This document shows, piece after piece, positions 1-64,000 of a DNA stretch of 64,000 nt. The DNA comes from Methanoculleus sp. 7T (GTDB lineage Archaea > Halobacteriota > Methanomicrobia > Methanomicrobiales > Methanoculleaceae): positions 1,426,001 to 1,490,000 of the forward strand of contig NZ_JALPRP010000001.1 of the NCBI RefSeq assembly GCF_023195915.1, read 5' to 3'. The notes below the pieces were generated by a model. That model worked only from the letters and a program-made list of their open reading frames with translations. It had not been told where the DNA came from and searched no databases. Positions within the stretch are counted from its first letter, which is position 1; every line of letters starts with the position of its first letter. A program made the translations under genes and the position numbers.

Positions 1-722
1 CCGACGATCAGGAGTTCTGCGTTCTCGTGCTGCGCGAGGATCTTCGGGAACGCCCGGATCACATCGTCGAGGGCGTACCATCGCTCGACTGCCCCCGCAA
101 ACCCGAGCACGAACGCATCGGGGGCGATCCCGAGGGCCTGGCGCATCGCTCCCCCGTCCATCGGGCGGAAGAGGTCGGTGTTGACGCCGTTCGTGATCAG
201 TTCCGCATCGTAGCCGTATCCCTTCAGTTTCGCGACGAGCCCGGGCGAAACCGTCGTGACGACGTCGCTGTGATCGAGGTTATAGCGGGTTATGGCGAGG
301 ACGCCTTCCCGGAGCAGCCACCGCATGGCGGGATTCTTGTAGTAAGCGGCGGCCGAGTCGGGGAACCAGTCTTTCAGGTCGAAGACCACCGGCACGTCGA
401 ACTTCTTCGCTGCACGGACCATCGCCGTCCCTGCGAGGACGTGGGCGCCGACGACGACGTCGATGTCGTAGTCGCGGATGATATTGCGGATGACCCGGTA
501 GTGGCAGGGTGCATTCAGGGTGTAATGGAGGAAGGGGCTTGCCACCGCAAACCGTGTCGCCTCGTGGACGTGGAGGCGTGTCTGGCGCTCCTTTCCCCTG
601 CTGACGTGGAAGTGGGGCACGTGGACCTCATGCCGCGTCGCGAGTTCCTCGAAGATGTTGTGGTGCCTCGATGGGATCGGGTGGTGGATGTAATCCTGGG
701 TGGAGACGAGCAGTATTTTCAT
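1..722 (-). CDS. Glycosyltransferase family 4 protein, cut by the window edge
   Basis: About 240 residues of the N-terminal part are visible; the C-terminus lies beyond base 1. The start at 722 begins MKILLVSTQDYIHHP, the beta-alpha start of a GT-B Rossmann domain. Later the stretch LITNGVNTDLFRP (about residues 185-197) is typical of GT4 enzymes at the hinge to the nucleotide-sugar-binding half. It probably transfers a sugar to a lipid-linked or protein-linked glycan at the cytoplasmic face of the membrane. It is the last visible gene of the nucleotide-sugar operon, 20 bases after the aminotransferase, which fits surface-glycan assembly. Donor and acceptor cannot be told. Confidence 0.85.
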   Translation of the reverse strand, partial: MKILLVSTQDYIHHPIPSRHHNIFEELATRHEVHVPHFHVSRGKERQTRLHVHEATRFAVASPFLHYTLNAPCHYRVIRNIIRDYDIDVVVGAHVLAGTAMVRAAKKFDVPVVFDLKDWFPDSAAAYYKNPAMRWLLREGVLAITRYNLDHSDVVTTVSPGLVAKLKGYGYDAELITNGVNTDLFRPMDGGAMRQALGIAPDAFVLGFAGAVERWYALDDVIRAFPKILAQHENAELLIV

Positions 723-742
723 TTTTATCTGTTAAAACTAGG

Positions 743-1846
743 TTATGCGCCGCGGAGCCCCCGGACCGCATCGCAGATGTACGCCAGTTCATCGTCCGTC
801 ACCGAGGGGTGGACGGGCAGGCTCACGACCGACGCCGCGAGGTCATCGGATACCGGGCATGAGATCTCTCCGAATGCACTCTGATAGACCGGCTGCCGAT
901 TGACGGGGATGGGGTAGTGGACGGCTGTGCCGATCCCCCGATCCGCAAGAGCGCTCATGAACGCGTCCCTCGTAAGCGAGTAGCCGGAGGGGAGTTTCAC
1001 CACGTACTGGTGGTAGACGTGCCGGACGCCGGGCGCCGCATACGGCGTGACGAGTCCAGTGCCCGCGAGGTGGCGGTCGAGGTAACGGGCGTTACGGATC
1101 CGGCGCTCGTTGAACCCCTCAAGCCGGTCAAGCTGTACGAGGCCGATGGCGGCACCCATGTTCGTCATCCGGTAGTTGTAGCCGACGGCTGAATGAAGGT
1201 ACTTCTTGCTCTGCCCGTGGTTGATGAAGAGCCTGACCCGCTCGGCAAGGGCGTCGTCGTCGGTCGTGACCATGCCCCCTTCCCCGGTGGTCATGTTCTT
1301 CGTCGGGTAGAACGAGAAGCAGCCGATCTCGGCGAGGCTCCCTGCCCGCTTGCCTCGGCACTCCGCGCCGTGCGCCTGGGCCGCGTCCTCGATGAGGATA
1401 AGCCCGTGGTCGTCGCAGACCTCGCGGACGGCACCGACGTCGAACGGCTGCCCGAAGAGGTGGACCCCGATGACCGCCCGGGTGTCGGGCCGGATGAGAG
1501 CCGCGACCGATTCAGGGTCGATGTTGAACGTCGCGGCATCGACGTCTGCAAAGAGAGGAGTCGCTCCGCACATCGAGACGCTTGACGCCGTCGCAAAGAA
1601 CGTGAACGCCGGGACAACCACCGAGTCCCCCGGCCCAACGCCTGCGGCAAGAAGGGCTGCGTGGAGCGCCGCCGTCCCGGAGTTGACGCCGATTGCGTGC
1701 CGGACCCCGCAGTATTCCGCGAAATGGGACTCAAACTCCGTGACGACCGAGCCTTGGGCGAGCATCCCCGACCGCATCACGCGGGCGACGGCCTCGACCT
1801 CCTCCTCCCCGATAAGCGGCCGGGCGATGGGGATCTCCATCGTCAC
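743..1846 (-). CDS. DegT/DnrJ/EryC1/StrS-family sugar aminotransferase
   Basis: This 367-residue PLP enzyme transfers an amino group to a keto-sugar nucleotide. The PLP lysine is Lys183 in [14 protein letters not shown], and Asp154 in [10 protein letters not shown] should contact the pyridine nitrogen. [11 protein letters not shown] near residue 55 is the usual cofactor-phosphate segment. Length matches the family (about 360-390). Its start overlaps the acetyltransferase stop by 4 bases (ATGA), so the two are probably translationally coupled. With the adjacent N-acetyltransferase this is the usual pair for making an acetamido sugar such as a 3-acetamido-uronic acid. A dehydrogenase for the oxidation step is not in view. 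The exact sugar is inference. Confidence 0.93.
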
Positions 1847-2436
1847 CGCCTCGCCTCGGGGGGAAGCGGCCGGAACCGTGCCGGCGCGCCCACCGCAAGC
1901 GTCTCGCGCGGGACGTCCTTCGTCACCACTGCCCCGGCGGCGACGAACGCCCCCTCGCCGATGACAACACCGGGAAGGATCGTCGCGTTCGCACCGATGA
2001 CGGCACCGTCCCCGATCACCGGGCCACGGAGGGATTCGTGTGGGCCGGGCGGGTAGCGGTCGTTCGTCAGCACGGCGTTCGGGCCGACGAAGACTCGGTT
2101 GCCGATCCGGGCGCCGGTGGGGATGTAGACCAGGCTCTGGAGGCGGACATCGTCGCCGATCGTGCAGTCGCCCTCGATCACCGCCGCCGTCCCTATCGCC
2201 ACGCGGTCGCCGATGGTGGTCTTCTCGCGGATCAGCACGTTATGCCCGGTCTGGAAATCGTCACCGATCGTCACATCGCAGTAGATGATGGTGCCCGACC
2301 GGAGGACCGCGTTCCTCCCGATGGTGACGCCCGGGTAGTCTTTCTCCCCGATACAGTCGCGGGAGGGAAACCCGAGGGTCACCGGCTCAAATATCGTCGC
2401 CCCCTCGCCGAGGGCGTTACGTCCGTACTCAATCAT
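1843..2436 (-). CDS. Left-handed beta-helix (hexapeptide) N-acetyltransferase
   Basis: A protein of 197 residues made largely of hexapeptide repeats such as [15 protein letters not shown] and IGDDVRLQS, which form a left-handed beta-helix; such proteins act as trimers and use acetyl-CoA. The C-terminal [19 protein letters not shown] resembles WbpD/WlbB-type enzymes that acetylate the 3-amino group of UDP-2-acetamido-3-amino-glucuronate. Its stop overlaps the aminotransferase start and its start overlaps the glmS stop, each by 4 bases. Context strongly suggests it acetylates the product of the aminotransferase. The substrate is inferred, and a serine or other sugar acetyltransferase is possible. 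Confidence 0.85.
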
Positions 2437-4172
2437 TCAACAGTCACGCTCTTTGCCAGGTTTCGGGGTTTATCGACGTCCCGCTGCAGGGCGCATGCAG
2501 TGTGGTAGGCGAGCAGTTGGAGGACGACCGATATGGTCAGCACCTGCACCAGCAGGTGTGTGTTCGGGATAGGGATGAAGATATCCACGATCTCGGCCAG
2601 TTCCTTATCGCCGTCCACGCCGAGCGCGATGACGGGCGCCTTCCGGGCCTTCATCTCCTTGATGTTCGAGGCCATCACGCTGTAGGTCGGGCCGGGGGTG
2701 CAGATGGCGACCACCGGCGTCTCCGGGGTGAGCAAGGCAAACGGTCCGTGCTTCAGTTCTCCTGCCGCGTACCCCTCGGCATGGACGTAACTGATCTCCT
2801 TCATCTTGAGGGCGCCTTCCATCGAGACGGGATAAAACGGCCCTCTTCCTACGAAGAAGACATGCTCGGCCTTCGAACAGAGGGTGACTGCGTCCTTGAT
2901 ATCGTGGAGGAGGACTTCGCTGATGGCCAAGTGTGCGTGCGAGAGGATATCGTCGAACGCCCCTTCGCAGCGCACGTTGACGATCTGCATCAGCGCCGCA
3001 AGCTGTGCCGTGTAGGACTTGGTTGCGGCGACACCGATCTCGGGGCCGGCCCGCATGAGCAGGGTCTTGTCAGCAACGCGGGTAACCGTGCTCCCCTGCA
3101 CGTTGGTGATGGCGAGCGTGGGGCAGTTACGGGCTTTCGCCATCTTTAAGGCGGCGATCGTATCCGCGGTCTCACCCGACTGCGTGACCGCAATCACGAG
3201 GCCGTGAAGGGGGGGTATGAAGTATTTGAACTCCGACCCCATCTCTACCCGTACCGGTATGCCGCAGAGCGATTCGGCTAGGTACTTGAAGATCAGGGCG
3301 GTGTGGTAGGACGTCCCGCACGCGACCAGCGTGATCTCATCCGTCTCCAAAACCACCTTGCGCACGTGGTCGTCGATGCCTGCTCTGATGGTCTCGTAGA
3401 AGGACTGGGGCTGTTCGAAGATCTCCTTTAGCATGTAGTGGGCGAACCCGCCCTTCCGGGTATCCTCGACGCACCAGTTGATCAGTTCGATCGGGCGTTC
3501 CACCTTCCGGCCGCCGTGGTAGATGTCGAGACGCTCGGGTGTTATGTCGGCGACGTCGCCGTCTTCGAGGTAGATCACGCGTTCGGTGTACTCGAGGAGC
3601 GGCGTCATATCCGAGGCGGCAAAGATTTCGGCGTCCCCGACGCCGAGGACGAGCGGGCTCGCGTCACGGGCGGCGACAATTCTCTGCGTGTCGGCCGCGA
3701 TCGCAAGGACGGCATACGACCCCTCGAGCAGAGGGAGGATCGCGCTGACCGCCGCGAGGAGATCCCCGTCATAGTGCTCCTCGATGAGGTGGGCGATCAC
3801 CTCGGTGTCGGTCTCGGATCGGAATATGTGGCCCCGCTCCTGCAGCTGCCGCTTCAGTTCGCTGTAGTTCTCGATGACCCCGTTGTGCACCACGGCGATC
3901 TTCTCCCCACAGTCGGTGTGCGGGTGAGCGTTGATGTCGTTCGGCTCACCGTGGGTTGCCCACCGGGTATGCCCGATCCCGGTACACCCCCGCAGATCGG
4001 CTGCTCCCGCCTCCCCGTCCGAGATGCGGCCCATCTTCTTGTAGACCTCGATCGCGCTTCCGACCGTCGCGATGCCGAACGAGTCGTAGCCCCGGTATTC
4101 AAGCCGCTTCAATCCCTGGATTAAAATCGGCGTCGCGTCGCGTCTACCGATGTATCCGACGATCCCGCACAT
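2433..4172 (-). CDS. glmS: Glutamine--fructose-6-phosphate aminotransferase (isomerising)
   Basis: GlmS makes glucosamine-6-phosphate from fructose-6-phosphate and glutamine, the first step to UDP-GlcNAc. The N-terminal Cys2 ([13 protein letters not shown]) is the Ntn glutaminase nucleophile. Glutaminase residues occupy about 1-215, followed by two SIS domains (about 260-390 and 420-560), including TQSGETADT for sugar-phosphate binding. The C-terminus ends KSVTVE as in the family. At 579 residues it is near the usual 590-610. It overlaps the upstream GlmU-like gene by one base and the downstream acetyltransferase by four. The neighbouring mutase and GlmU-like genes complete the route. Confidence 0.97.
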
Positions 4173-5323
4173 CAGATCACCCGGGCGCCGTCCTCAATGA
4201 GGCCGACCACTGTCTTCCCCTCCTCGATCGAGACGTTGTTACCGACGATGCAGTTCTTAAATGTTGTGAAGGGTGCCGCACGGACACCGTCGCCGAGGAT
4301 TGCACCGAATTTTTCCTTCAGGACACGCTCTCCGACCTCGATGAAACTTGCATGCGGGTAGGTGGTGGTATGGTCGGCGAGGATGCACCCCTGGCCGAAG
4401 ACTGCGGAGACGATCCTTGAGTGGGAACCGATGGTGACGTCGTCCATGATGAGCGAGTCGGCGACGTAGGTGAAGGGTTCGAGCACCACTCGGTCGCCGA
4501 TGCTCGCGTTGGGCATGATCACGCAGTTCGGGCCGATGTTGCAGTCGTTCCCGATGGTGACAGGGCCGTAGATCACGGTGTTCGGGCCGACGGCCGTCCC
4601 GGTGCCGATACGCACCACCCCACGGCGAATGACGGATGCATCGACCTTTCCGCCGATCTCCGGCGCGATACCCTTGAGCATCCGGCTGTTCAACTTCAGG
4701 AGGTCCCAGGGGTAGATGGCATCCTGCCAGTCGTCTGCGGGAATCGCACGTATTCGCCGGCCCGACGCGATCATGGTGGAGAGGGCGTCGGGGATCTCGT
4801 TTGACTGGAGGTAGGAGAAGATCTCGGGCGTGAACGAGTAGATCCCGGTCGATACCGTGAACGTAGGGGCTTCCTCGGGTTTCTCGATGATCTCGCGGAC
4901 GAGGCCGTTTCTGATCACCACGACCCCGAAGTTCGAGGGGCTCGGGTGCTCGGCCACGAGCATGGCGTTTTGCTCCTTCTTGACGCGGGCGATCGATTCT
5001 GCGTTGATGTAGTTGTCACCCGGAAGGACGAGGAAATTGTCCGTGATCTCGGACTCGGCCGCCCGCAGGGCGTCCGCAGTCCCGAGCTGTCGTTCCTGCA
5101 CGACGACTTGGATGGGGGCGTCGAGCCTGTTGAGGTACCTGATAACATGCTCTTTGCGGTATCCAACCACCACCACGATGTCGCGGATCCCGTTCTCCAG
5201 CAGTGCGTCGATGACGTACTCGATGATCGGCCGGTTCGCGACCGGGAGCATGGCTTTGGGCTTGCTCCGGGTGAGCGGCCGGAGGCGGCTCCCTTCTCCT
5301 GCTGCTAAAATGACTGCCTGCAT
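4172..5323 (-). CDS. GlmU-like sugar-1-phosphate nucleotidylyltransferase/acetyltransferase (copy 2)
   Basis: The protein of 383 residues has an N-terminal nucleotidyltransferase domain starting MQAVILAAGEGSRLRPL, with the GxGxR nucleotide loop and PKAMLPV, and a C-terminal hexapeptide beta-helix (about residues 230-383). Archaeal bifunctional enzymes of this layout make UDP-GlcNAc from glucosamine-1-phosphate. The start at 5323 is preferred over one 31 codons upstream because the longer version would run into the neighbouring gene, and AGGTGA precedes this ATG. It follows a paralogue with the same architecture by 4 bases. Which of the two makes UDP-GlcNAc and which serves another sugar, such as glucose-1-phosphate, cannot be decided here. 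Confidence 0.88.
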   Translation of the reverse strand: MQAVILAAGEGSRLRPLTRSKPKAMLPVANRPIIEYVIDALLENGIRDIVVVVGYRKEHVIRYLNRLDAPIQVVVQERQLGTADALRAAESEITDNFLVLPGDNYINAESIARVKKEQNAMLVAEHPSPSNFGVVVIRNGLVREIIEKPEEAPTFTVSTGIYSFTPEIFSYLQSNEIPDALSTMIASGRRIRAIPADDWQDAIYPWDLLKLNSRMLKGIAPEIGGKVDASVIRRGVVRIGTGTAVGPNTVIYGPVTIGNDCNIGPNCVIMPNASIGDRVVLEPFTYVADSLIMDDVTIGSHSRIVSAVFGQGCILADHTTTYPHASFIEVGERVLKEKFGAILGDGVRAAPFTTFKNCIVGNNVSIEEGKTVVGLIEDGARVI

Positions 5324-5327
5324 CGTA

Positions 5328-6536
5328 TCACCTGATGATCGAGTTGTCCTCAATGCATCCTTCCACGAGAGAGTGGGGAGCGATCCTCGTGTTGCTGCCG
5401 ATGAGGCTTCCGACATTGACCGAACAGTTGATCCCGAAGAGAACGTTGTCGCCGATGATGGCGCCGAACTTCCTTCTGCCGGTGTTCTTGCCGCAGACCT
5501 TCACTGCCGCGTTGTCGTGCCTGAGGTTGGCGACCTTGGTCCCCGCCCCGAAGTTGCACCCGCTCCCGACGACGCTGTCGCCGATGTAGTTGAAATGCGG
5601 GATCTTGGTTGAAGGCATGATGATGGAGTTCTTGATCTCGGTTGCATGCCCGATGTGGCAATCGTCGCCGATGGCGGTCGAGCCCCGGATGTAGGCGTGG
5701 GGGCCGATGAGGCAGTTCTTGCCGATGACGCAAGGCCCCTCGATGTAGGTCCCGGCCCGGATCACGGTCCCTTTGCCGATACTGACCGTATCGGGAACGG
5801 TGCACCCGTCCTCGATGGTGCCGTGCCGCTCATGGTCCAGAGAGGAGAGGAGCGCCTCGTTTGCGTCGAGAAGGTCCCACGGCTGCCCGACATCGAGCCA
5901 GTAGTCCAGCGGGTACGCGGTGAGAGTTCCGTCTCTGATGTAGGACTCGATCGCATCGGTCAGTTCGAACTCGCCTCGCCCCGATATCGTGATCCCTCTG
6001 AGAAGATCGAAGATATCGGGGTCGAAGAGGTAGGCCCCCGCATTGATCAGGGTGCTCTTCGGGTGTTCGGACTTCTCTTCGAGGCCGGTGATACGGTCTC
6101 CTTCCATGGTCACCACGCCGTAGTCCTGCGGGTGGTCGGTCTCGTGGATCCCCATGCAGGGGGCGTCCATCCGGCAGATCCCCTCGACGTCCTCACGCTT
6201 TAGGACCATATCCCCGTTGAGGAGGAGGAACCGGTCGTTGATCATCCCTGCCGTCGCCCGAAGGGCGTCGCCGGTCCCGAGTTGGTGGCGCTGGGTCACA
6301 TAGGTGATCTTCACGCCAAGATCGCTGCCGTCCCCGAAGTGGTTCCGGATCTCCCGCTCAAAGTAACCGACGACAAAGACGAAATCGGTGATCTCTGCAT
6401 CCCGGGCCGCGAGGACCAGGTGTTCCAGCATCGGACGGTTGGCGATGGGAAGCATCACCTTCGGACGCCGGGCGGTCAGGGGGCGCATCCGTTTCCCTTC
6501 TCCAGCTGCCAGCACGACACACTGCATACTACTCAC
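5328..6536 (-). CDS. glmU: GlmU-like sugar-1-phosphate nucleotidylyltransferase/acetyltransferase (copy 1)
   Basis: This 402-residue protein has the same two-domain plan as the gene after it: the nucleotidyltransferase motif LAAGEGKRMRPLTARRPKVMLPI at the N-terminus is followed by a beta-helix of hexapeptide repeats from about residue 255. LRHDNAAVKVCGKNTGRRKFG resembles the acetyl-CoA/sugar site region of archaeal GlmU-type enzymes. It probably catalyses acetylation of glucosamine-1-phosphate and its uridylylation. It overlaps the mutase gene by 4 bases. The start is either of two nearby Met codons (residues 1 and 4). The paralogue has about the same length, so an old duplication in tandem is likely. 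Confidence 0.88.
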   Translation of the reverse strand: MSSMQCVVLAAGEGKRMRPLTARRPKVMLPIANRPMLEHLVLAARDAEITDFVFVVGYFEREIRNHFGDGSDLGVKITYVTQRHQLGTGDALRATAGMINDRFLLLNGDMVLKREDVEGICRMDAPCMGIHETDHPQDYGVVTMEGDRITGLEEKSEHPKSTLINAGAYLFDPDIFDLLRGITISGRGEFELTDAIESYIRDGTLTAYPLDYWLDVGQPWDLLDANEALLSSLDHERHGTIEDGCTVPDTVSIGKGTVIRAGTYIEGPCVIGKNCLIGPHAYIRGSTAIGDDCHIGHATEIKNSIIMPSTKIPHFNYIGDSVVGSGCNFGAGTKVANLRHDNAAVKVCGKNTGRRKFGAIIGDNVLFGINCSVNVGSLIGSNTRIAPHSLVEGCIEDNSIIR

Positions 6537-7801
6537 TCCTTCTCTCCTCCTAAAACACGTTTTGCTCTCTCAAGGGCGGTATGCCCCATAGTTAACATCT
6601 CTTTTGCTTTTGCAGGCGTCTTTCCCTCGGCCGTGATCCTGACCTTCGGTTCGGTGCCGCTCGCCCGGATCAGATACCAACCGTCGTCGTCATCAAAGCG
6701 GATGCCGTGCGTCGGCTCATCGGCTCCGATCGCAACCATGACCTCTCGGGGTGAGGCGATGCGGTACGACTCCCTGAGAAGGGTGTACCTTGGCATCCGG
6801 TCCAGTTCTTCGGCGATCGACCACTCTGAAGCAATCTCGCAGAGCAGACCCGCGGCGTAGATACCGTCCGGGCAGTAGGAATGTTCGGGGAATATCCAGC
6901 TTCCCGAGGCCTCTCCACCAAAATCTCCCCACGAGAGGAGTTCTTCGGAGACAAAGCTGTCGCCGACCGGTGTGCGGCGGACCTCCGCAACCTCTTCGAT
7001 CGCCATGGAGGCATCGACGGTGGTGACAACGTGCTTCCGGTCGAGGTACTTCGCAAACAGCATCAGGAGATGGTCTCCGTCGATGTAGCGGCCCCGCTCG
7101 TCGAACGCCATCATTCGGTCGGCGTCGCCGTCGTGGATCACCGCACACGCAGCCTCTCGCTTTCGGACTATCTCGCCGACATAGGGGAGGTTCGCCTCCA
7201 GCGGTTCCGAAGGGCGGGCAAATCGGCCGGAGACGTTGCAGTTCAGCCCGATGACGGTCGACCCTGCACCGGCGAGGAGGTCGGGGGTGATGACGCTTCC
7301 CGCACCGTTGCCGCAGTCCAGGACGACTGTGACCGGCTTTGAGAGGCTGAGTCGGTCGAGGATGGCCTCCCTGTGCGCATCTACCGCATCGATGGGAGAA
7401 ACGCGTCCCTGCTCGTCCCAGCTCTTCCCATGGGACCCCGCGAGCGCCCCCTCGATTGCCGCCTGCTGTCGACGAGTGAACGCCGACCCGTCGGGGTTGA
7501 GCAGTTTGACCCCGTTGTAGGACTCGGGGTTATGCGAGGCGGTGATCATGCATCCTGCGTCCGCATCGCGCGTCGCGTAAGCAACCGTCGGTGTGGGTGC
7601 GATGCCGCAGGTGTAGACGGTTGCACCGGCCGAGAGCATACCGGCGATGACGCAATGTTCCAACAGTTCGCTGGTCGTGCGGGTGTCTCTGCCCACGACG
7701 GCGCTTGATGCGCCGTCCGCAGCGGCCGCTCCGATGCGGAGCGCCAGATCGACGAGGTGCGGGCTAAACTCCCGTCGGATCCCGGAAGAGCCGAATAGCA
7801 T
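6533..7801 (-). CDS. glmM: Phosphoglucosamine mutase / phosphomannomutase family
   Basis: An alpha-D-phosphohexomutase of 422 residues, slightly short of the usual 440-460. The phosphorylated serine is Ser89 in MITASHNPESYNG; the metal-binding loop is HDGDADRMMAFD (about 225-236); the substrate phosphate loop is RASGTEPKVR near the C-terminus. It interconverts the 6- and 1-phosphates of glucosamine (or mannose/glucose), linking GlmS to the GlmU-like enzymes that follow. It is the first gene of the seven-gene run. The 36 bases before it hold a T-rich stretch in the sense direction, so read-through from the upstream gene may be reduced. Hexose preference is inferred from context. Confidence 0.88.
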   Translation of the reverse strand: MLFGSSGIRREFSPHLVDLALRIGAAAADGASSAVVGRDTRTTSELLEHCVIAGMLSAGATVYTCGIAPTPTVAYATRDADAGCMITASHNPESYNGVKLLNPDGSAFTRRQQAAIEGALAGSHGKSWDEQGRVSPIDAVDAHREAILDRLSLSKPVTVVLDCGNGAGSVITPDLLAGAGSTVIGLNCNVSGRFARPSEPLEANLPYVGEIVRKREAACAVIHDGDADRMMAFDERGRYIDGDHLLMLFAKYLDRKHVVTTVDASMAIEEVAEVRRTPVGDSFVSEELLSWGDFGGEASGSWIFPEHSYCPDGIYAAGLLCEIASEWSIAEELDRMPRYTLLRESYRIASPREVMVAIGADEPTHGIRFDDDDGWYLIRASGTEPKVRITAEGKTPAKAKEMLTMGHTALERAKRVLGGEKE

Positions 7802-7837
7802 ACTCCTGTATAGCCCTTCCTCTCTAAAAAAAGGTAT

Positions 7838-8443
7838 TCATCGCCCGTAGGGGCACCAGTGTTCGAGATTTATGAGGCCGCTGACCCCGGCGGTCGACGG
7901 CCCGAGAAAGATCATCCGCTTCTTTCCCCGATACTCATCGATGCAGGCGACCCCTTCGTCGCCCGTCATGCCGTCTCCGGCGATGAGGAAGAGATCGGCC
8001 GCTTCCGGTGAGTCGACGATCTGCGCCTCAAGCGCCCGCTCGAGCACCGGCATCGGGCCGAGAAGGTAGACGCGTTTCCCGGCAACCTCGCGGGAGAGTT
8101 CCGCGATGCAGGGGGCGTAGCAGTCCGGTGTGCAGGGCTGGAGCCTCCGTGTCAGGCAGAGGAACGCCGAGACGGCGTTGATGATCACGCTTGCCGCTCC
8201 CCGCTGTTTCCGGTTTCTGAGCGGCGCACCGAACATAAAGGAGATCCGGGTGTTGGCCCGGATCGGCTCGCTCGTGATGAACTGCCCGCTCCGCCCGCCG
8301 AAATGCCCTTCCATGCAGACTCCTTTGGGGTACTGACAGACGTCGGCATCGTAGTTTACCGAGAGGGCCACGACGCCGTCCTCGCACCCGCTGTCTTCCA
8401 AGATCTTCTCAAGTTTCTCGATTGCATCGTGCAAAAAACTCAT
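7838..8443 (-). CDS. Cys-rich conserved protein, possibly DUF364-like (putative heavy-metal chelation)
   Basis: This 201-residue soluble protein is not recognised with certainty. The C-terminal half (about 105-200) has a Rossmann-like pattern, with VYLLGPMPVLERAL, ADLFLIAGDGM and MIFLGPSTAGVSGLI, similar to the DUF364 putative heavy-metal-chelation family. A Cys cluster CTPDCYAPC (residues about 104-112) and further Cys near 20, 37, 43, 164 and 197 could bind a metal or cluster. Its start overlaps the cyclase stop by 4 bases, placing it in the sufC-sufB-pcm-cyclase transcription unit. A role in metal handling would fit, but it is inference. Confidence 0.6.
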   Translation of the reverse strand: MSFLHDAIEKLEKILEDSGCEDGVVALSVNYDADVCQYPKGVCMEGHFGGRSGQFITSEPIRANTRISFMFGAPLRNRKQRGAASVIINAVSAFLCLTRRLQPCTPDCYAPCIAELSREVAGKRVYLLGPMPVLERALEAQIVDSPEAADLFLIAGDGMTGDEGVACIDEYRGKKRMIFLGPSTAGVSGLINLEHWCPYGR

Positions 8444-9060
8444 GGTTCCTTCTCCGCATCCCGTTTGCAGAGGATCGCCCGCACGGGCGACCCGTCCATA
8501 CCTTTAAGCCGCAACGGCAACGCTACCATACCATACTCCCCCTCCGGTACGGCCGAGAGGTCGAGCAGCTCAAGGATGACCGTCCCGTGCCCAAGGAGCA
8601 TGCGGTGGACCGAACCGTCGCCGTCGAACGCCTCGATCGACGGAGCGTCGATCCCCACGCAGGTGATGCCGGCATCTGCGATGAGTCGTGCCGCATCCAA
8701 GGAGAGTGCCGGGTATCCGGGCTCAAACGCCTCCCGTTCCGAGAACCAAGTCTTTAAGAGGAGCGTCCGGGTGCCGACCAGGTGACCGGCGAGCCGACCG
8801 GGACCGATGACCGATTCCACATCGCTGCAGTCGAGCACCCGTGCCTGCCCCGTCAGCACCTCGAGCGGGATCCGGTCGACCGTCCGGCCGCCTTTCAGGT
8901 AGTGTGACGGGGCGTCGATATGCGTTCCGGTATGGCTCCCGAGGGTCATCTCGGTCACGCGATACTGCCCGTTATCCACCTCGTGGAACCGTGGCCGGAC
9001 GTCCCCGGGGTAGAGCACGGCCCCTTCGGAGAGGTCCCGAGTGATGTCATAAACCTTCAC
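8440..9060 (-). CDS. Cyclase / kynurenine-formamidase-like metal hydrolase
   Basis: A member of the cyclase family (206 residues) with the metal motif in LGSHTGTHIDAPSHYL (about residues 43-58) and a second conserved His/Glu region toward the C-terminus (GIDAPSIEAFDG). Family members are Mn/Zn amidohydrolases such as bacterial KynB; the actual substrate in methanogens is unknown. I place the start at the GTG at 9060, because GTGA overlaps the pcm stop and the next residues KVYDITRDL align with family N-termini; a longer ATG start at 9081 would overlap pcm by 25 bases. Kynurenine breakdown is not expected here, so the family name should not be read as function. Confidence 0.8.
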   Translation of the reverse strand: MKVYDITRDLSEGAVLYPGDVRPRFHEVDNGQYRVTEMTLGSHTGTHIDAPSHYLKGGRTVDRIPLEVLTGQARVLDCSDVESVIGPGRLAGHLVGTRTLLLKTWFSEREAFEPGYPALSLDAARLIADAGITCVGIDAPSIEAFDGDGSVHRMLLGHGTVILELLDLSAVPEGEYGMVALPLRLKGMDGSPVRAILCKRDAEKEP

Positions 9061-9722
9061 GGAGAACCTTCTCCTCGCCACCCGAACTGCCCGATCAGCG
9101 GCACGAAACAGACGCCGCCGAGGGGGATCCTCTCGACCTTGCCTTCACGTTTGACGAGTTTGACGAGGTCCTGGCATTCTCGCGGCCCGATGGGAGCGAT
9201 CAATCGCCCGCCTTCGGCGAGCTGGTCGATCAAGGGATCGGGGACGGAGGGCGACGCCGCCGTGACGATGACGGCGTCGTAGGGCGCTTCCGGCGGGTAA
9301 CCTTCCGTGCCGTCGCCGACGACCACCTTAACGCCGGTGACCCCTGCCTGAGCGAGGTTCTGTTGCGCCCGGTCGGCGAGGCTTGCAAGGCGTTCGATAG
9401 AGACGACCGTGCCGGCGAGTTCGGCGAGGAGCGCGGCTTGGTAGCCGCTGCCGGTCCCGACCTCAAGCACCCGGTCCTGCGGCTTAAGTTCGAGTTGTTC
9501 GGTCATGACGGCGACGATGTAGGGCTGGGAGATGGTCTGCCCCTCCCCGATGGGGAGCGGCCGGTCCTCATAGGCGAAACGCTCGTAGCCCTTCGGAACG
9601 AAGAGGTGGCGGGCGATCTTCCGCATCGCGGCAAGCACCCTCTCGTCCCTGACCCCCCGGGCGCGGATCTGGAACTCAACCATCTCCTCGCGTTCCTTCC
9701 GGTAGGGATCGGTCTCCGTCAT
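9057..9722 (-). CDS. pcm: Protein-L-isoaspartate O-methyltransferase
   Basis: PCMT repairs damaged proteins by methylating L-isoaspartyl residues with SAM. At 221 residues it has the expected length. LPIGEGQTISQPYIVA (about 62-77) is the substrate-binding signature and VLEVGTGSGYQAALLAEL (about 95-112) is SAM motif I; VVVGDGTEGYP follows as motif II. It begins 13 bases after the sufB stop, close to a short perfect inverted repeat (9733-9750), and overlaps the cyclase by 4 bases. Grouping with Fe-S assembly suggests a protein-maintenance operon, though the link may be simple co-transcription. Confidence 0.96.
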   Translation of the reverse strand: MTETDPYRKEREEMVEFQIRARGVRDERVLAAMRKIARHLFVPKGYERFAYEDRPLPIGEGQTISQPYIVAVMTEQLELKPQDRVLEVGTGSGYQAALLAELAGTVVSIERLASLADRAQQNLAQAGVTGVKVVVGDGTEGYPPEAPYDAVIVTAASPSVPDPLIDQLAEGGRLIAPIGPRECQDLVKLVKREGKVERIPLGGVCFVPLIGQFGWRGEGSP

Positions 9723-9732
9723 CTCATCTCAC

Positions 9733-9750
9733 GAATCAGAACCCTGATTC
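9733..9750. terminator. Short perfect inverted repeat at the sufB stop
   Basis: GAATCAG-AACC-CTGATTC is a perfect 7-bp stem with a 4-base loop covering the sufB stop codon and lying just before the pcm ribosome-binding site. It has no T-run after it, so a weak attenuator or translational element is as likely as a terminator. Function is not shown by sequence. Confidence 0.3.
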
Positions 9751-10827
9751 TGCTTTATCGATTGCGGCATCGATCTGCTCCTGCAGGACTGCAGGCAGAC
9801 CGCTGATCTTTACATCCAAGAACCCGCGTATAATGGTTGCGGTGGCCTCCTCCTCGGAGAGACCCCTTGCCATGAGGTACTCGATCTCGTGGCGGGCGAT
9901 CTTGCCGACCGCGGCCTCGTGGGAAAGTTCGGTGCCGGTCAGCGTTCCTTCGATCTCCGGGATGGCATGGATGGTGCCGTCTTTTAGGATCAGGCCCTTG
10001 CACTCGATATGGCCACGGGTGTTCTCCTTCTCGCCGAGGATGTGCCCCCGGGAGATGACGGTGCCGCCGGTGGTGATGGCCCGGGTGATCAGTTCCGTGC
10101 TCGTGTGCTCGGCACCGAGGATGGTCCGGGAGCCGAGGTCGAGGAGCGATCCCGGCGTCGCGACGACGATGCTTGAGAACCGGGCCACGGCATTCTTCCC
10201 GACAAGGCGTGCCGTCGGGTACATATTGACCTGGTGGACCGGCTGCATGCAGATGTAGTTCGAGAGGAAGGTGCCGTCCTCCTCAACGATGGTGGCGCTC
10301 CGCGGGAAGACGCTTATCCCCGGGTTCCAGTTGTGGATCATCGTGGACGTGACCTTGGCCCCTTTGCCGACGTAGATCTCGGTCACCCCGATGTGCGCAC
10401 CGTGCTCCTTCTGCCAGGAACTGGCACAGCCGGAGATGATGTGCATCTCCGCCCCTTCTCTTGCTATGAAGATGTTGTGGACGTGCTGCACCGGTTCCTC
10501 GCGGAGGAAGAGGCAGGCCTGGAGCGGCATCTCGACCTTTGCGCCTTCATGGGCTATGACGACGAGGCCCTGCGGCTCTTCCTGCTTTGCCACGAATTGG
10601 GTATATTTGTCCTTATCCTTCGGGACCGCGTTCCAGTAGTAGTCCTTCATCCAGTCGTACTTCTCGAGGGCGACCTTGATGGGGAGCATCTCGATCCCCT
10701 CGGCCCCGCAGGTGGTCTGCACTACCTTCTGGTCGATCTGGAAGAAACTCCCGCACCGGTTCTTCATCTCGACTTCAAGACCGGTCAGGGCAAGGCGTTC
10801 CCGGTCTTTTGCCGAGAGGTGCTCCAT
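9736..10827 (-). CDS. sufB: Fe-S cluster scaffold, SufB/SufD family (minimal SufBC system)
   Basis: This 363-residue SufBD-fold protein is the scaffold partner of SufC in Fe-S cluster assembly. The C-terminal beta-helix region holds the family signatures EHTSTELITRAI and RGHIECKGLILKDG, and SHEAAVGKIARHEIEYLMARGLSEEEA follows near the end. It is shorter than bacterial SufB (about 480), typical of archaea that have one SufB-like protein and no SufSE/SufA. The start at 10827 (MEHLSAKDRERL) lies 5 bases after the sufC stop; a longer reading frame from 10914 would overlap sufC and is unlikely. Acts in the cytoplasm as a complex with SufC. Confidence 0.92.
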   Translation of the reverse strand: MEHLSAKDRERLALTGLEVEMKNRCGSFFQIDQKVVQTTCGAEGIEMLPIKVALEKYDWMKDYYWNAVPKDKDKYTQFVAKQEEPQGLVVIAHEGAKVEMPLQACLFLREEPVQHVHNIFIAREGAEMHIISGCASSWQKEHGAHIGVTEIYVGKGAKVTSTMIHNWNPGISVFPRSATIVEEDGTFLSNYICMQPVHQVNMYPTARLVGKNAVARFSSIVVATPGSLLDLGSRTILGAEHTSTELITRAITTGGTVISRGHILGEKENTRGHIECKGLILKDGTIHAIPEIEGTLTGTELSHEAAVGKIARHEIEYLMARGLSEEEATATIIRGFLDVKISGLPAVLQEQIDAAIDKAESGF

Positions 10828-10832
10828 GTCGG

Positions 10833-11564
10833 TTATATCTGTTTGCAACGCAGGCACTCTCCGTATCCTTTCTCTTTGACCACGCGCAGAATCTCGCGGG
10901 GGTTCCCATGACACCGTATCTGGCCGTCTATCAGCACATGTCCCTGGTCGGCATCGAGGTAGTCGAGGATGTAGCCGGTATGGGTGATGATCAGACCGCT
11001 CCGCCGCCGGTTGACGATATGGACGTCCTTCTCGAGCAAGCCTGCGATCTCCTTCCCCATCAGGTTCATATTCTCAAGATCGACACCGCTCTCCGGTTCG
11101 TCCAGCATGAGGAAGTCGGGCTGCTGGACCTTCAGTTGCAGGACTTCGCTCCGCTTTATCTCGCCGCCGGAGAATCCGACGTTGATGTCCCGGGCAAGGA
11201 AGTGCTCCATGTTGACCGACTGTGCGAGCGCTTCTATCGCGCCTTCCCCCATATGGGATGTGGCGGCGAGCAGTTTCCCGAGTTTCAGCCCGGATATTGC
11301 AGGCGGGTGCTGAAACATCATGCCTATCCCGAGATGGGCCCGCTCGTGGATCGGCATGTTGGTGATATCCTTCCCTTTAAATATGATAGACCCGGCTGTG
11401 ATCGTATAGCCACCGAACCCCATGATGGCTTTGAGTAGCGTGCTCTTGCCCGAGCCGTTCGGGCCCATCAGGACATGGGTCTCCCCCTGCCCGATGTGGA
11501 GATTGATGTCGTGGAGCACTTCGGTGTCATCCACGCTCACGTGCAAATCACTGATATCCAGCAT
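10833..11564 (-). CDS. sufC: Fe-S cluster assembly ATPase SufC
   Basis: An ABC-type ATPase of 243 residues without a membrane partner: Walker A GPNGSGKSTL (about 34-43), signature FSGGEIKRSEVLQL (about 130), Walker B DFLMLDEPESGVDLEN, where ESGVD is characteristic of SufC, and a switch His in IVNRRRSGLIITH. It drives shape changes of the SufB scaffold during cluster assembly. It is the first gene of a run sufC-sufB-pcm-cyclase-DUF, so the promoter should lie in the 430-base region upstream. The two-gene form is the ancestral set also described in other anaerobic archaea. Confidence 0.95.
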   Translation of the reverse strand: MLDISDLHVSVDDTEVLHDINLHIGQGETHVLMGPNGSGKSTLLKAIMGFGGYTITAGSIIFKGKDITNMPIHERAHLGIGMMFQHPPAISGLKLGKLLAATSHMGEGAIEALAQSVNMEHFLARDINVGFSGGEIKRSEVLQLKVQQPDFLMLDEPESGVDLENMNLMGKEIAGLLEKDVHIVNRRRSGLIITHTGYILDYLDADQGHVLIDGQIRCHGNPREILRVVKEKGYGECLRCKQI

Positions 11565-11997
11565 ACGGCACTCCGTTCCATGTATTTGTCAGGGGATACA
11601 TTAACACTTGCCAACGTAACACCTGCCGTTCCAGCCGACGGAGGAGCAAATCGCGTCAATAATCGATTTTTTTGCTCGGAAGATTCTCTTTGTCGGCCCT
11701 ATGGCGTAACGGGGGTTGGGGATTCAGCCGAACCCCTCCACTTCACTTTCGCGCTGCACGCGGCCTATGGTTAAGTAACGGCCCTTCCCGTTCCATGTAT
11801 GGACAGAACTGCATTCACCACGTTTGCCTGCCTTGTCGAGCGGGCCGCACGGCACCCGACGATTGTCAGGCGGAACCAGATGCGTAAAGTAGCGTACGTC
11901 AACACCACCGATGCGGCGAACCGTTCTCTTTCGTGAAGTAAATGGCTATGCTTAAACCCTCCCGTGTACCACAGACACCTGAGGTGAGCAAGCCGGG
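11565..11997. other. 433-base divergent intergenic region between sufC and a DNA methyltransferase
   Basis: The region must contain the sufC promoter and perhaps that of the methyltransferase. The 12-mer CGTTCCATGTAT occurs twice, near 11572 and 11789. A short open frame at 11799-11936 is listed separately as a weak candidate. A poly-T tract with GATTTTTTTGC lies near 11663-11675. No RNA gene is recognised. Confidence 0.5.
11799..11936 (+). CDS. Possible small protein of 45 residues (weak candidate)
   Basis: An ATG frame starts MDRTAFTTFACLVERAARHP and ends RSLS. It lies in the otherwise empty region before the DNA methyltransferase and on the same strand. Supporting points are the compact hydrophobic/basic composition and a stop 61 bases before the methyltransferase start. 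Against it: no clear ribosome-binding site, ordinary third-position GC, and no recognised family. It may be chance. Confidence 0.2.
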   Translation: MDRTAFTTFACLVERAARHPTIVRRNQMRKVAYVNTTDAANRSLS

Positions 11998-12876
11998 ATG
12001 CGGCGGGAAGGCATACCGAACCGAGACAAGAAAGAGAAGATCCGGCGGGGCACCAGAGATACGAAGCACGCCGTCCATACATCCGAGCCTCACGCCGTCC
12101 GGCAATACGCAAACAGCATCATCTGCGGCGATGCGATAGCGGTGCTCCCGGAGATCCCGGACCGGAGCATCGATCTTGTCGTCACGTCCCCGCCCTACAA
12201 CTTCGGTCACCACTATGCAAACGACAGTATGAGCGATACTCGCGAGTGGAACGACTATTTCCGGAGACTCGGAGCGATATGGAGGGAGTGCTACCGGGCC
12301 CTCAAACCGGGCGGGAGAATGGTCGTCAACATCCAGCCGCTCTTCTCAGACTACATCCCTACGCATCATATCGTCTCTTCTCAGCTCCTCGATCTCGGAT
12401 TTCTCTGGAAAGCGGAGATCCTCTGGGAGAAGAACAACTACAACGCCAAATATACGGCATGGGGGAGCTGGAAGTCGCCGTCGATGCCGTATCTGAAGTA
12501 TACTTGGGAGTTCATCGAGGTCTTCGATAAGGAGACGCACAAGAAGACGGGGCGGAAGGAGGATATCGACATCTCCGGCGACGAGTTCAAGGAGTGGGTC
12601 TTTGCGAAGTGGGCCTTCCCGCCGGAGGCCAAGATGCGGGATTACCGACACCCGGCGATGTTCCCTGAGGAACTCCCACGGCGGGTGATCAAACTCTTTT
12701 CCTACCGGGGGGATCTGGTCCTCGACCCCTTCAACGGCGCAGGGACGACGACGCTCGTCGCCTGCCGGTCCGGGCGGCGGTTCATCGGGATCGATATCTC
12801 CCCCGAATACTGTGAGACCGCCGTGGCCCGGCTTCGTGATGCTGGGGCCCCTACCCGCTACATCGTCTGGAAGTAG
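11998..12876 (+). CDS. Solitary site-specific DNA methyltransferase (beta-class, probably N4-cytosine)
   Basis: The 292-residue protein has the catalytic motif TSPPYNF at 63-69 before the SAM motif DPFNGAGTTTLVAC (about 243-256), the order of beta-class amino-methyltransferases. The serine in SPPY favours N4-cytosine over N6-adenine, but this is not decisive. RFIGIDISPEYCETA closes the SAM region. GAGGTGAG lies about 10 bases before the ATG. No restriction enzyme is adjacent: the next gene is a convergent lipoprotein 7 bases away. It may therefore be an orphan regulatory or protective methylase. The N-terminal 35 residues are very basic and may be partly leader. Confidence 0.9.
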   Translation: MRREGIPNRDKKEKIRRGTRDTKHAVHTSEPHAVRQYANSIICGDAIAVLPEIPDRSIDLVVTSPPYNFGHHYANDSMSDTREWNDYFRRLGAIWRECYRALKPGGRMVVNIQPLFSDYIPTHHIVSSQLLDLGFLWKAEILWEKNNYNAKYTAWGSWKSPSMPYLKYTWEFIEVFDKETHKKTGRKEDIDISGDEFKEWVFAKWAFPPEAKMRDYRHPAMFPEELPRRVIKLFSYRGDLVLDPFNGAGTTTLVACRSGRRFIGIDISPEYCETAVARLRDAGAPTRYIVWK

Positions 12877-12883
12877 CCCCGGG

Positions 12884-13987
12884 TCACTCCGCCAGGTATG
12901 CTTGAGCGCGGAGGTACGACCCGGGCCGGTCGTGAGCATGCGTGACGAGGTAGTTGTGGAGATCCACGGCAGCCCTCGACTCCTCAAGCAGGGCGTTGTA
13001 GGATCGCACGGCGCCGTTGTAGTCGCGGGCTTTCCGGTTGTATTCCGGGACGAGGCGGTTGTACTCCCGGATCCCCCCGGACCGGGAGAGGTCTGTCATC
13101 CGTGCGCCGAGAGAGTCGAGGGACTCTCGCTCAGCCTCAAGTTCTTGTGCGCGCGCCGAGAGTTCCGGTGCAAGCGCCTCGACCCGGGCGAGGGACGAGT
13201 CGAGGGCGCGATCGATCGTCATGATCTGGTCGCATCCGGCGTAGAACCGCGGCCCGTCGCCGACCGGGATCACCAGAGGGTCTGAGGAGAGGACCGTCCC
13301 GTTCGAGAGTGTCCGGGGCGGGAGGCCTACGTAACTTGCGTTTGTGGTCTCGATGTAGGCGTAGGTGGTGTTCCGGTAGTGGCACCCGGTGTTCCTCACC
13401 CCGACGGCCATGTGCGCCTCGTCCCCGAAGTAGAGGAGTGCGACCCCGTAGCCCTCCCGGGCCAGGAGTCCGGCGAGGAGGAGGCTTTTGTCGTCGCAGT
13501 CGCCCTCTCCGTCTCCGTAGGTCTCGATGGGAAACTTCGGTTCGGCGATCGAGGTGTCGGTCTTGTAGGGGATGGACTGCACGAATACGGTGATCAGTTC
13601 GAGGTAGCGGTCGTCGTCGAGTCCCTCACGGTCTCGGATCTCGCGGAAGGCGGCGAGCAGGTCTGCGTAGAAGGGTTCCTGGCGGGATTCGTTTACGAAC
13701 GCCCGGTAGTAGATAGGGATCCACTCCTCTTCGGAGAGGTCTTTGTAGAGGTGGAGCCTTCGATCAGCCTCTTTTGCGCCGGCGTAGACCGTCGGGTCGA
13801 TATCGATTCCGATCGTCTCCTCGCCGTCCTCGAACGGGAAGGTGTAGACCGGGAGGTTTTCGAGGCTTGCCCCCTCGACCGGCACGATCGTCGGCGGGAC
13901 GGCTTCCGGGGGAGAGAAACTGCCTAAGCACCCGGCCCCGAGAGCCGCGGCGACGAGGACGAGGACCAGAAGAAGTCTTTTCCACAT
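12884..13987 (-). CDS. Transglutaminase-like lipoprotein
   Basis: A 367-residue exported protein. The N-terminus MWKRLLLVLVLVAAALGAGC has a lipobox-like end with Cys20 as the probable lipid anchor. A transglutaminase-like/cysteine-protease domain spans about 100-250: Cys164 in GEGDCDDKSLLLAG and His192 in DEAHMAVGV form the expected pair, with a Tyr-rich ETTNASY stretch where the third residue would be. Residues about 262-340 form a charged helical region likely to coil (ELEAERESLDSL, EYNRLVPEYNRKARDYN). It probably acts on cell-surface proteins or peptides; the substrate is unknown. It is convergent with the methyltransferase. Confidence 0.8.
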   Translation of the reverse strand: MWKRLLLVLVLVAAALGAGCLGSFSPPEAVPPTIVPVEGASLENLPVYTFPFEDGEETIGIDIDPTVYAGAKEADRRLHLYKDLSEEEWIPIYYRAFVNESRQEPFYADLLAAFREIRDREGLDDDRYLELITVFVQSIPYKTDTSIAEPKFPIETYGDGEGDCDDKSLLLAGLLAREGYGVALLYFGDEAHMAVGVRNTGCHYRNTTYAYIETTNASYVGLPPRTLSNGTVLSSDPLVIPVGDGPRFYAGCDQIMTIDRALDSSLARVEALAPELSARAQELEAERESLDSLGARMTDLSRSGGIREYNRLVPEYNRKARDYNGAVRSYNALLEESRAAVDLHNYLVTHAHDRPGSYLRAQAYLAE

Positions 13988-14205
13988 GGTATCAGGGGCG
14001 GGCAGGGAGACCGGCGGGTTCTTCTCTGTTGTGCCGGCGGATGGCAGTCATGATGCTCTTCCTTCTCCTGGTATCTCGTAGGGATATTTATTGAGTGCCA
14101 GGTTGAGGCGGCACCCGGCCCGCAGCACCGGGACAATCTTCATGTAGGTTGCAAAGATATATCCGCACCGTGGCCCAGATGCCGTCACCAGGAGGGTATT
14201 GAGAT

Positions 14206-14709
14206 ATGGACGCATTCGAACGAATACCGGTGGACGTGAGATGGAAACTGGCTGCACGGGAACTCTCCGCGCTGCCGCTTGCCTACCGCCGGGCTATCAG
14301 GGACGGTGCCGACGACCAACTTTATAACGAGGTTGAGCGGGTGGTATGGCAGGAACTGGGCAAAGAGGTGGGTGTTATCGCCCGCGCTTTCGGGATGCCG
14401 GTCGGAAATGCACATGAGGTTGCGGAGGCGTTTGCGGCGGCGACGCGGGTGCTCTTCGGACCTGACTACCAGTATGAGATCCGTGACTCCGGCCCGGACG
14501 AGGTGGACCTGACGATCCGGAAGTGCGCGATGGTTGAGAGGGCAGAGGAGGCTGAGGAGAACCCGCTTGCCGCCTGCAATGTCTGCCACGCCTTCGCAAA
14601 CGCCGCGATACCGGACCTGAACCGGAACTACGTCCTGAAGTACCGGAGCAGCATCTGCGCCGGCGAGAGCGCATGCTCGGTTACGGTAAGGCCCGCAAGC
14701 CGGAAGTAG
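14206..14709 (+). CDS. Conserved protein, possibly ATC-hydrolase-like / DUF6125-like
   Basis: This 167-residue soluble protein begins after a good AGGAGG site (about 14190). The N-terminal helical part (ELSALPLAYRRAIRDG, then a run with AFGMPVGNAHEVAEAF) and the C-terminal part with Cys at about 105, 124 and 127 (NVCHAFANAAI) resemble methanogen proteins annotated as L-2-amino-thiazoline-4-carboxylate hydrolase family or DUF6125. I am not certain of the family. The Cys/His residues could form a metal site. It is divergent from the transglutaminase-like gene and precedes archaemetzincin by 285 bases. No function is proposed. Confidence 0.6.
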   Translation: MDAFERIPVDVRWKLAARELSALPLAYRRAIRDGADDQLYNEVERVVWQELGKEVGVIARAFGMPVGNAHEVAEAFAAATRVLFGPDYQYEIRDSGPDEVDLTIRKCAMVERAEEAEENPLAACNVCHAFANAAIPDLNRNYVLKYRSSICAGESACSVTVRPASRK

Positions 14710-14994
14710 TGCGCCGGGCGGTTTCGAGTGCCCCGTGTGTTGGACCGTCGGCAGGCGGCTTGGGCGTTCCCGTTTGAATCGCACGGGCTCGGGGGTTCCG
14801 GCATGCCGTATGAAAATATCTACCGTGCGCAGTCGGGGACCCGGCTCATGGCAATCGGTAAAAAAAGGGGCCGGCCGGGTGCGGAAGTCGCGGCATCATC
14901 CTATGCGGCCCTGCAGGGCGGCTCTCCGCCACCGGAATGCCTGATCGATACCATCAAATCCTTGCACGCCGGTACCCGGCACCGAGATGCCGCC

Positions 14995-15531
14995 ATGAGT
15001 ATCATCCTCATCCCTATCGGAAAGGTCGATCCTGGAGAGATGAAACTGCTTGAGAGCCCGCTGAAGGCGGAATTCTCCTGCGATGTAGCGATCGGGAAGA
15101 AGATCCCGCTTCCTGCAGCCGCGCTGAACGCCGCCCGCAATCAGTACGATGCGGAGGTGATGCTCGAGCACCTCTCGCTCTCCGGGGAGACCGCCGGCTA
15201 CGACCGGGTGCTGGGGGTTACCGACGTCGATCTCTACCTCCCGGGCATGAACTTCGTCTTCGGGCTCGCGGGCCGGAGGAACGCCGTGATCTCTCTCCGC
15301 CGCCTCAGGCAGTCGTTTTACAACCAGCCTGAGGGCGCAGGAGTCTTCCGGCGCCGTGCTGTTGTGGAGGCGGTGCACGAGCTCGGGCACACTTTCGGGC
15401 TCGCCCATTGTGAAGATCCTCGGTGCGTCATGCGCTTCTCAAACACCATCGCTGAGACCGACCGGAAGGGACCGGCGTTCTGCACGGCCTGCCGCTCAAG
15501 AATTCGCACCGGGGAGGCCGGAGGACGGTGA
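14995..15531 (+). CDS. amzA: Archaemetzincin, zinc metalloprotease
   Basis: The motif HELGHTFGLAHCEDPRCVM (128-146) is the archaemetzincin form of the metzincin site, HExxHxxGxxHCx4CxM: three zinc-binding His, the catalytic Glu129, and the downstream Met of the Met-turn. The Cys139/Cys144 pair with FCTACRSR near the C-terminus builds the second, structural zinc site. From the ATG at 14995 the protein is 178 residues, the usual archaeal size; an open frame extends 89 codons further upstream but gives a sequence unlike the family. Its stop overlaps the NTPase GTG start by 3 bases. Substrates of archaeal AmzA are not established. Confidence 0.93.
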   Translation: MSIILIPIGKVDPGEMKLLESPLKAEFSCDVAIGKKIPLPAAALNAARNQYDAEVMLEHLSLSGETAGYDRVLGVTDVDLYLPGMNFVFGLAGRRNAVISLRRLRQSFYNQPEGAGVFRRRAVVEAVHELGHTFGLAHCEDPRCVMRFSNTIAETDRKGPAFCTACRSRIRTGEAGGR

Positions 15532-16109
15532 CCGGGAACCTGCTCATCACCGGGCGGCCGGGCTCCGGGAAGACCACGCTCATACGCCGTCTTACGGAGC
15601 GTTTTGCCGGTTATTCGCCGGTTGGGTTCTTTACCCTCGAGGCCCGGATGGGCAGAGAACGGGTAGGGTTCGACCTCGTGAGCCTTGCCGGGGAGCGGCG
15701 ATGCTTCGCTCGCACCGGGTTTTCGGGTCCCTGCCGTGTGGGCAAGTACGGTGTCGATATTGAGGGGTTTGAAGAGTTCTTGGCGTCGGTCCCGTTCTTT
15801 GCGTCGGGCGCCCGCCTGGTCTTCATCGACGAGATCGGGAAGATGGAGTGCTGCTCGTCGGTCTTCCGCAGGGTTGTGCGGGAGGTGCTCGATGCCGCAA
15901 CCCCTTGCGTGGCGACGGTTGCACTGCGGGGCGTCCCCGGCCTTGACCGGATCAAGGCTCGGGGTGACGTCCGGGTCGTGGAGGTGACCCGGTCGAACCG
16001 CGATCAACTCCTGCCGGAACTTGAGGCGGAGGTGCGGCGCCTGGTGGGCGCCGGGCCGGGGAAGGGCGGCGGGAGGGAAACAATCGACACAAATCTGCCG
16101 CTAAACTGA
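15528..16109 (+). CDS. Nucleoside-triphosphatase, THEP1 family
   Basis: The 193-residue P-loop protein has Walker A GRPGSGKTTL (8-17) and Walker B VFIDEIGKMEC (about 96-106), where DEIGKME is the THEP1/NTPase-3 signature. PVGFFTLEAR (about 33-42) is also diagnostic. THEP1 proteins hydrolyse NTPs slowly and are thought to clean up or phosphorylate nucleotides; the in vivo role is unclear. The start is a GTG overlapping the amzA stop, so the two are likely one operon. Confidence 0.9.
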   Translation: MTGNLLITGRPGSGKTTLIRRLTERFAGYSPVGFFTLEARMGRERVGFDLVSLAGERRCFARTGFSGPCRVGKYGVDIEGFEEFLASVPFFASGARLVFIDEIGKMECCSSVFRRVVREVLDAATPCVATVALRGVPGLDRIKARGDVRVVEVTRSNRDQLLPELEAEVRRLVGAGPGKGGGRETIDTNLPLN

Positions 16110-16451
16110 AGAATCCTTCTCAAACGCCGCGCTCATCTCGAATATTCAAAGTATTCATATATAATATATTTATACTGTCATAAAATTTCATTTTCTCAAA
16201 ATTTCATCGTATATTGCAGGTATCACATATCAGGGGCAAATTTTTGGTAATTCCAAATCGTAATGCTTTTAACTCCCCGTTCCAACCTTATCGATTGCCC
16301 CCAATACATTTTTGCGGCTTCTTCTTCGCTCTATCATTATTGCCATGGAGTGGATGCTTTCCACCGCATCATCTTCAGCATCCGCTTCGCGGGTCGGGTC
16401 CCGAAGGGTATCGGTTGCGATCCGCCGTCTACGCCCCCGGGTACGGCATGG
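16110..16451. other. 342-base AT-rich intergenic region
   Basis: This lies between the convergent NTPase and HTH genes. From about 16135 to 16265 the sequence is strikingly AT-rich for this genome, with TATATAATATATTTATAC near 16157-16174 followed by repeated AAATTTCAT-type blocks. A short frame after 16350 shows no family likeness. The TATA-rich stretch may start an unseen transcript or mark foreign DNA. Nothing else is recognised. Confidence 0.45.
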
Positions 16452-16658
16452 TCACGCCAAGTCCTCATCCTCAAACGTGAAGACCTCTTCGATGGTGGAT
16501 CCCAGCGCCCGGGCCACCTTGTAGGCAAGTTTTAAGGAGGGGTTGTACTTCCCCTTCTCGAGGAAGACGATCGTCTCTCGCCGCACACCGACCTGTTGCG
16601 CCAATTCTTCTTGAGTGAGCCCCATCTTCGCTCGGAGCTCCCGGATCTTGGTCTTCAC
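16452..16658 (-). CDS. Small XRE-type helix-turn-helix regulator
   Basis: A 68-residue Cro/C1-type DNA-binding protein: [20 protein letters not shown] followed by [20 protein letters not shown] is a textbook HTH, and [14 protein letters not shown] is the usual C-terminal helix and tail of the YozG-like group. I use the GTG at 16658, preceded by AAGGGGG, rather than the ATG at 16688 which has no ribosome-binding site. It follows the DUF2178 membrane gene by about 70 bases on the same strand. This pairing is frequent in archaea and bacteria, and it probably represses its own operon at the inverted repeat before the DUF2178 gene. Confidence 0.9.
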
Positions 16659-16727
16659 CCGACGTCCCCCTTCCGGAGCAGACGCCATTCGGTTGCGCTT
16701 ATCCGCTTCATCGCTGCACCGGCGGTT

Positions 16728-17114
16728 TCACGCCACGTCCCCCTGTCGGAAGAAGTACCACTGGAAAAGCCGGGCTGAGATCCCCATCAGCAGGATGGTG
16801 ACGAGCAGCACATCCCCGACCGGGAGGGTGAGCAACCCGAGGTAGTCCACCCAGAAGAGGATCGCGAGGAAGACGAGGGTGAGCAGCCATGAGTATGAGA
16901 TGCCGTACGCCCCGATCTTCTTCGTCCGCTCATCGCTCTCCAGTTCGTCCCGGAACCTTCGGTGCTGCATGAAGGCAATCACAAGGACCGTCGCACCGAA
17001 GGCTACGAGGGTCGAAGAGAGCACCTCTGTTCCCTGCACGAGAAACGGGAGGAGGAGCCCTGCGGCTGCGAGAAATGCTCCTACTGCAATCTTTATCACG
17101 TATCGCGGTTTCAT
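16728..17114 (-). CDS. DUF2178-like four-helix membrane protein
   Basis: A protein of 128 residues with predicted membrane helices at about 6-26, 32-49, 75-92 and 98-115, and a conserved cytoplasmic segment between helices 2 and 3, RRFRDELESDERTKKIG, which is the hallmark of DUF2178 proteins. The function of the family is not known. It is translated from GGTGAG just before the ATG, and co-transcribed with the small HTH regulator that follows. The promoter has an inverted repeat overlapping the expected transcription start. Confidence 0.8.
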   Translation of the reverse strand: MKPRYVIKIAVGAFLAAAGLLLPFLVQGTEVLSSTLVAFGATVLVIAFMQHRRFRDELESDERTKKIGAYGISYSWLLTLVFLAILFWVDYLGLLTLPVGDVLLVTILLMGISARLFQWYFFRQGDVA

Positions 17115-17124
17115 CTCCTCACCT

Positions 17125-17160
17125 GTTAGGTATATCTAACATTGTGTTAGAAATATATGA
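17125..17160 (-). promoter_or_regulatory. Promoter and operator-like repeat of the DUF2178-HTH operon
   Basis: On the minus strand a TATA-like TCATATATTT (17151-17160) lies about 37-46 bases before the ATG. Between it and the start codon is GTTAG-6-CTAAC (17125-17140) with a third GTTAG half at 17146-17150. The repeat would sit over the transcription start, a normal place for a repressor. The likely ligand is the HTH protein of the same operon (inference). Confidence 0.55.
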
Positions 17161-17369
17161 TATCTTGTGTTTGTAGGGGGCGAAGTATGCCCGCCTGGGT
17201 GAACGGGACGGAAAGGTGCTTTGTGCCGTAAGATGGGGGACTTGCCAAGGTCATTTTGAAGATACCGCGAGCGCTATCGTCTGTCGCCTCGTCACAAATG
17301 CGAGTGTCTATGTGGTTGGATGGCAAACCCACTGTTAGCAGTGGTCATGGGAGAAGTGAACGACTCGGG

Positions 17370-17915
17370 GTGGAGAAAATATCGGATATACTACCCTCTC
17401 CTTCTGGAGTTAATATCTACATCGACGAGTCCGGGGATCTTGGATTTACAGGGCGGAGTTCACCCTACTTTGTCATCGGAGCCATCATCGTAAAAGGGCC
17501 GGAAAAGGTCCAACGAATAAAGACCTGCATGAGCAGGGTCAAGAAGAAACTTCCGAAAAAGCATAAAAACATTCCAGAACTGAAATATCACAACACCGAC
17601 GACACATATCGAAGACGCGTTCTGGAGTGCATCTCCAAAACAAACGTCGATATCGTGTTTCTACTGCTGAGAAAAGAGCAGGTTTATCATTACCTCAGGG
17701 ATCGGCATCAGATATTGTACAACTATCTCACCGGTTCTCTCGTCTCAACGGTAATAGCAGATTACGGATTCTCATCAGATGTTAACGTGATCATAGACAA
17801 GTCTCTGGACGGTGTGGTCAGAGAAGAGTTCGACAAGTACCTTGCTCATCGTTCGCTTGAGAACGGTTCCTTCCGTCAGTCGGCAATGTGCCGCTTGGAG
17901 GTCATGAGCATCTGA
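17370..17915 (+). CDS. DUF3800 protein, probably C-terminally broken
   Basis: The diagnostic N-terminal motif YIDESGDLGFTG and the following PYFVIGAIIV identify DUF3800, a family with an RNase H-like fold often found near mobile and defence genes. A helical linker and VNVIIDKSLDG (second acidic strand) are present, but the usual third part, with a conserved Asp and a phrase like LQvADfiaG, is absent: the frame ends MCRLEVMSI and no other frame continues the domain. The start is uncertain; GTG 17370 is taken because family N-termini begin a few residues before YIDESG. Base composition is more AT-rich than its neighbours, suggesting transfer and decay. Confidence 0.6.
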   Translation: MEKISDILPSPSGVNIYIDESGDLGFTGRSSPYFVIGAIIVKGPEKVQRIKTCMSRVKKKLPKKHKNIPELKYHNTDDTYRRRVLECISKTNVDIVFLLLRKEQVYHYLRDRHQILYNYLTGSLVSTVIADYGFSSDVNVIIDKSLDGVVREEFDKYLAHRSLENGSFRQSAMCRLEVMSI

Positions 17916-18228
17916 GCCTTTTGGTTGCTCCAACGTCGCGAATTTCGCACTGTCCTTCCTTGCAGCATCCCGGCTGCGGCCCGGCGATGCCCGACCCCGT
18001 GCGATTCGGCCATCCTGGCGGCAACCTCTCCCTAAGATGCCTCGGCCGGATCACCCCGACGGGCTATGCGCGGGGCGCACGGCCTCCGCGGACGGTGGGA
18101 GAGCCGGGGAGAAGGGATGTTCGCCGAGGGCACGATATCTGCATTTTTTTGAGATTTCTCCAAAAACTTAATTTTGGTTGAGAATCTTTGGATGATGATC
18201 ATCCCACGATTGTGAGTAGGGTCAAACC
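17916..18228. other. 313-base region before otsAB
   Basis: The first 200 bases are GC-rich with no recognisable gene or family likeness and may be debris next to the broken DUF3800 gene. The last 70 bases hold the otsAB promoter, listed separately. Confidence 0.4.
18161..18180 (+). promoter_or_regulatory. Probable otsAB promoter (TATA-like)
   Basis: CAAAAACTTAATTTT has an A-rich BRE-like part followed by a TATA-like CTTAATTT about 55-62 bases before the ATG, which predicts a start site near 18195-18200 and a leader of about 30 bases. No strong ribosome-binding site is visible beyond GAGTAGGG. Confidence 0.45.
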
Positions 18229-20487
18229 ATGAACAGGTTACTGATAGTTTCAAACAGGCTTCCGATCAGCGTTTCCCGGAAGAACGGCGACCTCAGCCTA
18301 CAACGGAGTGTCGGCGGTCTTGCCACCGGAGTCGGCTCTTTTTACAAGTCTTGTGAGAGCCTCTGGGTCGGCTGGCCTGGTATGAACGTTCAGAGGAAGC
18401 AGAGAGAGGAGAAAGACCGGATCGTCGATACGCTCAAGAAAGAGCAGTGCCATCCGGTTTTCCTCTCCCCATACGACATCAAACACTACTACGATGGGTT
18501 CTGCAACAACACGCTCTGGCCGCTCTTTCATTACTTCAACCTCTATGCAAATTACGACCAGAAGATGTGGCATGTCTACCAGAGGGTGAACGAGAAGTTC
18601 TGCGATGCCGTGATGGAAGTGGCCCGACCCGACGATATCATCTGGGTTCATGACTACCACCTGATGCTCCTGCCGCAGATGCTCCGGGAGCGTCTGCCCG
18701 ACGCCGAGATCGGCTACTTCCACCACATTCCCTTCCCGTCGTTTGAGATATTTCGGCACCTTCCTTGGAGGAAGGAGATCCTCTCCGGCCTGCTCGGGGC
18801 CGACCTCATCGGCTTTCACACCTACGGCTACGTCCGCCACTTCCTCTCCAGCGTCCGGCGTATCCTTGGGTATGAGCACTCGTTCGGGGAGGTTCGGACA
18901 GGCACACGGGTCGTCCGGACCGACCTCTTCCCGATGGGCATCGACTATCGCCGGTTTGCCGATGCCGCGGGCAGCACTCCGGTCCAAGGGGAGATCACCC
19001 GGATCAGACACAAATACGGAAAGCGAAAGATCATCCTCTCGTTCGACCGCCTGGATTACACAAAAGGAATCCCGCATCGACTCGAGGCCTTCGATGCGCT
19101 CCTTACGAAGAAGCCGGAGTATCAGGGGAAGGTCTCCCTCGTCCTCGTCGCGGTCCCGTCCCGGACCAGCGTCGGCCGGTATCAGGTGCTGAAGAAGCGG
19201 ATCGACGAACTCGTCGGCCGGATCAACGGAAAGTACGGAACGACCGACTGGACTCCCGTCCATTACTTCTATAACTTCCTCCCCTTCGAGACGCTGGTGG
19301 CGTTCTACAGCGCCGCCGACGTCGCCCTGGTGACGCCGCTCCGAGACGGCATGAACCTGATGGCCAAGGAATACGTCGCCACCCGGACCGACGGCACCGG
19401 GGTGCTCATCCTCTCCGAGATGGCGGGAGCGGCTGAGGAGCTCGGCGAAGCGATCATCGTCAACCCAAACGATCAAGACGCAGTGATCGAGGCGATCGAG
19501 ACTGCGCTTGCGATGCCTGAGAAGGAACAGGTCGAGCGGAACCGGACCATGCAGAGGAGGCTGATGCGCTACGACATCGAGCACTGGGTCGGCGATTTCC
19601 TCACCCGGTTGGGCGACGCCCGGGCGATTCAGGTCGAGCGCTCAGAGCAGGTCATCACCCCCGCCATCAGGGGCGAACTGGTCGACGACTACGCCGCCGG
19701 CAAGAACCGGCTGCTCCTCCTCGACTACGACGGCACGCTGGTGCCCTTCGCCGCAAAACCGCAGAATGCGGTGCCCGGCGACGCCACGCGGGAGGTGCTC
19801 GAAGAGCTCTCCCGTGCGCCCGGAAACGAGGTCGTGTTGATCAGCGGCAGGGACCGGCATACGCTGGACGCCTGGTTCGGGGCGATGGATATCGGGCTCA
19901 TCGCCGAACACGGCGTCTGGGTAAAGGAACGTTCCGGGGAGTGGCGGATGCCCGAAGCGCTCTCCGATGAGTGGAAAGGGGAGATCTACCCGCTCCTCGA
20001 GCTCTACACGGACCGCACGCCCGGCGCCTTCATTGAGGAGAAGGACTACTCCCTCGTCTGGCACTACCGGAGGACCGAACCGATGCTCGGAGCCCAGCGG
20101 GCAAAAGACCTCAAAGATGACCTCCTGCATCTGACATCGAACCTTAACGTCGGCGTCATGGAGGGGAACAAGGTCATCGAGATCAAGAACACTGTCGTCA
20201 ACAAAGGGCGGGCGGCGCTAAACTGGGTCTCCCAGCGGGCCTGGGACTTCATCATCGCTATCGGAGACGACAGGACCGACGAGGACCTCTTTGCGGTTAT
20301 GCCGCCCGAAGCCTACTCGATCAAGGTCGGACTCGCCCCGAGCAAGGCCCGCTTCAACCTGGTCTCCCAGCGGGACGTCGTGCCCCTGCTCCGGAGGTGC
20401 ATCGAGTGCGACAAGAACGGTGCGGCCGGAAAAAAAGAGAAGCCTAGGCGAGAGGAAGGCCTTATTGAGTCGGCTGCTCCGGGATGA
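18229..20487 (+). CDS. otsAB: Bifunctional trehalose-6-phosphate synthase/phosphatase
   Basis: A fusion of 752 residues. Residues about 1-460 are a GT20 trehalose-6-phosphate synthase: RLPISV and GGLATG loops, [13 protein letters not shown] and [16 protein letters not shown], and [13 protein letters not shown] near 370. Residues about 485-730 are a HAD trehalose-phosphatase with [13 protein letters not shown] (about 494-506; the first Asp is the nucleophile), SGRDRHTLD, and [10 protein letters not shown] (about 679-688). It makes trehalose from UDP-glucose and glucose-6-phosphate, a compatible solute. The 3' end overlaps the convergent sepS gene by 26 bases. The fused form, common in eukaryotes and some bacteria, needs no separate otsB. 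Confidence 0.95.
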
Positions 20488-22057
20488 CGGATCTCACCGT
20501 CAGGAAGATCGGTCCCCGGAGGTCCACTTTCTTGTTGTGGTCGGTGATGTAGCGCATCGCATACTCCTCGATGCGCAGGTTGATGTCCGACGGCAGCTTC
20601 GCCATCTTCAGCTGAACGCGGGTCTCCTCCCCGCACCGCGCCGCCTCTTCGATACGGGCGGCGGCGAGGCTTGCTGCGGCATCGAGGTAGGTGATGCCGG
20701 TGGAGACTCCTTCGCTCCGAACGAGTGCCCACTTCTCGATATCGGGAACCCCGAGCACCGAGCCGTTGTGGACGAAGACTTCATTCGCGCAGGCCGGGCC
20801 GCAGAGTTTCGTGTTGGACTCGGGCTCCTCGACGATCACCTCAATCTGTCTCCCTGCGACCTCGCCCTTCCACGCGGTGAATGCACACGGGCCCGGCGCG
20901 GCGGCATGTTCGGAGGCCGTGGCGCGGATCGCCTCTGCTATCTGCTTCCCGGTCGTCGACGCCGGCTCCGTGCGGAGGTGGACGGCGCCCGCGATCTGGC
21001 GGTCGGAGAGGGGCTGCGGGAAGAACTGCGGGAAGGTGAGCTGGCGGATGTCGTTTGACTGGTAGGCGATCATGGCGAGCCGCTCCACCCCAAGGCCGAG
21101 GTTCATCACCGGCACGCCGATCCCGTACTCGGCGAGCGCCGAGGGCGAGTAGATGCCGAAGGTGGCGACCTCCACCCAGCCGAGGACCGGGTGTCGGGCA
21201 TAGACCTCCGTCTGGGTGTCGGGCATGTAGTACTTCGACCGCTTCTCATCGGGCTGGAACCGGAACTCCTCAAACCCGAACGCCGAGAGGAGTGCCTCGC
21301 TGATGGCCTTGCCCTCTTCGAGGGTGACGTCCTCCCCTGCGACGACGCAGGAGGCAGAGTGGTAGGCCATCAGGCGGGTGGGCCCCTCTTCCTGCTCACG
21401 CCGGAAACAGCGGTCCACCGAGAAGAGCTTAATCGGAAGGTGGCGTTTCTCCCAGAGCGAGGAGAGCGTCAGGAACCAGCCGCTCGTCATGTGGCTCCGG
21501 AGGGTGTTGCGCGACGACTCGGGGGCGAGCGCCCGGAACTCGGGGAAGACCTCGTCCATGATATGCACTACGGCGGCGTCGTCGGCCGCGAGCACGGCCG
21601 CGAGTTCGTGCGTCAGTTCGTCGCCGTCGATCGTCCCTTTCTTGTAGCCGTGGAGGGTCTCGCGGAGTTTCTCCTCGGTCTCGGACGGGATCGAACGGCC
21701 GAGGATGGCCTCGATCTCCTCAACCTGCTTTCGCGCGATCCCGACGTTCGGGCGGGGCAGGCCGCCGAGGTAAAATACCCGGTCGAGGACGGCCATCGCC
21801 TCCGGCCCGAACTGCCGGTAGATATCGGACTCCTCGACGATCAGGGGATTCATCGCCTCATCAAACCCCATCGAGAGGTAGGTCTCGCGGAGTCGCTGGA
21901 TGATCTCGAAGATCGGGTGCGGGGCAGCCCGAGTGTATTTCAGCCGGGGATACCGGCCCGAGACTCCCGTCGGGGTCAGTACCGACGGCCCTTCGTGCCA
22001 GGCGTGCTCGAAGTCCTCTCTTGCCTTCTTTCTGAATGTTTCCACATCAAATCTCAT
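20462..22057 (-). CDS. sepS: O-phosphoserine--tRNA(Cys) ligase
   Basis: SepRS charges tRNA-Cys with phosphoserine, which SepCysS then converts to Cys; the pathway is typical of methanogens that lack or supplement CysRS. The 531-residue class II enzyme starts [20 protein letters not shown] and contains [20 protein letters not shown], the motif-2 region [19 protein letters not shown] and the C-terminal motif 3 [10 protein letters not shown] (about 315-324). Its length matches the family. It starts inside the last codons of taw1 (4-base overlap), making one translation/tRNA-modification unit. SepCysS is not in this window. Confidence 0.96.
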
Positions 22058-22947
22058 ACGTTCCGCTCCAGACAGACCACCCGGCTTACCGGGCTCTCGT
22101 CTTTAATGAAATAATCGCATTCCTCCGCAACCTTCTCGGCAAACGCTCGCACATCGCGGTGTTCGGGCATCTGGTCGATCTGCAGTCGTTTCCTACTGTA
22201 TCCCAGATACATATAACCCTTTACTTCCACAAACCGGGCGCCGGAGTCCTGGTAGATCGCCGCATACCGCTCGGGTGCGAAGTCGTTGTAGCCGCGCACC
22301 AAGGTGGTGCGGACGGCCGACCGGCGGCCGGCAAGTCCGGCGAGGCTCTCCTGCACCCGGTCCCAGTAGTCCTCCCGGGGCCGGCAGAGGCGGAGGTAGG
22401 TCTCCCGGTCCGGCGCGTCGAGGGAGACGTAGACCTGGTAGGGCCGGCACCGGGCGAGGACATCGGGCCGGGTGCCGTTCGAGACGAGGAACGTCGTATA
22501 CCCTTCGGCGTTGAGGCCGTCGATCAGTTCCGGGAGACGCGAGTAGCAGGTCGGCTCCCCGGAGAGCGATATCGCGACCATCGTGGGGTCGAGGGCCTCG
22601 GCGAACCGTTCAGTTGTGACGTAGGGCGAGACCTTGTAGCCCGAGAGCGCTCTCTTCTGGAGGTCCCGGAGTTTCTCCACGATCTCGGCCGGCGGACACT
22701 CCTCCTCTTCAGTCACCTCGTGCTCGAACGACCGCCAGCAGAAGAGGCATTGCTGGTTGCATCGGAGGGTCGGCGTCATCTGGACGCAGCGGTGGCTCTC
22801 GATGCCGTAGAACTGCGCCTTGTAGCACATCTCTCCGCCTTTGAGCGCCCGCTTGTTCCACATGCAGGGCTTGACGGCCGCAGACGAGGCGGGGCTGACG
22901 AACTGGTAGCCCTGCCTCCGGAGGGCCTTACATGCTGGTGAGTGCAT
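22054..22947 (-). CDS. taw1: 4-demethylwyosine synthase (Taw1/TYW1), radical SAM
   Basis: Taw1 condenses pyruvate with N1-methylguanosine-37 of tRNA-Phe to make the tricyclic wyosine base. From the ATG at 22947 the protein has 297 residues. The radical SAM cluster is C63-x3-C67-x2-C70 ([10 protein letters not shown]) and the second 4Fe-4S cluster can be formed by Cys28, Cys41 and Cys54, which match the spacing of characterised archaeal Taw1. [17 protein letters not shown] and [14 protein letters not shown] are also family-typical. It overlaps the end of argS by about 20 bases and the sepS start by 4. Confidence 0.94.
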
Positions 22948-24592
22948 CGATTCCGAGAGTCGCAAGGGATTCCTTGAGGGTGTTTCTGACCGCGTCCACG
23001 AGCGTAAGCCGGCTGTTCCGGGTCTCGCCCTCGCTCTTCAGCACCGGGTCGTAGTGGTAGAAGGCGTTGAAGAGGTCGGCGAGTTCGCGGGCGTAGGAAG
23101 CAAGCAGGTGCGGCCGGAGTTCCGCCACGGTCTGCTCGACGACGGCGGGGAACCGGGCTAGGTGCCGGGCGAGCGCAACCTCGTGTTCGGTCTCGTAGCG
23201 GTACGCCCGCTCGAACTCGCCGGTCTTCTCGAGGATACTGCAGGCGCGGGCGTGAGCGTACTGGATGTAAGGGCCGCTCTGCCGCTCGAAGTTCAGCGCC
23301 TCCTTCCAGTCGAAGACCGTGCTCTTCTCGGGGGAGACCTTCACGATATCGTAGCGGATGGCGGCGATTGCGACCGATTTCGCAATAGCGCGCCGCTCCT
23401 CTTCGGGGAGTTCCGGGCGGCGGACGGTTACCTCCTCAAACGCCTTCGCAGTCACCTCCTCGATCAGTTCGTCGGCAGAGACGAACTTCCCTGCCCTCGT
23501 GCTCATGGAGCCCTCGGGAAGGGAGACGAACTCGAAGTGGACGATCTCGGGAGGCCGCTCTCCGAGGAGTTCGAGCGTGGCCTGGAGTTGGGCGCCGATC
23601 AGTTTATGGTCGGCTCCGAGCACGTCGATCATCCGGTCGTAGTTGCGCCCCTTCCAAGTATGGAAGGCGAGGTCCCGGGTGCTGTAGACCGAGGTGCCGT
23701 CGCTCCGCCGGAGGATGTACTTCTTCTCGAAACCCTGTTCAGAGAGGTCGACCCAGAGGGTCTCGTCCTCGTGGGCCTGCGGCAGGCGCCGGATCCGTTC
23801 GATGATCCGGTCCACGTCGCCGATCCTGACGAAATCGCTCTCCCAGACGAACCGATCGTGGTGGGCGTTTAAGGCCGCGAGGGTCGCCTTGATCCCTTCC
23901 GCACAGAGAGAGACGGCCGTCCGGAACTTTCGGACGGTCCCCGCGTCGCCGCGCTCCACCTCCTGCATGAGGCGATCGATCTCGGCGGTTAGGTCCGGGT
24001 TCTTCTCGATCTCCTTGTTCGCCGCGACGTAGACCCGGGCGACGTAGTGGTCTTCCTTCTCGCCCTCCTTGCGGGCGATCTTGAGGTGGTCGAATCCCCA
24101 CGAGACGATGGCGATCTGGCGGCCCATGTCGTTTAAGTAATACTGCACCTCAAGCGGATACCCGGCTTTCCGGAACGCCCGGGCAAGGGAGTCTCCGATG
24201 ACGGTGTTCCGGATATGGCCGACGTGGAGCGGACCGTTCGGGTTCGCGCTGGTGTGTTCGAGCACCACCCGCTCGGAACGGCGGGGGAAGGCTCCGTAAC
24301 CGGGTTCGAGAGCCTCCTTGACCGCCTCTGCGAGGCAGGACCTGCCGAACCGGAAGTTGACGTAGGGGCCCGCCGCCTCGACCAGGATGTCGCCGAGTTC
24401 GGGGTCTGCCGAGAGCCTCTCCGCGATCTCGGCGGCAATCTTCGCCGGAGCTTTCTTCTGCTTCTTCGCGAGTTTAAACGCTACTGTCGAGGCGAGATCG
24501 GCGTGATCTCCCCCTGTTGCGAGGAGGACATCCTCCTCGCCGGTGCATGCCCGGAGCATGCGCTCTATCTGGTGGTATTTCTCCTGAAACAT
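22928..24592 (-). CDS. argS: Arginyl-tRNA synthetase
   Basis: A class I synthetase of 554 residues with the N-terminal Add-1-type tRNA-binding domain, the HIGH-type motif in HTSANPNGPLHVGHIRNT (about 113-130), YYLNDMGRQI, and SLPEGSMSTRAGKFV in place of the canonical KMSKS, as usual for ArgRS of this type. The C-terminal anticodon-binding DALR domain includes QYAHARACSILEK. Its ATG directly abuts the prf1 stop (shared base at 24592), so it is coupled to the release factor gene upstream. Confidence 0.97.
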   Translation of the reverse strand: MFQEKYHQIERMLRACTGEEDVLLATGGDHADLASTVAFKLAKKQKKAPAKIAAEIAERLSADPELGDILVEAAGPYVNFRFGRSCLAEAVKEALEPGYGAFPRRSERVVLEHTSANPNGPLHVGHIRNTVIGDSLARAFRKAGYPLEVQYYLNDMGRQIAIVSWGFDHLKIARKEGEKEDHYVARVYVAANKEIEKNPDLTAEIDRLMQEVERGDAGTVRKFRTAVSLCAEGIKATLAALNAHHDRFVWESDFVRIGDVDRIIERIRRLPQAHEDETLWVDLSEQGFEKKYILRRSDGTSVYSTRDLAFHTWKGRNYDRMIDVLGADHKLIGAQLQATLELLGERPPEIVHFEFVSLPEGSMSTRAGKFVSADELIEEVTAKAFEEVTVRRPELPEEERRAIAKSVAIAAIRYDIVKVSPEKSTVFDWKEALNFERQSGPYIQYAHARACSILEKTGEFERAYRYETEHEVALARHLARFPAVVEQTVAELRPHLLASYARELADLFNAFYHYDPVLKSEGETRNSRLTLVDAVRNTLKESLATLGIDALTSM

Positions 24593-25863
24593 CAGTATCC
24601 GGTCCTATAACGCAGGATCGCTGCGATCCCGCCGAACGCGTTGTAGAGCATCGAGCCTTCTTCAAAGTCGTTTGATACGATCTTGACCGTCGTGCTGCTC
24701 TGGTCCGCAAGCGCGGTCAGCTCGTCGATAATATCGGCCTCTTCTGCCACGTAGAGCGACGCTCCGTCGTTTGGGCAGGTGCCGAGGTCGAGGTCCTTAA
24801 TGTGCTTGCCCGGCTCGATGCTGACCGTCCGCTCCTCGGTGTAGTCATCGTTCGGGCAGGCGAGTTTCAGCCGGGCCCTCCGGAGCTTGTCGGAGAGGAG
24901 GAGGGTATCGACTGCGCCGAGTTCCAGATTCTTCCTGACGCTCTCCTCACCATAGGCCGCGGCGCCGTCATCCTTGACCAGTTCCTGGAGGAACCGGTTC
25001 ATTACGTTCTTCTCCTTGATGATATCGAGATCCTTCAAGGCGTCCGACGCATTCTCGACGAGTTCGGCAAGCCCGGTCTCGTTCGTGTAGGCGACGTCGA
25101 AGAGCCCGATGATCCGCTTCTGGAGTTCGTGGTGGAGGTAACTGCCCGCCTCGAACTCCTCCTTGGTCGGGGTCGGACCGCCGATCAGAACGCCCTTGAA
25201 CCGCTCGAAGAAGTCCTTCTCGGCGAGGAAGACTTCGCTTGCTAGGTCGCCGACCTTCTTGTAGAACTCGTTGATGGCGATCAGCCGCAGCCGCTGGAAA
25301 CGGACGCTTGACTGACCGCCCTTTCGCTGCTTGCCAGGAACCGTCGAGGTGACGCCGCGAACCGGCTCGATCCGGTTGCCCCGCAGAAAGCCGACGTACG
25401 CCTCTCGCCGGTCGATGACGATCAGGCCGTAGACCTCCTTCTCCCCGAGCATCTGCTCAAGCGGCTCGAGCTCGAACGAGGAACTGCACCGGTACATATA
25501 GATGTTGAGCGGTTCGGGCGGTTCGATGATCTCGCACTCAAGGTCGGTCCGGTCGCCGCCGACGTTGATCGTGCCGCAGAAGACCGCCATGCCGTTCTCC
25601 GGCGGGCGCTTATAGTATTTCAGGCGGGAGAGGATGGAGGATATAGCACTCTGGACATTTGTCCGGGTCTGTTTGCTCTTGATGTTGGAGCACTGCCCGA
25701 ACTCGTCACGGAGCTGGGCGGTGACGTCGTATATCTGCTTATCCGGAGGTATATACAGTGTGATCAGCTCGGTACCGCTTCCTTCCTTCTCCGCAAGTCT
25801 CTCAAGCATCTTTTTAAATTCGTAGCGCTTTCGCGCGGTATCCATCTCTTGCGTCTCTTCCAT
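24592..25863 (-). CDS. prf1: Peptide chain release factor aRF1
   Basis: aRF1 reads all three stop codons and hydrolyses peptidyl-tRNA. In this 423-residue protein NIKS at 60-63 is the stop-codon recognition loop and GGQ at 182-184 is the catalytic motif that enters the peptidyl-transferase centre. The C-terminal domain carries Cys residues in ACPNDDY and TCPNDGAS that may hold zinc in the mini-domain. The second Met (residue 7) is an equally good start. It begins the prf1-argS-taw1-sepS run. Confidence 0.97.
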   Translation of the reverse strand: MEETQEMDTARKRYEFKKMLERLAEKEGSGTELITLYIPPDKQIYDVTAQLRDEFGQCSNIKSKQTRTNVQSAISSILSRLKYYKRPPENGMAVFCGTINVGGDRTDLECEIIEPPEPLNIYMYRCSSSFELEPLEQMLGEKEVYGLIVIDRREAYVGFLRGNRIEPVRGVTSTVPGKQRKGGQSSVRFQRLRLIAINEFYKKVGDLASEVFLAEKDFFERFKGVLIGGPTPTKEEFEAGSYLHHELQKRIIGLFDVAYTNETGLAELVENASDALKDLDIIKEKNVMNRFLQELVKDDGAAAYGEESVRKNLELGAVDTLLLSDKLRRARLKLACPNDDYTEERTVSIEPGKHIKDLDLGTCPNDGASLYVAEEADIIDELTALADQSSTTVKIVSNDFEEGSMLYNAFGGIAAILRYRTGY

Positions 25864-25996
25864 TGGACGTTCACCAAGCTAGCTGAATATTGTTCATTTG
25901 TCGAAGCTACTATGTGTTTCTCCGGAGAGGGCATAAATCTGCGCACATTCGCCGATCCCCTCTATGCCCGCTTCGTGCCGGGCGCCCTGCGCCCTC

Positions 25997-26491
25997 TCAC
26001 TCAAGACACCGGCAGATGAGGCAGATCGTCTTTGCATCGACGATCCTGCCGTCCGCGATCATCGGCCTGAGGTCGGCGACTGGGACGCGGACGACCTCGA
26101 TCACTTCGTCGTCGTCCTTCTCGTAGTCGGAACACGGCGAGAGTCCTCGGGCGAGATAAAGCCAGATCCGCTCGTCGGTGTAGCCGGGAGAGGAGTATAT
26201 CCAGCCCATCGGGCGGAACGTCTCCGCCTTCATCCCGGTCTCCTCGATCAGTTCGCGGTAGGCGGTCTCCGAGGGTTCCTCGCCCTCATCGATGGTCCCT
26301 GCCGGGGCTTCGAAGATGTAGTCGTCGATGGCGTAGCGGTACTGCCGGAGCAGGTAGCAGTCGTCCCCCTCGACCGGGAGGATGGCGACCGCACCGCCGG
26401 GGTGGATGACCACCCGCTCCTTCTTCTCTCCGTTTGGGAGGGTCACCTCTCGCTTCTCGACGGTGAGCCTCCCGGTGCGGTAGATCTCCAT
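25997..26491 (-). CDS. NUDIX hydrolase (ADP-ribose pyrophosphatase-like)
   Basis: This 164-residue protein has a complete Nudix box GTIDEGEEPSETAYRELIEETGM (split here as GTIDEGEEPSE and TAYRELIEETG, about 86-107), with REL-x-EE providing the magnesium site. The preceding VRQYRYAIDDYIFEAPAG is typical of the ADP-ribose/ADP-sugar diphosphatase group. It probably removes toxic nucleotide sugars. It starts 2 bases after the queC stop and may be co-transcribed with the preQ0 genes, though no functional link is known. Confidence 0.9.
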   Translation of the reverse strand: MEIYRTGRLTVEKREVTLPNGEKKERVVIHPGGAVAILPVEGDDCYLLRQYRYAIDDYIFEAPAGTIDEGEEPSETAYRELIEETGMKAETFRPMGWIYSSPGYTDERIWLYLARGLSPCSDYEKDDDEVIEVVRVPVADLRPMIADGRIVDAKTICLICRCLE

Positions 26492-26493
26492 CT

Positions 26494-27162
26494 TTAATCC
26501 TCGTATTCGATCGGGTCTTCCAGCCCGAGTTCGCGGAACGCCTCACGGCGGTAGTGGCAGGATGAACAGACCCCGCATGCCCGGTCGTTGTTCTGGTAGC
26601 AGGACCAGGTATGCTCGTAGGGGACGCCGAGCGCGATGCCCACCCTGAGGATCTCCGCCTTTGTCATCCGGACGAAAGGCGTCATCAGGGTGATCCGGGG
26701 TTGTGCGTTCGTGCCGAGGTCGACCACCCGCTGGAACGCTTCGATGAACTCCGGCCGGCAGTCGGGATACCCGGGGTAGTCTCCGGTCTGGACGCCGATG
26801 AAGACCACCTCCGCTCGCCGGGCTTCCGCGAGGCTGGTCGCGATGGCGAGGAGGTTCGCGTTCCTGAACGGAACATAGGTGCTCGGCACCTCTTTCTCCT
26901 CGCCGGCATACTCCCCGACCGGGATCGCGGCATCTGTCAGGCTCGAGGCTCCGATCTTCTTGAAGTGTTCGAGGCTGATCTCGACGAAGTCCAGCGCGTC
27001 GAGCGTCCCGGCGATCGTCCGGGCGCACTCACGCTCCTTCTTCTCGGTCCGCTGGCCGTAGGTGAAGTGGAGCGCGATGATATCGTAGCCCATGTCCTTT
27101 GCGACGTAGGCGAGCGTGGTGGAGTCCATGCCGCCCGAGAGGAGGCAGACTGCCTTCTTCAT
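26494..27162 (-). CDS. queC: 7-cyano-7-deazaguanine synthase
   Basis: QueC converts 7-carboxy-7-deazaguanine to preQ0 with ATP and ammonia, the precursor of archaeosine in tRNA. The PP-loop SGGMDSTT is at residues 9-16, and the C-terminal zinc site is built from [15 protein letters not shown]. At 222 residues it has the usual size. I use the ATG at 27162 that overlaps the queE stop; the long open frame upstream is only a shadow of queE. Operon order queD-queE-queC is conserved. Confidence 0.96.
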
Positions 27163-27770
27163 CACTTCACCCCCAGAATCTTGTGAAGTTGCACCTGGAA
27201 CCTTACCGGGAGGTTTTCCTCGACGATGTAGTCTGCGATGGCGCGGTAATCGGCCCCCTCCACCGGCGATATGAAGACCTCGCCTCGGATCTCGTAATGG
27301 GCCATCACCGCCCGGGCGTAGAGGAGGTCCTCGTCGTCGGCCACCACGAACTTGACGCTGTCTTTTGGGGTTATGTAGCGGAGGAGCGAGAGATCGCTCT
27401 TCTCTCCCGACGAGGGGCACTTGACATCCATGCAGATGGAGGCGTAGGGTTGCATCGCCCGGAAGTCACGGGTGCCGTTCGTCTCGATCTCGACGGTGTA
27501 TCCGTGGAGGTTGAACTTCTTGAGGAGTTCGAGTACCTCCTCCGCCCAGAGGAGCGGCTCCCCGCCGGTGATACTGATATACGTCATGTTCTGCAGCCAG
27601 ACCTGGTCGAGGACCTCCGTGACACTCATCTCCTCCCCGCCTTCCCAGGCGTAGGAGGTGTCGCACCAGGCGCACCTGAGGTTGCACCCGGCGAGCCGGA
27701 TGAAAGTGCAGGGTCGCCCCTGATTCTTCCCCTCCCCCTGGAGGCTCCGGAAGATCTCACTGACGATCAT
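27162..27770 (-). CDS. queE: 7-carboxy-7-deazaguanine synthase, radical SAM
   Basis: QueE rearranges 6-carboxy-tetrahydropterin to the deazaguanine ring. The 202-residue protein begins [18 protein letters not shown], the substrate-binding signature, followed by the cluster [10 protein letters not shown] (about 29-38). DIVE-type and GGEPLLW (about 73-79) motifs match. The start at 27770 overlaps queD by 14 bases; the open frame upstream of it lies inside queD. The product goes to QueC, the next gene. Confidence 0.95.
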
Positions 27771-28170
27771 AAGTGCGCTCTGCGTAACAGGTCGTCGACT
27801 CCCAGACCCGGATCTTTGCCACGCGGGCGTCGCGCCCCTGCCGCGCGGCTTCGGCATCGATCATCTCTGCGACGAGGCCGGCGAGGAGCTCGCTCGTCGG
27901 GTCGCCGGGGGTGGTGACGACCGGGTGGAACGTCTCGATGCACGCCGCCATGGGGTCTTCGGCGTTGAGGATCACCTGGTGGTCGAACCGCCCGACGACC
28001 TCTTTTATGCAGTTGTAGTCGAGGACGATCCCTGTGCGCTCATCCGCCGTCCCCTCGATCCAGACCTCTACCCGCCACTGGTGGCCGTGCAGCCGGAAAC
28101 ACTTCCCCTGATAGTGGATCAGGCGGTGGGTCGCCTCGAAAAAAATCTCCTTGTATATCCGGGTTTTCAT
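27757..28170 (-). CDS. queD: 6-carboxy-5,6,7,8-tetrahydropterin synthase
   Basis: QueD makes the pterin intermediate of preQ0 from dihydroneopterin triphosphate. In this 137-residue protein the zinc ligands are the His in FEATHRLIHY and the pair in KCFRLHGHQW, where the Cys of CxxxHGH is catalytic; [12 protein letters not shown] closes the family pattern. The ATG at 28170 is preferred to the TTG one codon earlier. The TATA box ends about 21 bases upstream, so the transcript is probably leaderless. Confidence 0.95.
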   Translation of the reverse strand: MKTRIYKEIFFEATHRLIHYQGKCFRLHGHQWRVEVWIEGTADERTGIVLDYNCIKEVVGRFDHQVILNAEDPMAACIETFHPVVTTPGDPTSELLAGLVAEMIDAEAARQGRDARVAKIRVWESTTCYAERTYDRQ

Positions 28171-28190
28171 CAATGAAGGTTGCCCGCCAG

Positions 28191-28206
28191 GATATAATAT
28201 TATATC
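28191..28206 (-). promoter_or_regulatory. Palindromic TATA box of queD
   Basis: GATATAATATTATATC is a perfect 16-bp palindrome 21-36 bases before the queD ATG, the right distance for the TATA box of a leaderless archaeal transcript. Because it is symmetrical it could also direct transcription toward rps12 or bind a dimeric regulator. Confidence 0.55.
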
Positions 28207-28256
28207 AGCTCCCGATCAAATAACTAGGGCGAAAGATCGGCGCGCAAGCGGGTTCC

Positions 28257-28270
28257 ACAATATATAAATC
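28257..28270 (+). promoter_or_regulatory. Probable rps12 promoter
   Basis: ACAATATATAAATC carries a strong TATA box (TATATAAA, 28261-28268). It predicts a start near 28288-28292 and a leader of about 53 bases before the rps12 ATG. The GCTTTATA at about 28283 is a weaker alternative. Confidence 0.6.
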
Positions 28271-28343
28271 CGTAACGCGCGTTGCTTTATAGCACACCAG
28301 GAGTTACTCCTATCCACAAATTCAAGCGATACGAGGGTATTCG

Positions 28344-28772
28344 ATGGGAAATGGTAAATTTGCAGCCCGAAAACTGAAGCGCGACGCCAAGAGGGACAGA
28401 TGGCATGACCCTGTCTACGCTCGGCGTCAGCTCGGACTTGATGTGAAATCCGACCCCCTTGAGGGAGCACCGCAGGCGCGCGGGATCGTTCTCGAGAAGG
28501 TGGGTGTCGAGGCAAAGCAGCCGAACTCTGCGATCCGTAAGTGCGTCCGCGTGCAGCTGATCAAGAACGGCCGTCAGGTGACCGCGTTCGCGGTTGGCGA
28601 CGGTGCCATCAACTTCATCGACGAGCACGATGAGGTCGAGATCGAGGGCATCGGTGGCAGACTGGGCAGATCGATGGGTGATATCCCCGGTGTCCGGTTT
28701 GTCGTGACCAAGGTGAACAACGTCAGCCTGAGTGAAATGGTTATCGGGCGGAAGGAGAAGCCGCGGAGGTAA
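28344..28772 (+). CDS. rps12: 30S ribosomal protein uS12
   Basis: The archaeal form of S12, 142 residues, located at the decoding centre of the small subunit. [19 protein letters not shown] is the conserved core (about 57-75), and the C-terminal [18 protein letters not shown] is archaeal/eukaryal in character. It starts the run rps12-rps7-EF-2 and ends 5 bases before rps7. Confidence 0.98.
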
Positions 28773-28777
28773 GTAGC

Positions 28778-29377
28778 ATGGCAGAAGCAGAAGCAGCAGA
28801 GGCCGGAACTCAGGACCAGAAGCTCCTCTTCAACCGCTGGGACATGAGCGAGGTGGAGATCAAGGACCCGAGCCTTGCCCGCTACGTGAACCTGCACGCG
28901 ATGATCGTGCCGCACTCCTGCGGCAAGCTCGCTGGTCAGCAGTTCAACAAGAGCAACATGCTGATCGTCGAGCGCCTGATCAACAAGCTGATGCAGACCG
29001 AGCACAATACCGGCAAGAAGGAACTGGCCATCCGCATCGTCAAGGATGCCTTTGAGATCATCAACAAGAAGACCAAGAAGAACCCGGTCCAGGTGCTGGT
29101 GGACGCCGTCGAGAACGCCGGCCCCCGCGAGGAGACCGTCCGGCTGAAGTACGGCGGTATCAACGTCCCGAAATCGGTCGATACCGCGCCCCAGCGCCGT
29201 GTCGATATCGCCCTGCGGTTCATCACCGACGGTGTCCAGCAGGCGAGCCACAAGAAGAAGAAGACCGTGAGCGAGGCGCTCGCCGAGGAACTGATCGCAG
29301 CCGCGAACGGCGACACTCGCTCCTATGCCGTCTCGAAGAGAGAAGAGAGAGAACGTATTGCAAAGGCTGCCCGGTAA
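28778..29377 (+). CDS. rps7: 30S ribosomal protein uS7
   Basis: S7 organises the head of the small subunit. The 199-residue archaeal protein has an Ala/Glu-rich N-terminus, [31 protein letters not shown] and a basic C-terminal region ending [11 protein letters not shown]. It is followed by a short T-rich spacer (about 29385-29396) before EF-2, which may reduce but not stop read-through. Confidence 0.98.
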
Positions 29378-29404
29378 TACTCCCTATTACTTTTTTGGTG
29401 TTCT

Positions 29405-31597
29405 ATGACCAGACGAAAGAAGATGGTAGAGCGGGTGACGGACCTGATGGACAAGCCGGAGCACATCCGGAACATCGGTATCGTCGCCCACATCGATCAC
29501 GGAAAGACGACCCTTTCAGACAACCTGCTCGCAGGAGCGGGCATGATCAGTGAAGAACTCGCCGGCAGGCAGCTCTTCATGGACTCGGACGAGGAAGAAC
29601 AGGCACGCGGCATCACCATCGATGCGAGCAACGTCTCGATGGTCCACGAATACAACGGGGAAGAGTTCCTGATCAACATGATCGACACCCCCGGCCACGT
29701 GGACTTCGGCGGTGACGTGACCCGAGCCATGCGTGCGGTGGACGGCGCCGTCGTCGTGGTGGACGCCGTCGAAGGCACCATGCCCCAGACGGAGACGGTG
29801 CTTCGCCAGGCCTTGAAGGAGGGTGTCCGTCCGGTCCTCTTCATCAACAAGGTGGACCGGCTGATCAACGAGCTCAAGGTGGACGAGCAGGAGATGCAGA
29901 TCCGCCTCGCCAAGGTGATCGATAAGGTCAACAAGTTGATCAAGGGCATGAACGAGAAGATGTACAACGAAGGCTGGAAGCTGGATGCCCTAAAGGGCAC
30001 CGTCGCCTTCGGCTCCGCGCTCTACAACTGGGCGGTCTCCGTCCCCTACATGAAGAAGAGCGGGGTCTCGTTCAAGGACGTCTATGAGAAGTGTAACGCC
30101 GGCGATATGAAGTGGCTCGCGAAGAACAGCCCCTTGCACGCCGTGCTCCTCGACATGGTGGTCAAGCACCTGCCAAACCCCGTCCAAGCCCAGGAACGGC
30201 GTATCCACATCATCTGGCACGGCGACTACAACACCTCCGAGGGCAAGGCGATGCTCAACTGCGACCCGAACGGCCCCATCTGCATGATGGTCACCGACAT
30301 CACGTTCGACCCCCATGCGGGCGAGGTTGCCACGGGCCGTCTCTTCTCGGGAACCCTCCGCCGGGGTACCGAGTGCTACATCATGGGCGCCGCCAAGCGT
30401 GCGAACCGTCTCGCTCAGGTCGGCATCTTCATGGGTGCCGAGCGGATTGAGGTGGAAGAACTGGCCGCCGGCAACATCGCCGCCGTCACCGGCTTGAAGG
30501 ACGCCATCGTCGGCTCGACCGTCACGACGCTCGTCGATATGACCCCCTTCGAGTCGCTGAAGCACTACTCCGAGCCGGTCATGACCGTCGCCGTCGAGGC
30601 GAAGAGCATGAAGGATCTCCCGAAGCTCGTCGAGGTTCTCCGTCAGGTGGCAAAGGAAGACCCGACTGTGCAGGTCTCGATCAACGAGGAGACCGGCGAG
30701 CACCTGATCAGCGGCATGGGCGAGCTCCACCTCGAGATCATCACCGGCCGTATCAAGCGTGACAAGGGCGTCGAGATCATCACCTCTCCGCCGATCGTCG
30801 TCTACCGCGAGACGATCACAGGGCCGGCAGGCCCGGTCGAAGGGAAGTCGCCGAACCGCCACAACCGGTTCTACCTCGAACTCGAGCCGATGGACCCGGC
30901 GGTCGTGAAACTGATCCTGGACGGCGACGTCTCGATGACCCAGCAGGCGGTCGAGCGGCGTGACATCCTCATCGAAGCCGGTATGGATAAAGATGAGGCC
31001 AAGAACATCAAGGCGATCGAGGGCACCAACATGTTCATCGACATGACGAAGGGTATCCAATACCTGAACGAGACGATGGAACTGGTCCTCGAAGGCTGGC
31101 GCGAAGCACTTCGCGGCGGCCCGCTTGCCGACGAACTTGTCCAGAACCTGAAGATCCGGCTGGTGGATGTGAAACTCCACGAGGATGCCATCCACCGCGG
31201 TCCCGCTCAGGTCATTCCGGCCGTCAGGAGTGCCGTCAAGGCAGGCCTGCTGATGGGCGGCGACTCGCTCCTCGAGCCTATCCAGAAGATCCAGATCACG
31301 GTCCCGAGCGACCAGATGGGTGCGGCGACCTCGCAGATCCAGGGCCGGCGCGGTCAGGTCTTCGATATGCTGAGCGAAGGCGACACGATGACGATCGTCG
31401 GCAGGGCGCCGGTTGCCGAACTCTTCGGGTTTGCCGGAGACGTCCGGTCGGCCACCGAAGGGCGCGCGATGTGGAGCACCGAGTTCGCCGGGTTCGAACT
31501 GGTCCCCTCCGGCATCGTGGACGAAGTGGTCAAGAATATCCGCCGCCGCAAGGGCTTGAAAGAACAGATCCCGCGGCCGGAAGACTATCTGGCGTAA
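29405..31597 (+). CDS. fusA: Translation elongation factor EF-2
   Basis: The GTPase that moves the ribosome along mRNA, 730 residues. G1 is AHIDHGKTT (about 28-36), G3 DTPGHVDF, G4 NKVD. Domain IV carries His597 in DAIHRGPAQ, the residue converted to diphthamide in archaea. The family start [14 protein letters not shown] fixes the N-terminus. It ends with a T-rich terminator; tuf and rps10, which often follow in archaea, are not next to it here. Confidence 0.98.
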
Positions 31598-31612
31598 TCC
31601 CGAATCGAATAC

Positions 31613-31632
31613 CCTCCCTTTTTCTTTTTCCC
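31613..31632 (+). terminator. T-rich terminator after EF-2
   Basis: CCTCCCTTTTTCTTTTTCCC begins 16 bases after the EF-2 stop. Oligo-T tracts of this kind end transcription in archaea. The convergent half-propeller gene ends about 225 bases away. Confidence 0.55.
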
Positions 31633-31858
31633 GGCGCGAGCGGATGCGCCGCCGGATCGAATCGTTAGCGGTCCCGTTTGGCCTCCGGTCGCCGCGAATT
31701 GCCGGCCTGAATGCCGCCTGCCGGACGCACCTTGCAAAACATAGGGGCGTGATGGAACTTTCAGTCCCGGAGCGAGGGGTTATAGAGGAAACCGCCTCGC
31801 GCCCGAAACTCTACGGCCGGTAGTTATACCGGAGTTCAACATTCGACTCTGACTCCGA

Positions 31859-32728
31859 TCACAGAAGGAACGGTGTCTCGGTTGGTTCTAGGGTTACGAA
31901 GGTCAGCGGCGGAAGGGTCCTCGGGGGCAAGGTTATCGGCGGCAGGGTTGTCGGCGGTTCCGTCTCCGTCGGTGTCACGGTCGGCGTGGGAGTAGGCGTC
32001 GGTGTTGCGGTCGGTGTCGGTATTGTGGTCGTAACTGCAGGTGTCGCCGTTTGTCCTGGTGAAGGAAGCGTCACGACCGGCCCCAGAACGGACGGAGAAG
32101 GGGTTCCGGCGGGTCCCGGAACGGTCGGCGCCGCTCCTTCGGGGACCCAAGCGTAAATATCCCAGTTCCCGTTGCGGAGATCGTTCCAAACGACCATCGT
32201 CCCGGTGACGGCGGGAACCTCCTGTGAACTCTCGTTCTCTGTTATCCGGAGTTCTTCCTCGGTAGAAAGGTCGTAGAGGTAGATATCCCAGTTGCCGTTC
32301 CGGCTATCCTGCCAGACGATCCAGTCCCCGGCGACGGCCGGATTGATCGCGTTGCCGGTCCCGTTCGTGATCCGGGTCTCAAGCCCGGTCGAGAGGTCGT
32401 AGAGGTAGATGTCCCAGATACCGTTCCGATTGTCCTGCCAGACGATCCTGTCTTGGTTTATCGCCATGCCTGCCGAAACCGCCGGGGTGATCTGGTCCCC
32501 GTTCGGCGGCGAGACTGCACGTTCGCCATCCTCGGTTGCGTTGTAGAGGTACACATCATAGTTCCCGGTTCGGTTGTCCGACCAGAGCACGCGGTCGCCA
32601 AGGACCGCTGCATACTGCTGGTCCACCGAAGCGTTCGTAATCTGGCGCTCTTCTGCCGATACGACACCGACGATAAGCACGATGCCGATCAGAACCAGCG
32701 CCGGTGCATAGAGGTTACGTTTGTTCAT
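31859..32728 (-). CDS. Exported beta-propeller-type repeat protein with Pro/Thr stalk
   Basis: A protein of 289 residues with a signal peptide (about 1-25, LIGIVLIVGVVSA). Residues about 35-195 hold four repeats of 43-48 residues with the core VWQDNRNGNWDIYLYDLST, like the TolB/WD40-like surface proteins of methanogens. Four blades are fewer than the usual six to eight, so it may pair with itself or be a shortened form. From about 205 the chain is a Pro/Thr stalk (TPTPTPTPTVTPTE) suited to glycosylation, without an obvious C-terminal anchor. Probably located at the cell surface. Confidence 0.8.
   Translation of the reverse strand: MNKRNLYAPALVLIGIVLIVGVVSAEERQITNASVDQQYAAVLGDRVLWSDNRTGNYDVYLYNATEDGERAVSPPNGDQITPAVSAGMAINQDRIVWQDNRNGIWDIYLYDLSTGLETRITNGTGNAINPAVAGDWIVWQDSRNGNWDIYLYDLSTEEELRITENESSQEVPAVTGTMVVWNDLRNGNWDIYAWVPEGAAPTVPGPAGTPSPSVLGPVVTLPSPGQTATPAVTTTIPTPTATPTPTPTPTVTPTETEPPTTLPPITLPPRTLPPLTFVTLEPTETPFLL
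32140..32600. repeat. Internal DNA repeats of the propeller gene
   Basis: Copies of a segment like TAGAGGTAGATATCCCAG...CTGCCAGACGAT occur near 32152, 32271, 32400 and 32545, spaced 119-145 bases, in register with the protein blades. The two central copies are closest in sequence, which suggests recent duplication or gene conversion. Confidence 0.65.
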
Positions 32729-33167
32729 CGTTCAAGCCTCCAGTGGGCTTTCACGGGTTTCCGGCTCTTATAGACCGGATCGTGAATCCCTTCGAAAGAG
32801 AAAGGCCGCCGCGTGGCTTTCGGTGATTAGGGCTGCACAAGGTCTTCGGATGCCGGTGCTACCTCTTGACAAGGGGGATGACTAGGGAGAAGTGATGGCG
32901 AGGGGCATGAGTTGATCTTCCGCACGGACTCCTTCCTCGGGCGGGAAGTGATCATTGGTATATATAATACCAACCTGCGGGGGAGAGGTTCTCAAAAACC
33001 TCTCTACTACGCCCGTAAAAGGGGCCGTTGCCTGATCGAGGCATCATTGAAAGGGATTCTCGGGAAAAAAAGCCGCGAAAGTTTCTGCAGCAGCAAGGTA
33101 CTGTGAGAACACGGGTGAGTGAACACGGCAAGCCCCTCATAGCCGATGTTCACCGTACCGGGTTTGC
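32729..33167. other. 439-base intergenic region with a palindromic TATA element and hairpin
   Basis: Between two minus-strand genes for exported proteins. TTGGTATATATAATACCAA (about 32955-32973) is a palindromic TATA-like element, and 10 bases later GAGAGGTT-CTCAAA-AACCTCTC (32983-33004) forms a perfect 8-bp hairpin. No gene of known family fits. The promoter of the propeller gene should lie in the first 100 bases (CTTATAGACC near 32767). Confidence 0.5.
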
Positions 33168-33725
33168 CTATCGCCTCCCTGTCGCCGTGAGCAGTCCGCA
33201 GATCCCGACCGCCGCGACCGCGATCAGTCCCGGGAGGGGTGCCTGCGTCCGTGTCGGGGTTGCCCCGGCCTCTGTCGGCGGCGTCTCGGCTTCCGTGGGA
33301 ATCTCCGTGGCCGCGGTTGTCTCGGTCGGCGGAGCGGTCGTCGTTGCGGCGGGGGCGAATATTATGGTGCGCCCTTCGACGAGGCCGTCCTTTTTGCTGT
33401 ATGCGTAGTATCGCCCGTACTTCCCGCCGAGCGCCTGGTCGCTGATCTTGAAGTAGCCGTCGTTCGGCACGCCGATAACCCGGATGATCTGCTTTGCAGG
33501 GTTATCCTCTCGGTAGCGCCTGAGTTCCGTGACCGGATTGAATGTGTCCGGGTTGCGGAGATTGATGATGTCGAGGACGAGCGGTTCGCTCCCCACGAAG
33601 ACCGTTTCACCGGGTTGTACCGCCTTTGGGCCGGCATCCTGTGCGGCTGCCGGGGCGACGAGGGCCAGAGTTAGGATAAACAGGAAAATGAGAAGATACC
33701 GAGGTGCCGTTCTCTTATCAGTCAT
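33168..33725 (-). CDS. Exported DUF3821-like surface protein with C-terminal membrane anchor
   Basis: This 185-residue protein has a signal peptide (about 12-29, LLIFLFILTLALVAPAAA). Residues about 35-125 resemble the Methanomicrobiales DUF3821 domain: VQPGETVFVGSEPLVLDI at its start and GRYYAYSKKDGLVEGRTIIF toward the end. A Thr/Pro/Glu-rich linker (about 127-160) is followed by LPGLIAVAAVGICGLL, a membrane helix, and a short basic end. It should be anchored outside the cell, near the S-layer. The start at 33725 is chosen because the longer open frame has no signal-peptide logic. Confidence 0.75.
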   Translation of the reverse strand: MTDKRTAPRYLLIFLFILTLALVAPAAAQDAGPKAVQPGETVFVGSEPLVLDIINLRNPDTFNPVTELRRYREDNPAKQIIRVIGVPNDGYFKISDQALGGKYGRYYAYSKKDGLVEGRTIIFAPAATTTAPPTETTAATEIPTEAETPPTEAGATPTRTQAPLPGLIAVAAVGICGLLTATGRR

Positions 33726-33893
33726 AGTTCCATCCTTGTTTCGGCGATATATATGCATGTTGAAACGCCGCAGGCGACACTCCCCCTCCCCGGATGAACC
33801 TGCCCGACCGTCGCAAATCCGCATCTGATTCCGCTTCCTCACTCTTGACCGAATCATTGATGTGGAGGGAGGATATCTCACGGTGGGGATGCC

Positions 33894-34685
33894 ATGAAGA
33901 CCTCCGATCGGGACGTGCAGGGTTTTATCGGGAAGGAGATCGGGAATGAGCAGGCGGCCCGGGCCATGGTGCGGAAGACGGGGTGTACTGCCGACCGTTA
34001 CCTGCCGGCGGTCATCCCTGTGCCGCTCACCCTGACCTCCGCGTTCATCGTCAAGGACCGGGGCGTGCTCCTGATCGACACCGGCAACCCCGGTGATGAG
34101 GGACCCATTCTGTCTGCGATGAGGAGGTCCGGCATCCGCCCCGACGACGTCTCCCTGATCCTCGTCACCCACGGTCACCCGGACCACTACGGGAGCGCCG
34201 AGGCGCTTCGGGACCTGACCGGCGCCCCGGTCGCCGTTCACGAGGCCGACGCCGGCGCCGTGCGCCGGGGGTATGACGGACTGCTCTTTCCCGCCGGCAT
34301 CGTATCGCGCCTGATCGGGTTTGCGACGGGTAGGATGACCGTCCTCGATTCGGGCGGCGTTGAGCCCGATATCGTCGTCGAGGGAACCGCTGACCTGGCG
34401 GCCTTTGGGGTTCGGGGCAAGGTCGTCCCCACGCCGGGGCATACCGCGGGCTCGGTCTCGGTCCTCGTCGCCGGCGGGACTGCCGTCGTCGGCGACCTCC
34501 TCTCCTCTCTGATTCCGGGCGGGAGGCCCAGGCTGCCCTTTCGGACGGAGGACCCTGCGGCGGCGCGGAGGAGTCTCCGCGCACTCCTTGCCTTCGGACC
34601 GGAGCGCATCTATGCGGCGCATGGGGGCCCTTGGACAGGAACAGAGGTTTGGAGGCGGTTTGGGAACGGGAGGCGGGAGGTATAA
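33894..34685 (+). CDS. MBL-fold metallo-hydrolase
   Basis: A metallo-beta-lactamase-fold protein of 263 residues. The two-metal motif is VTHGHPDHYGS (about 88-98); a further His is in PTPGHTAGSVSV (about 180) and the C-terminal YAAHGGPWTG (about 240) supplies the last. The ATG at 33894 follows GGTGGGGATGCC. The subgroup resembles glyoxalase-II/hydrolase types, but substrate cannot be told. It is separate from the second MBL protein at 48.7 kb. Confidence 0.85.
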   Translation: MKTSDRDVQGFIGKEIGNEQAARAMVRKTGCTADRYLPAVIPVPLTLTSAFIVKDRGVLLIDTGNPGDEGPILSAMRRSGIRPDDVSLILVTHGHPDHYGSAEALRDLTGAPVAVHEADAGAVRRGYDGLLFPAGIVSRLIGFATGRMTVLDSGGVEPDIVVEGTADLAAFGVRGKVVPTPGHTAGSVSVLVAGGTAVVGDLLSSLIPGGRPRLPFRTEDPAAARRSLRALLAFGPERIYAAHGGPWTGTEVWRRFGNGRREV

Positions 34686-34770
34686 CCGGAGGGCTTTTCT
34701 TGTCAACCGTAAATCAAAGATGGGTTGACATGAGAAGTCCGGTCCCCGATATGATGGAGCGCTAAATTAC

Positions 34771-36228
34771 ATGGCAAGGATACCGCAATGCATGAGCACC
34801 CAGCACCCCGACAACGTCAACCTGCCGTTCTTTGCCGAGAGTCCGGAACTCGGCGGTGAAGACGAGGTTCAAGAGGCGTACTACGCCTACTCCCACTTGG
34901 GGTGCACCGAGCAGATGTGGGACTGCGAGGGAAAAGAGGTCGACAACTTTGTGGTCAGGAAACTGCTGACCCGGTACGACACGTTCTTCCGGGAGAAGAG
35001 GCTCGGCCGGGACGTCTTCCTGACGCTCCGGGTCCCGAACCCCGAGGTCGAGACGGCCGAGGCGAAGATACTCCTTGAGACGCTCGAGAGCATCCCGCGG
35101 TCGTTCGATACGGCGTGCCTCTTCTATGGAAACGAGTGTCCCCCGATATTCGAGGTGATCCTCCCGATGACGGCGTCTCATGTCGCCATCGATAACATCT
35201 ACCGCTATTACACCGATATCGTCGTCGGAAAACAGGAGAGGAGCCTCGGGGAAGGGGGCATGACCATTGCGGACTGGATCGGGAAGTTCCGGCCCGACCG
35301 GATCAACGTAATCCCGCTCTTTGAGGAGATGGACCATATGCTCGATGCGCACAACGTGGTCAGGCGCTACCTCGAAGGCAAGGACATCACCGACCAGCGC
35401 GTCTTCCTCGCCCGGTCCGACCCGGCGATGAACTACGGGCTCATCAGCGCGGTCCTCCTGAACAAGATCGCGCTCCAAAACCTCTCCGAGGTCTCGGAGG
35501 AGACCGAGACCCGGATCTACCCCATCATCGGCGTGGGTTCGGCCCCTTTCAGGGGCGGCCTCTCCCCCGAGACCGTCGATCAGGTCACCGCCGAGTACCC
35601 GAGCGTCCATACATTCACGGTCCAGTCGGCGTTCAAGTACGATCACCCGCTCGAAGAGGTCCAGAGTGCGGTCCGGCGGCTGGAAGAGCGGAAGCCCGGG
35701 CGGCCCCGTCCCATCGACGCAGAGGCGGCGCTCGACCTGATCGGGAGGTACAGCCGGGCATACGAGCGACGGCTCGGGCCGCTTGCCCCCCTGATCAACC
35801 GGGTTGCCCGTTATGTTCCCGAGCGACGGAAGCGAAAACTGCACATTGGCCTCTTCGGCTACGCCCGGAGCACCGGCGGGATTACCCTGCCGCGGGCGAT
35901 CAAGTTCACCGCCGCCCTCTACTCGGTCGGTCTTCCTCCCGAGATCCTTGGTCTGGATGCGCTTGACGATGCGGACATCGGGTTTATCAGGGAGACCTAC
36001 GTCAACTTCGACGAGGACCTGAGGGCCGCCGCCCGCTACCTTAACACGGAGACCGGGTTCGTCCCCAGGGAACTTGCGGATAGGGTGGCCGACCTGGTCG
36101 ATGTCGAGCCGGACGCGGAGCATGCGGAGATCACGAGCGAGATCGCTTCGGCGCTCCGTGAGAACGAGACAGGAAGGTTGAGTTCACTTGTCCTCTCGGC
36201 CGCGCACCGGCGGAAGTTCTTGGGATGA
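34771..36228 (+). CDS. ppcA: Phosphoenolpyruvate carboxylase, archaeal type
   Basis: The archaeal PEPC (485 residues) is about half the size of the bacterial/plant enzyme and makes oxaloacetate from PEP and bicarbonate for the incomplete reductive TCA branch in methanogens. Its N-terminus MARIPQCMSTQHPDNVNLPF is nearly diagnostic, and VGSAPFRGGLSPE plus LPRAIKFTAALYSVGLPPE are conserved parts of the active site region. Promoter-like sequence lies in the 85 bases before the ATG. A strong hairpin follows the gene. Confidence 0.96.
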   Translation: MARIPQCMSTQHPDNVNLPFFAESPELGGEDEVQEAYYAYSHLGCTEQMWDCEGKEVDNFVVRKLLTRYDTFFREKRLGRDVFLTLRVPNPEVETAEAKILLETLESIPRSFDTACLFYGNECPPIFEVILPMTASHVAIDNIYRYYTDIVVGKQERSLGEGGMTIADWIGKFRPDRINVIPLFEEMDHMLDAHNVVRRYLEGKDITDQRVFLARSDPAMNYGLISAVLLNKIALQNLSEVSEETETRIYPIIGVGSAPFRGGLSPETVDQVTAEYPSVHTFTVQSAFKYDHPLEEVQSAVRRLEERKPGRPRPIDAEAALDLIGRYSRAYERRLGPLAPLINRVARYVPERRKRKLHIGLFGYARSTGGITLPRAIKFTAALYSVGLPPEILGLDALDDADIGFIRETYVNFDEDLRAAARYLNTETGFVPRELADRVADLVDVEPDAEHAEITSEIASALRENETGRLSSLVLSAAHRRKFLG

Positions 36229-36265
36229 CCGGATGCCCTGCCGAGGAGATGCTAAAAAAGGATAA

Positions 36266-36298
36266 GCGTTTGCCCCCGCACATTTGTGGGGGAAGCGC
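36266..36298. terminator. Strong hairpin between convergent ppcA and inhibitor gene
   Basis: GCGTTTGCCCCC (36266-36277) can pair with GGGGGAAGCGC (36288-36298) around a 10-base loop, giving an 11-bp stem with one bulge and one G-U. It sits between two converging genes, so a two-way transcription barrier is plausible. Confidence 0.5.
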
Positions 36299-36304
36299 AC
36301 AGGG

Positions 36305-36769
36305 TCACTCGATGGTGAACATCATCGTGAATGTGGTCTCGTTTCCGGTCACGTTCTCCCACGGGCGCTTGTAGATCGCAGAGAACTCACCGGTGCCCTT
36401 CTCGGCGGCGAGGTACTGCCATTCGTGCGTGCCTCCGGCCCCCACGAGCCCGGTCTCGGGCGCTATGTAGGTTTCGTTCACGTACTGCAACCCGCGGGAT
36501 GAGGTGACGTTCCACGAATAGCCGGTCGTCGGATTCTCGGCGAGGCGGATCTTGATTTCGCTCCCCGCCGGGAGGGTGGCGGTTGTGTTGTCGGCCGTCT
36601 CGTTAAAGACAAACTCCTCCGCGGGTGCGGCCGTTGCGGTCGCTGTCGGCGTGGGTGTCTCGGTCGCGTTTCCCGGTACCGTCGGCTGCGATGTGCAACC
36701 GGCCATGAGCATACAGGCTACCAGGAATCCTGCAACCAAGATGCCGTAGATACTCTTTACCTGAACCAT
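36305..36769 (-). CDS. Chagasin-type protease inhibitor (I42), lipoprotein
   Basis: A 154-residue exported protein: signal peptide with lipobox LMAGC (Cys25), a Thr/Pro linker (about 33-48), then an inhibitor domain with NPTTGYSWNVTS (about 80-91), GAGGTHEWQYLA and KRPWENVT. These are the three loops (NPTTGY, G-rich, RPW) by which I42 inhibitors block papain-like cysteine proteases. It probably protects the cell surface from its own or foreign cysteine proteases. Methanogens often carry such proteins next to surface proteins. Confidence 0.88.
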   Translation of the reverse strand: MVQVKSIYGILVAGFLVACMLMAGCTSQPTVPGNATETPTPTATATAAPAEEFVFNETADNTTATLPAGSEIKIRLAENPTTGYSWNVTSSRGLQYVNETYIAPETGLVGAGGTHEWQYLAAEKGTGEFSAIYKRPWENVTGNETTFTMMFTIE

Positions 36770-36983
36770 ACGGTATGATCCTCCGGATCCGATAAAAACC
36801 TTCGTAAATCAACGGGGCCCGCTGCCTCGGGCCCCCTCGCCGCGAGCGCTCTGCGGAAGGTCGGCCGTCGTTTTCGAGGATACCTCTACGGGACCAGAAA
36901 CGTAATCCAACCGTTGAAGTCTCCTCATAACGACAAAAAAGAATGTATAAATACAATTCTGATGTTTAAATTCTTCTGAGGGC

Positions 36984-37591
36984 ATGTTTGTGAAAACCTC
37001 CCCCCTAAAACTGATCTTCCCGGGGCTCATCGTGGTGCTCGGGATCTGTCTCTGCATGACGGCTGGCTGCACATCGAATTCATCGGATACACGACGACGC
37101 CCGAGGCGACCTCGGCGGCCCCTACCGCCGGGACCACCGTCTCCGGGGCCGCCAAAGGAAGCGCAACCGCGGTTCCGTTTGCGACCCTGATATCGTTCCT
37201 GCCCAATGCACCCGCAGGCTGGACCGCCGAAGACCCTGTCGGAGCTTCTATGGTGATCGAGGATGGCCAGTGGAGTTGGGCATCCTGCGGTTACACCAAA
37301 GACGATGCCGTAGCGACGGTCCTGATCCAGGACTCCGCATACTACGATGTCGGCTACTGGGAGTCGTGGGACACGCTTGTCGCGTTCGAGACGACCGAGG
37401 GCTACTACAAACAGGGTAGAGTCGGCGGCTACCCCTCTTGGGAAGTCTTCACCAAACCTGCGTCTTACGGCACATGGGTCGGGCTGAACGAACGGTTCAT
37501 GGTCTATGTCGGCGTTGAAGACGGCTCCAAGCAGGATCTGGATGCGTTCGTGAACGCCATCAACTACGGCGGCATCGCGAACCTGAAGTAA
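36984..37591 (+). pseudogene. Lipoprotein gene with a frameshift near base 37090
   Basis: The first frame gives a signal peptide ending with lipobox MTAGC (Cys29) and then SNSSDT. After that this frame becomes an Arg/Pro string, while the next frame, open without a start codon, reads TTTPEATSAAPTAGTTVSG and continues into a globular domain (WTAEDPVGASM, GQWSWASCGY, YYKQGRVGGYPSWEVF) to the stop at 37591. A Thr/Pro/Ala linker after a lipobox is the normal layout in this genome, so one missing base around the ACGACGACG at 37091-37099 best explains it. The intact protein would be about 202 residues. It could be a real mutation, a phase-variable site or a sequencing error. Confidence 0.75.
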
Positions 37592-37624
37592 ACTCGGAAA
37601 ACCTCCTTTTTTCCAACCGAAGAA

Positions 37625-38224
37625 CTACCGCCCCGGCACGGCCGTAATGATGTAATGGTACGGCCCCGATTCGGCGACCGTCTTGACCTCAAGCCCGGCT
37701 TCCGCCATCAGCGCCGCCGCATACTCCGGGCTGAATTTCTTCTCGGGCGGCGGACCGAGGGGAAGGGTCTCCTTCTTCCAGTCCACGTCGACGATCACCC
37801 CGGTGGGTGCCGCCATCCTCTTTGCGTTGCCGAGCGCCCGGACCGGGTCGACGAAGTCGTGGAGGTCGATGCCGAAGAAGACGACGTCGGCGCAACCCTC
37901 GCAGAGGATGACCTCCTCGGCCATCCCGCGGTGGAGGACGACGTTCTCGAGCCCCTCGCCGAGGGCTTTCTCCTGCAGCAGGTCCAACGCTTCGGCGTCG
38001 ATATCGATCCCGCAGACGCGGCCGTGCGGCCCGACCTTCCGGGCGGCAGGAAGCGCGAAGAATCCGTCCCCGCACCCGACGTCGATGAAGATATCCCCGG
38101 GAGCAAGCCCGATCCCGTCAAGGACAGACTCGGGGTGCTGCCATAGCCGCCGCGCGGCCTCATCCCTCCGAGCGTGTCTCCGGGGGCGTAGGTGATGCAC
38201 CATGCCGATGCCGATGGTCCGCAC
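37625..38224 (-). CDS. Class I SAM-dependent methyltransferase
   Basis: The 199-residue protein has SAM motif I FIDVGCGDGFFALPAA (about 46-61) and the acidic end of strand 2 in GIDIDAEALDLL. The tail VESGPYHYII-type strand closes a Rossmann methyltransferase fold. The acceptor is not evident; small-molecule methyltransferases of the UbiE/arsenite-methyltransferase type share this pattern. The Met at codon 8 (MVHHLRPRRHARR) may be the true start. It faces the frameshifted lipoprotein gene across 33 bases. Confidence 0.85.
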   Translation of the reverse strand: MRTIGIGMVHHLRPRRHARRDEAARRLWQHPESVLDGIGLAPGDIFIDVGCGDGFFALPAARKVGPHGRVCGIDIDAEALDLLQEKALGEGLENVVLHRGMAEEVILCEGCADVVFFGIDLHDFVDPVRALGNAKRMAAPTGVIVDVDWKKETLPLGPPPEKKFSPEYAAALMAEAGLEVKTVAESGPYHYIITAVPGR

Positions 38225-38608
38225 TCCTCAATAACCTGCCGCCCTATTAGGGTACTCCCGAACCGGCGTGCGGTTAGGTAGTGCGGCCACTCTGCATAGG
38301 AGAAAAAAGGGTGGTGGAGGATTGATGAGTGAGAACGGGAGGCGAGTACGGTGGTATAGGTATACCCGGACACTGTATAGAGCGTTGGAACGTGAATGGA
38401 GGCATGTTTCGCGCAGATACCTATCCGGCTGTTCTATTTGGTACTGATCCCCCGTATCCCAAATATATTATATTCTGGGCAGCATGAAAATGCTTTTGGC
38501 CGGTACCTCTCGACATCGCCTTATCCTGCCTCGGCAGGGAGCAACCATGCACAACGGTTATATATGAACATCAGGTTCTCTGGGGAATCAGATCTGGGAG
38601 ACGAACAG
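38225..38608. other. 384-base region before the COG1361 gene
   Basis: It separates two divergent genes. TATA-like sequences are CCAAATATATTATATTC near 38459-38475 and GGTTATATATGAAC near 38556-38569; the latter is 40-53 bases before the chosen ATG. An open frame runs through the region into the gene but lacks coding likeness. Confidence 0.45.
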
Positions 38609-39880
38609 ATGATCCGGATGTCTGCGACCGCTCCTTTCGGGAGCATAAGAAGGCGTGCGATCGGGTGTATCGTCGGCGCACTCGCCCTAGCCCTGATTCT
38701 CATCCCGGCGGCGGCAGCCGCGGACGCTCCGACGGTCGTCGTCTCCAACTATACCGTCACCCCGGCCGTCCTGATGCCGGGGGACGAAGGGACGATCACG
38801 GTGGTGCTCACGAGCACGGCGTCCGCAGCCGTGGGGTCGGCACTCAACGTCCAGGTGGGCACGGGGGGTGTGAACACCTCGCAGAACACGCCGAGCAACG
38901 CCTACATCGAGAACGTGCTCCTAAACGGCGAGGGAATCGAGGTCCTGACCGGGAGTTACCAAGACATCGGCGAGCTCGGCCCCGGCCAGTCTATCCCGCT
39001 CACCTTCCGGATCCGTGCCCCCGGCGCGGAGGGCATCTACTTCCCGGAGGTCTGGGTCGGGGTGCGGGATGCGGCCGGTGTGAGATACCCCATACCGGTG
39101 AACGTCAACTCCGCATATGCCCTGATCAAGAAACCCTCGATCCGGGTGGAGAGAACCGTCCCGGCATCGGTCGACCCCGGCGACTCCTTCAACGTCACGC
39201 TCACCCTCCTCAACGAGGGCCGGGCGAGTGCAAGCGACGTCTCCGTCAAGATCAACGCAAGTTCCCATGCGATCACCCCGAAGACGTCGGAGAACTACTA
39301 CATCCCCGTACTTGAGCCCGGCGGGACGTCGGTCCTCTCAATGGCGTTCGAGACCGATACCAACGCACCGCTCGGGCTTGAACCGGTCTTTGTCACCATC
39401 GACTACCGAAACGCCGATCTCGCGGCGTTCCGGCAGGTTGAGACGATCGGCATCCCCATCGTCGGCCGCGCCGAGATGGGCGTCGCCTCCATCAGGACCG
39501 ATCCTACCCGGATCGTCGCCGGAGACCAAGTAGACCTGACGGTCAGGATAGAGAACACCGGGACGGCGGACGCAAAGTCTGTCCGGGCGACCATCGACGA
39601 CCTGGACCTCCCGGGGACGAAAGAGGCGTTTCTTGGGACGATAGAGCCCGGGAACGACGGTCCGGCGGTATTCTCCCTGCAGGCAGGCCGAGCGGGAGAG
39701 TTTCCCTACACCCTCACCATCCAGTATACCGACGACTATGGAGCGCACACAACCAAACAGGCTCTGCGGATGATCGTTGCGGAGCCGAACCCGGTCCCGG
39801 CGATCGCCGTCGCGGCAGCGGTCCTCATCATCGTTGTCGTGGCCGCATTCCTCTGGTATCGGAGACGAAAGGAGGAGTGA
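38609..39880 (+). CDS. COG1361-type surface protein of an ABC export system
   Basis: A protein of 423 residues with a signal peptide (about 18-36, IVGALALALILIPAAAAA), several CARDB-like immunoglobulin modules (NYTVTPAVLMPGDEGTITV; VERTVPASVDPGDSFNVTL; IRTDPTRIVAGDQVDLTV) and a C-terminal membrane helix AIAVAAAVLIIVVVAAFLW followed by RRRKEE. Such COG1361 proteins are regularly encoded with a MacB/FtsX-type permease and ATPase, as here. It likely forms the outer part of the complex on the cell face. The ATG at 38609 follows GGGAG; a Met four codons later is possible. Confidence 0.85.
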   Translation: MIRMSATAPFGSIRRRAIGCIVGALALALILIPAAAAADAPTVVVSNYTVTPAVLMPGDEGTITVVLTSTASAAVGSALNVQVGTGGVNTSQNTPSNAYIENVLLNGEGIEVLTGSYQDIGELGPGQSIPLTFRIRAPGAEGIYFPEVWVGVRDAAGVRYPIPVNVNSAYALIKKPSIRVERTVPASVDPGDSFNVTLTLLNEGRASASDVSVKINASSHAITPKTSENYYIPVLEPGGTSVLSMAFETDTNAPLGLEPVFVTIDYRNADLAAFRQVETIGIPIVGRAEMGVASIRTDPTRIVAGDQVDLTVRIENTGTADAKSVRATIDDLDLPGTKEAFLGTIEPGNDGPAVFSLQAGRAGEFPYTLTIQYTDDYGAHTTKQALRMIVAEPNPVPAIAVAAAVLIIVVVAAFLWYRRRKEE

Positions 39881-39886
39881 CTACCT

Positions 39887-41089
39887 GTGTTTGCAGGCCT
39901 CGGGGTCTCTGCGTTCCTAGCGTGGAAGTCCATAGAGCGCGGGAGTAAAGGGACGCTCGCCCTCACCATCATGATCGTCGCCCTTATCTTCGTGAACTTG
40001 GTCTTCCTCCCCTCCATCATCTCCGGGGTCGTCAAGACCTTCGACGACCAGTCGATCAACTTTGACTTCGGAAACCTGGTCATCGAGCCCCGGGAAGGGA
40101 GCCAGTACATCGACAACGTGACCGGCCTCCAGAAGAAAGTCGAGCGGATCCCCGGGATCACCGGCACATCTCCCCGGATAGCCGCCGGAGTGACCTACTT
40201 CTACCGGGGCCGCAACGCCGCAAGCACGCTCTACGGCATAACCCCCGAGGATGAGCGGTCGGTCACCAAGATCGCCGACTACATGACCGAAGGCGAGTTC
40301 CTCTCGAACGGGGATACCGACGCCATCATCATGGGCACGACCCTCGCGGGGCAGGAGGGCGAGGAGGCGGGCGGCCTCCCCTCCCTTCAGGGGGTCGTGG
40401 TCGGCGACTCGGTGGAGGTCGCCTACCCGAACGGCGAGACGCGGACCTACCGCGTGAAAGGGATCTACGAGACCCAGTCTTTCGGCGTCGATACGGCAGC
40501 CTTTGTCACCAGTCGGGAGATGAGCGGGGTGCTGGGGCTCCGCGACCAGACCTCTACGGTCCTCGTGAAGACCGAGGTCGACGGCAGGGAAGAGGAGTAC
40601 AAGAAGGAACTCCTCTCCTACGGTATCCAAGAAGAGATCCGGACGTTTCGAGAGAAAGCGGGGGGTTTCGTCGACCAGGCAATCCAGAGTTTCAACATCA
40701 TCAACAGCATCTCGACGCTCGTCAGCCTGATCATCGCCGTCGTGGTGGTCTTCATCGTGATCTTCATCAACACCGTGAACCGGCGGCGGCAGATCGGGAT
40801 CTTAAAGGCGATCGGCATCGACCAGCAGATCATCATCAACTCCTACGTCCTCCAGGTCCTCTTCATCACCGCCGTCGGGGTGCTGGCCGGGATGGCGCTC
40901 GCGGCCGCCGTGACGACCTACCTGACCGCCTACCCGCTCGTCTTCCCGGGCGGTCCGGTCTACCCGGTCGTGGAAGCCTCCGCCATCCTCCGGAGCATTG
41001 CAAGCCTCTTTGCGGTCTCGGTGGTAGCGGGCTACGTTCCTGCGTGGCAGATCGTCCGGGAGGATATCCTCTCCGCAATCAGGGGATGA
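39887..41089 (+). CDS. ABC transporter permease, FtsX/MacB type
   Basis: The 400-residue protein starts at a GTG 7 bases after the preceding stop. It has the MacB plan: one N-terminal membrane helix (about 22-45), a large extracellular domain (about 50-260, with TYFYRGRNAASTLYGITPED), and three C-terminal helices in the FtsX domain (about 270-300, 320-345, 370-392; NTVNRRRQIGILKAIG is the conserved coupling loop). The family acts in lipoprotein handling, efflux or signal transmission rather than import. It probably works as a dimer with the ATPase encoded next. Confidence 0.9.
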   Translation: MFAGLGVSAFLAWKSIERGSKGTLALTIMIVALIFVNLVFLPSIISGVVKTFDDQSINFDFGNLVIEPREGSQYIDNVTGLQKKVERIPGITGTSPRIAAGVTYFYRGRNAASTLYGITPEDERSVTKIADYMTEGEFLSNGDTDAIIMGTTLAGQEGEEAGGLPSLQGVVVGDSVEVAYPNGETRTYRVKGIYETQSFGVDTAAFVTSREMSGVLGLRDQTSTVLVKTEVDGREEEYKKELLSYGIQEEIRTFREKAGGFVDQAIQSFNIINSISTLVSLIIAVVVVFIVIFINTVNRRRQIGILKAIGIDQQIIINSYVLQVLFITAVGVLAGMALAAAVTTYLTAYPLVFPGGPVYPVVEASAILRSIASLFAVSVVAGYVPAWQIVREDILSAIRG

Positions 41090-41092
41090 AAC

Positions 41093-41809
41093 ATGATCGT
41101 CGCAGAGAACCTCATGAGGGTCTACGCCATGGGCAAGGTGGAGGTCCGCGCCCTCGCCGGCGTCTCGCTTGAGGTCGCCAAGGGGGAGTTCGTCGGGATT
41201 ATGGGGGCGAGCGGCAGCGGGAAGTCGACGCTCCTGCATATCCTCGGGCTCCTCGACCGCCCCACCTCCGGCAGGGTCAGGATCGACGGGACCGACGTCC
41301 TTGCCCTCTCCGACCACCAGCGGACCCTCTTCCGGCTGAACCGGCTCGGCTATGTCTTTCAGGACTATGCCCTCATCGGCGAACTCACAGCACGGGAGAA
41401 CGTCTACTTGACGTCGCTTGTCAGGGGGGCTCCAAAGGAGGAGTACCTCAGGAGGAGTGCCGAGATCCTCGAGCGGGTCGGCCTCGGCGACCGGATGGAC
41501 CACCGGCAGAGCGAACTCTCGGGCGGGGAGCAGCAACGGGTGGCGATCGCGCGTGCGCTCGTGAACAACCCGAGCATCCTGCTCGCCGACGAGCCCTGTG
41601 CCAACCTGGACAGCCAGACATCGAGGAGCATCCTCGACCTCTTTGCCCGACTCAATGAAGACCTGAACCAGACGATCGTGATGGTCTCGCACGAAGAGTG
41701 GCATAAGGAGTACTTCTGCCGGGTCGTCACCCTGCGGGACGGGCTGATCGGCGATATGGAGGCGTGCAGGAGGAGGCCGGGCTCGGGGAACAGTAGGGAG
41801 ACCCCGTGA
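41093..41809 (+). CDS. ABC transporter ATPase, LolD/MacB type
   Basis: This 238-residue ATPase has Walker A GASGSGKSTLLHILG (about 38-52), the signature LSGGEQQRVAIARAL (about 139-153) and Walker B ILLADEPCANLD. LNRLGYVFQDYALIGELT (Q-loop) is like LolD/MacB ATPases. It begins 3 bases after the permease and powers the COG1361/permease complex. The C-terminal 20 residues are Arg/Gly-rich and probably unstructured. Confidence 0.93.
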   Translation: MIVAENLMRVYAMGKVEVRALAGVSLEVAKGEFVGIMGASGSGKSTLLHILGLLDRPTSGRVRIDGTDVLALSDHQRTLFRLNRLGYVFQDYALIGELTARENVYLTSLVRGAPKEEYLRRSAEILERVGLGDRMDHRQSELSGGEQQRVAIARALVNNPSILLADEPCANLDSQTSRSILDLFARLNEDLNQTIVMVSHEEWHKEYFCRVVTLRDGLIGDMEACRRRPGSGNSRETP

Positions 41810-41974
41810 GCAGGCCCGCGGTGCGTTTGTCTTTCCGGCCCGTATCGGTGCGACGGTCGTCGGAACGGCTGTGTCTGCAAGCGGCTTGGGATCAGTTTGA
41901 GGCGTTATCTGGGGAAAGTACGGCAGCCACATTTTTATATCATATTGGATATACCCGTCCGGCCGGTGAGATCT

Positions 41975-42151
41975 ATGCAGGAAGTCAAGACATTCAGGTG
42001 CAAGGACCTCGGCCTTGCGTGCGAATTCGAGGAGAAGGCGGAGAGCGAGAACGAGCTGATGAAGCGTATCGAGGGGCATGTCCAGACCGCCCACCAGATG
42101 AACCCGGAACAGCCCGAAGTCCGGGAGAAACTCCTCAAGGCGGTGAAGTGA
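41975..42151 (+). CDS. DUF1059 small protein
   Basis: A 58-residue protein: MQEVKTFRCKDLGLACEFE, then a helical part with EGHVQTAHQMNPEQPEVREKL. This is the DUF1059 pattern (Cys in the C-x-D-x-G-x2-C loop, and AH-x-MNP-like C-terminal half). Function is unknown. The ATG at 41975 follows GGTGAG, and the TATA-like TTTTTATAT at 41932-41940 predicts a leader of about 10 bases. Confidence 0.85.
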   Translation: MQEVKTFRCKDLGLACEFEEKAESENELMKRIEGHVQTAHQMNPEQPEVREKLLKAVK

Positions 42152-42415
42152 GGGGCGGCGGCCCCTCGTGACTCTTTTTTGTTTCGGCGCCGAGGGACGG
42201 CCTCTCGAAGACCGCGAGTCATCTCACGCTCGGTCCGTTGCGCACTCCCGTTAAGCGATTCCGGGTGAGTTGCGGCGGACGGGACATCTTAAAGTAAAGA
42301 TGATCAGGGATCTTCGCGCCTTCGCGTGAGGCAGCCGCGGATACTGACGGACCCGGCCGTGAGCTGCCTTTATGTCTCCCGGCGGTATATTCGGTCCATC
42401 ATGCGAGGGGAGAAG

Positions 42416-42619
42416 ATGGAGACGACGACCCAGTGGCTGGTAACGCTGACGTTCCGGGTGACGGTAAGCGGTGTCCGGTCGAAAGACGACTCTGTGGCTG
42501 CAGGTCTTGAGCAACTGAAGCAGAGTCTGAACAGAGGAGAGGACGTCCCGATGGAGGCGAATGTCCGAAGGATCACGAACCTCGTCGAGGAGGAGCCGAT
42601 CTTCGGCGTGAAGTGGTGA
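42416..42619 (+). CDS. Small conserved-looking protein of unknown function
   Basis: A 67-residue protein starting METTTQWLVTLTFRV and ending EEEPIFGVKW. It is predicted to form one beta-rich half and one helix (SVAAGLEQLKQSLNRG). The ATG at 42416 is preferred because GAGGGGA lies 5 bases upstream; an earlier ATG at 42401 has no such site. It sits just before the 2H phosphoesterase gene, but no shared function is evident. Confidence 0.55.
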   Translation: METTTQWLVTLTFRVTVSGVRSKDDSVAAGLEQLKQSLNRGEDVPMEANVRRITNLVEEEPIFGVKW

Positions 42620-42682
42620 TCGGGGTCCGGCGTGGATCGGCCGGGAAAACACTTTTCTACCCCTACCGCCTTGATCGGCCCC

Positions 42683-43345
42683 ATGCACGAACTTCCCGAT
42701 ACGGTTGCCGTCGACGTCGTCCTTTTGCCCCCCGGACCGATCATGGACCTCGCGATCGGCGCGAATCGGACCCTGCTCGCCGGCAACCCGGGCGGTGGGA
42801 TACGCCTCGATAACGAGGGCTGCCTTCCGCACATCTCGGTCGCCATGTTCCCTGCGAAGCGTGAGGATCTCCCGGCGATAACCGCAAATGTCGACCGGGT
42901 TGCCCGACGTTGCTCTCCCATGGCCCTAACCATCGACGCCGTCGCAAAGCACCGAGTAAACACTGGAGAGACCGTCTCCGTCTTTCACATCCTGCGGCCG
43001 GAGATCATCCAACTCTTCCACAAAACAATCATGAACGCCGTAAAGCCCTACCAAGCACCTCCGGCCGGGCCCGAGATGTTCGCGGGCGAGGCGTCCGCAG
43101 CATCGGTCGACTGCCTCCTACGGTTCCCGAAGACCTCCGCTTATGAACGTTACTCTCCGCACATCACGCTCGGGTTCGGCGACCTTCCCGAGTTAATCCC
43201 CGGGATCGACTTCCCCATCCGGTTCGAGGCGACGAAGGCCGCCGTCTGCCGTCTGGGCAACCATTGCACCTGCCGGAGGATCCTTGCCGAGTTCGACCTC
43301 GGAGCCGGCGTACTCGCCGGCCACGGCAGGACGGTTCGCCGTTAG
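42683..43345 (+). CDS. 2H phosphoesterase / 2'-5' RNA ligase-like protein
   Basis: The 220-residue protein has two histidine motifs in the expected order, CLPHISVAMF (about 51-60) and YSPHITLGFG (about 172-181), each of the form H-x-[ST], which together build the active site of 2H phosphoesterases. Family members open cyclic nucleotides or RNA 2',3'-cyclic phosphates. CRLGNHCTCRRIL near the end adds three Cys that are not part of the family core. The start follows CGGCCCC; the open frame extends further upstream without support. Confidence 0.8.
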   Translation: MHELPDTVAVDVVLLPPGPIMDLAIGANRTLLAGNPGGGIRLDNEGCLPHISVAMFPAKREDLPAITANVDRVARRCSPMALTIDAVAKHRVNTGETVSVFHILRPEIIQLFHKTIMNAVKPYQAPPAGPEMFAGEASAASVDCLLRFPKTSAYERYSPHITLGFGDLPELIPGIDFPIRFEATKAAVCRLGNHCTCRRILAEFDLGAGVLAGHGRTVRR

Positions 43346-43354
43346 GCCTGCGCG

Positions 43355-43747
43355 CTACAGAAGCAGCCCTTTCACGTACTGCTTCACGCAGTGAACGCAC
43401 CCGGAGCAGCGGTCGATCGTTCCGGTCTCCAGGACTTCGACCACAGGTGGCTCCGTCCGTATCCGGCGGGCGAGTTCCTCTTGCTCCGCCGCTATCCGGA
43501 GGAAGGCCGCAAGCGGCATGAACGGCCTGGCCTGCACCGGGACGATCTGAAAATCCGCATAATCCGCACCAAGCGTCGAGTTTCGGGCGAGGTCTTCGTC
43601 GAAGTAGAGGATGACCTCAAACCCGTGGCGTTCCTGCAGATCCTTTAAGCGGTTGAGCGGGAGCCGCATCCCCGCCGCGAGGCCGATCGACTCGAACTCC
43701 TCCGGTGTTCCGGGGGAGAAACTTGTTGTATTCGATGCTTCCGTCAC
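43355..43747 (-). CDS. Hypothetical methanogen protein with C-terminal CxxC
   Basis: A protein of 130 residues not recognised by me. It has an alpha/beta N-terminal part (LNRLKDLQERHGFEVILYFD) and a helical middle, and ends with CSGCVHCVKQYVKGLLL, where three Cys within seven residues could bind zinc or an Fe-S cluster or form a redox pair. It converges with the 2H phosphoesterase gene at a distance of 9 bases. Composition is normal for the region. Confidence 0.6.
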   Translation of the reverse strand: MTEASNTTSFSPGTPEEFESIGLAAGMRLPLNRLKDLQERHGFEVILYFDEDLARNSTLGADYADFQIVPVQARPFMPLAAFLRIAAEQEELARRIRTEPPVVEVLETGTIDRCSGCVHCVKQYVKGLLL

Positions 43748-44097
43748 GGTATCACTCAGAGGAAATGATTTGGCGGATGGTGACTTCTTTTCTCCGGCGG
43801 AAGAGCGCGACGAATGGGCGGTCAGGGGCTATGTGGGAAAAATATTTCTCTTTCCTCAAAAACTGAACAAAATTCCACTATTTTTACATAAACTCATAAT
43901 TAATAATCTCAAATTGATAGGAATATTTATCAGGCAGAATTGGAATACATCAGATACTTCCCAAAGCATCGTGAATACGCAAAATTTGCCTAAATCCGGG
44001 TTATTTAGGCAAGAGGGGTGCAGTATGGCCGATGTTTGGAGAAGTAAGGCCCGGATCTGCCTGCAACACGGGGTCCGGCGATCGAGGATGAGAAGAC
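43748..44097. other. 350-base AT-rich region before the chemoreceptor gene
   Basis: From about 43840 to 44000 the sequence is far more AT-rich than its surroundings. TATTTAT at 43924-43930 is the best TATA box; it predicts a leader near 145 bases that contains a perfect inverted repeat, listed separately. A short ATG frame at 44024-44147 reads into the receptor gene in another frame and has no family likeness. Confidence 0.5.
43986..44012 (+). promoter_or_regulatory. Perfect 10-bp inverted repeat in the chemoreceptor leader
   Basis: TTGCCTAAAT (43986-43995) and ATTTAGGCAA (44003-44012) pair perfectly around a 7-base loop. It lies 86-112 bases before the ATG. As DNA it could be an operator; as RNA it would be a stable hairpin in the 5' leader. 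Confidence 0.5.
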
Positions 44098-45714
44098 ATG
44101 ACCAGCACCACACCATCATCAGGAAACTCGGCAGAGCATGCCGGTAAATCCGCGGAAGAACTCACACGGTTCCGGCTCCTCGCCCAGGGGCTCGATTCGG
44201 TCGAGCTGCCCATGCACCTGATCGATACCGACTACACGATTGTCTACATAAACCAAGCGGCCGCAAACCTCCTCCGGATGAGGAAGGAGGATGCCGTTGG
44301 GAAGCGGTGTTACGACCTCTATCGGACCGGAAACTGCAGAACCGCCCAATGCCCGTGCAGGGTCGCAATGGAGCGGCACACTGTTTACCGTTGCGACAAT
44401 GCCTGCGGAGATGCGATCATCGACTGTACCGGCGCGCCGCTGACCGACGGGCAAGGAAGGGTCGTGGGTGCGATCGAGTACTTCCCCGACGTGACCGAGA
44501 AGAGGCGGGCGGTTGCCGATATCCTCCGTGTGGCCGGGGAGGCACGGGAGGGGAACCTGCTGGCTCGGACAGAAACAGAGCGGTACACGGGAGACATCCG
44601 GGAACTTGCCGAAGGGGTGAACGGGATCATCGAAGCGGTGGTGGAGCCGCTCGAAGAGGCGATGAGGCTTGCGGATGCCTACGCCTCTGGAAACTACGTC
44701 GTTCGGTTCAGCGAAAAAATCTATGCCGCCGGTGAATTCCAAAAGTTCAAAGAGGCGCTGAACCACATCGGAACCTCCTCATCGGCGACCGTCGTCAACC
44801 TCAACAGCGCTATCGCCCAGCTGGAGGCCGGGACGGCGGAGATGGGCAAAGGCTCGGATGAGATCGCGAAGGCGTCGGAGCAGGTGGCTCTGACGAGCCA
44901 GCGTTGCGCAGACCTCTCAAAGCAGGTCCTCCAACAGATCGAGAGCGTCGACCGCCAGATCGCCGACCTCTCCGCGTCCAACGAGGAGGTGGCGAGCACC
45001 GCGCAGGATGTCCTTGAACGGTCAAGTAAGGCTGCAGCCCGGGGTAAGGAGGCACAGAACCTCGGGAACGCAGCCAACCGGAAGATGGTCGACGTCGAGA
45101 AGATCGCAGAGCGGAGCGTCGTGGAGATCGAGCAGCTCAATACTCAGATCCGTGAGATCGACAAGATCGTCAAGATTATCAACGACGTCGCGAGCCAGAT
45201 CAACCTCCTTGCGCTCAACGCCGCGATCGAGGCCGCCCGGGCCGGGGAGCACGGTCGTGGGTTCGCGGTCGTAGCCGGCGAAGTCAGGAACCTTGCCGGC
45301 GAGGCAAAGAGCGCGACCCGTCACATCGAGCAGGTCATCGACGCGGTCCAGGTCAGCAGCGAGAGGACGGCGGCTTCGATAAAGTCGGCGAACAGCGAGA
45401 TCGATTCCGGCGTCGAGAGCGTGAACCAGACGATCGAGGCCTTAAACGAGATCATCGCCGAGACCGGGGCCGTCACCCGGAGCATCGCAGAGATAGCAAA
45501 GGCGACGGAAGATCAGGCAAACGTCGCCAACCACGTAGTGCAGGCCATGAGCGAGGGGACCCGGTTGACCAAGGAGACCCAGGCACAGGTGGAGAGCCTC
45601 GCAGCCCTCGCAGAGGAGACCAGCGCCTCCACCGAGGAGATCGGCAGCGCCACCCATGAACTCAACGCCATGGCGGTGCGCCTCAAAGCGACCACGAAGA
45701 ACATCAAGGTCTGA
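44098..45714 (+). CDS. Soluble methyl-accepting chemotaxis protein with Cys-rich PAS domain
   Basis: A 538-residue receptor without membrane helices. A PAS domain spans about 25-145 and holds seven Cys (71, 80, 85, 87, 99, 103, 110), including CRTAQCPC, which could bind a metal, cluster or heme, or sense redox state. A linker ([16 protein letters not shown]) follows, and the signalling tip is canonical: [20 protein letters not shown] followed by [15 protein letters not shown]. It should couple to CheW, encoded 16 bases downstream, and to CheA elsewhere. It probably senses an internal cue such as energy or redox state. No pentapeptide tether is visible. Confidence 0.93.
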
Positions 45715-45730
45715 TTTCGGGGGGAGAGCG

Positions 45731-46216
45731 ATGGCAGCGACTGTTGACGTGGTGGAGTTTGAGATACAGAACTCCCTTTACGCCCTCGATATCGGCGTTG
45801 CAAGAGAGATCGTCGAGATGATGCCGGTCACTTCGATTCCCCGATCTCCCCCGTACCTTGCCGGTATCATCAACCTGCGGGGGGAACTCACGAACATCAT
45901 CAACCTTGCAGACCTCCTCAACCCGACGTCGTCCGGGAGCGTCTCCGGGAGCCAGAAGATCATCGTTTTGGTCCCGGAGGCGGCAGGAGGCTCAAACATC
46001 GGCATCATCGTGGACGAGGTCCATAGCGTCATCAAGGTCTCGGAAGAGGATACCGAGACCATGGACGGGTCGATCTCGAGCGCGGCCTACATCAAGGGCA
46101 TCATCAAACTCGGTCGCGTCGAGGGGGCCAAGCAGGCGGGAAAGGACTTGGTTATCTGGATCGATCTCCCGAAACTCCTCGGCGACCTTGTCACCCGCGG
46201 CCGTGGGGCGGCATGA
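45731..46216 (+). CDS. cheW: Chemotaxis adaptor CheW
   Basis: CheW links receptors to the CheA kinase. The 161-residue protein has the two SH3-like subdomains; LDIGVAREIVEMMPVTSIPR and YLAGIINLRGELTNIINLADL (about 45-65) are family signatures, and GIIVDEVHSVIKVSEEDTE is the second conserved block. The ATG at 45731 follows GGGGAGAGCG. It is probably co-transcribed with the receptor. No cheA, cheY or archaellum genes are in the window. Confidence 0.94.
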   Translation: MAATVDVVEFEIQNSLYALDIGVAREIVEMMPVTSIPRSPPYLAGIINLRGELTNIINLADLLNPTSSGSVSGSQKIIVLVPEAAGGSNIGIIVDEVHSVIKVSEEDTETMDGSISSAAYIKGIIKLGRVEGAKQAGKDLVIWIDLPKLLGDLVTRGRGAA

Positions 46217-46361
46217 CTCTCATATCTTTTTATAAATCCACATCTTTGTGGGCAAACATGAATTATATCGGATAATATTCCGAAGAAATCCATTTTTCAA
46301 TATTTAAACAAAAATCAAAGAACCAATAAATATTTATTTAGATCTGGAAAATTAATTATCC
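46217..46361 (+). promoter_or_regulatory. AT-rich promoter region of the antiporter operon
   Basis: After a small CCAC...GTGG hairpin and T-run that may end cheW, AATAAATATTTATT (46325-46338, a perfect palindrome) lies 24-37 bases before the next ATG, the right place for a TATA box of a leaderless transcript. Confidence 0.5.
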
Positions 46362-46832
46362 ATGCCTCTTCGCTCCCAAGACCTCCCCGGCATCGGAATA
46401 AAATACGAATTCGAATCGGAGGCGGGAGATACCATCGCCGTCATCTGGAGGGCATCGGGAAGCGTACAGGTCTACCTGCTTGCAAAGGACTTTCCGGTGG
46501 CCTGCATCGCCGACCTCTCGGCGGCTGAGGCCCAGAGGCTCGGGAGCATCCTTTCCGGAGCACCCGTGAGGCCGGCGAAGGAAGGGGTAGAGATCACCTT
46601 CTCTACGCTCACGGACCTGCGTATAGGCATTCGCACCTGCACCGTCGGGAGACACCTTGCCGGAAGATGCATCGGAGACCTGCCGGTCGGCGTCACCGTC
46701 ATCGCAATCTCCCGAGACGGGAAGAATACCGCGAACCCCCCACCGAGCATGGTTCTTTTTGAAGGCGATCTGACCGTCGCCGTCGGCGAGAGCGGTCTGC
46801 TGGATACATTCGAGGAGGAGATCCGGAGATAA
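46362..46832 (+). CDS. KhtT-like regulatory subunit of a K+/H+ antiporter
   Basis: The protein of 156 residues has an N-terminal domain starting DLPGIGIKYEFES, with ADLSAAEAQRLGSILSG, as in KhtT/YhaT, and a C-terminal RCK_C (TrkA-C) domain with GRHLAGRCIGDLPVGVTVIAI (about 100-120) and FEGDLTVAVGESGLL. In Bacillus KhtT gates the partner antiporter in response to cyclic-di-AMP and pH; the ligand here is unknown. Its stop overlaps the antiporter start by one base, so the two are coupled. Confidence 0.85.
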   Translation: MPLRSQDLPGIGIKYEFESEAGDTIAVIWRASGSVQVYLLAKDFPVACIADLSAAEAQRLGSILSGAPVRPAKEGVEITFSTLTDLRIGIRTCTVGRHLAGRCIGDLPVGVTVIAISRDGKNTANPPPSMVLFEGDLTVAVGESGLLDTFEEEIRR

Positions 46833-47974
46833 TGGAGGGGATCGCTGTCGCGCTGGGGCTCTGCCTGGTCCTCGCTCTGGTCTCCCGTCGGTTCTCCCTG
46901 CCGCCGGTCCCGTTCTACATCCTCGCCGGGCTCGCTCTCGGGAAGAGCGGTCTTGCCCTCGTCACCCCCTCTCCGGTCTCGGACTTCTTCGTCGACTTAG
47001 GGTTGGTCTTCCTGCTCTTCTACGTGGGGCTCGAACTCAGGCCCGACCGGATTCTCGCGAAGCGGTCGGCCTTCCTCAAAGCGGGGCTCATCGACCTGAA
47101 CGTCAACCTGGCGCTCGGGTTCGCCGCGGCACTAGCGCTCGGCTTTTCGCTTCAGGATGCGATCATCGTAGCGTCCGCGTTCTACATCAGCAGTTCGGTC
47201 ATCGCATTCACCTCACTCATCGAGAACAAAAAGTTGGTATTCCGCGAGTCCGAGACGATCGTCTGGATGATGGTCTTTGAGGATGTCGTCCTCATCTTCC
47301 TGCTCGTCGTCCTGCACTCGGGCTTCACCATCCCGTTCGATGTCATTGTTCGGTTCGCCGTTGTGGCGGCGGTCTTCTTTCTGGTGTGCCGATGGGGGAA
47401 GGGTGCGATTCGCCGGGTGCTCGACCGAGAAGACGAACTCCCGGTCCTCTTCACCTTTACCCTGGTAGTCGCAGCCGCATTCTTTGCACGTGCAGTCGAT
47501 ATCCCCGACACCCTCACCGTCATCGCGCTCGGGGCCGCTCTCTCCACAATCGCACCGGCCGCGCTGGAGCGCCAGGCCCGGCCCTTCAAGGACGTCTTCT
47601 TGGTCCTGTTCTTTGTCTTCTTCGGGATATCTGTCGAGTTCTCTGGCGAGGTCGGCCTCGCCGCCATCGCCGCGGTCAGCCTGTTTGCCGTCTTGAGCAA
47701 ACTCCTCTCGGGCGTGCTTGTCGGGCGGGAGATCCACGGCTCGACCGCGGCTGGTATCGAGATCTGGTCGAACACCATCGCCCGCGGTGAGTTCTCCATC
47801 ATCCTCGCGGCGCTCTACGGCTCGGCGGCGGCCTCGAGCACAATCGCCGGCATCGTCGTCGCAACATCGGTCGCAGGATCGTTCGCCGCAAAGTACAGCC
47901 CGTTCTTAAAACGGCACTGGGCGCGGTTGCGGTCTCGATTCGGCCTTAAGGCTACACACCACCTCATGCATTAG
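46832..47974 (+). CDS. Cation:proton antiporter, CPA2 family (KhtU-like)
   Basis: A 380-residue membrane protein with about 12 predicted helices and no soluble C-terminal domain. FLLFYVGLELRPDRIL (about 65-80) and the helix with FYISSSVIAFTSLIEN (about 120-135) match the ion path of Kef/KhtU antiporters. It exchanges K+ (or Na+) for H+ under control of the KhtT-like subunit before it. Together with trehalose synthesis it may help in salt or pH adaptation, which is inference. Confidence 0.88.
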   Translation: MEGIAVALGLCLVLALVSRRFSLPPVPFYILAGLALGKSGLALVTPSPVSDFFVDLGLVFLLFYVGLELRPDRILAKRSAFLKAGLIDLNVNLALGFAAALALGFSLQDAIIVASAFYISSSVIAFTSLIENKKLVFRESETIVWMMVFEDVVLIFLLVVLHSGFTIPFDVIVRFAVVAAVFFLVCRWGKGAIRRVLDREDELPVLFTFTLVVAAAFFARAVDIPDTLTVIALGAALSTIAPAALERQARPFKDVFLVLFFVFFGISVEFSGEVGLAAIAAVSLFAVLSKLLSGVLVGREIHGSTAAGIEIWSNTIARGEFSIILAALYGSAAASSTIAGIVVATSVAGSFAAKYSPFLKRHWARLRSRFGLKATHHLMH

Positions 47975-48066
47975 CCGAGCGGATCCCCATCTTCGGCGTG
48001 TGGCTGCCGGGCAAAGAAAGCCTTTTCTCTATCCCGGCCCACCTCCGGGCGGATCGTGACGAGAGA

Positions 48067-48555
48067 ATGACGCCCTCCCTGCCGGCACCCTATAGGATTC
48101 TGGTCCGGGAAGTCCGGACCGAGACCGTCATCGACGTCCCGCCCGCCGTCGTCTGGCAGGTGCTGACCGACTTCGCGTCCTACCCCGAGTGGAACCCGTT
48201 CATCCGTTCGGTCGAGGGGAAACCTTGGGTAGGGACGCGCCTCTCGGTGGAGATCCGGCCTCCGGGACGAAAGAGCATCTCATTTCGGCCGATGGTCCTC
48301 CGGGTTTCGAAGGACCGCGAGCTCCGGTGGATCGGCCGGGTCTTGATCGCCGGCATCTTCGACGGCGAGCACCGGTTCACCATCACCTCCGAGGGCGGAG
48401 GCTCCCGGTTCGTCCAAGCCGAGGTATTCACCGGGCTGCTGGTGCCCGTCGTCGAGCTGACCGGCATTCTCAGGACGACCCGCCTCGGCTTCCTCCTCAT
48501 GAACCGGGCGCTCAAAGAGCGGGCGGAGCGGTTCGCCGCCGGGAAACCTTCTTAA
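48067..48555 (+). CDS. SRPBCC (START-like) domain protein
   Basis: This 162-residue protein has the helix-grip pattern of polyketide-cyclase/START-like proteins: VIDVPPAVVWQVLTDFASYP followed by EWNPFI (about 20-45), VEIRPPG in mid-strand, and the long C-terminal helix (GFLLMNRALKERAERF). Such proteins bind hydrophobic ligands. The ATG at 48067 is chosen because the longer frame adds 23 residues that do not align with the family. No ligand can be proposed. Confidence 0.82.
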   Translation: MTPSLPAPYRILVREVRTETVIDVPPAVVWQVLTDFASYPEWNPFIRSVEGKPWVGTRLSVEIRPPGRKSISFRPMVLRVSKDRELRWIGRVLIAGIFDGEHRFTITSEGGGSRFVQAEVFTGLLVPVVELTGILRTTRLGFLLMNRALKERAERFAAGKPS

Positions 48556-48678
48556 CCCAGACGTCCCCAGTATCTGCATGGATCCGATCACGGCTGCAGT
48601 CGCATTCCGGCGGCCTCTCTTCCTTGCCGCTCCCGGGAAACCGGCGGTGATCGGCGAGACCTCGGGCGGGTGTTGCGC

Positions 48679-49518
48679 ATGAGGCTGACGGTCCTTGTGG
48701 ACAACGCCGCCCTCACCGACCGCTACTTCCTTGCAGAACCAGGGCTCTCGATCTACATCGAGGACGGCGGGACCCGCGTCCTCTTTGATGCCGGGTACTC
48801 GGGCGTCCTCATCGCCAACGCCCGGAAGATGGGGATCGACCTCCTCCGTGTCGAGGACGTCGTTCTTTCGCACGGTCATCTCGACCACACTTGGGGTCTC
48901 GACGCCCTCGTCCGGCTCCATACCGAGGCGATCTTCGAAGGCCGCGAGAGGGTCGAGCCGACGTTCATCGCCCATCCCGACGCCTTCCTCACCCGGAGCC
49001 GCGACGGCGCCGGAGAGATCGGGTGTCACCTCTCGGTCGAGGAACTCTTCCGGCACGGGAAGGTCCTCCTCACCGCCGCACCCCTCTGGCTGACCGAGAA
49101 CTTGGTCTTCCTCGGCGAGATCGAGCGGCGGTTCGAGTTTGAGCCGGCGCCTTCGGGTGGCTACATCTACACCCCCGACGGTATCAGGGACGATACCGTC
49201 GCCGACGACACCGCACTCGCCTGCAAAACCCCCGAGGGGCTTGTCGTCATAACCGGGTGCTCCCACGCCGGCATCTGCTCGATCGTCGAGCAGGCGCGCG
49301 AAGTCTGCGGCGAAGACCGGGTCGCCGACGTCATCGGCGGGTTCCACCTTCTTGACCCGCCGCAGGAGCAGATGCAGGGGATCCTCGACTATTTTGCGGA
49401 GGTGCGGCCGGCGGCCCTCCACCCCTGCCACTGCACCGGTCTTGCGGCAAAGATCGCGCTCTCGAAGGTCGCAGACGTCCGGGAGACGGGCGTCGGGCTG
49501 CACCTCGAGTACGGTTGA
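48679..49518 (+). CDS. MBL-fold protein, RFA-P synthase-like group
   Basis: A 279-residue metallo-beta-lactamase-fold protein with VVLSHGHLDHTWGLDAL (about 62-78), VVITGCSHAGICSIV (about 190-204) and ALHPCHCTGLAAK near the C-terminus. This combination is found in the group annotated as beta-ribofuranosylaminobenzene 5'-phosphate synthase-like/7,8-dihydropterin methyltransferase-associated hydrolases. Two or three earlier codons (GTG 48670) are possible starts. Its stop codon lies in the left copy of a 10-bp direct repeat that flanks the MITE-like element. Confidence 0.85.
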   Translation: MRLTVLVDNAALTDRYFLAEPGLSIYIEDGGTRVLFDAGYSGVLIANARKMGIDLLRVEDVVLSHGHLDHTWGLDALVRLHTEAIFEGRERVEPTFIAHPDAFLTRSRDGAGEIGCHLSVEELFRHGKVLLTAAPLWLTENLVFLGEIERRFEFEPAPSGGYIYTPDGIRDDTVADDTALACKTPEGLVVITGCSHAGICSIVEQAREVCGEDRVADVIGGFHLLDPPQEQMQGILDYFAEVRPAALHPCHCTGLAAKIALSKVADVRETGVGLHLEYG

Positions 49519-49523
49519 TCAGG
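49514..49523. repeat. Left direct repeat flanking the MITE-like element
   Basis: GTTGATCAGG, identical to 49720-49729; it includes the TGA stop of the MBL gene. Consistent with a 10-bp target-site duplication. Confidence 0.6.
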
Positions 49524-49719
49524 TGGCTTTGTTGAAACCCTGTTCAGGTCTTTCCCCGCCCCGATGAGGGCGGTGCTGGGCCCGGCTTGTCCCCGGGATC
49601 GGCCTTTTCCCTTGACATGTCTCCCGACAGTGGACCGTGGGGGCCTACGGCAGAAAGTCGTGTACCGGTGTGCCCATTGAGTGCGACTATCGAGAGCCAA
49701 CAGGTAGGGATTCGACAAA
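49524..49719. mobile_element. MITE-like non-autonomous insertion of 196 bp
   Basis: The segment is bounded by terminal inverted repeats, TTTGTTGAAACCC at 49528-49540 and the reverse complement of TTTGTCGAATCCC at 49707-49719 (11 of 13 match), and is flanked by the direct repeat GTTGATCAGG (49514-49523 and 49720-49729). It has no open frame of transposase size. It fills the whole gap between the MBL gene and the convergent M1 peptidase gene and touches both stop codons. The parent IS family is not identified. Confidence 0.6.
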
Positions 49720-49729
49720 GTTGATCAGG
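49720..49729. repeat. Right direct repeat flanking the MITE-like element
   Basis: GTTGATCAGG, identical to 49514-49523; it includes the stop codon of the minus-strand M1 peptidase gene. Confidence 0.6.
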
Positions 49730-52583
49730 GCGCGAGTCCCCGGAGCGCCGGGATCTCGCCGTGCTCCGTCTCATAGGCCCGGACTGCCTCCGGGGCGCCG
49801 AGGAGGAATCGGCGGGCGTTGTTGTAGACGGCCGGGTGCGCGCCCGGGTCGATGGAGGAGAGGAGGTCCGCGAGCACGCCTACCGCCGGCGCCCGGTGGC
49901 GGGGCTCCATCGCGTCGATGAATGCAAACGCATCGAGAGCCCGGACGGTGCTGTACTCGTTGACCGGGGTGAGCCGCCGGAGGATCTCCGCGAGGTAAGT
50001 CCGCCCCTCTTCAGTCTCAAGCGACCGTTTCCTATTCAGCGCGAACCGCCCGTAGAGCGCCCGCTGCTGATCGGCCTGCTCGATCGCGAAGGCGGGGGAA
50101 GACTCGATCTCGCGGAGGATCGTCACGAGGTCGTCGCAGTCGCTCCCGGCAACCGTGCCGAGGAACGACTCCCACGCGATTGGGCTCTCGGCCGACTCGG
50201 CGGAGAATGCCGCAAGGATCTCCAGGCGCTCCGGAGCGCTGCTCTCGAGGAGCAGCCTGAAGGCGGTGAGGCGGTCGGTTGCGGCCGTCGCCTCCCGAAA
50301 CTGCCCGGCGATCAAACGGTGGACCTCCGGGGTGTCCAGCGTGGCGAGGATCGCGAGGCACGCGTTCTTCCTCTGCCGCCGCCGGATCGCCGCGGCCTTG
50401 TCTTCCAGATACCCGGCCCCGCCGTGGGTGGGTGTCGCCGCCCGCCGGTAGACCGAGAGGAGGGTATCCGTGTTCCGTGCGGCGACGGCGGCAAGGATCT
50501 TCTCTCTCGCATCATAGAGGGCGCGGTAACGGTGGGCGAACCGTTCGTCGTCCACCGACGGGAAGATGGTCAGGAACTGCCCGCCCGCCTCTTCCATGAG
50601 GCGGTCGTCGGCGAGGAGGCCGGTGCAGAGGTCGGCAAACCGGCTTGAGACTGCCGCATTCGGGTCCTCGAGGAGGCGGAGCATCTCCCGGTCGGCGAGT
50701 GCGCGAAACGCGGTGAAACGGCCGACGATGTCGGCATCCTTCAGGACCTGGAGGTAGAGTTCGTCTTCCGGCGGCCGATAGGCCGCCCTCCCGTAGAAGG
50801 AGTAGCCGCGGTTGAGCGAGAGGAACGCCGGGCGGTCGACGCCGTCGAGGGCGACCTCCCCTTCTTCATCGGCGATACGGATGGTCCGGTCTGCGATCTC
50901 CCGGCCGTCGGCGTCGACGAGCGCGAACCGGAACGGGAACTCCCAGAGGCGGCCGCCGGGCGAGCGGCTCTGGCGGTAGGTGAGGGTGAACCGCCGGGCC
51001 GTTGAATCGTAGGCGGGGGTCACGGTGAGGACCGGGTACTCCTTCTCTTTCAGCCACACCGCCGCCATCCCGGAGAAGTCCTCTCCCGAGACCTCTTCCA
51101 TGCAGCGTATCCAGTCGCCCGTGGAGGCGTTGGCGTGCCGGAACCGGTCGTGGTAGAGGGCGAGCCCCTCGACAAACGTCTCTTTCCCTATCAGGGTCTC
51201 GATCATCCTGACGAACTCGGGGGCTTTCACATAGGTGACGCCCGTGATCAGGTCGTTTGGGTCGTTGAAGCCGTTCGGCTCGATCGGCATCGAGCCCGCG
51301 CCCCGGTCGAGGACGAGCGTGCCGGCATCGGGGTCGAGGAGGTCGAGCACGGTCTGGAGGCGGGAGTAGGCCTCGCCGAAGAAGAAGGCGTGGTGCTGAT
51401 TCTCGATGTGGACCGTCACCGCTTCGTTGAGCCAGATCTCAAACGGGCTTCTCCCCGTCACCTCGGAGCCGTTTTCGTTATGGTAATACTCGTGGACCTT
51501 CACCCTGACCATGTACTCAAAGGCCGGGTCGGTCGCCTCCGGATAGGGCATGAGCCGGTTTGCGGCGATCGTCGTGTTCCCGACGTTCTCCATACCGCCG
51601 AAATCGGAGTTTTGCATGGCGATCTCCCGGTAGACCGATCCCGTGTAGGCGTAACCCGGCGTGATGGTTGCAACAAGCCCCGCAAGCGCTTTTCTGGACT
51701 CTTCGAGGGCCGTCCGGTCCCCCGAGCGCTTCGCCTCGTCTCGAACCCGCGTCAGCCGCCACAACTCCCGTCTGGTCCCCTCGTCCCGGTACCGCTCCGG
51801 ACCGGTGAAGAGGTGGACCCACATCACCGCATCCGCGAGTACGTCGAGGGCACGCTCCGCTGCCTCAGCGTCGGAACCGGGTTTTGCGAGGAGTTCAAGG
51901 GAGAACGTCCGCCCGTCGGGGTACTCGAACTCCCGCCGGTAGGTGTCGTAGCATCCTACCCCGAGGAAGAAGAGGTAGGGAGCCATCGGGGTCGTGGTGT
52001 TCCGATACTCCTGGACGGAACGGCCGAGCCCGAGGTAGTAGCGCGGCCCCGCGGGGTCGCCGTTCGATATGAGGTTCGTATACCCGTCGTCCGCGACGAT
52101 CGCCGTCGTGTAGGTGCACTTCGCGGTCATGTCGTCGAGACAGGGGACCAGCCGCTGGAACCCCCACTGCTGGCACTGGGTGATCTGGATGGGCGGCCCC
52201 ATGGGGCATGTCCCGTCGTAGTAGAGGCCTTCGAGGATATGGCTGCTCGGGCGGCAGATCGTCTCGGTGTTGAGGGTGAACCGGGTCCGGGGCGGGACGG
52301 GCGGGTCGAAGGTGACGGTGAGGGCCGCGGCCTCGCGGTCGTAGGTGTCGGCGACGGTGTATCCTTCACAGGCGACGCTGAGGATATCCAGGTCGCGGGC
52401 GTTTAGGGAGAGGGATGCGAGCGGCGCATCGAGGGTCTCGGCGGTGAGGGCAGAGACGACCCGGGTGTGGCCGTCGTAGACGTCGAAGGTCAGGTCCATG
52501 TGGACGACCTTCACGGCGAGCGCCCCGAAATCCTTCGGGTAGTAGCGAAAGAGCCTCTCCGCCCCTCCTTCTTTCCCGGTCAA
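49725..52583 (-). CDS. M1 family metallopeptidase (aminopeptidase N-like)
   Basis: The protein has about 952 residues. The gluzincin site is VKVHEYYHNE (HExxH), followed 18 residues later by the third zinc ligand in WLNEAVTVHIE, and the M1 exopeptidase loop appears as FGGMENVGN. An N-terminal beta-sandwich binds the substrate, and the C-terminal alpha-helical half (from about 560) is the ERAP/APN-type helical domain with HEAT-like pairs. It trims N-terminal residues from peptides in the cytoplasm. No good ATG fits; TTG 52583, whose TTGA overlaps the stop of the HEAT gene, is the most likely start. The open frame runs far upstream but would cover that gene. Confidence 0.9.
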   Translation of the reverse strand: MTGKEGGAERLFRYYPKDFGALAVKVVHMDLTFDVYDGHTRVVSALTAETLDAPLASLSLNARDLDILSVACEGYTVADTYDREAAALTVTFDPPVPPRTRFTLNTETICRPSSHILEGLYYDGTCPMGPPIQITQCQQWGFQRLVPCLDDMTAKCTYTTAIVADDGYTNLISNGDPAGPRYYLGLGRSVQEYRNTTTPMAPYLFFLGVGCYDTYRREFEYPDGRTFSLELLAKPGSDAEAAERALDVLADAVMWVHLFTGPERYRDEGTRRELWRLTRVRDEAKRSGDRTALEESRKALAGLVATITPGYAYTGSVYREIAMQNSDFGGMENVGNTTIAANRLMPYPEATDPAFEYMVRVKVHEYYHNENGSEVTGRSPFEIWLNEAVTVHIENQHHAFFFGEAYSRLQTVLDLLDPDAGTLVLDRGAGSMPIEPNGFNDPNDLITGVTYVKAPEFVRMIETLIGKETFVEGLALYHDRFRHANASTGDWIRCMEEVSGEDFSGMAAVWLKEKEYPVLTVTPAYDSTARRFTLTYRQSRSPGGRLWEFPFRFALVDADGREIADRTIRIADEEGEVALDGVDRPAFLSLNRGYSFYGRAAYRPPEDELYLQVLKDADIVGRFTAFRALADREMLRLLEDPNAAVSSRFADLCTGLLADDRLMEEAGGQFLTIFPSVDDERFAHRYRALYDAREKILAAVAARNTDTLLSVYRRAATPTHGGAGYLEDKAAAIRRRQRKNACLAILATLDTPEVHRLIAGQFREATAATDRLTAFRLLLESSAPERLEILAAFSAESAESPIAWESFLGTVAGSDCDDLVTILREIESSPAFAIEQADQQRALYGRFALNRKRSLETEEGRTYLAEILRRLTPVNEYSTVRALDAFAFIDAMEPRHRAPAVGVLADLLSSIDPGAHPAVYNNARRFLLGAPEAVRAYETEHGEIPALRGLAP

Positions 52584-53116
52584 AATCCCGCCTCGCCGGT
52601 GATCTCCCGGAGCGCACGCCTGATAGCTGTCCGGACCTCGGGCTCTTCCTCGTCTTCGAGCGCACCGGCGAGGGGGCCGGCCGCCCGCGGATCGTGGAGT
52701 TTGCCGAGCGCATCTGCGGCGGCCGCCCTGACGTCTTTCTTCTTGTCCGTAAGGAGGGGGAGGAGGGGTTCGACCGCGCGAGGGTCGCCGATCTCGCCGA
52801 GCGACCATGCGGCGCCGCGTCGTGCCCACCGGTCTGCGTTGGTGAGGAGGGGGAGGAGGGGTTCGACCGCCCGGGCGTCATGGAGTTTTCCGAGCGCCTG
52901 CGCCGCGACCCAACGGACCTCGTTCTCCGGGTCGTGCAGGGCGGCGATCAGGGGTTCGACCGCCCGCGCATCGGCGCACCCGCCCAGAGCCTCGGCGGCC
53001 CGCAGCCGGTAGGGGGTGCTCTCGTGCGCAAGCTGCTCGATGTATTTCTTGATGTTCTCCTCCCGCCGCTTCTCCCTGTCTTCCATGAGGCGCTTTACCG
53101 AGCGTTCCATATCCAT
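52580..53116 (-). CDS. HEAT-repeat (PBS lyase type) protein
   Basis: A protein of 178 residues with a charged helical N-terminus (about 1-30) followed by four to five HEAT repeats of about 31 residues with the core DARAVEPLIAAL or DPRAVEPLLPLL and VRWVAAQALGKLHD. Such small alpha-solenoids bind other proteins. Its stop overlaps the proposed TTG start of the M1 peptidase, so both are probably made together; a role as partner of that peptidase is inference. DNA of the repeats is itself repetitive (GGGGAGGAGGGGTTCGACCG twice, near 52750 and 52850). Confidence 0.85.
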   Translation of the reverse strand: MDMERSVKRLMEDREKRREENIKKYIEQLAHESTPYRLRAAEALGGCADARAVEPLIAALHDPENEVRWVAAQALGKLHDARAVEPLLPLLTNADRWARRGAAWSLGEIGDPRAVEPLLPLLTDKKKDVRAAAADALGKLHDPRAAGPLAGALEDEEEPEVRTAIRRALREITGEAGF

Positions 53117-53487
53117 GCCTCCACCAGTTTCTGTCGCAGACCTGATGTCGCTTGCGGTATATAGTGCTGGCGCAGAACCGCTCCCGGCATGGCCCGGCTA
53201 TCTTTCCTCATCAGGCCTACTACCGGGAGTAAGGGTTCCTGGGTCCCCGCCGCCGGCGTCGAGCGCGACGGTATCGGCCTCTTCCGATCCCGGCCTGCCG
53301 GCGTACCGTTTTCGAGATCATGCGACCGACGGCTGCGGGGCGGGGCCGCCTGCGAGGTGATTGATCCCTTCCTTGGTAGGTGTTTTTGGGAAAAAATAAT
53401 TCCCTTTCGGCCCCAGATACGCCTCAGTCGCAACGACGGCGCCGCAATACCGAAACCATAAATCTTTTCGACATCAATACAAGGCTG
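53117..53487. other. 371-base divergent region between the HEAT and GTPase genes
   Basis: TGCGGTATATAGTGC near 53154-53168 may serve the HEAT gene (minus strand). ACCATAAATC at 53457-53466 is a likely TATA box for the GTPase, about 22-31 bases before its ATG, so that transcript is probably leaderless. An ATG frame of 90 codons (53189-53461) has no family likeness. Confidence 0.45.
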
Positions 53488-53979
53488 ATGGCAGAAGGCA
53501 GGCTCAAGATTGTCGTGTTCGGTTCGTTCAACGCAGGCAAGTCCAGTTTCATTCAAGCACTCGACCCCCGGAGCCGCCATATTGAGGCGACCTCAAAAGA
53601 GAGCGAGGGGGCCACGACCGTTGCCTTCGATTTCGGCAGGCTGCAGGTGGGAGACCAAGCGGTCTACCTCTTCGGGACGCCCGGGCAGGAGCGGTTCGAA
53701 TTCGTGCGGCAGATCCTCTCGCGGGGCATGGACGGTGCGATCATCGTCGTGGACGCCACCACGGGCGTGGATGCGATGACGAGGCACCTCTACGGCCAGT
53801 TGAAGGCCCTCGAGGTGCCGCTCGTCTTCATGGCGAACAAGTGCGACCGCCCCGGCGCCGAGCCCGACACCATCCGCCGGGATATGCCGGGGGAGACGGT
53901 GCACCCTATCTCTGCGCAGAATGGGGAGAACGTCCGTGCGGCACTGGATGCCTTCGTCGCGACCCTGGTTGCCAGGTAG
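53488..53979 (+). CDS. Small Ras-like GTPase (MglA/COG2229 type)
   Basis: A 163-residue GTP-binding protein: G1 GSFNAGKSSF (about 12-21), G3 FGTPGQERFEFVR (with Thr in place of the Asp of DTPG, typical of COG2229), G4 ANKCD, G5 SAQNG. Relatives act as polarity or regulatory switches, often with roadblock proteins, which are not seen nearby. The following gene encodes a helical-repeat protein and may be a partner (inference from position). Confidence 0.88.
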   Translation: MAEGRLKIVVFGSFNAGKSSFIQALDPRSRHIEATSKESEGATTVAFDFGRLQVGDQAVYLFGTPGQERFEFVRQILSRGMDGAIIVVDATTGVDAMTRHLYGQLKALEVPLVFMANKCDRPGAEPDTIRRDMPGETVHPISAQNGENVRAALDAFVATLVAR

Positions 53980-54019
53980 CGATCATTATTACTATCCGGG
54001 CGTCGTTTGATCTGGTGAG

Positions 54020-54859
54020 ATGGATACGGGAACGATGACCCGCAGAAATGCCTATATTCAGGATATCGCCCGGCAACTCTCGAAGTTCCTCGAGACCGGG
54101 AGGGCCGAGGATCTGATCGCCTGTCTGGTGGCGGAGAGCAACCTGCCGGGCCCCCGCCCCAATCATGACCTTGCCCGGGCGTTTGCCGATACCGTCAGGG
54201 AGTATGCGGCTGCCGACGAAGAAGACCGCCAGGTCCTCTGGAATCTCTGCGTCGAACTCGCCTGCGTCTCCCCTGAAGACGCACCGACGGACGACCCGCA
54301 CGAGTTCCTCTCGTTCTGCGGGGTCTGCGGCATCGCAGCGATCGGGTCGGTCGCGTCGGCATTCACCGAGATAGCGCTTGCCCAACTGCAGGAAGCCTCT
54401 CTCGACCCCCGCTGGCGGGTGAGGGAGGCGGTGGCGCTCGGGGTCCGCGAACTCCTCGCCGCCCGGCCAGAGGAGACCGTCGCCGAGTTGGAGGGGTGGG
54501 TGGAATCCGGGTCGTGGCTCCCCATGCGGGCTGCGGCCGCAGGTATCGCGGGGTCCGACCTCATGGCCGAGCCGGACTTGGCGGAAGTGGCGCTCCGGCT
54601 GCACCGCAAGATCCTCGTCCGGGTTTATACGGCAACCGAGCGGCAGTCGGAGGCATTTTTGGCCCTCCGAAAGGCGCTTGGGTATACCCTGAGCCGGGTC
54701 GTTGCGGCCCTGCCCGGGATCGGGTTTGAGTACCTCCGGCAGCTTGCAACCCTCGATGATCGGGACGTCCGGTGGATTATCAGAGAAAATCTGGAGAGGG
54801 ACGGGCTCCGGCGGCAGTACCCCGAGACGGTGCAGCACATCAGGGCGCAGTTGTCGTAG
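54020..54859 (+). CDS. Alpha-helical (HEAT/DNA-alkylation-repeat-like) protein
   Basis: This 279-residue protein is mostly helical. Segments such as DPRWRVREAVALGVRELLA (about 133-151) and DDRDVRWIIRENLERDG (about 248-264) are HEAT-like, as in DNA-alkylation-repeat or PBS-lyase proteins; the N-terminal 120 residues are less typical and carry four Cys. It starts 40 bases after the GTPase gene on the same strand. I do not recognise the orthologue. A scaffold or glycosylase-like function is possible but not shown. Confidence 0.65.
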   Translation: MDTGTMTRRNAYIQDIARQLSKFLETGRAEDLIACLVAESNLPGPRPNHDLARAFADTVREYAAADEEDRQVLWNLCVELACVSPEDAPTDDPHEFLSFCGVCGIAAIGSVASAFTEIALAQLQEASLDPRWRVREAVALGVRELLAARPEETVAELEGWVESGSWLPMRAAAAGIAGSDLMAEPDLAEVALRLHRKILVRVYTATERQSEAFLALRKALGYTLSRVVAALPGIGFEYLRQLATLDDRDVRWIIRENLERDGLRRQYPETVQHIRAQLS

Positions 54860-54874
54860 AGGGTGCCCGGCCCT

Positions 54875-55618
54875 CTACTCCACAATCGCCGACGCCCTCT
54901 CGTCGAAGGGGTTTGTCCGCATCGCAAACGAGAAGAGGTAGGGATAATTCTTCTGCAGGTAGCGCATGTAGCCCAGCCACTCACGGATGAGGAGGCTGTA
55001 GATCCGTTCGAGGTCGCTTGCGAGGTGCGCCGTGTCGGCCCCGGGAAGGCCTGAGAACCCGGGCCGGCGCTGCAGTTCCTCGTTGAAGTGGAATATCGCC
55101 CGGAGCAGTTCGGTGAACGTCTCGTGCTCGAAGAGCACCGGGTTCTCCAGCAGCCGAAGGAGGAACTCCTCGCGGGACCCAAGGAACCGCTTGACTGCCT
55201 CCAAGTCGACGTTCTCTATCCTGACTCGGCAGGGATGCCGCTTCAGCCGCCTCTCTACCTCAAGGAACGTCTCGTCGGTCCAGGTCTCGGTGACTACCAG
55301 TCGCGGCCGGATCTCGTCGAGGTTGGGATCGTTGTTGGAGATGTAGGTCAGGAGCTGCGTCCCGAGCGCCGAGAAGAACGTCCCGATGACCATGTTCAGT
55401 TTCTCCATCCTCTGCCGCCGGTCGCGGGACTCCAGCACCTGATGGAAGACGAGCGTCACCAGGAGGACCTCGAGCGGGAGAAACGCGATATCACCGAGCG
55501 TATAGATGCCGATGTGGTGGAAGTCGTGGAAGATCAGGAAGTGCAGGGCGTAGAGCACGACCGAGAGCGTGATAAGCCCCGCACCGAAGGCGATCAGCCA
55601 TCGCCTGTCGTTCGTCAC
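54875..55618 (-). CDS. Membrane-anchored protein of unknown function
   Basis: A 247-residue protein with two membrane helices near the N-terminus (about 8-28 and 40-61; WLIAFGAGLITLSVVLYALH, GDIAFLPLEVLLVTLVFHQV) and a soluble helical C-terminal part (about 70-247) with VVTETWTDETFLEVERRLKR and NEELQRRPGFSGLPG. The family is not recognised with confidence. It begins 23 bases after the stop of the short TnpB-like gene on the same strand, so the two may be one transcript. Confidence 0.65.
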   Translation of the reverse strand: MTNDRRWLIAFGAGLITLSVVLYALHFLIFHDFHHIGIYTLGDIAFLPLEVLLVTLVFHQVLESRDRRQRMEKLNMVIGTFFSALGTQLLTYISNNDPNLDEIRPRLVVTETWTDETFLEVERRLKRHPCRVRIENVDLEAVKRFLGSREEFLLRLLENPVLFEHETFTELLRAIFHFNEELQRRPGFSGLPGADTAHLASDLERIYSLLIREWLGYMRYLQKNYPYLFSFAMRTNPFDERASAIVE

Positions 55619-55641
55619 ATGGACCTATACACGTTCCTGCC

Positions 55642-56217
55642 TCATGAAACCCACGTCCCGGCATCCGGCGGTGCGGACGCGATGTTGAACGCCGCGTTCG
55701 CGTCGGCATGAACGACGTAGCCGCAGTGCGGGCAGGAGAACCGTTTGCCCTTGCGGATACCCGGTTCGCCGCACCGGCTGCAACGTTGGGACGTGAACGC
55801 CGGGTTGACGTAGACGATCCGAACCCCGGCGCTCTGCGCCCGGGCCTCGACCAGTTTCTGGAGGTGATAGAACGACCCCTCACGCCGGGAAAACGGAAGA
55901 GGCGTGCTCTGCTTTGTTCGGCCCGCAAACCCTGCGCCGGAGAGGTCCTCGAACTTGATGCCGCACTCGAGTTGCCGGGCCATCTTCACGATCTCTTTTG
56001 CGATCCTCTGGTTTTGGTCTCTCCTGAAGGCCTGTTCGCGGCTCCTGTTCTTCTTACGCTTCGAGGCGCCGCCGCACCCGTCCTCCGCCTGCTCCCGCTC
56101 GCCGAGCATCACCACCCCTCCGCTCGCCGGGTGGGCGACGACGGCCGTGTAGCCGGTGGTGTTCAGGTCGACCCCGATCCAGTCGCAGGACGATGCGTTA
56201 TCCGTGGAAAACGGCAT
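55642..56217 (-). CDS. Short TnpB-like protein: RuvC nuclease core plus zinc ribbon only
   Basis: A protein of 191 residues, half the size of the smallest usual TnpB (about 350-400). All parts of the TnpB RuvC nuclease are present: Asp17 in IGVDLNTTG, Glu90 in IKFEDLSG, Asp172 in HADANAAFNI, with spacings (73 and 82) like those in TnpB, and the four-Cys zinc ribbon CSRCGEPGIRKGKRFSCPHC between Glu and the last Asp. The WED/REC part that binds guide RNA and target is absent, and only 88 bases separate it from the HAD gene upstream. GAGAAGGG precedes the start; GTG 56220 is an alternative. It could be a decayed transposon gene or a domesticated nuclease. Confidence 0.8.
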   Translation of the reverse strand: MPFSTDNASSCDWIGVDLNTTGYTAVVAHPASGGVVMLGEREQAEDGCGGASKRKKNRSREQAFRRDQNQRIAKEIVKMARQLECGIKFEDLSGAGFAGRTKQSTPLPFSRREGSFYHLQKLVEARAQSAGVRIVYVNPAFTSQRCSRCGEPGIRKGKRFSCPHCGYVVHADANAAFNIASAPPDAGTWVS

Positions 56218-56308
56218 CACCCTTCTCGCTGCAAACCTCTCTCATGGCCCTTCAGTGTATGGAAAAGACTGGTGACCGGGGCACCATATATCCATCGTGT
56301 CCGCGCTC

Positions 56309-56971
56309 TCAGACACCGTAGCGCCTCCATGCCTCCTCGACGTGCAACGCCTGCATCCCAAGCCTCCGGGGAGTGAGAATATCGTTCTCGCTGGTGTCCC
56401 CGATGAAGAGGACGGCTGGAGGCGTAAGACCCATCCGCCTGAGGGCCGTCGTGTATATCCGCGGGTCGGGCTTCTGAAAACCGAGGTCCGATGAGAAGAT
56501 GACGAAGTCGAAACGGTCGTAGAGGTTAAGCATCCGCATCTCCTGTTCCGAGAAGACCCGTTGCCCGTTCGAGACGACCCCTTTCTTCTCCGTCCCGAAG
56601 AGGTCGAGCAGCCTCCGGCTCTTCTCGATAACATCGAGACGCCGGAGAGACGCGGCCCGGAATGCCCGAGCCGCCTCGACCCCGAGCCGTTCCGCATCGA
56701 TGTCCCATGCGCTGTGTTCGGCGCAGATGCCGGCGAAGACCTCTTCGACCCGCACCTCCGGGTGCCGTCCCCCGACCCGGTCGGCCGCCTCCCGCACCCG
56801 CCGGGGGTAGCACTCCCGCAAGGATTCAGGTGGTATCCTGACGCCTTGATAGAGGAGCCACCGGGAGAGGTACCGGTAGGTCTCGATGTCGCGCTCATCG
56901 GTCAGGATGTCGATGAGCGTACCGTAGCAGTCGAAGAGGATCCCCGCTACCTCGGGGCTGCGGCGAGACAT
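56309..56971 (-). CDS. HAD-family hydrolase
   Basis: A 220-residue phosphatase of the HAD IA type: nucleophile Asp14 in LFDCYGTLID, a helical cap (about 25-100), the SNG of motif II in GVVSNGQRVF, Lys in LGFQKPDPRIY, and acidic motif IV in FIGDTSENDI. It removes phosphate from an unknown small molecule. It overlaps the end of the kinase-like gene by 25 bases, so the two are coupled; a kinase and a phosphatase acting on related substrates is possible. Confidence 0.88.
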   Translation of the reverse strand: MSRRSPEVAGILFDCYGTLIDILTDERDIETYRYLSRWLLYQGVRIPPESLRECYPRRVREAADRVGGRHPEVRVEEVFAGICAEHSAWDIDAERLGVEAARAFRAASLRRLDVIEKSRRLLDLFGTEKKGVVSNGQRVFSEQEMRMLNLYDRFDFVIFSSDLGFQKPDPRIYTTALRRMGLTPPAVLFIGDTSENDILTPRRLGMQALHVEEAWRRYGV

Positions 56972-57876
56972 GCCTCCGCCTCCCGGAGCAACCGGTCGCG
57001 CTCCGCCGCCCGCCAAGGCAGCCGGGCGATCCTGAGGTAGCCGAGCGCCATGAAGAACGGAAGATCGCGGGTATAATGCCGGAATTCCTCCTCGCCGTTG
57101 CTGTAGTGCCAGAGCAGGTGGCCGATGTAGCCCTCGGCCCGGGAATTCACCGGCGATGCCTTGATCTCTGCGGCGAGGATGCCGAGGTCGCGGATGGGGT
57201 GCGCGTGGTTCCGGGAGCCTTCGAAGTCGATAGCCCAGACGCCGTCGCCGACGAGGTAGTTTGCGGGCGTGGCGTCGCCGTGGACCATGCACCCTTCGTC
57301 CCGCCCGATTCTCGGGCTGTGCCACCACGCCCCGAGCAGGCGGTTGAACCGCTCCCTTCGGTGTTCCGGGAGCCGGTTCTGGTCGAGCACTTTATGGAAA
57401 TAAGAGAACTCGCGTGCCCGGTTGCAGGAGGTCCGCGTGTTGTCGTGGAGCCGTCGGAGCAGGTGCGCGACCCCGGTCAGGTGGTCGTAAAGGGAGGCCC
57501 TCGCCGCGATGAGTTCCCGTATGGTCGGGCCCGGGACGTAATCGGTCACGAGGACCGCATGAAACCGGCTCTTCGCCGCGAGCGCATGTGGGACGCGGAC
57601 CAAGCCGGATACGCGTCGTATCCGGTAAAACTCGTTCTTCATTGCCTTCCTAGGGTCGTAGCGGGTGTTCGCACCCGTCGGCGCGCCGAAGAATTTGCCG
57701 ATCACGCTGACTCCGCCGGCAAACTCATACCGACAGACGACGTGCGACGCGGGTTCTATCCGGTAGACCCGGACGTCGCCGTCAGGCTCCGGCAGACGGT
57801 CGGCGAGGACACCGACCAGCCAGCCCCTGAACGCATCGTGGGACTCAAGAATCCCCACTTCTCTCTCAATTTTCAC
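56947..57876 (-). CDS. Aminoglycoside-phosphotransferase-like (APH/ChoK) kinase
   Basis: The 309-residue protein has the catalytic motif MVHGDATPANYLV (about 196-208), with the Asp and Asn of the HxD-x4-N loop, and the metal motif AIDFEGSRNH (about 214-223). The N-lobe has VIGKFFG, where the Lys would bind ATP. It phosphorylates a small molecule such as a sugar, choline or amino acid; resistance to antibiotics is not implied. Downstream it overlaps the HAD gene. It is divergent from the polyprenyl synthase. Confidence 0.82.
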   Translation of the reverse strand: MKIEREVGILESHDAFRGWLVGVLADRLPEPDGDVRVYRIEPASHVVCRYEFAGGVSVIGKFFGAPTGANTRYDPRKAMKNEFYRIRRVSGLVRVPHALAAKSRFHAVLVTDYVPGPTIRELIAARASLYDHLTGVAHLLRRLHDNTRTSCNRAREFSYFHKVLDQNRLPEHRRERFNRLLGAWWHSPRIGRDEGCMVHGDATPANYLVGDGVWAIDFEGSRNHAHPIRDLGILAAEIKASPVNSRAEGYIGHLLWHYSNGEEEFRHYTRDLPFFMALGYLRIARLPWRAAERDRLLREAEACLAAAPR

Positions 57877-58017
57877 TCGGTCTCCCTATCCTCCCTCGGC
57901 ACGGGGAGGGCTCATGTGGAGCGCAGCGGTAATGAATATACCTGCGGTGGGAGATCGACCCACACCTTTTTACCGCCTGGGCATCTTAACGGGAGGCACC
58001 GGGAGTGACGGGCCGTG

Positions 58018-58971
58018 ATGCCGTTTCGTGAGTTCTTACAGCGTATCATACCTACGGTCAACCGGCGGATCGAGGAGGCGGCGAGCAGCGGGGAGGGGAT
58101 CGATCCCAGTCTCCTCCCGCTTCTTGCCAAGGGAAAGCGAATGCGGGCCGGTCTCCTCCTTCATGTCTACGCCGCCCTCACCCGGACGGCGGCACCGACC
58201 AGCAAGGCGCTCGACCTCGCCTGCGCAGTCGAACTCGCCCACGCGGCAAGCCTCATCCTTGACGACATGCTGGACGGCGACGCCCTCAGGCGGGGAGTTC
58301 CCGCCCACCACCTCACTCGGGGAGAGGGACGGGCGGTGCTCGATGCCGTCGGCATCCTCGCCCTCCCCTATGCACTCGCCGCCCCGTACGGTGCCGGCTA
58401 CGTGGCGATGCTTGCGTCGACCCAGCAGAGCATGGCTCGGGGCGTGGCCTGGGAGATGCTCGGAGGGCCGCGGCTCCCTGCGGCCGAACTCTACGACGCC
58501 GTCATCACGAGAAAGACGGGGTGCCTCTTCTCGCTTGCTGCCGCTTGGGGCGCCATGGCGGCGGGAGAGGACGATAGTATCGTCGCCGCGTTCACGAGTT
58601 TCGGCCTCGCTGCCGGGAAGGCGATGCAGATCGCCGACGACATCGCAGACCTGCACGCGCTCGCGAGCGGGGCCCGGAATCACCGGCCCGGGTCCGAAGC
58701 CCTCCTCCTCCGGTGCGCCTCGGGAGAGCCGGGAGACGATGGCGCTCGCCAAGCGCTGGCATCGATGCTTGAATCAGAGATCGCCTCGGCGGCGGCTCGG
58801 ATCACGGATGGGGCCGGGCGCCGAGTCTCCTCCGAGGATCAGGAGGCCTTCGGGCAGGCGGTCCGGGACATCGTGGAGATTATGCTCGCTGAAGGGGTGC
58901 CGGACGGCGGATCCCCGTCCCGTGAGCCCTCCCGCAACGATAAATACCGCCCCGCCCCACACTCTTCCTGA
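58018..58971 (+). CDS. Polyprenyl synthetase family protein
   Basis: A trans-isoprenyl diphosphate synthase fold (317 residues). The first Asp-rich motif is ILDDMLDGD (about 80-88) and the second is IADDIADL (about 208-215); GKRMRAGLLLHV near 40 is the diphosphate-binding region. The first motif is DDxxD as in active enzymes, but the second half is divergent: there is no typical KT/GGK region after DDIAD, so it may be a modified or paralogous enzyme beside the main GGPP synthase. Chain length cannot be predicted. TTTTTACC at 57967 may belong to its promoter. Confidence 0.8.
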   Translation: MPFREFLQRIIPTVNRRIEEAASSGEGIDPSLLPLLAKGKRMRAGLLLHVYAALTRTAAPTSKALDLACAVELAHAASLILDDMLDGDALRRGVPAHHLTRGEGRAVLDAVGILALPYALAAPYGAGYVAMLASTQQSMARGVAWEMLGGPRLPAAELYDAVITRKTGCLFSLAAAWGAMAAGEDDSIVAAFTSFGLAAGKAMQIADDIADLHALASGARNHRPGSEALLLRCASGEPGDDGARQALASMLESEIASAAARITDGAGRRVSSEDQEAFGQAVRDIVEIMLAEGVPDGGSPSREPSRNDKYRPAPHSS

Positions 58972-58977
58972 GAAGCG

Positions 58978-59163
58978 ATGCCAGTCGTAACCATTCGTAT
59001 GGCGGAGGGCCGGACGCTCGAGCAGAAACGGAAACTTGCAGGCGAGATCACCGCTGCGATTGTCGGGACGCTCGGCGTCGACCCAGAACGGGTCATGGTC
59101 TTCTTCGAAGAACTCGAGAGCGAGAACATCGCAAGAGCCGGGAGGCTCCTCTCGGAGTCGTAG
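58978..59163 (+). CDS. 4-oxalocrotonate tautomerase-like protein
   Basis: A tautomerase-superfamily protein of 61 residues. After removal of Met, Pro1 (MPVVTIRMAEGRTLEQKRKL) is the catalytic base, and VDPERVMVFFEEL matches the second half of the fold. It works as a hexamer on keto-enol compounds; the real substrate in methanogens is unknown. GATAAATACC near 58938-58947, inside the 3' end of the polyprenyl synthase gene, may be its TATA box. Confidence 0.88.
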   Translation: MPVVTIRMAEGRTLEQKRKLAGEITAAIVGTLGVDPERVMVFFEELESENIARAGRLLSES

Positions 59164-59212
59164 GGCCCCGAGAGGCCGGACAAACCCTCACACCCCGGAA
59201 GTGAACGGAATC

Positions 59213-59560
59213 ATGGCACGTGAATTTGACGATAAGGACTTTGCAATCCTGCGGAAACTGGCCCCCGAGTACGAGGGGATCCTCTGCCCGGAGTCAGGGC
59301 ACGAGTTCCACTCGATCCTCCCGCCGGTCTCAAACCACATCTCGGCGGACGAGGCCGACTTTGCGGAGCGTGTCGGCCGCCTCTCGGGCGAGGACTGGGC
59401 TTACCTCACCGACCTGATCCTCTCCGGCCGTGAAGACCTCGGGTGCATGCCCGAAGAGGATATCGATACCATCCTCATCCATATCGGGGAGGCGGTATCC
59501 GAGGAGGCGGCCGAACAGGTCCGCAGGCTCTATCACCTCTCCGAGTGCGGGATGCTCTGA
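59213..59560 (+). CDS. Conserved hypothetical protein, 115 residues
   Basis: Starts MAREFDDKDFAILRKLAPEY and continues with GILCPESGHEFHSILPPVSNH and a helical C-terminal part (EDIDTILIHIGEAVSEEAAE). It is acidic, soluble and without a family I can name; such short proteins are shared among Methanomicrobiales. The ATG at 59213 is 12 bases after a GAAGTGA. Its 3' end overlaps the convergent flavin-reductase gene by 28 bases. Confidence 0.65.
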   Translation: MAREFDDKDFAILRKLAPEYEGILCPESGHEFHSILPPVSNHISADEADFAERVGRLSGEDWAYLTDLILSGREDLGCMPEEDIDTILIHIGEAVSEEAAEQVRRLYHLSECGML

Positions 59561-60147
59561 CCGGTCGCGTATCGGCCGGCCGCCATCTCCGCGTAATAGG
59601 CGAACCGCCCCGACCTGACGGGCCGGGTGAACCACATCCCTTCCTTCCCGAGCATAACCGAGAGTGGCTCCGCCCGCTCGAAGTCCATCTCACCGGCATC
59701 GTTGAAGCAGCGATCGTCGGCCTCAAGGCGGACCACCTTCCCGATAACGAGCGAGTAGTTCTCCCTTGCGATCTCTTCGCTGAGCACGCATTCCATCCAA
59801 GCCAAGCACCCTTCGATCCCGGGAGGGCGGACCATCGCCGACGGGCGGGGTACAAGCCCCGCCTCCTCAAACTCGTCGACCTCCGGCGGGTAGTTCCGCG
59901 CACAGACCATGACCTCCTCGACCATCGATGCCGAGGGGATGTTCACGACGAACTCTCCTGTGGTGCGGATGTTCTCGAGGGTATCGCGCTTGATCCACGA
60001 TGCCAAGACGATCTCGTCCAAGGGCCGGAGGATGGGGGTTATGTTCGACCAAGGGGCGACGTTTCTGACGCCGTCCTCCGAGACGGTCGAGATGAGCGCA
60101 ACCGGCAACGGGAGTACCTGCTCGCGCTGACTGGGTCGGAGGATCAT
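59533..60147 (-). CDS. Flavin reductase-like FMN-binding protein
   Basis: A protein of 204 residues of the flavin-reductase/FMN-binding split-barrel family: LPVALISTVSEDGVRNVAPWS (about 13-33) and KRDTLENIRTTGEFVVNI (about 53-70) form the FMN site. Methanogen members include flavoredoxins acting with F420-independent or Fe-S partners. The start at 60147 overlaps the CooC-like gene by 4 bases (ATGA), so it is the last gene of the importer/CooC unit. Its electron partner is not in view. Confidence 0.87.
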   Translation of the reverse strand: MILRPSQREQVLPLPVALISTVSEDGVRNVAPWSNITPILRPLDEIVLASWIKRDTLENIRTTGEFVVNIPSASMVEEVMVCARNYPPEVDEFEEAGLVPRPSAMVRPPGIEGCLAWMECVLSEEIARENYSLVIGKVVRLEADDRCFNDAGEMDFERAEPLSVMLGKEGMWFTRPVRSGRFAYYAEMAAGRYATGQSIPHSER

Positions 60148-60917
60148 GCTCTCCCTTTCTGGGTGCCGTCCAGCAGGTCGGCAAGCGCCGTGATTGCGGG
60201 GTGGTGCAGGTCCAGCACCCGACCGTCGAGGCCCGCGGCAAGAATTCCGGGGTCTTGGGAGATCTCGCAGACGATCCGCACGGAGTCGGGTATCCTCTCC
60301 CGCAACCGAGCGGCCGAGATGGGGTCGGTCCTGTTCAACATGCAACAGAGCGGGACCCCGATCCGTGCCGCCATATCCGAGACCTTCTCTGCGAGCCGGA
60401 GCGACTCGAACGACGGGTCGACGACCATGAGGATCACGTCCGCCCCCTGGTCGACGCCCCGGCCGAAGTGTTCGATCCCGGCCTCCGTGTCGGCGATGAC
60501 GACGTCGTCGTCGCCGAGGTCTAGGTGGTCGAGAAACTGACGGGCGAGCATTCCCATCGGGCAGGCGCACCCCTCGCCGGCGTCATGGATCTTCCCGATG
60601 GCGACCAGCCGAACCCCGTTTTCCGAGGCGACGTAGCCTTGGGGGATTTTGTCGATGCTCCACCTCTCTCCTATCAGGTCCACGGACGACGGATCGGGCA
60701 TCGCCGCCATGATCTTCTCAGTTACCGCTCTTTTGCCCCCGAAGTACCCCATAAGGTCCGGAGGGGCGCCCGTCCCAAGAAGGCGGTGCAGCCCGAGATT
60801 CGATTCGTCGGTATCGACGACCAGTACCGCACGGTTCCTCCGTGCATACTCACGGGCAAGCAGCGCGGCAACGGTGCTCTTCCCGCTGCCTCCCTTGCCG
60901 CAGATAGCGATCTTCAT
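60144..60917 (-). CDS. CooC-like nickel/metal-insertion ATPase
   Basis: A SIMIBI P-loop ATPase of 257 residues. The deviant Walker A is CGKGGSGKST (about 5-14), followed by VVDTDESNLGLHRLLG (signature of CooC, with Asp after the second strand), GEGCACPMGMLAR with a CxC metal site (about residues 119-121), and VIADTEAGIEHFGRG. CooC loads nickel into the C-cluster of CO dehydrogenase. The CxC pair suggests a dimer holding one metal ion. It is encoded after an importer substrate-binding protein, which supports a role in metal delivery. GTG 60929 is an alternative start. Confidence 0.88.
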   Translation of the reverse strand: MKIAICGKGGSGKSTVAALLAREYARRNRAVLVVDTDESNLGLHRLLGTGAPPDLMGYFGGKRAVTEKIMAAMPDPSSVDLIGERWSIDKIPQGYVASENGVRLVAIGKIHDAGEGCACPMGMLARQFLDHLDLGDDDVVIADTEAGIEHFGRGVDQGADVILMVVDPSFESLRLAEKVSDMAARIGVPLCCMLNRTDPISAARLRERIPDSVRIVCEISQDPGILAAGLDGRVLDLHHPAITALADLLDGTQKGRA

Positions 60918-60973
60918 ACAGATGTTCACTTCCTCATACGTTTCTACAATCGTTCAACATCCTATGCCGGGGA

Positions 60974-62224
60974 TCACCCGCAGGTAGGGCACTCCATCAC
61001 GCACCAGTCCATCCACTGCGCCGACCGGAGGCTCTCCGCCGTCGCCCGGTCTACGCCGTAGACATTCTCGTAGAACTCAAGCAGCCATTCGGCAAGGTCG
61101 ACGTCTGCGAACCGCTCCGGGTAGGCCGCCTTTGCGATCACCATCACGTCGATCGGGTACTCGAGGCGCTTGGCGCAGTTGCAGGGCTCCCACGGGAACG
61201 AGGAGACGCGCCGGTCCTTTATTGCCGAGAGTTCGGCGACGCTTTGGTAATAGGGAGCTGAGTAGAGTTCCTCGGGCGGGTGGTAGCCGTTCGATGTGCC
61301 GAGCACGATGACGTCGGGGTCAAGGGCGAGGAGTTGTTCGGCCGAGATGGTAGGGCTCCCGGCGTTCCGGTAGGCGTTCTTCGCGTGGACAATCTCCTCG
61401 ATGAAGTAGGACTCGACCGTGTTGGTCCCTTTCACGTTGCCGGCCCCTCCGGCCTTCCGTGAGGTCGGCGATGCGCCGAATATGAGAACGGTCGGCTTCT
61501 CCGCGTCAGGGATATCCTTTGTCCTCTCGATGACCATCTGCGTCCGGGACTCGAGGTAATCGGCGAGGTTGCCCGCCCTCTCCTCCTTCCCGAAGACGCT
61601 GCCGAGGATCCTGATCTCGTCCGAGATCGTCGAGAGGTCCGGCTCGTCGAAGCATGGGTGGGCCTTGAGCACGACGACCGGGATCCCGAGCGCCTCAACC
61701 GTCCGGATTGTCTTCTGCACCCCTTCATCCTCCATCGAACGGAGTGTGCAGGAGCCGACACGGAGGATGACTAGGTCCGGGTCGAGCCCGGCAAGCGTCT
61801 CGTAGTTGACGGCTGCGCCCGACTCCGCGACCCTCGGGAGGTCCCGGATTCCGGGGTTCAGGTAGGTCACCGGGTTCATGCCGTCCCGGTACTCGTAGGC
61901 CTCCCCGCTCACGGTCGGGTAGGTGTAATTGAAGACCCGCTGGAGACAGGACGACCCGACCCCGACGATCTTCTCATCTTCGCCGAGGACGAACATCGTG
62001 CTCTCGATGAGCCCGTCGGAGACGGTGACGACCCGCTCGATATTCATCGGCACCTCGACCGCAACCCCGCGGGAGTCGACGACCGTCCGGTAGCCGTTGT
62101 CGTTCGGGCCGGGCTCCGGCGCCGTCCCGCCCTGCCCGGCCCCGACGCATCCTGCGGAGAGGACCAGTAGGGCCGCCAGGAGAAGGGCGGTCCCCACCCG
62201 CCGGGAAACCTCCCTCACCGGCAT
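60974..62224 (-). CDS. ABC importer substrate-binding protein, FepB/BtuF type, Cys-rich tail
   Basis: A lipoprotein of 416 residues: signal peptide and lipobox LSAGC (about Cys21). The two-lobed class III binding fold carries DSRGVAVEVPMNIERVVTVS (about 45-64), NYETLAGLDPDLVILRVG and EQLLALDPDVIVLGTSNGYH. This class binds iron-siderophores, heme, cobalamin or metal. Unusual are CNCAKRLEYP (about 345) and a C-terminal CVMECPTCG, which may hold a metal. It overlaps the methyltransferase gene by 10 bases. Confidence 0.88.
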   Translation of the reverse strand: MPVREVSRRVGTALLLAALLVLSAGCVGAGQGGTAPEPGPNDNGYRTVVDSRGVAVEVPMNIERVVTVSDGLIESTMFVLGEDEKIVGVGSSCLQRVFNYTYPTVSGEAYEYRDGMNPVTYLNPGIRDLPRVAESGAAVNYETLAGLDPDLVILRVGSCTLRSMEDEGVQKTIRTVEALGIPVVVLKAHPCFDEPDLSTISDEIRILGSVFGKEERAGNLADYLESRTQMVIERTKDIPDAEKPTVLIFGASPTSRKAGGAGNVKGTNTVESYFIEEIVHAKNAYRNAGSPTISAEQLLALDPDVIVLGTSNGYHPPEELYSAPYYQSVAELSAIKDRRVSSFPWEPCNCAKRLEYPIDVMVIAKAAYPERFADVDLAEWLLEFYENVYGVDRATAESLRSAQWMDWCVMECPTCG

Positions 62225-63060
62225 CCGTTCACCTCCCACCAGAGTTTGACCCGTGTCGTCATCCCCAAATGCAGGAGGCCGTCCCCGCTCTCCGCGAGGG
62301 TCGCGGCGAGGTACTCCCGGAGAACCTTCTCCTGCGCCGGAGACGTTATCCGATACTGCTCCCGGAACTCGTCCACGGCGGCGTCGATGTTCGGGAACCT
62401 GCGGACATGCTCCATCTGCACCGTCTCCACGTTCGGATAGATCCCCATCGAGTAGAGGACGTTATAGAGGATGTCGGCCTTTGGGCCGAACCGGAACTCC
62501 TTCCCGTGCAGCCTCGGCCAGAGGTCGACCATAGCCTGCTCCCAGGTTGTCGCCCCGGCGAACCAGAAGAGGTAAACCGATCCCGAAGATACCTTGCACA
62601 TCGCCTCGACCGCGGCCCGGATATTCGGCATCCCGAGCGAGTATGAGGCGACGACGAGGTCGTAGGGACCGTCGAGGTCGGCCGCCGGGTCGACGTCTTC
62701 CCAACGCTTCCGCACGATCCTGAGGTTGGATATGCCTTCCTTTGCCGCGTACTCCTCCATAACCTCCGCCATGCCCGCCGCAGGTTCGACGGCGGTCACG
62801 CGGGCGGCGCGGCTCGCGAGAGGTACGGCCAACGTGCCGGGTCCGGCACCGATATCCAACACCGTCGAACCCGCCTTGAGCGGGAGACCATCGACGACGT
62901 GGCGGATCCGTTCGGGATTCTCACGCGACTGTGCGAGAAAAGCTTGAGCTTTCTCTCGTGAAGCCCATATCGAGGCGCATTCCCCGCTTCCCCGGCATTC
63001 TGCATTCGTCTCGTAGAGATCTCTCCAGACATTGTTCCAGTCGATATCCGTGTATGTCAT
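62215..63060 (-). CDS. SAM-dependent methyltransferase in a metal-importer operon
   Basis: A class I methyltransferase of 281 residues: motif I VLDIGAGPGTLAVPLASRA (about 68-86), VTAVEPAAGMAEVM as motif II and DGPYDLVVASYSLGMPN as motif IV. The N-terminus MTYTDIDWNNVWRDLYE and a Cys pair (ECRGSGECASIW) are typical of methanogen methyltransferases found next to FecBCD-like importers. Whether it modifies a metallophore, corrinoid or other compound is not known. It lies 15 bases after the ATPase gene and before the binding protein. Confidence 0.85.
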   Translation of the reverse strand: MTYTDIDWNNVWRDLYETNAECRGSGECASIWASREKAQAFLAQSRENPERIRHVVDGLPLKAGSTVLDIGAGPGTLAVPLASRAARVTAVEPAAGMAEVMEEYAAKEGISNLRIVRKRWEDVDPAADLDGPYDLVVASYSLGMPNIRAAVEAMCKVSSGSVYLFWFAGATTWEQAMVDLWPRLHGKEFRFGPKADILYNVLYSMGIYPNVETVQMEHVRRFPNIDAAVDEFREQYRITSPAQEKVLREYLAATLAESGDGLLHLGMTTRVKLWWEVNGCR

Positions 63061-63075
63061 TGTTCATTCTCCGTT

Positions 63076-63936
63076 TCACGACCCGGCATCCGCCTCACTC
63101 CACGCCCTGGCGAAGGGTGTCTCATGGAGGGGGCGGTCGTATTCCTGTTTTCCGTGTCGATCCGCGACACAGCGCGGCATCACCATCCGGACGCCGTCGA
63201 GTCTTCGAACGGCGCATGTGTCCCCGTAGATCGTCGCAAGCACGCCTTCCGAGATCACGTCTTCCGGTTCTCCCTCGGCCACGACCGACCCCGATCCCAC
63301 GACCACCACTCGGTCGCAGAACCACGCGACATGGTTTGGGTCGTGGCTGCAGGCGAGGATCGTCTTTCCCTCCTCCGCGATCTCGCGCATAATCTGCCAG
63401 ATCCGCATCTGGTTCTGGAAGTCGAGCGCGCTCGTGGGTTCGTCAAGGAAGAGGACCGGGGTGTCCTGTGCGATCGCGCGGGCCATGAGCACCATCTGAC
63501 GCTGGCCTCCCGAGAGGTGGTTGTAGGGCCGGTCCGCAAGATCGCTGATCCCGAGGGTGGCGAGCGCGTCCATCGCGATCTCCCGGTCGCGTCTCCTGAT
63601 ACCGAAGAACCCGCCGAGATGAGGTGTCCTGCCCATGAGGACGACTTCCCTCGCGAGGTAGGGGAACGGCGGCCTGTGCTCCTGCGGCACATAGGCGACG
63701 AGTCGCGCGAGTTGCTCGATGGTGCACCGCGAGATGTCTTCGCCGTGCATCACCACGTTTCCCCGCTCCGCACGGAGGAACCGCAGACAGCACTTGAAGA
63801 GCGTCGTTTTTCCCGATCCGTTCGGGCCGAAGAGGCCGCAAAGTTCTCCCTTCCCAACCGAGAAGGAGACCCCCGAGAGTACGGGAAAGCTCCCGTACCG
63901 AAAATGAATATCCTGAACACGAAGCATGGCAGTCAC
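63076..63936 (-). CDS. ABC importer ATPase, FecE/BtuD type
   Basis: A 286-residue ATPase of the FecE/FepC group: Walker A GPNGSGKTTLFKC (about 35-47), YVPQEHRPPFPYLAREVVLMG as Q-loop and following helix, signature LSGGQRQMVLMARAI (about 137-151), Walker B PVLFLDEPTSALD. It powers import through the FecCD permease whose gene end precedes it. The GTG at 63936 overlaps the permease stop (GTGA); the ATG at 63927 is an alternative. The C-terminal 45 residues are outside the ATPase core. Confidence 0.92.
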   Translation of the reverse strand: MTAMLRVQDIHFRYGSFPVLSGVSFSVGKGELCGLFGPNGSGKTTLFKCCLRFLRAERGNVVMHGEDISRCTIEQLARLVAYVPQEHRPPFPYLAREVVLMGRTPHLGGFFGIRRRDREIAMDALATLGISDLADRPYNHLSGGQRQMVLMARAIAQDTPVLFLDEPTSALDFQNQMRIWQIMREIAEEGKTILACSHDPNHVAWFCDRVVVVGSGSVVAEGEPEDVISEGVLATIYGDTCAVRRLDGVRMVMPRCVADRHGKQEYDRPLHETPFARAWSEADAGS

Positions 63937-64000
63937 CCGAAGATCACCCTGCCCTTGTTGCGGAGCAGGTAACAGAGATACGGCGCCCCGAGGATGGAGG
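63933..64000 (-). CDS. FecCD-type ABC permease, C-terminal end only
   Basis: Only the last 22 codons are in the window. They read SILGAPYLCYLLRNKGRVIFG, and the GAP-x-x-x-x-LLR pattern is the conserved C-terminus of FecCD/BtuC permeases. The stop overlaps the ATPase start. The rest lies beyond base 64000. Confidence 0.75.
   Translation of the reverse strand, partial: SILGAPYLCYLLRNKGRVIFG

What the first reader, a model, noticed from the sequence alone, without database searches (positions are those of the whole stretch)
49514..49729. MITE-like element wedged exactly between two convergent genes
A 196-bp segment has terminal inverted repeats (11 of 13 positions) and is flanked by a perfect 10-bp direct repeat, GTTGATCAGG, that contains the stop codons of both neighbours. 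It codes for nothing of transposase size. This is the structure of a non-autonomous transposon with its target duplication.
Basis: seen in the sequence. Interest (0 to 1): 0.5.

Follow-up and report, generated by a model that had tools for sequence, protein, structure and literature searches.

The report
Miniature transposon between two archaeal genes
A 198-base miniature transposon without a transposase gene has inserted exactly where two neighbouring genes of a methane-producing archaeon end, and the few bases it duplicated kept both genes whole; it is an ordinary kind of mobile DNA, here documented with its relatives and its empty site.

Summary
The finding is real and the reading essentially right. 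In a Methanoculleus genome, window 49525-49722 is a 198-bp non-autonomous element (MITE). Thirteen places in this genome, the window included, carry its end sequences, and 25 of 35 genus genomes (own included) have matches. Of 17 related loci holding both neighbouring genes, none has it; in 13 the genes directly abut, one (L186) with the single-copy target site. Its ends and target duplication match an intact 1,010-bp IS5-family element in another genome of the genus.

One correction: the family duplicates 8 bp, not 10. Here that is GATCAGGT/GATCAGGG (7 of 8). The element ends in TT instead of the usual CC, which matches an upstream TT and makes the repeat look like a perfect 10-mer. The duplication carries both stop codons, so both genes stay intact. 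My search found no matching transposase in this genome (no positive control), so the family here is probably stranded.

Less ordinary: the middle of the MITE belongs to a dispersed mosaic of palindromic repeats, and longer sister copies carry up to about 590 bp of it. Verdict: new member of a known kind.

The parts
49525..49722 (+). MITE, 198 bp (orientation arbitrary)
   Evidence: 13 places with its end sequences in the genome, absent at 17 of 17 related loci with both flanks, ends GGC[CT][CT]TGTTGAA shared with the family
49525..49541 (+). left terminal inverted repeat GGCTTTGTTGAAACCCT
   Evidence: 13 of 17 identical to the reverse complement of the right end
49706..49722 (-). right terminal inverted repeat; ends in TT where the other copies usually have CC
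   Evidence: compare the other copies
49517..49524 (.). left copy of the 8-bp target duplication, GATCAGGT
   Evidence: 7 of 8 identical to the right copy; family duplication is 8 bp
49723..49730 (.). right copy of the 8-bp target duplication, GATCAGGG, identical to the empty site of L099/L186
49628..49640 (+). CAGTGGACCGTGG, motif of a dispersed mosaic repeat that forms the middle of the MITE
   Evidence: 68 hits at up to 1 mismatch in the genome, 6 for the reversed control pattern
48670..49518 (+). left gene, metallo-beta-lactamase-fold protein; stop TGA inside the duplication
   Evidence: PF00753, 50.3 bits
49725..52829 (-). right gene, M1-family peptidase (start codon uncertain); stop inside the duplication
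   Evidence: PF01433, PF17900, PF11940, PF17432

Best explanation
A MITE of an IS5-family type transposition system inserted at the junction of two convergent genes whose stop codons were adjacent (TGATCA). A transposase supplied in trans recognised the GGCTYTGTTGAA ends and made an 8-bp staggered cut; repair duplicated GATCAGGG. Because the duplicated octamer contains or completes both stop codons, neither protein changed. Shown: multi-copy family, inverted ends, 8-bp duplication as the family rule, empty junctions in relatives, and an intact transposase-coding element with the same ends and duplication length in the genus. Inferred: that this IS (or a close relative) moved this MITE, and that the family here is now stranded.
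For: 13 places with the end sequences in the genome. Both-ended sister copies keep 5-7 of 8 duplicated bases. Of 46 distinct end pairs with at most 1 mismatch per end, 15 have perfect 8-bp flanking repeats and 26 at least 7 of 8, while 0 of 46 are perfect at 9 or 10 bp. Empty junctions: 13 of 17 loci with both flanks have gaps of -2 to 1 bp and none of 23 loci has a MITE match; L099/L186 read GGCTGATCAGGGCGCG where the rejoined window reads GGTTGATCAGGGCGCG. Autonomous relative L158:612-1621, 1,010 bp, perfect duplication CAAGCATC, 288-aa transposase, NF033579 IS5 family at 231 bits with cut-off 140.
Against: The DR+TIR pattern alone is not significant (18 of 100 random sequences). The 8-bp parse needs one difference between the two octamers and CC-to-TT at the element's end, whereas the 10-bp repeat is perfect. 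MITE and IS resemble each other only over the terminal bases by eye, so the cognate link is by ends and duplication length. No homologue of the transposase was found in this genome (which had no positive control; the assembly has 46 contigs). The empty junctions come from other species, not from a sister strain.
Confidence: 0.94

Rival explanations
1. The duplication is really 9-10 bp, made by a different transposase or by imprecise cutting.
For: GTTGATCAGG is perfect at both sides.
Against: 0 of 46 end pairs have a perfect 9- or 10-bp flanking repeat, 15 have a perfect 8-bp one. The sister copies in this genome anchor at GG...CC with 8-bp repeats. It would require this copy to be cut two bases inside its usual right end.
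Confidence: 0.12
2. A conserved non-coding element (terminator, small RNA or riboswitch) of the convergent gene pair.
For: It lies between two gene ends, where a terminator would be expected. Folding is slightly better than shuffled sequence (z -1.55 and -1.38).
Against: The orthologous junction lacks it in 17 of 17 loci with both flanks. No Rfam family reaches its gathering score. No terminator-like site was found (bacterial model only). Copies lie at unrelated sites.
Confidence: 0.02
3. A decayed full insertion sequence whose transposase gene was deleted, rather than a MITE that spread as such.
For: It shares its ends with a 1,010-bp IS5-family element.
Against: The short core recurs: a 199-bp copy in this genome and 204-215-bp matches over the full query length in five other genus genomes, so the short form itself multiplied. 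No transposase remnant was recognised in it; the ORFs in it are under 110 aa.
Confidence: 0.1

Closest known systems
IS5-family insertion sequence L158:612-1621 (another Methanoculleus-genus genome, G001)
   Same: Terminal GGCTYTGTTGAA, 8-bp target duplication
   Different: 1,010 bp with a 288-aa transposase; no recognised similarity to the MITE beyond its ends
MITEs of Haloquadratum walsbyi (PMC3119063, passages seen)
   Same: Transposase-free, ends and duplication length like those of a known transposon, interior unrelated to it; some lack a functional transposase in the genome
   Different: Different organism; I did not see their end sequences, so no sequence link is claimed
Short elements on haloarchaeal plasmids (L060, L061, L062)
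   Same: Left end GGCTYTGTTGAAACCCTCTTCACGTCT resembles this MITE over about 28 bases; L061 is 125 bp with a perfect 8-bp duplication GGATTTTT
   Different: 124-125 bp with a different interior; L060 and L062 show no clear duplication by eye

Membership tests
MITE | terminal inverted repeats | tested here: met
   13 of 17, 13 of 15
MITE | short and without a transposase gene | tested here: met
   198 bp; overlapping ORFs of at most 109 aa, apart from the flanking genes
MITE | multiple dispersed copies | tested here: met
   13 places in the genome, 25 of 35 genus genomes with matches
MITE | target-site duplication of constant length | tested here: met
   8 bp; 26 of 46 end pairs at least 7 of 8; this copy 7 of 8
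MITE | ends shared with an autonomous element able to move it | tested here: inconclusive
   Ends and duplication length shared with an IS5-family element; movement in trans not testable here
IS5 family (the relative L158, not the MITE) | DDE transposase of the IS5 family | tested here: met
   NF033579 231.1 bits, cut-off 140; PF01609 78.2 bits, cut-off 23
IS5 family, ISH1-type subgroup | subgroup assignment by phylogeny or ISfinder match | not tested
   The subgroup name is recalled; no ISfinder data were available

The most novel reading that the evidence does not exclude
The MITE is a carrier for, or a product of, a mosaic of palindromic repeats that builds up at one preferred internal point: the short ~200-bp form is the core and the longer copies are the same core loaded with repeat modules that occur all over the genome. 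Transposition of the MITE would then be a route by which such repeat clusters spread.
Probability: 0.15. Interest if true: 0.45.

Novelty: new member of a known kind. Interest (0 to 1): 0.22.

Why it matters
It is a clean case, with empty junctions in relatives, of a MITE landing on adjacent convergent stop codons, where the target duplication preserves both genes. It adds to the few described archaeal MITEs; I did not find one described for Methanoculleus (open-licence full text only). The repeat-loaded sister copies may interest those studying how intergenic palindromic repeats spread.

Tried and rejected
A significance claim from the window alone was rejected. A regulatory RNA or terminator reading was rejected. 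A transposase partner in the same genome was sought with PF01609 (2 matches; neither sits between paired copies of these ends, although L153 has two loose single-sided matches) and with the L158 transposase (no match at E <= 1, no positive control); other transposase families were not searched. The junctions with 302-360-bp spacers (L182, L187, L192) and those of L097 and L101 hold other repeat-rich sequence, not this MITE. Literature: searches returned listings; only passages of PMC3119063 and PMC10969869 were seen, no paper was read whole.

Rows dropped: one search used 23 of the 80 loci (the close ones, L180-L201 and L258), of which 6 had no right flank; some come from the same genome, and they probably overlap the 11 unnamed-genome loci. 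The 81 pairs include chance pairings; the stricter 46 may still include a few. The 86 left-end matches were copied by hand.

Full report
Observation. Taken alone they are not striking: 10-bp direct repeats are common in this window (282, Markov mean 123), and a repeat plus inverted ends of this quality arises in 18 of 100 random sequences.

Copies. The 196 bp matches 13 places in the same genome that carry its end sequences, the window included, with a fourteenth (C1:535629) matching the interior only at E <= 0.001. One other copy is full-length and short (199 bp, 84% identical). Seven are both-ended but longer (336 to 792 bp by the pairs): C1:1213, C2:167, C1:843, C1:109, C1:1894, C1:1829 and C1:1038 (in kb). 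Four show one end or part of one (C1:494, C1:1912, C1:1798, C2:478). Across the genus 25 of 35 genomes, own included, have a match and 10 have none. The named relatives fetched with the left gene are mostly Methanoculleus.

Duplication length. With ends anchored at GG...CC, 15 of 46 distinct pairs have perfect 8-bp flanking repeats, 26 of 46 at least 7 of 8, and none a perfect 9 or 10. The octamers tend to G or C at both edges with A/T between. In this genome the both-ended sisters keep 5 to 7 of 8, as expected for old insertions; a more distant relative at C1:504 kb has 8 of 8 (L045). For the window copy the anchored octamers are GATCAGGT and GATCAGGG (7 of 8) and its right end is TT where the others usually have CC. 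I prefer the 8-bp parse because of the family, but the 10-bp repeat remains an unexplained coincidence under it.

Empty site. Of 23 close loci, 17 have both flanks: 13 with the genes abutting (gap -2 to 1 bp), one with a 10-bp gap, three with 302-360 bp of other sequence; none of the 23 has a MITE match. L099 and L186 carry GGCTGATCAGGGCGCG, the window without the element reads GGTTGATCAGGGCGCG. GATCAGGG is also present in L093, L180 and L196.

Autonomous relative. Contig ends in one genome began with the same ends followed by coding sequence; a search found this 126-bp end in 6 of 35 genus genomes, six times at 100% in each of G008 and G034. In G001 the element is whole: L158:612-1621, 1,010 bp, CAAGCATC on both sides, a 288-aa ORF, an IS5-family transposase by NCBIfam. 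Its likeness to the MITE is confined to the ends as far as I compared them by eye.

Function. The element codes for nothing recognisable, matches no Rfam family and folds only slightly better than shuffled sequence. The simplest account is a selfish insertion tolerated because it broke neither gene: a lactamase-fold protein and an M1-family peptidase.

Interior. The middle (around CAGTGGACCGTGG, 49628-49640) belongs to a dispersed repeat: 68 hits at up to one mismatch against 6 for the reversed control; 23 are exact and 17 of these lie outside the 13 places, though some may be decayed relatives. A 551-bp stretch of the interior of the C1:843 copy has 102 matches in the genome. In three of the seven longer copies the similarity to the window stops at query 117-122; in C1:109, C1:1894 and C1:1829 it stops earlier (88, 70, 69) and for C1:1038 only the right part matched. 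In other genomes 61 of 86 left-end matches, hand-copied, stop at query 115-126, 5 are full-length, 19 stop at 69-102 and one at 139. So there is a preferred but not exclusive internal boundary.

Limits. No sister strain was available, ISfinder was not available, and the lack of a transposase in this draft genome rests on one protein and one Pfam family.

Noticed in passing
window 49605-49665; L034, L035, L036 interiors: The middle of the MITE family is built from a dispersed mosaic of palindromic repeats (hairpins such as GCACCTTCGGTGC and blocks of G/C runs); 102 matches of one 551-bp interior in the genome.
   Followed up: partly
L097, L101, L182, L187, L192 at the same gene junction: Some relatives have 300-590 bp of other repeat-rich sequence between the two genes; four of the five spacers are related to each other, and L187 resembles the MITE interior by eye.
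   Followed up: partly
L133-L142 (genome G002): A second MITE type of about 207-293 bp with the same kind of ends and mostly perfect 8-bp duplications, with TTCGCG-rich interior repeats.
   Followed up: no
L060-L062, haloarchaeal plasmids: 124-125-bp elements with the same left end; L061 has a perfect 8-bp duplication.
   Followed up: partly

Follow-up and report, generated by a model that had tools for sequence, protein, structure and literature searches.

Can the RuvC domain of a TnpB protein function alone and, if so, what does it cut? This question is made testable by a gene in a 64,000-nucleotide stretch of Methanoculleus sp. 7T DNA (the window; the genome is G000), which encodes a stand-alone RuvC-TNB protein. 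To our knowledge, the domestications of TnpB that have been described, Cas12 and TldR, all keep the guide-binding part, and what is lost, if anything, is the nuclease. Recruitment of TnpB is in itself a known kind of event, and the family to which the window gene belongs reverses this pattern, in that the nuclease half alone is retained, with an omega-RNA still found in some of the relatives. No description of a single-origin host gene made from only the nuclease half of TnpB was found in the literature searched, and an earlier mention in a 2023 classification of TnpB proteins is possible.

The explanation that we favor, with a probability of about 0.6, is that a TnpB was domesticated once, and that this gave rise to a guide-free and likely catalytically active RuvC-TNB nuclease. 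Domestication of the TnpB half is the part of this explanation that is well supported by sequence comparison; the catalysis, substrate and function of the protein are what we infer.

The RuvC-TNB gene and its protein

The gene occupies positions 55642–56217 on the minus strand and encodes 191 amino acids, as supported by the open reading frame, by Pfam, NCBIfam and PDB matches, by orthologues and by an AlphaFold model. It starts with an ATG at 56217, with an alternative GTG at 56220 that gives 192 amino acids, and it ends with a TGA stop at 55644–55642. The RuvC triad consists of Asp17 in RuvC-I (motif WIGVDLNTTG, codon at 56167–56169), Glu90 in RuvC-II (GIKFEDL, 55948–55950) and Asp172 in RuvC-III (HADANAAFNIA, 55702–55704), and the TNB zinc ribbon, with Cys146, Cys149, Cys162 and Cys165, lies at 55723–55782, all on the minus strand. 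All 41 stand-alone proteins compared, which come from four families, have the triad and the four cysteines unchanged. A preliminary description of the locus, which left the strand unstated, had given the same coordinates, length, acidic residues and cysteines, and these are borne out by a new reading of the frame and by the match to PF07282. It had also given a gap of 23 bases to the downstream gene, which is correct, and one of 88 bases to the upstream gene, which holds only when counted from the GTG and becomes 91 bases from the ATG.

Judged by sequence, the likeness of the protein to TnpB and Cas12f is well above the chance level. The Pfam family PF07282 (Cas12f1-like_TNB) matches with E = 5e-22, the NCBIfam family guided_TnpB with E = 2e-25 and 90 bits, which is below its cut-off of 100, and a sequence search of the PDB gives Cas12f with E = 1e-17. 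The guided_TnpB match begins at position 259 of the 389 in the profile, and so covers the C-terminal half of TnpB. Structure prediction, proposed in the preliminary description, gives a model with a mean pLDDT of 75 and local values above 90 within the core, in which an RNase H-like core is confidently predicted and for which the top Foldseek matches are Cas12f and TnpB. The preliminary description was also right that the WED and REC domains are missing: 12–23 residues precede the RuvC-I Asp in the Methanoculleus copies, compared with about 135 in full-length relatives, and a structure model of one such relative has WED/REC-like elements that the window protein does not have.

With the TnpB of IS200/IS605 elements, the window protein shares the RuvC triad and the TNB zinc domain, in sequence as well as in fold, and its RuvC-III motif resembles the 'derived' TnpB type, xADxN. 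It differs from TnpB in that WED/REC, omega-RNA and TnpA are all lacking, and in that the gene is not multi-copy, but chromosomal and syntenic. Cas12f (type V-F) provides the top structure and sequence matches among solved structures (AsCas12f, 7wju; OsCas12f, 9nzq), but the window protein is half the size, lacks REC and WED and has no CRISPR-like repeats nearby, array-like repeats being absent from 53500–58000. TldR proteins are likewise TnpBs recruited to a role outside transposition, and they are nuclease-dead with the guide-binding part kept; the window protein is the opposite, since its active site is intact and its guide-binding part (WED/REC) is lost. The Holliday-junction resolvase RuvC, finally, has an RNase H-like fold (weak Foldseek matches to 7w8d and 4ld0) and a stand-alone size in common with the window protein, but it has no zinc TNB insertion, and no close sequence similarity between the two was found.

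A single origin among full-length TnpBs

The preliminary description had left two readings of the short protein, domestication or the recent loss of the 5' part of an ordinary TnpB gene, and the latter is suggested by the fact that the protein is the C-terminal half of TnpB. Orthologues of similar length at the same locus, which it had proposed to look for in other genomes, are present in 12 other genomes among 40 of the family, i.e., in 10 other Methanoculleus species and in two species of the sister genus, with 49–71% identity and with 12–23 residues before the RuvC-I Asp in all 12. The locus is common to 11 Methanoculleus genomes, the window included, and 2 genomes of the sister genus.

Profile searches were made over the order and the phylum, with the clade defined by D(L/R)NTTGH at RuvC-I and set apart from ordinary TnpBs by a gap in the scores. 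The stand-alone form, mostly as a single copy, occurs in four families and in about 56 of the 232 genomes of the order, where 56 is the number of genomes with a clade match (61) minus the five with full-length proteins only, and where a few of the 56 have partial or damaged genes. Many stand-alone genes have an in-frame stop directly before a GTG that is located 17 codons ahead of the Asp codon. When 67 proteins are placed in one tree, the stand-alone proteins (43 of 43 rows) form one clade, with a bootstrap value of 100 and an SH-aLRT value of 99, and this clade is nested inside a group of full-length IS200/IS605 TnpBs, which places its descent in the small lineage with D(L/R)NTTGH. From the tree it follows that a single loss of the N-terminus suffices to account for all stand-alone proteins.

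Database-style searches of the window genome, on which all genome-wide statements about it rest, show the gene to be single-copy and syntenic, and give two more distant TnpB-like genes and no Y1_Tnp match. A closely related full-length TnpB in the same genome, which the preliminary description had named as the sign of a recent 5' deletion, is absent: the nearest TnpB has 41% identity over just 74 residues. The same short N-terminus in dozens of species and several genera, the stop directly upstream of the GTG start in many orthologues and the lack of a close full-length copy make recent truncation extremely improbable; it is rejected, and of the two readings it is domestication that stands. 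Orthologous position, vertical descent and purifying selection are the marks of a domesticated transposon gene, and all three are found here.

Two stand-alone genes, L120:112-837 (-) and L122:6856-7611 (-), have no ATG, GTG or TTG at the expected start; the sole candidate is a GTG lying a single codon upstream of the catalytic Asp, and a rare start codon is possible.

Omega-RNA in full-length and stand-alone genes

Full-length members of the clade are mostly about 320–370 amino acids long, they are multi-copy in some genomes and they occur also on viral contigs. In genome G065, there is a Y1 TnpA directly upstream of each of four full-length copies, and these copies are therefore canonical IS200/IS605 elements. 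Full-length genes have a conserved 3' element, GGGAGCACTGATACCCC...AACCCCACG-TTTAG-CGTGGGAGTATGTCAG. When it is folded, 25 of its 32 pairs show two-sided covariation, and we read it as an omega-RNA that is followed, past GTCAG, by the right end of the transposon. Members on four IMG/VR viral contigs (L153–L156) have the same 3' element. In the loci searched, the window locus and those of full-length TnpBs included, no Rfam family reached its gathering score. Small full-length TnpBs with D(L/R)NTTGH and a strongly covarying omega-RNA at the 3' end are found at L133:2800-3860, L134:2526-3576 and L127:3230-4189, and on the viral contigs.

From the 23-base gap downstream of the window gene, it had been concluded that a guide RNA would not fit. 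The gap does not warrant this conclusion, because the omega-RNAs of TnpBs overlap the 3' end of the open reading frame. The RNA-free reading itself gains support for the window copy: a covariance model detected no related omega-RNA in the window gene or in the whole genome, and none in 21 of the 24 stand-alone genomes searched. In three stand-alone genes (G036, G037 and G055), the model finds the omega-RNA with E-values from 6e-17 to 2e-13. The RNA lies within the 3'-terminal part of the coding sequence, and its translation reads DR(D/V)ACxGSTDTP...GMSES. Each of the three genes has every pair of stems 1 and 2 intact (14 of 14 pairs), and synonymous recoding gives full stem pairing in about 0.2% of the trials for each gene (P about 0.002), which suggests selection on the RNA, within the limit set by the fact that the three genes are interrelated and descend from a structured ancestor. 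It is possible, if doubtful, that these three still work with the old omega-RNA scaffold, while elsewhere in the family the RNA was discarded and the protein became guide-free; if they do, there exists an RNA-associated RuvC enzyme without WED/REC, the two halves of TnpB have met different fates, and the path from an RNA-guided to an unguided nuclease can be traced.

The persistence of omega-RNA in three relatives also speaks for the alternative that the window gene is still RNA-guided, either via a diverged or non-homologous guide RNA or with a partner that supplies the WED/REC function. The RuvC domain of ISDra2 TnpB makes many contacts with the omega-RNA (PMC10097598), and a C-terminal motif, present in most relatives, would be suited to the docking of a partner. 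Against this stand the failure of the RNA model to match anything in the window genome or in those 21 genomes, the absence of the WED/REC half of the family from 25 stand-alone-only genomes (profile A6) and the shortened inter-motif region in Methanoculleus, and we consider continued guidance quite unlikely. Two specific arrangements were tried and rejected, namely a split TnpB with WED/REC encoded elsewhere, from the negative A6 search, and an omega-RNA acting in trans, of which none was found in G000.

A role without cutting is also conceivable, and Cas12f works as an asymmetric dimer. The stand-alone protein could be a non-cutting modulator of mobile TnpBs or Cas12f-like enzymes, which shields the host from their cleavage by binding their omega-RNA or by pairing with them as a second subunit. 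The omega-RNA kept in G036, G037 and G055, with its intact stems, and the two more distant TnpB-like genes in the window genome are in line with such a role. A decoy could, however, do without some of the catalytic acids, all three of which are unchanged across 41 proteins, and the window genome has no RNA of the related TnpB family to titrate; this makes a modulator unlikely.

Selection, erosion and loss

The pairwise dN/dS of stand-alone genes is 0.10–0.33, and the codon-model omega is 0.18–0.21, compared with 0.13–0.20 for neighbor genes. The ratio, called for in the preliminary description, is about 0.2 and similar to that of the neighbors, and by this measure the stand-alone gene is under purifying selection. 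The highest pairwise value, 0.33, is that of the window pair G000/G002.

The gene is missing without a remnant at 16 of 28 Methanoculleus loci and has an internal deletion at one (G017), and in our reading of the tree at least five losses in the genus are needed if regain is excluded. The G017 copy, L047:6837-7301 (-), is decayed, and its deletion spans RuvC-II.

Surviving copies differ in the interval between RuvC-I and RuvC-II. All 16 full-length proteins measured have a spacing of exactly 84 from Asp to Glu, as do most stand-alone proteins; the spacing is 57–86 among the Methanoculleus copies and 73 in the window protein, where the shortened interval lies at approximately 56038–56091 on the minus strand, with low model confidence near residues 43–60. 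In ISDra2 TnpB, stem 1 of the omega-RNA is bound by the RuvC alpha1 and alpha2 helices (PMC10097598), and by analogy the shortened region would correspond to these helices. The link between RNA loss and spacing is not strict, because other RNA-less families have kept the spacing.

In most lineages outside Methanoculleus, the C-terminus of the protein has a short hydrophobic motif, ENLLAVLE, SFSLLF or GLFSLLD in type, which is absent from the Methanoculleus copies. In three stand-alone proteins (L045:7347-7535, L046:6465-6662 and L095:6793-6957), the former right end of the transposon, GTCAG or similar, immediately precedes the motif, which makes it look as though flanking DNA at the original insertion site had supplied the tail. 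A C-terminal extension in G006 (L038) was rejected as a tail of this kind; it extends into the following gene in antisense orientation and is unlikely to be conserved.

When the losses, the G017 deletion and the erosion of tail and inter-motif region are taken together, the Methanoculleus gene could be seen as a slowly dying relic, domesticated earlier in the order and with a role now fading in the genus. The surviving copies have the active site and an omega near 0.2, which is at odds with neutral decay and leaves the relic very unlikely. The repeated losses, the erosion and the dN/dS of 0.33 for G000/G002 count also against our favored explanation.

A putative guide-free nuclease

According to the favored explanation, a guide-free nuclease from a single domestication, the host gene would go back to one event early in the history of the order, in which the tnpB of an IS200/IS605 element lost the 5' part encoding WED and REC and retained the RuvC-TNB half. 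The protein would be a metal-dependent RuvC endonuclease without a guide of its own, with single-stranded or structured DNA or RNA as substrates that the TNB would help to hold. The ENLLAVLE-type peptide of most relatives may serve to dock a partner; Methanoculleus no longer has this peptide, and the gene would have become dispensable there. Partner dependence has this motif of the relatives, absent from the window copy, as its sole hint.

That the nuclease would be active and guide-free we infer from the preserved active site. In TnpB and Cas12, it is normally the guide together with the REC lobe that activates the RuvC domain, and an isolated RuvC domain could therefore be inactive or require a partner. 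Processing of omega-RNA by TnpB requires an intact RuvC site (PMC10278001), which means that the RuvC domain is able to act on RNA as well as on DNA, and cleavage of RNA or single-stranded DNA by a RuvC-TNB protein alone is plausible. The patchy retention of the gene fits better with an accessory role, such as clearance of foreign or aberrant nucleic acid, than with housekeeping. Most Methanoculleus copies are very small, with 169–202 amino acids, and have a Cas12-type active site that is intact.

The genomic neighborhood

The upstream neighbor, at 56309–56974 on the minus strand, is a HAD-family hydrolase (Pfam) which is conserved at the locus and which is not thought to be a component of the RuvC-TNB system. 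The downstream neighbor, at 54875–55618 on the minus strand, is a predicted membrane protein of 247 amino acids without a Pfam match. In another family, 12 loci have a homologue of it close to the stand-alone gene; it is absent beside the RuvC-TNB gene at several Methanoculleus loci and is therefore no obligate partner. Within contig limits, the order kinase, HAD, RuvC-TNB, (membrane protein), HEAT-like, GTPase is conserved in Methanoculleus and the sister genus. An obligate operon partner was rejected, as the neighbors vary from family to family. A defense neighborhood was rejected as well, since PADLOC gave no match for the membrane protein or for the gene at 54020–54859, and only weak LeoA/LeoBC matches for the GTPase.

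The membrane protein at 54875–55618 is without the potassium-channel pore signature that its homologue in another family (G186, L126) has as TVGYGD, and this comparison of sequences suggests that the window lineage has lost the pore part.
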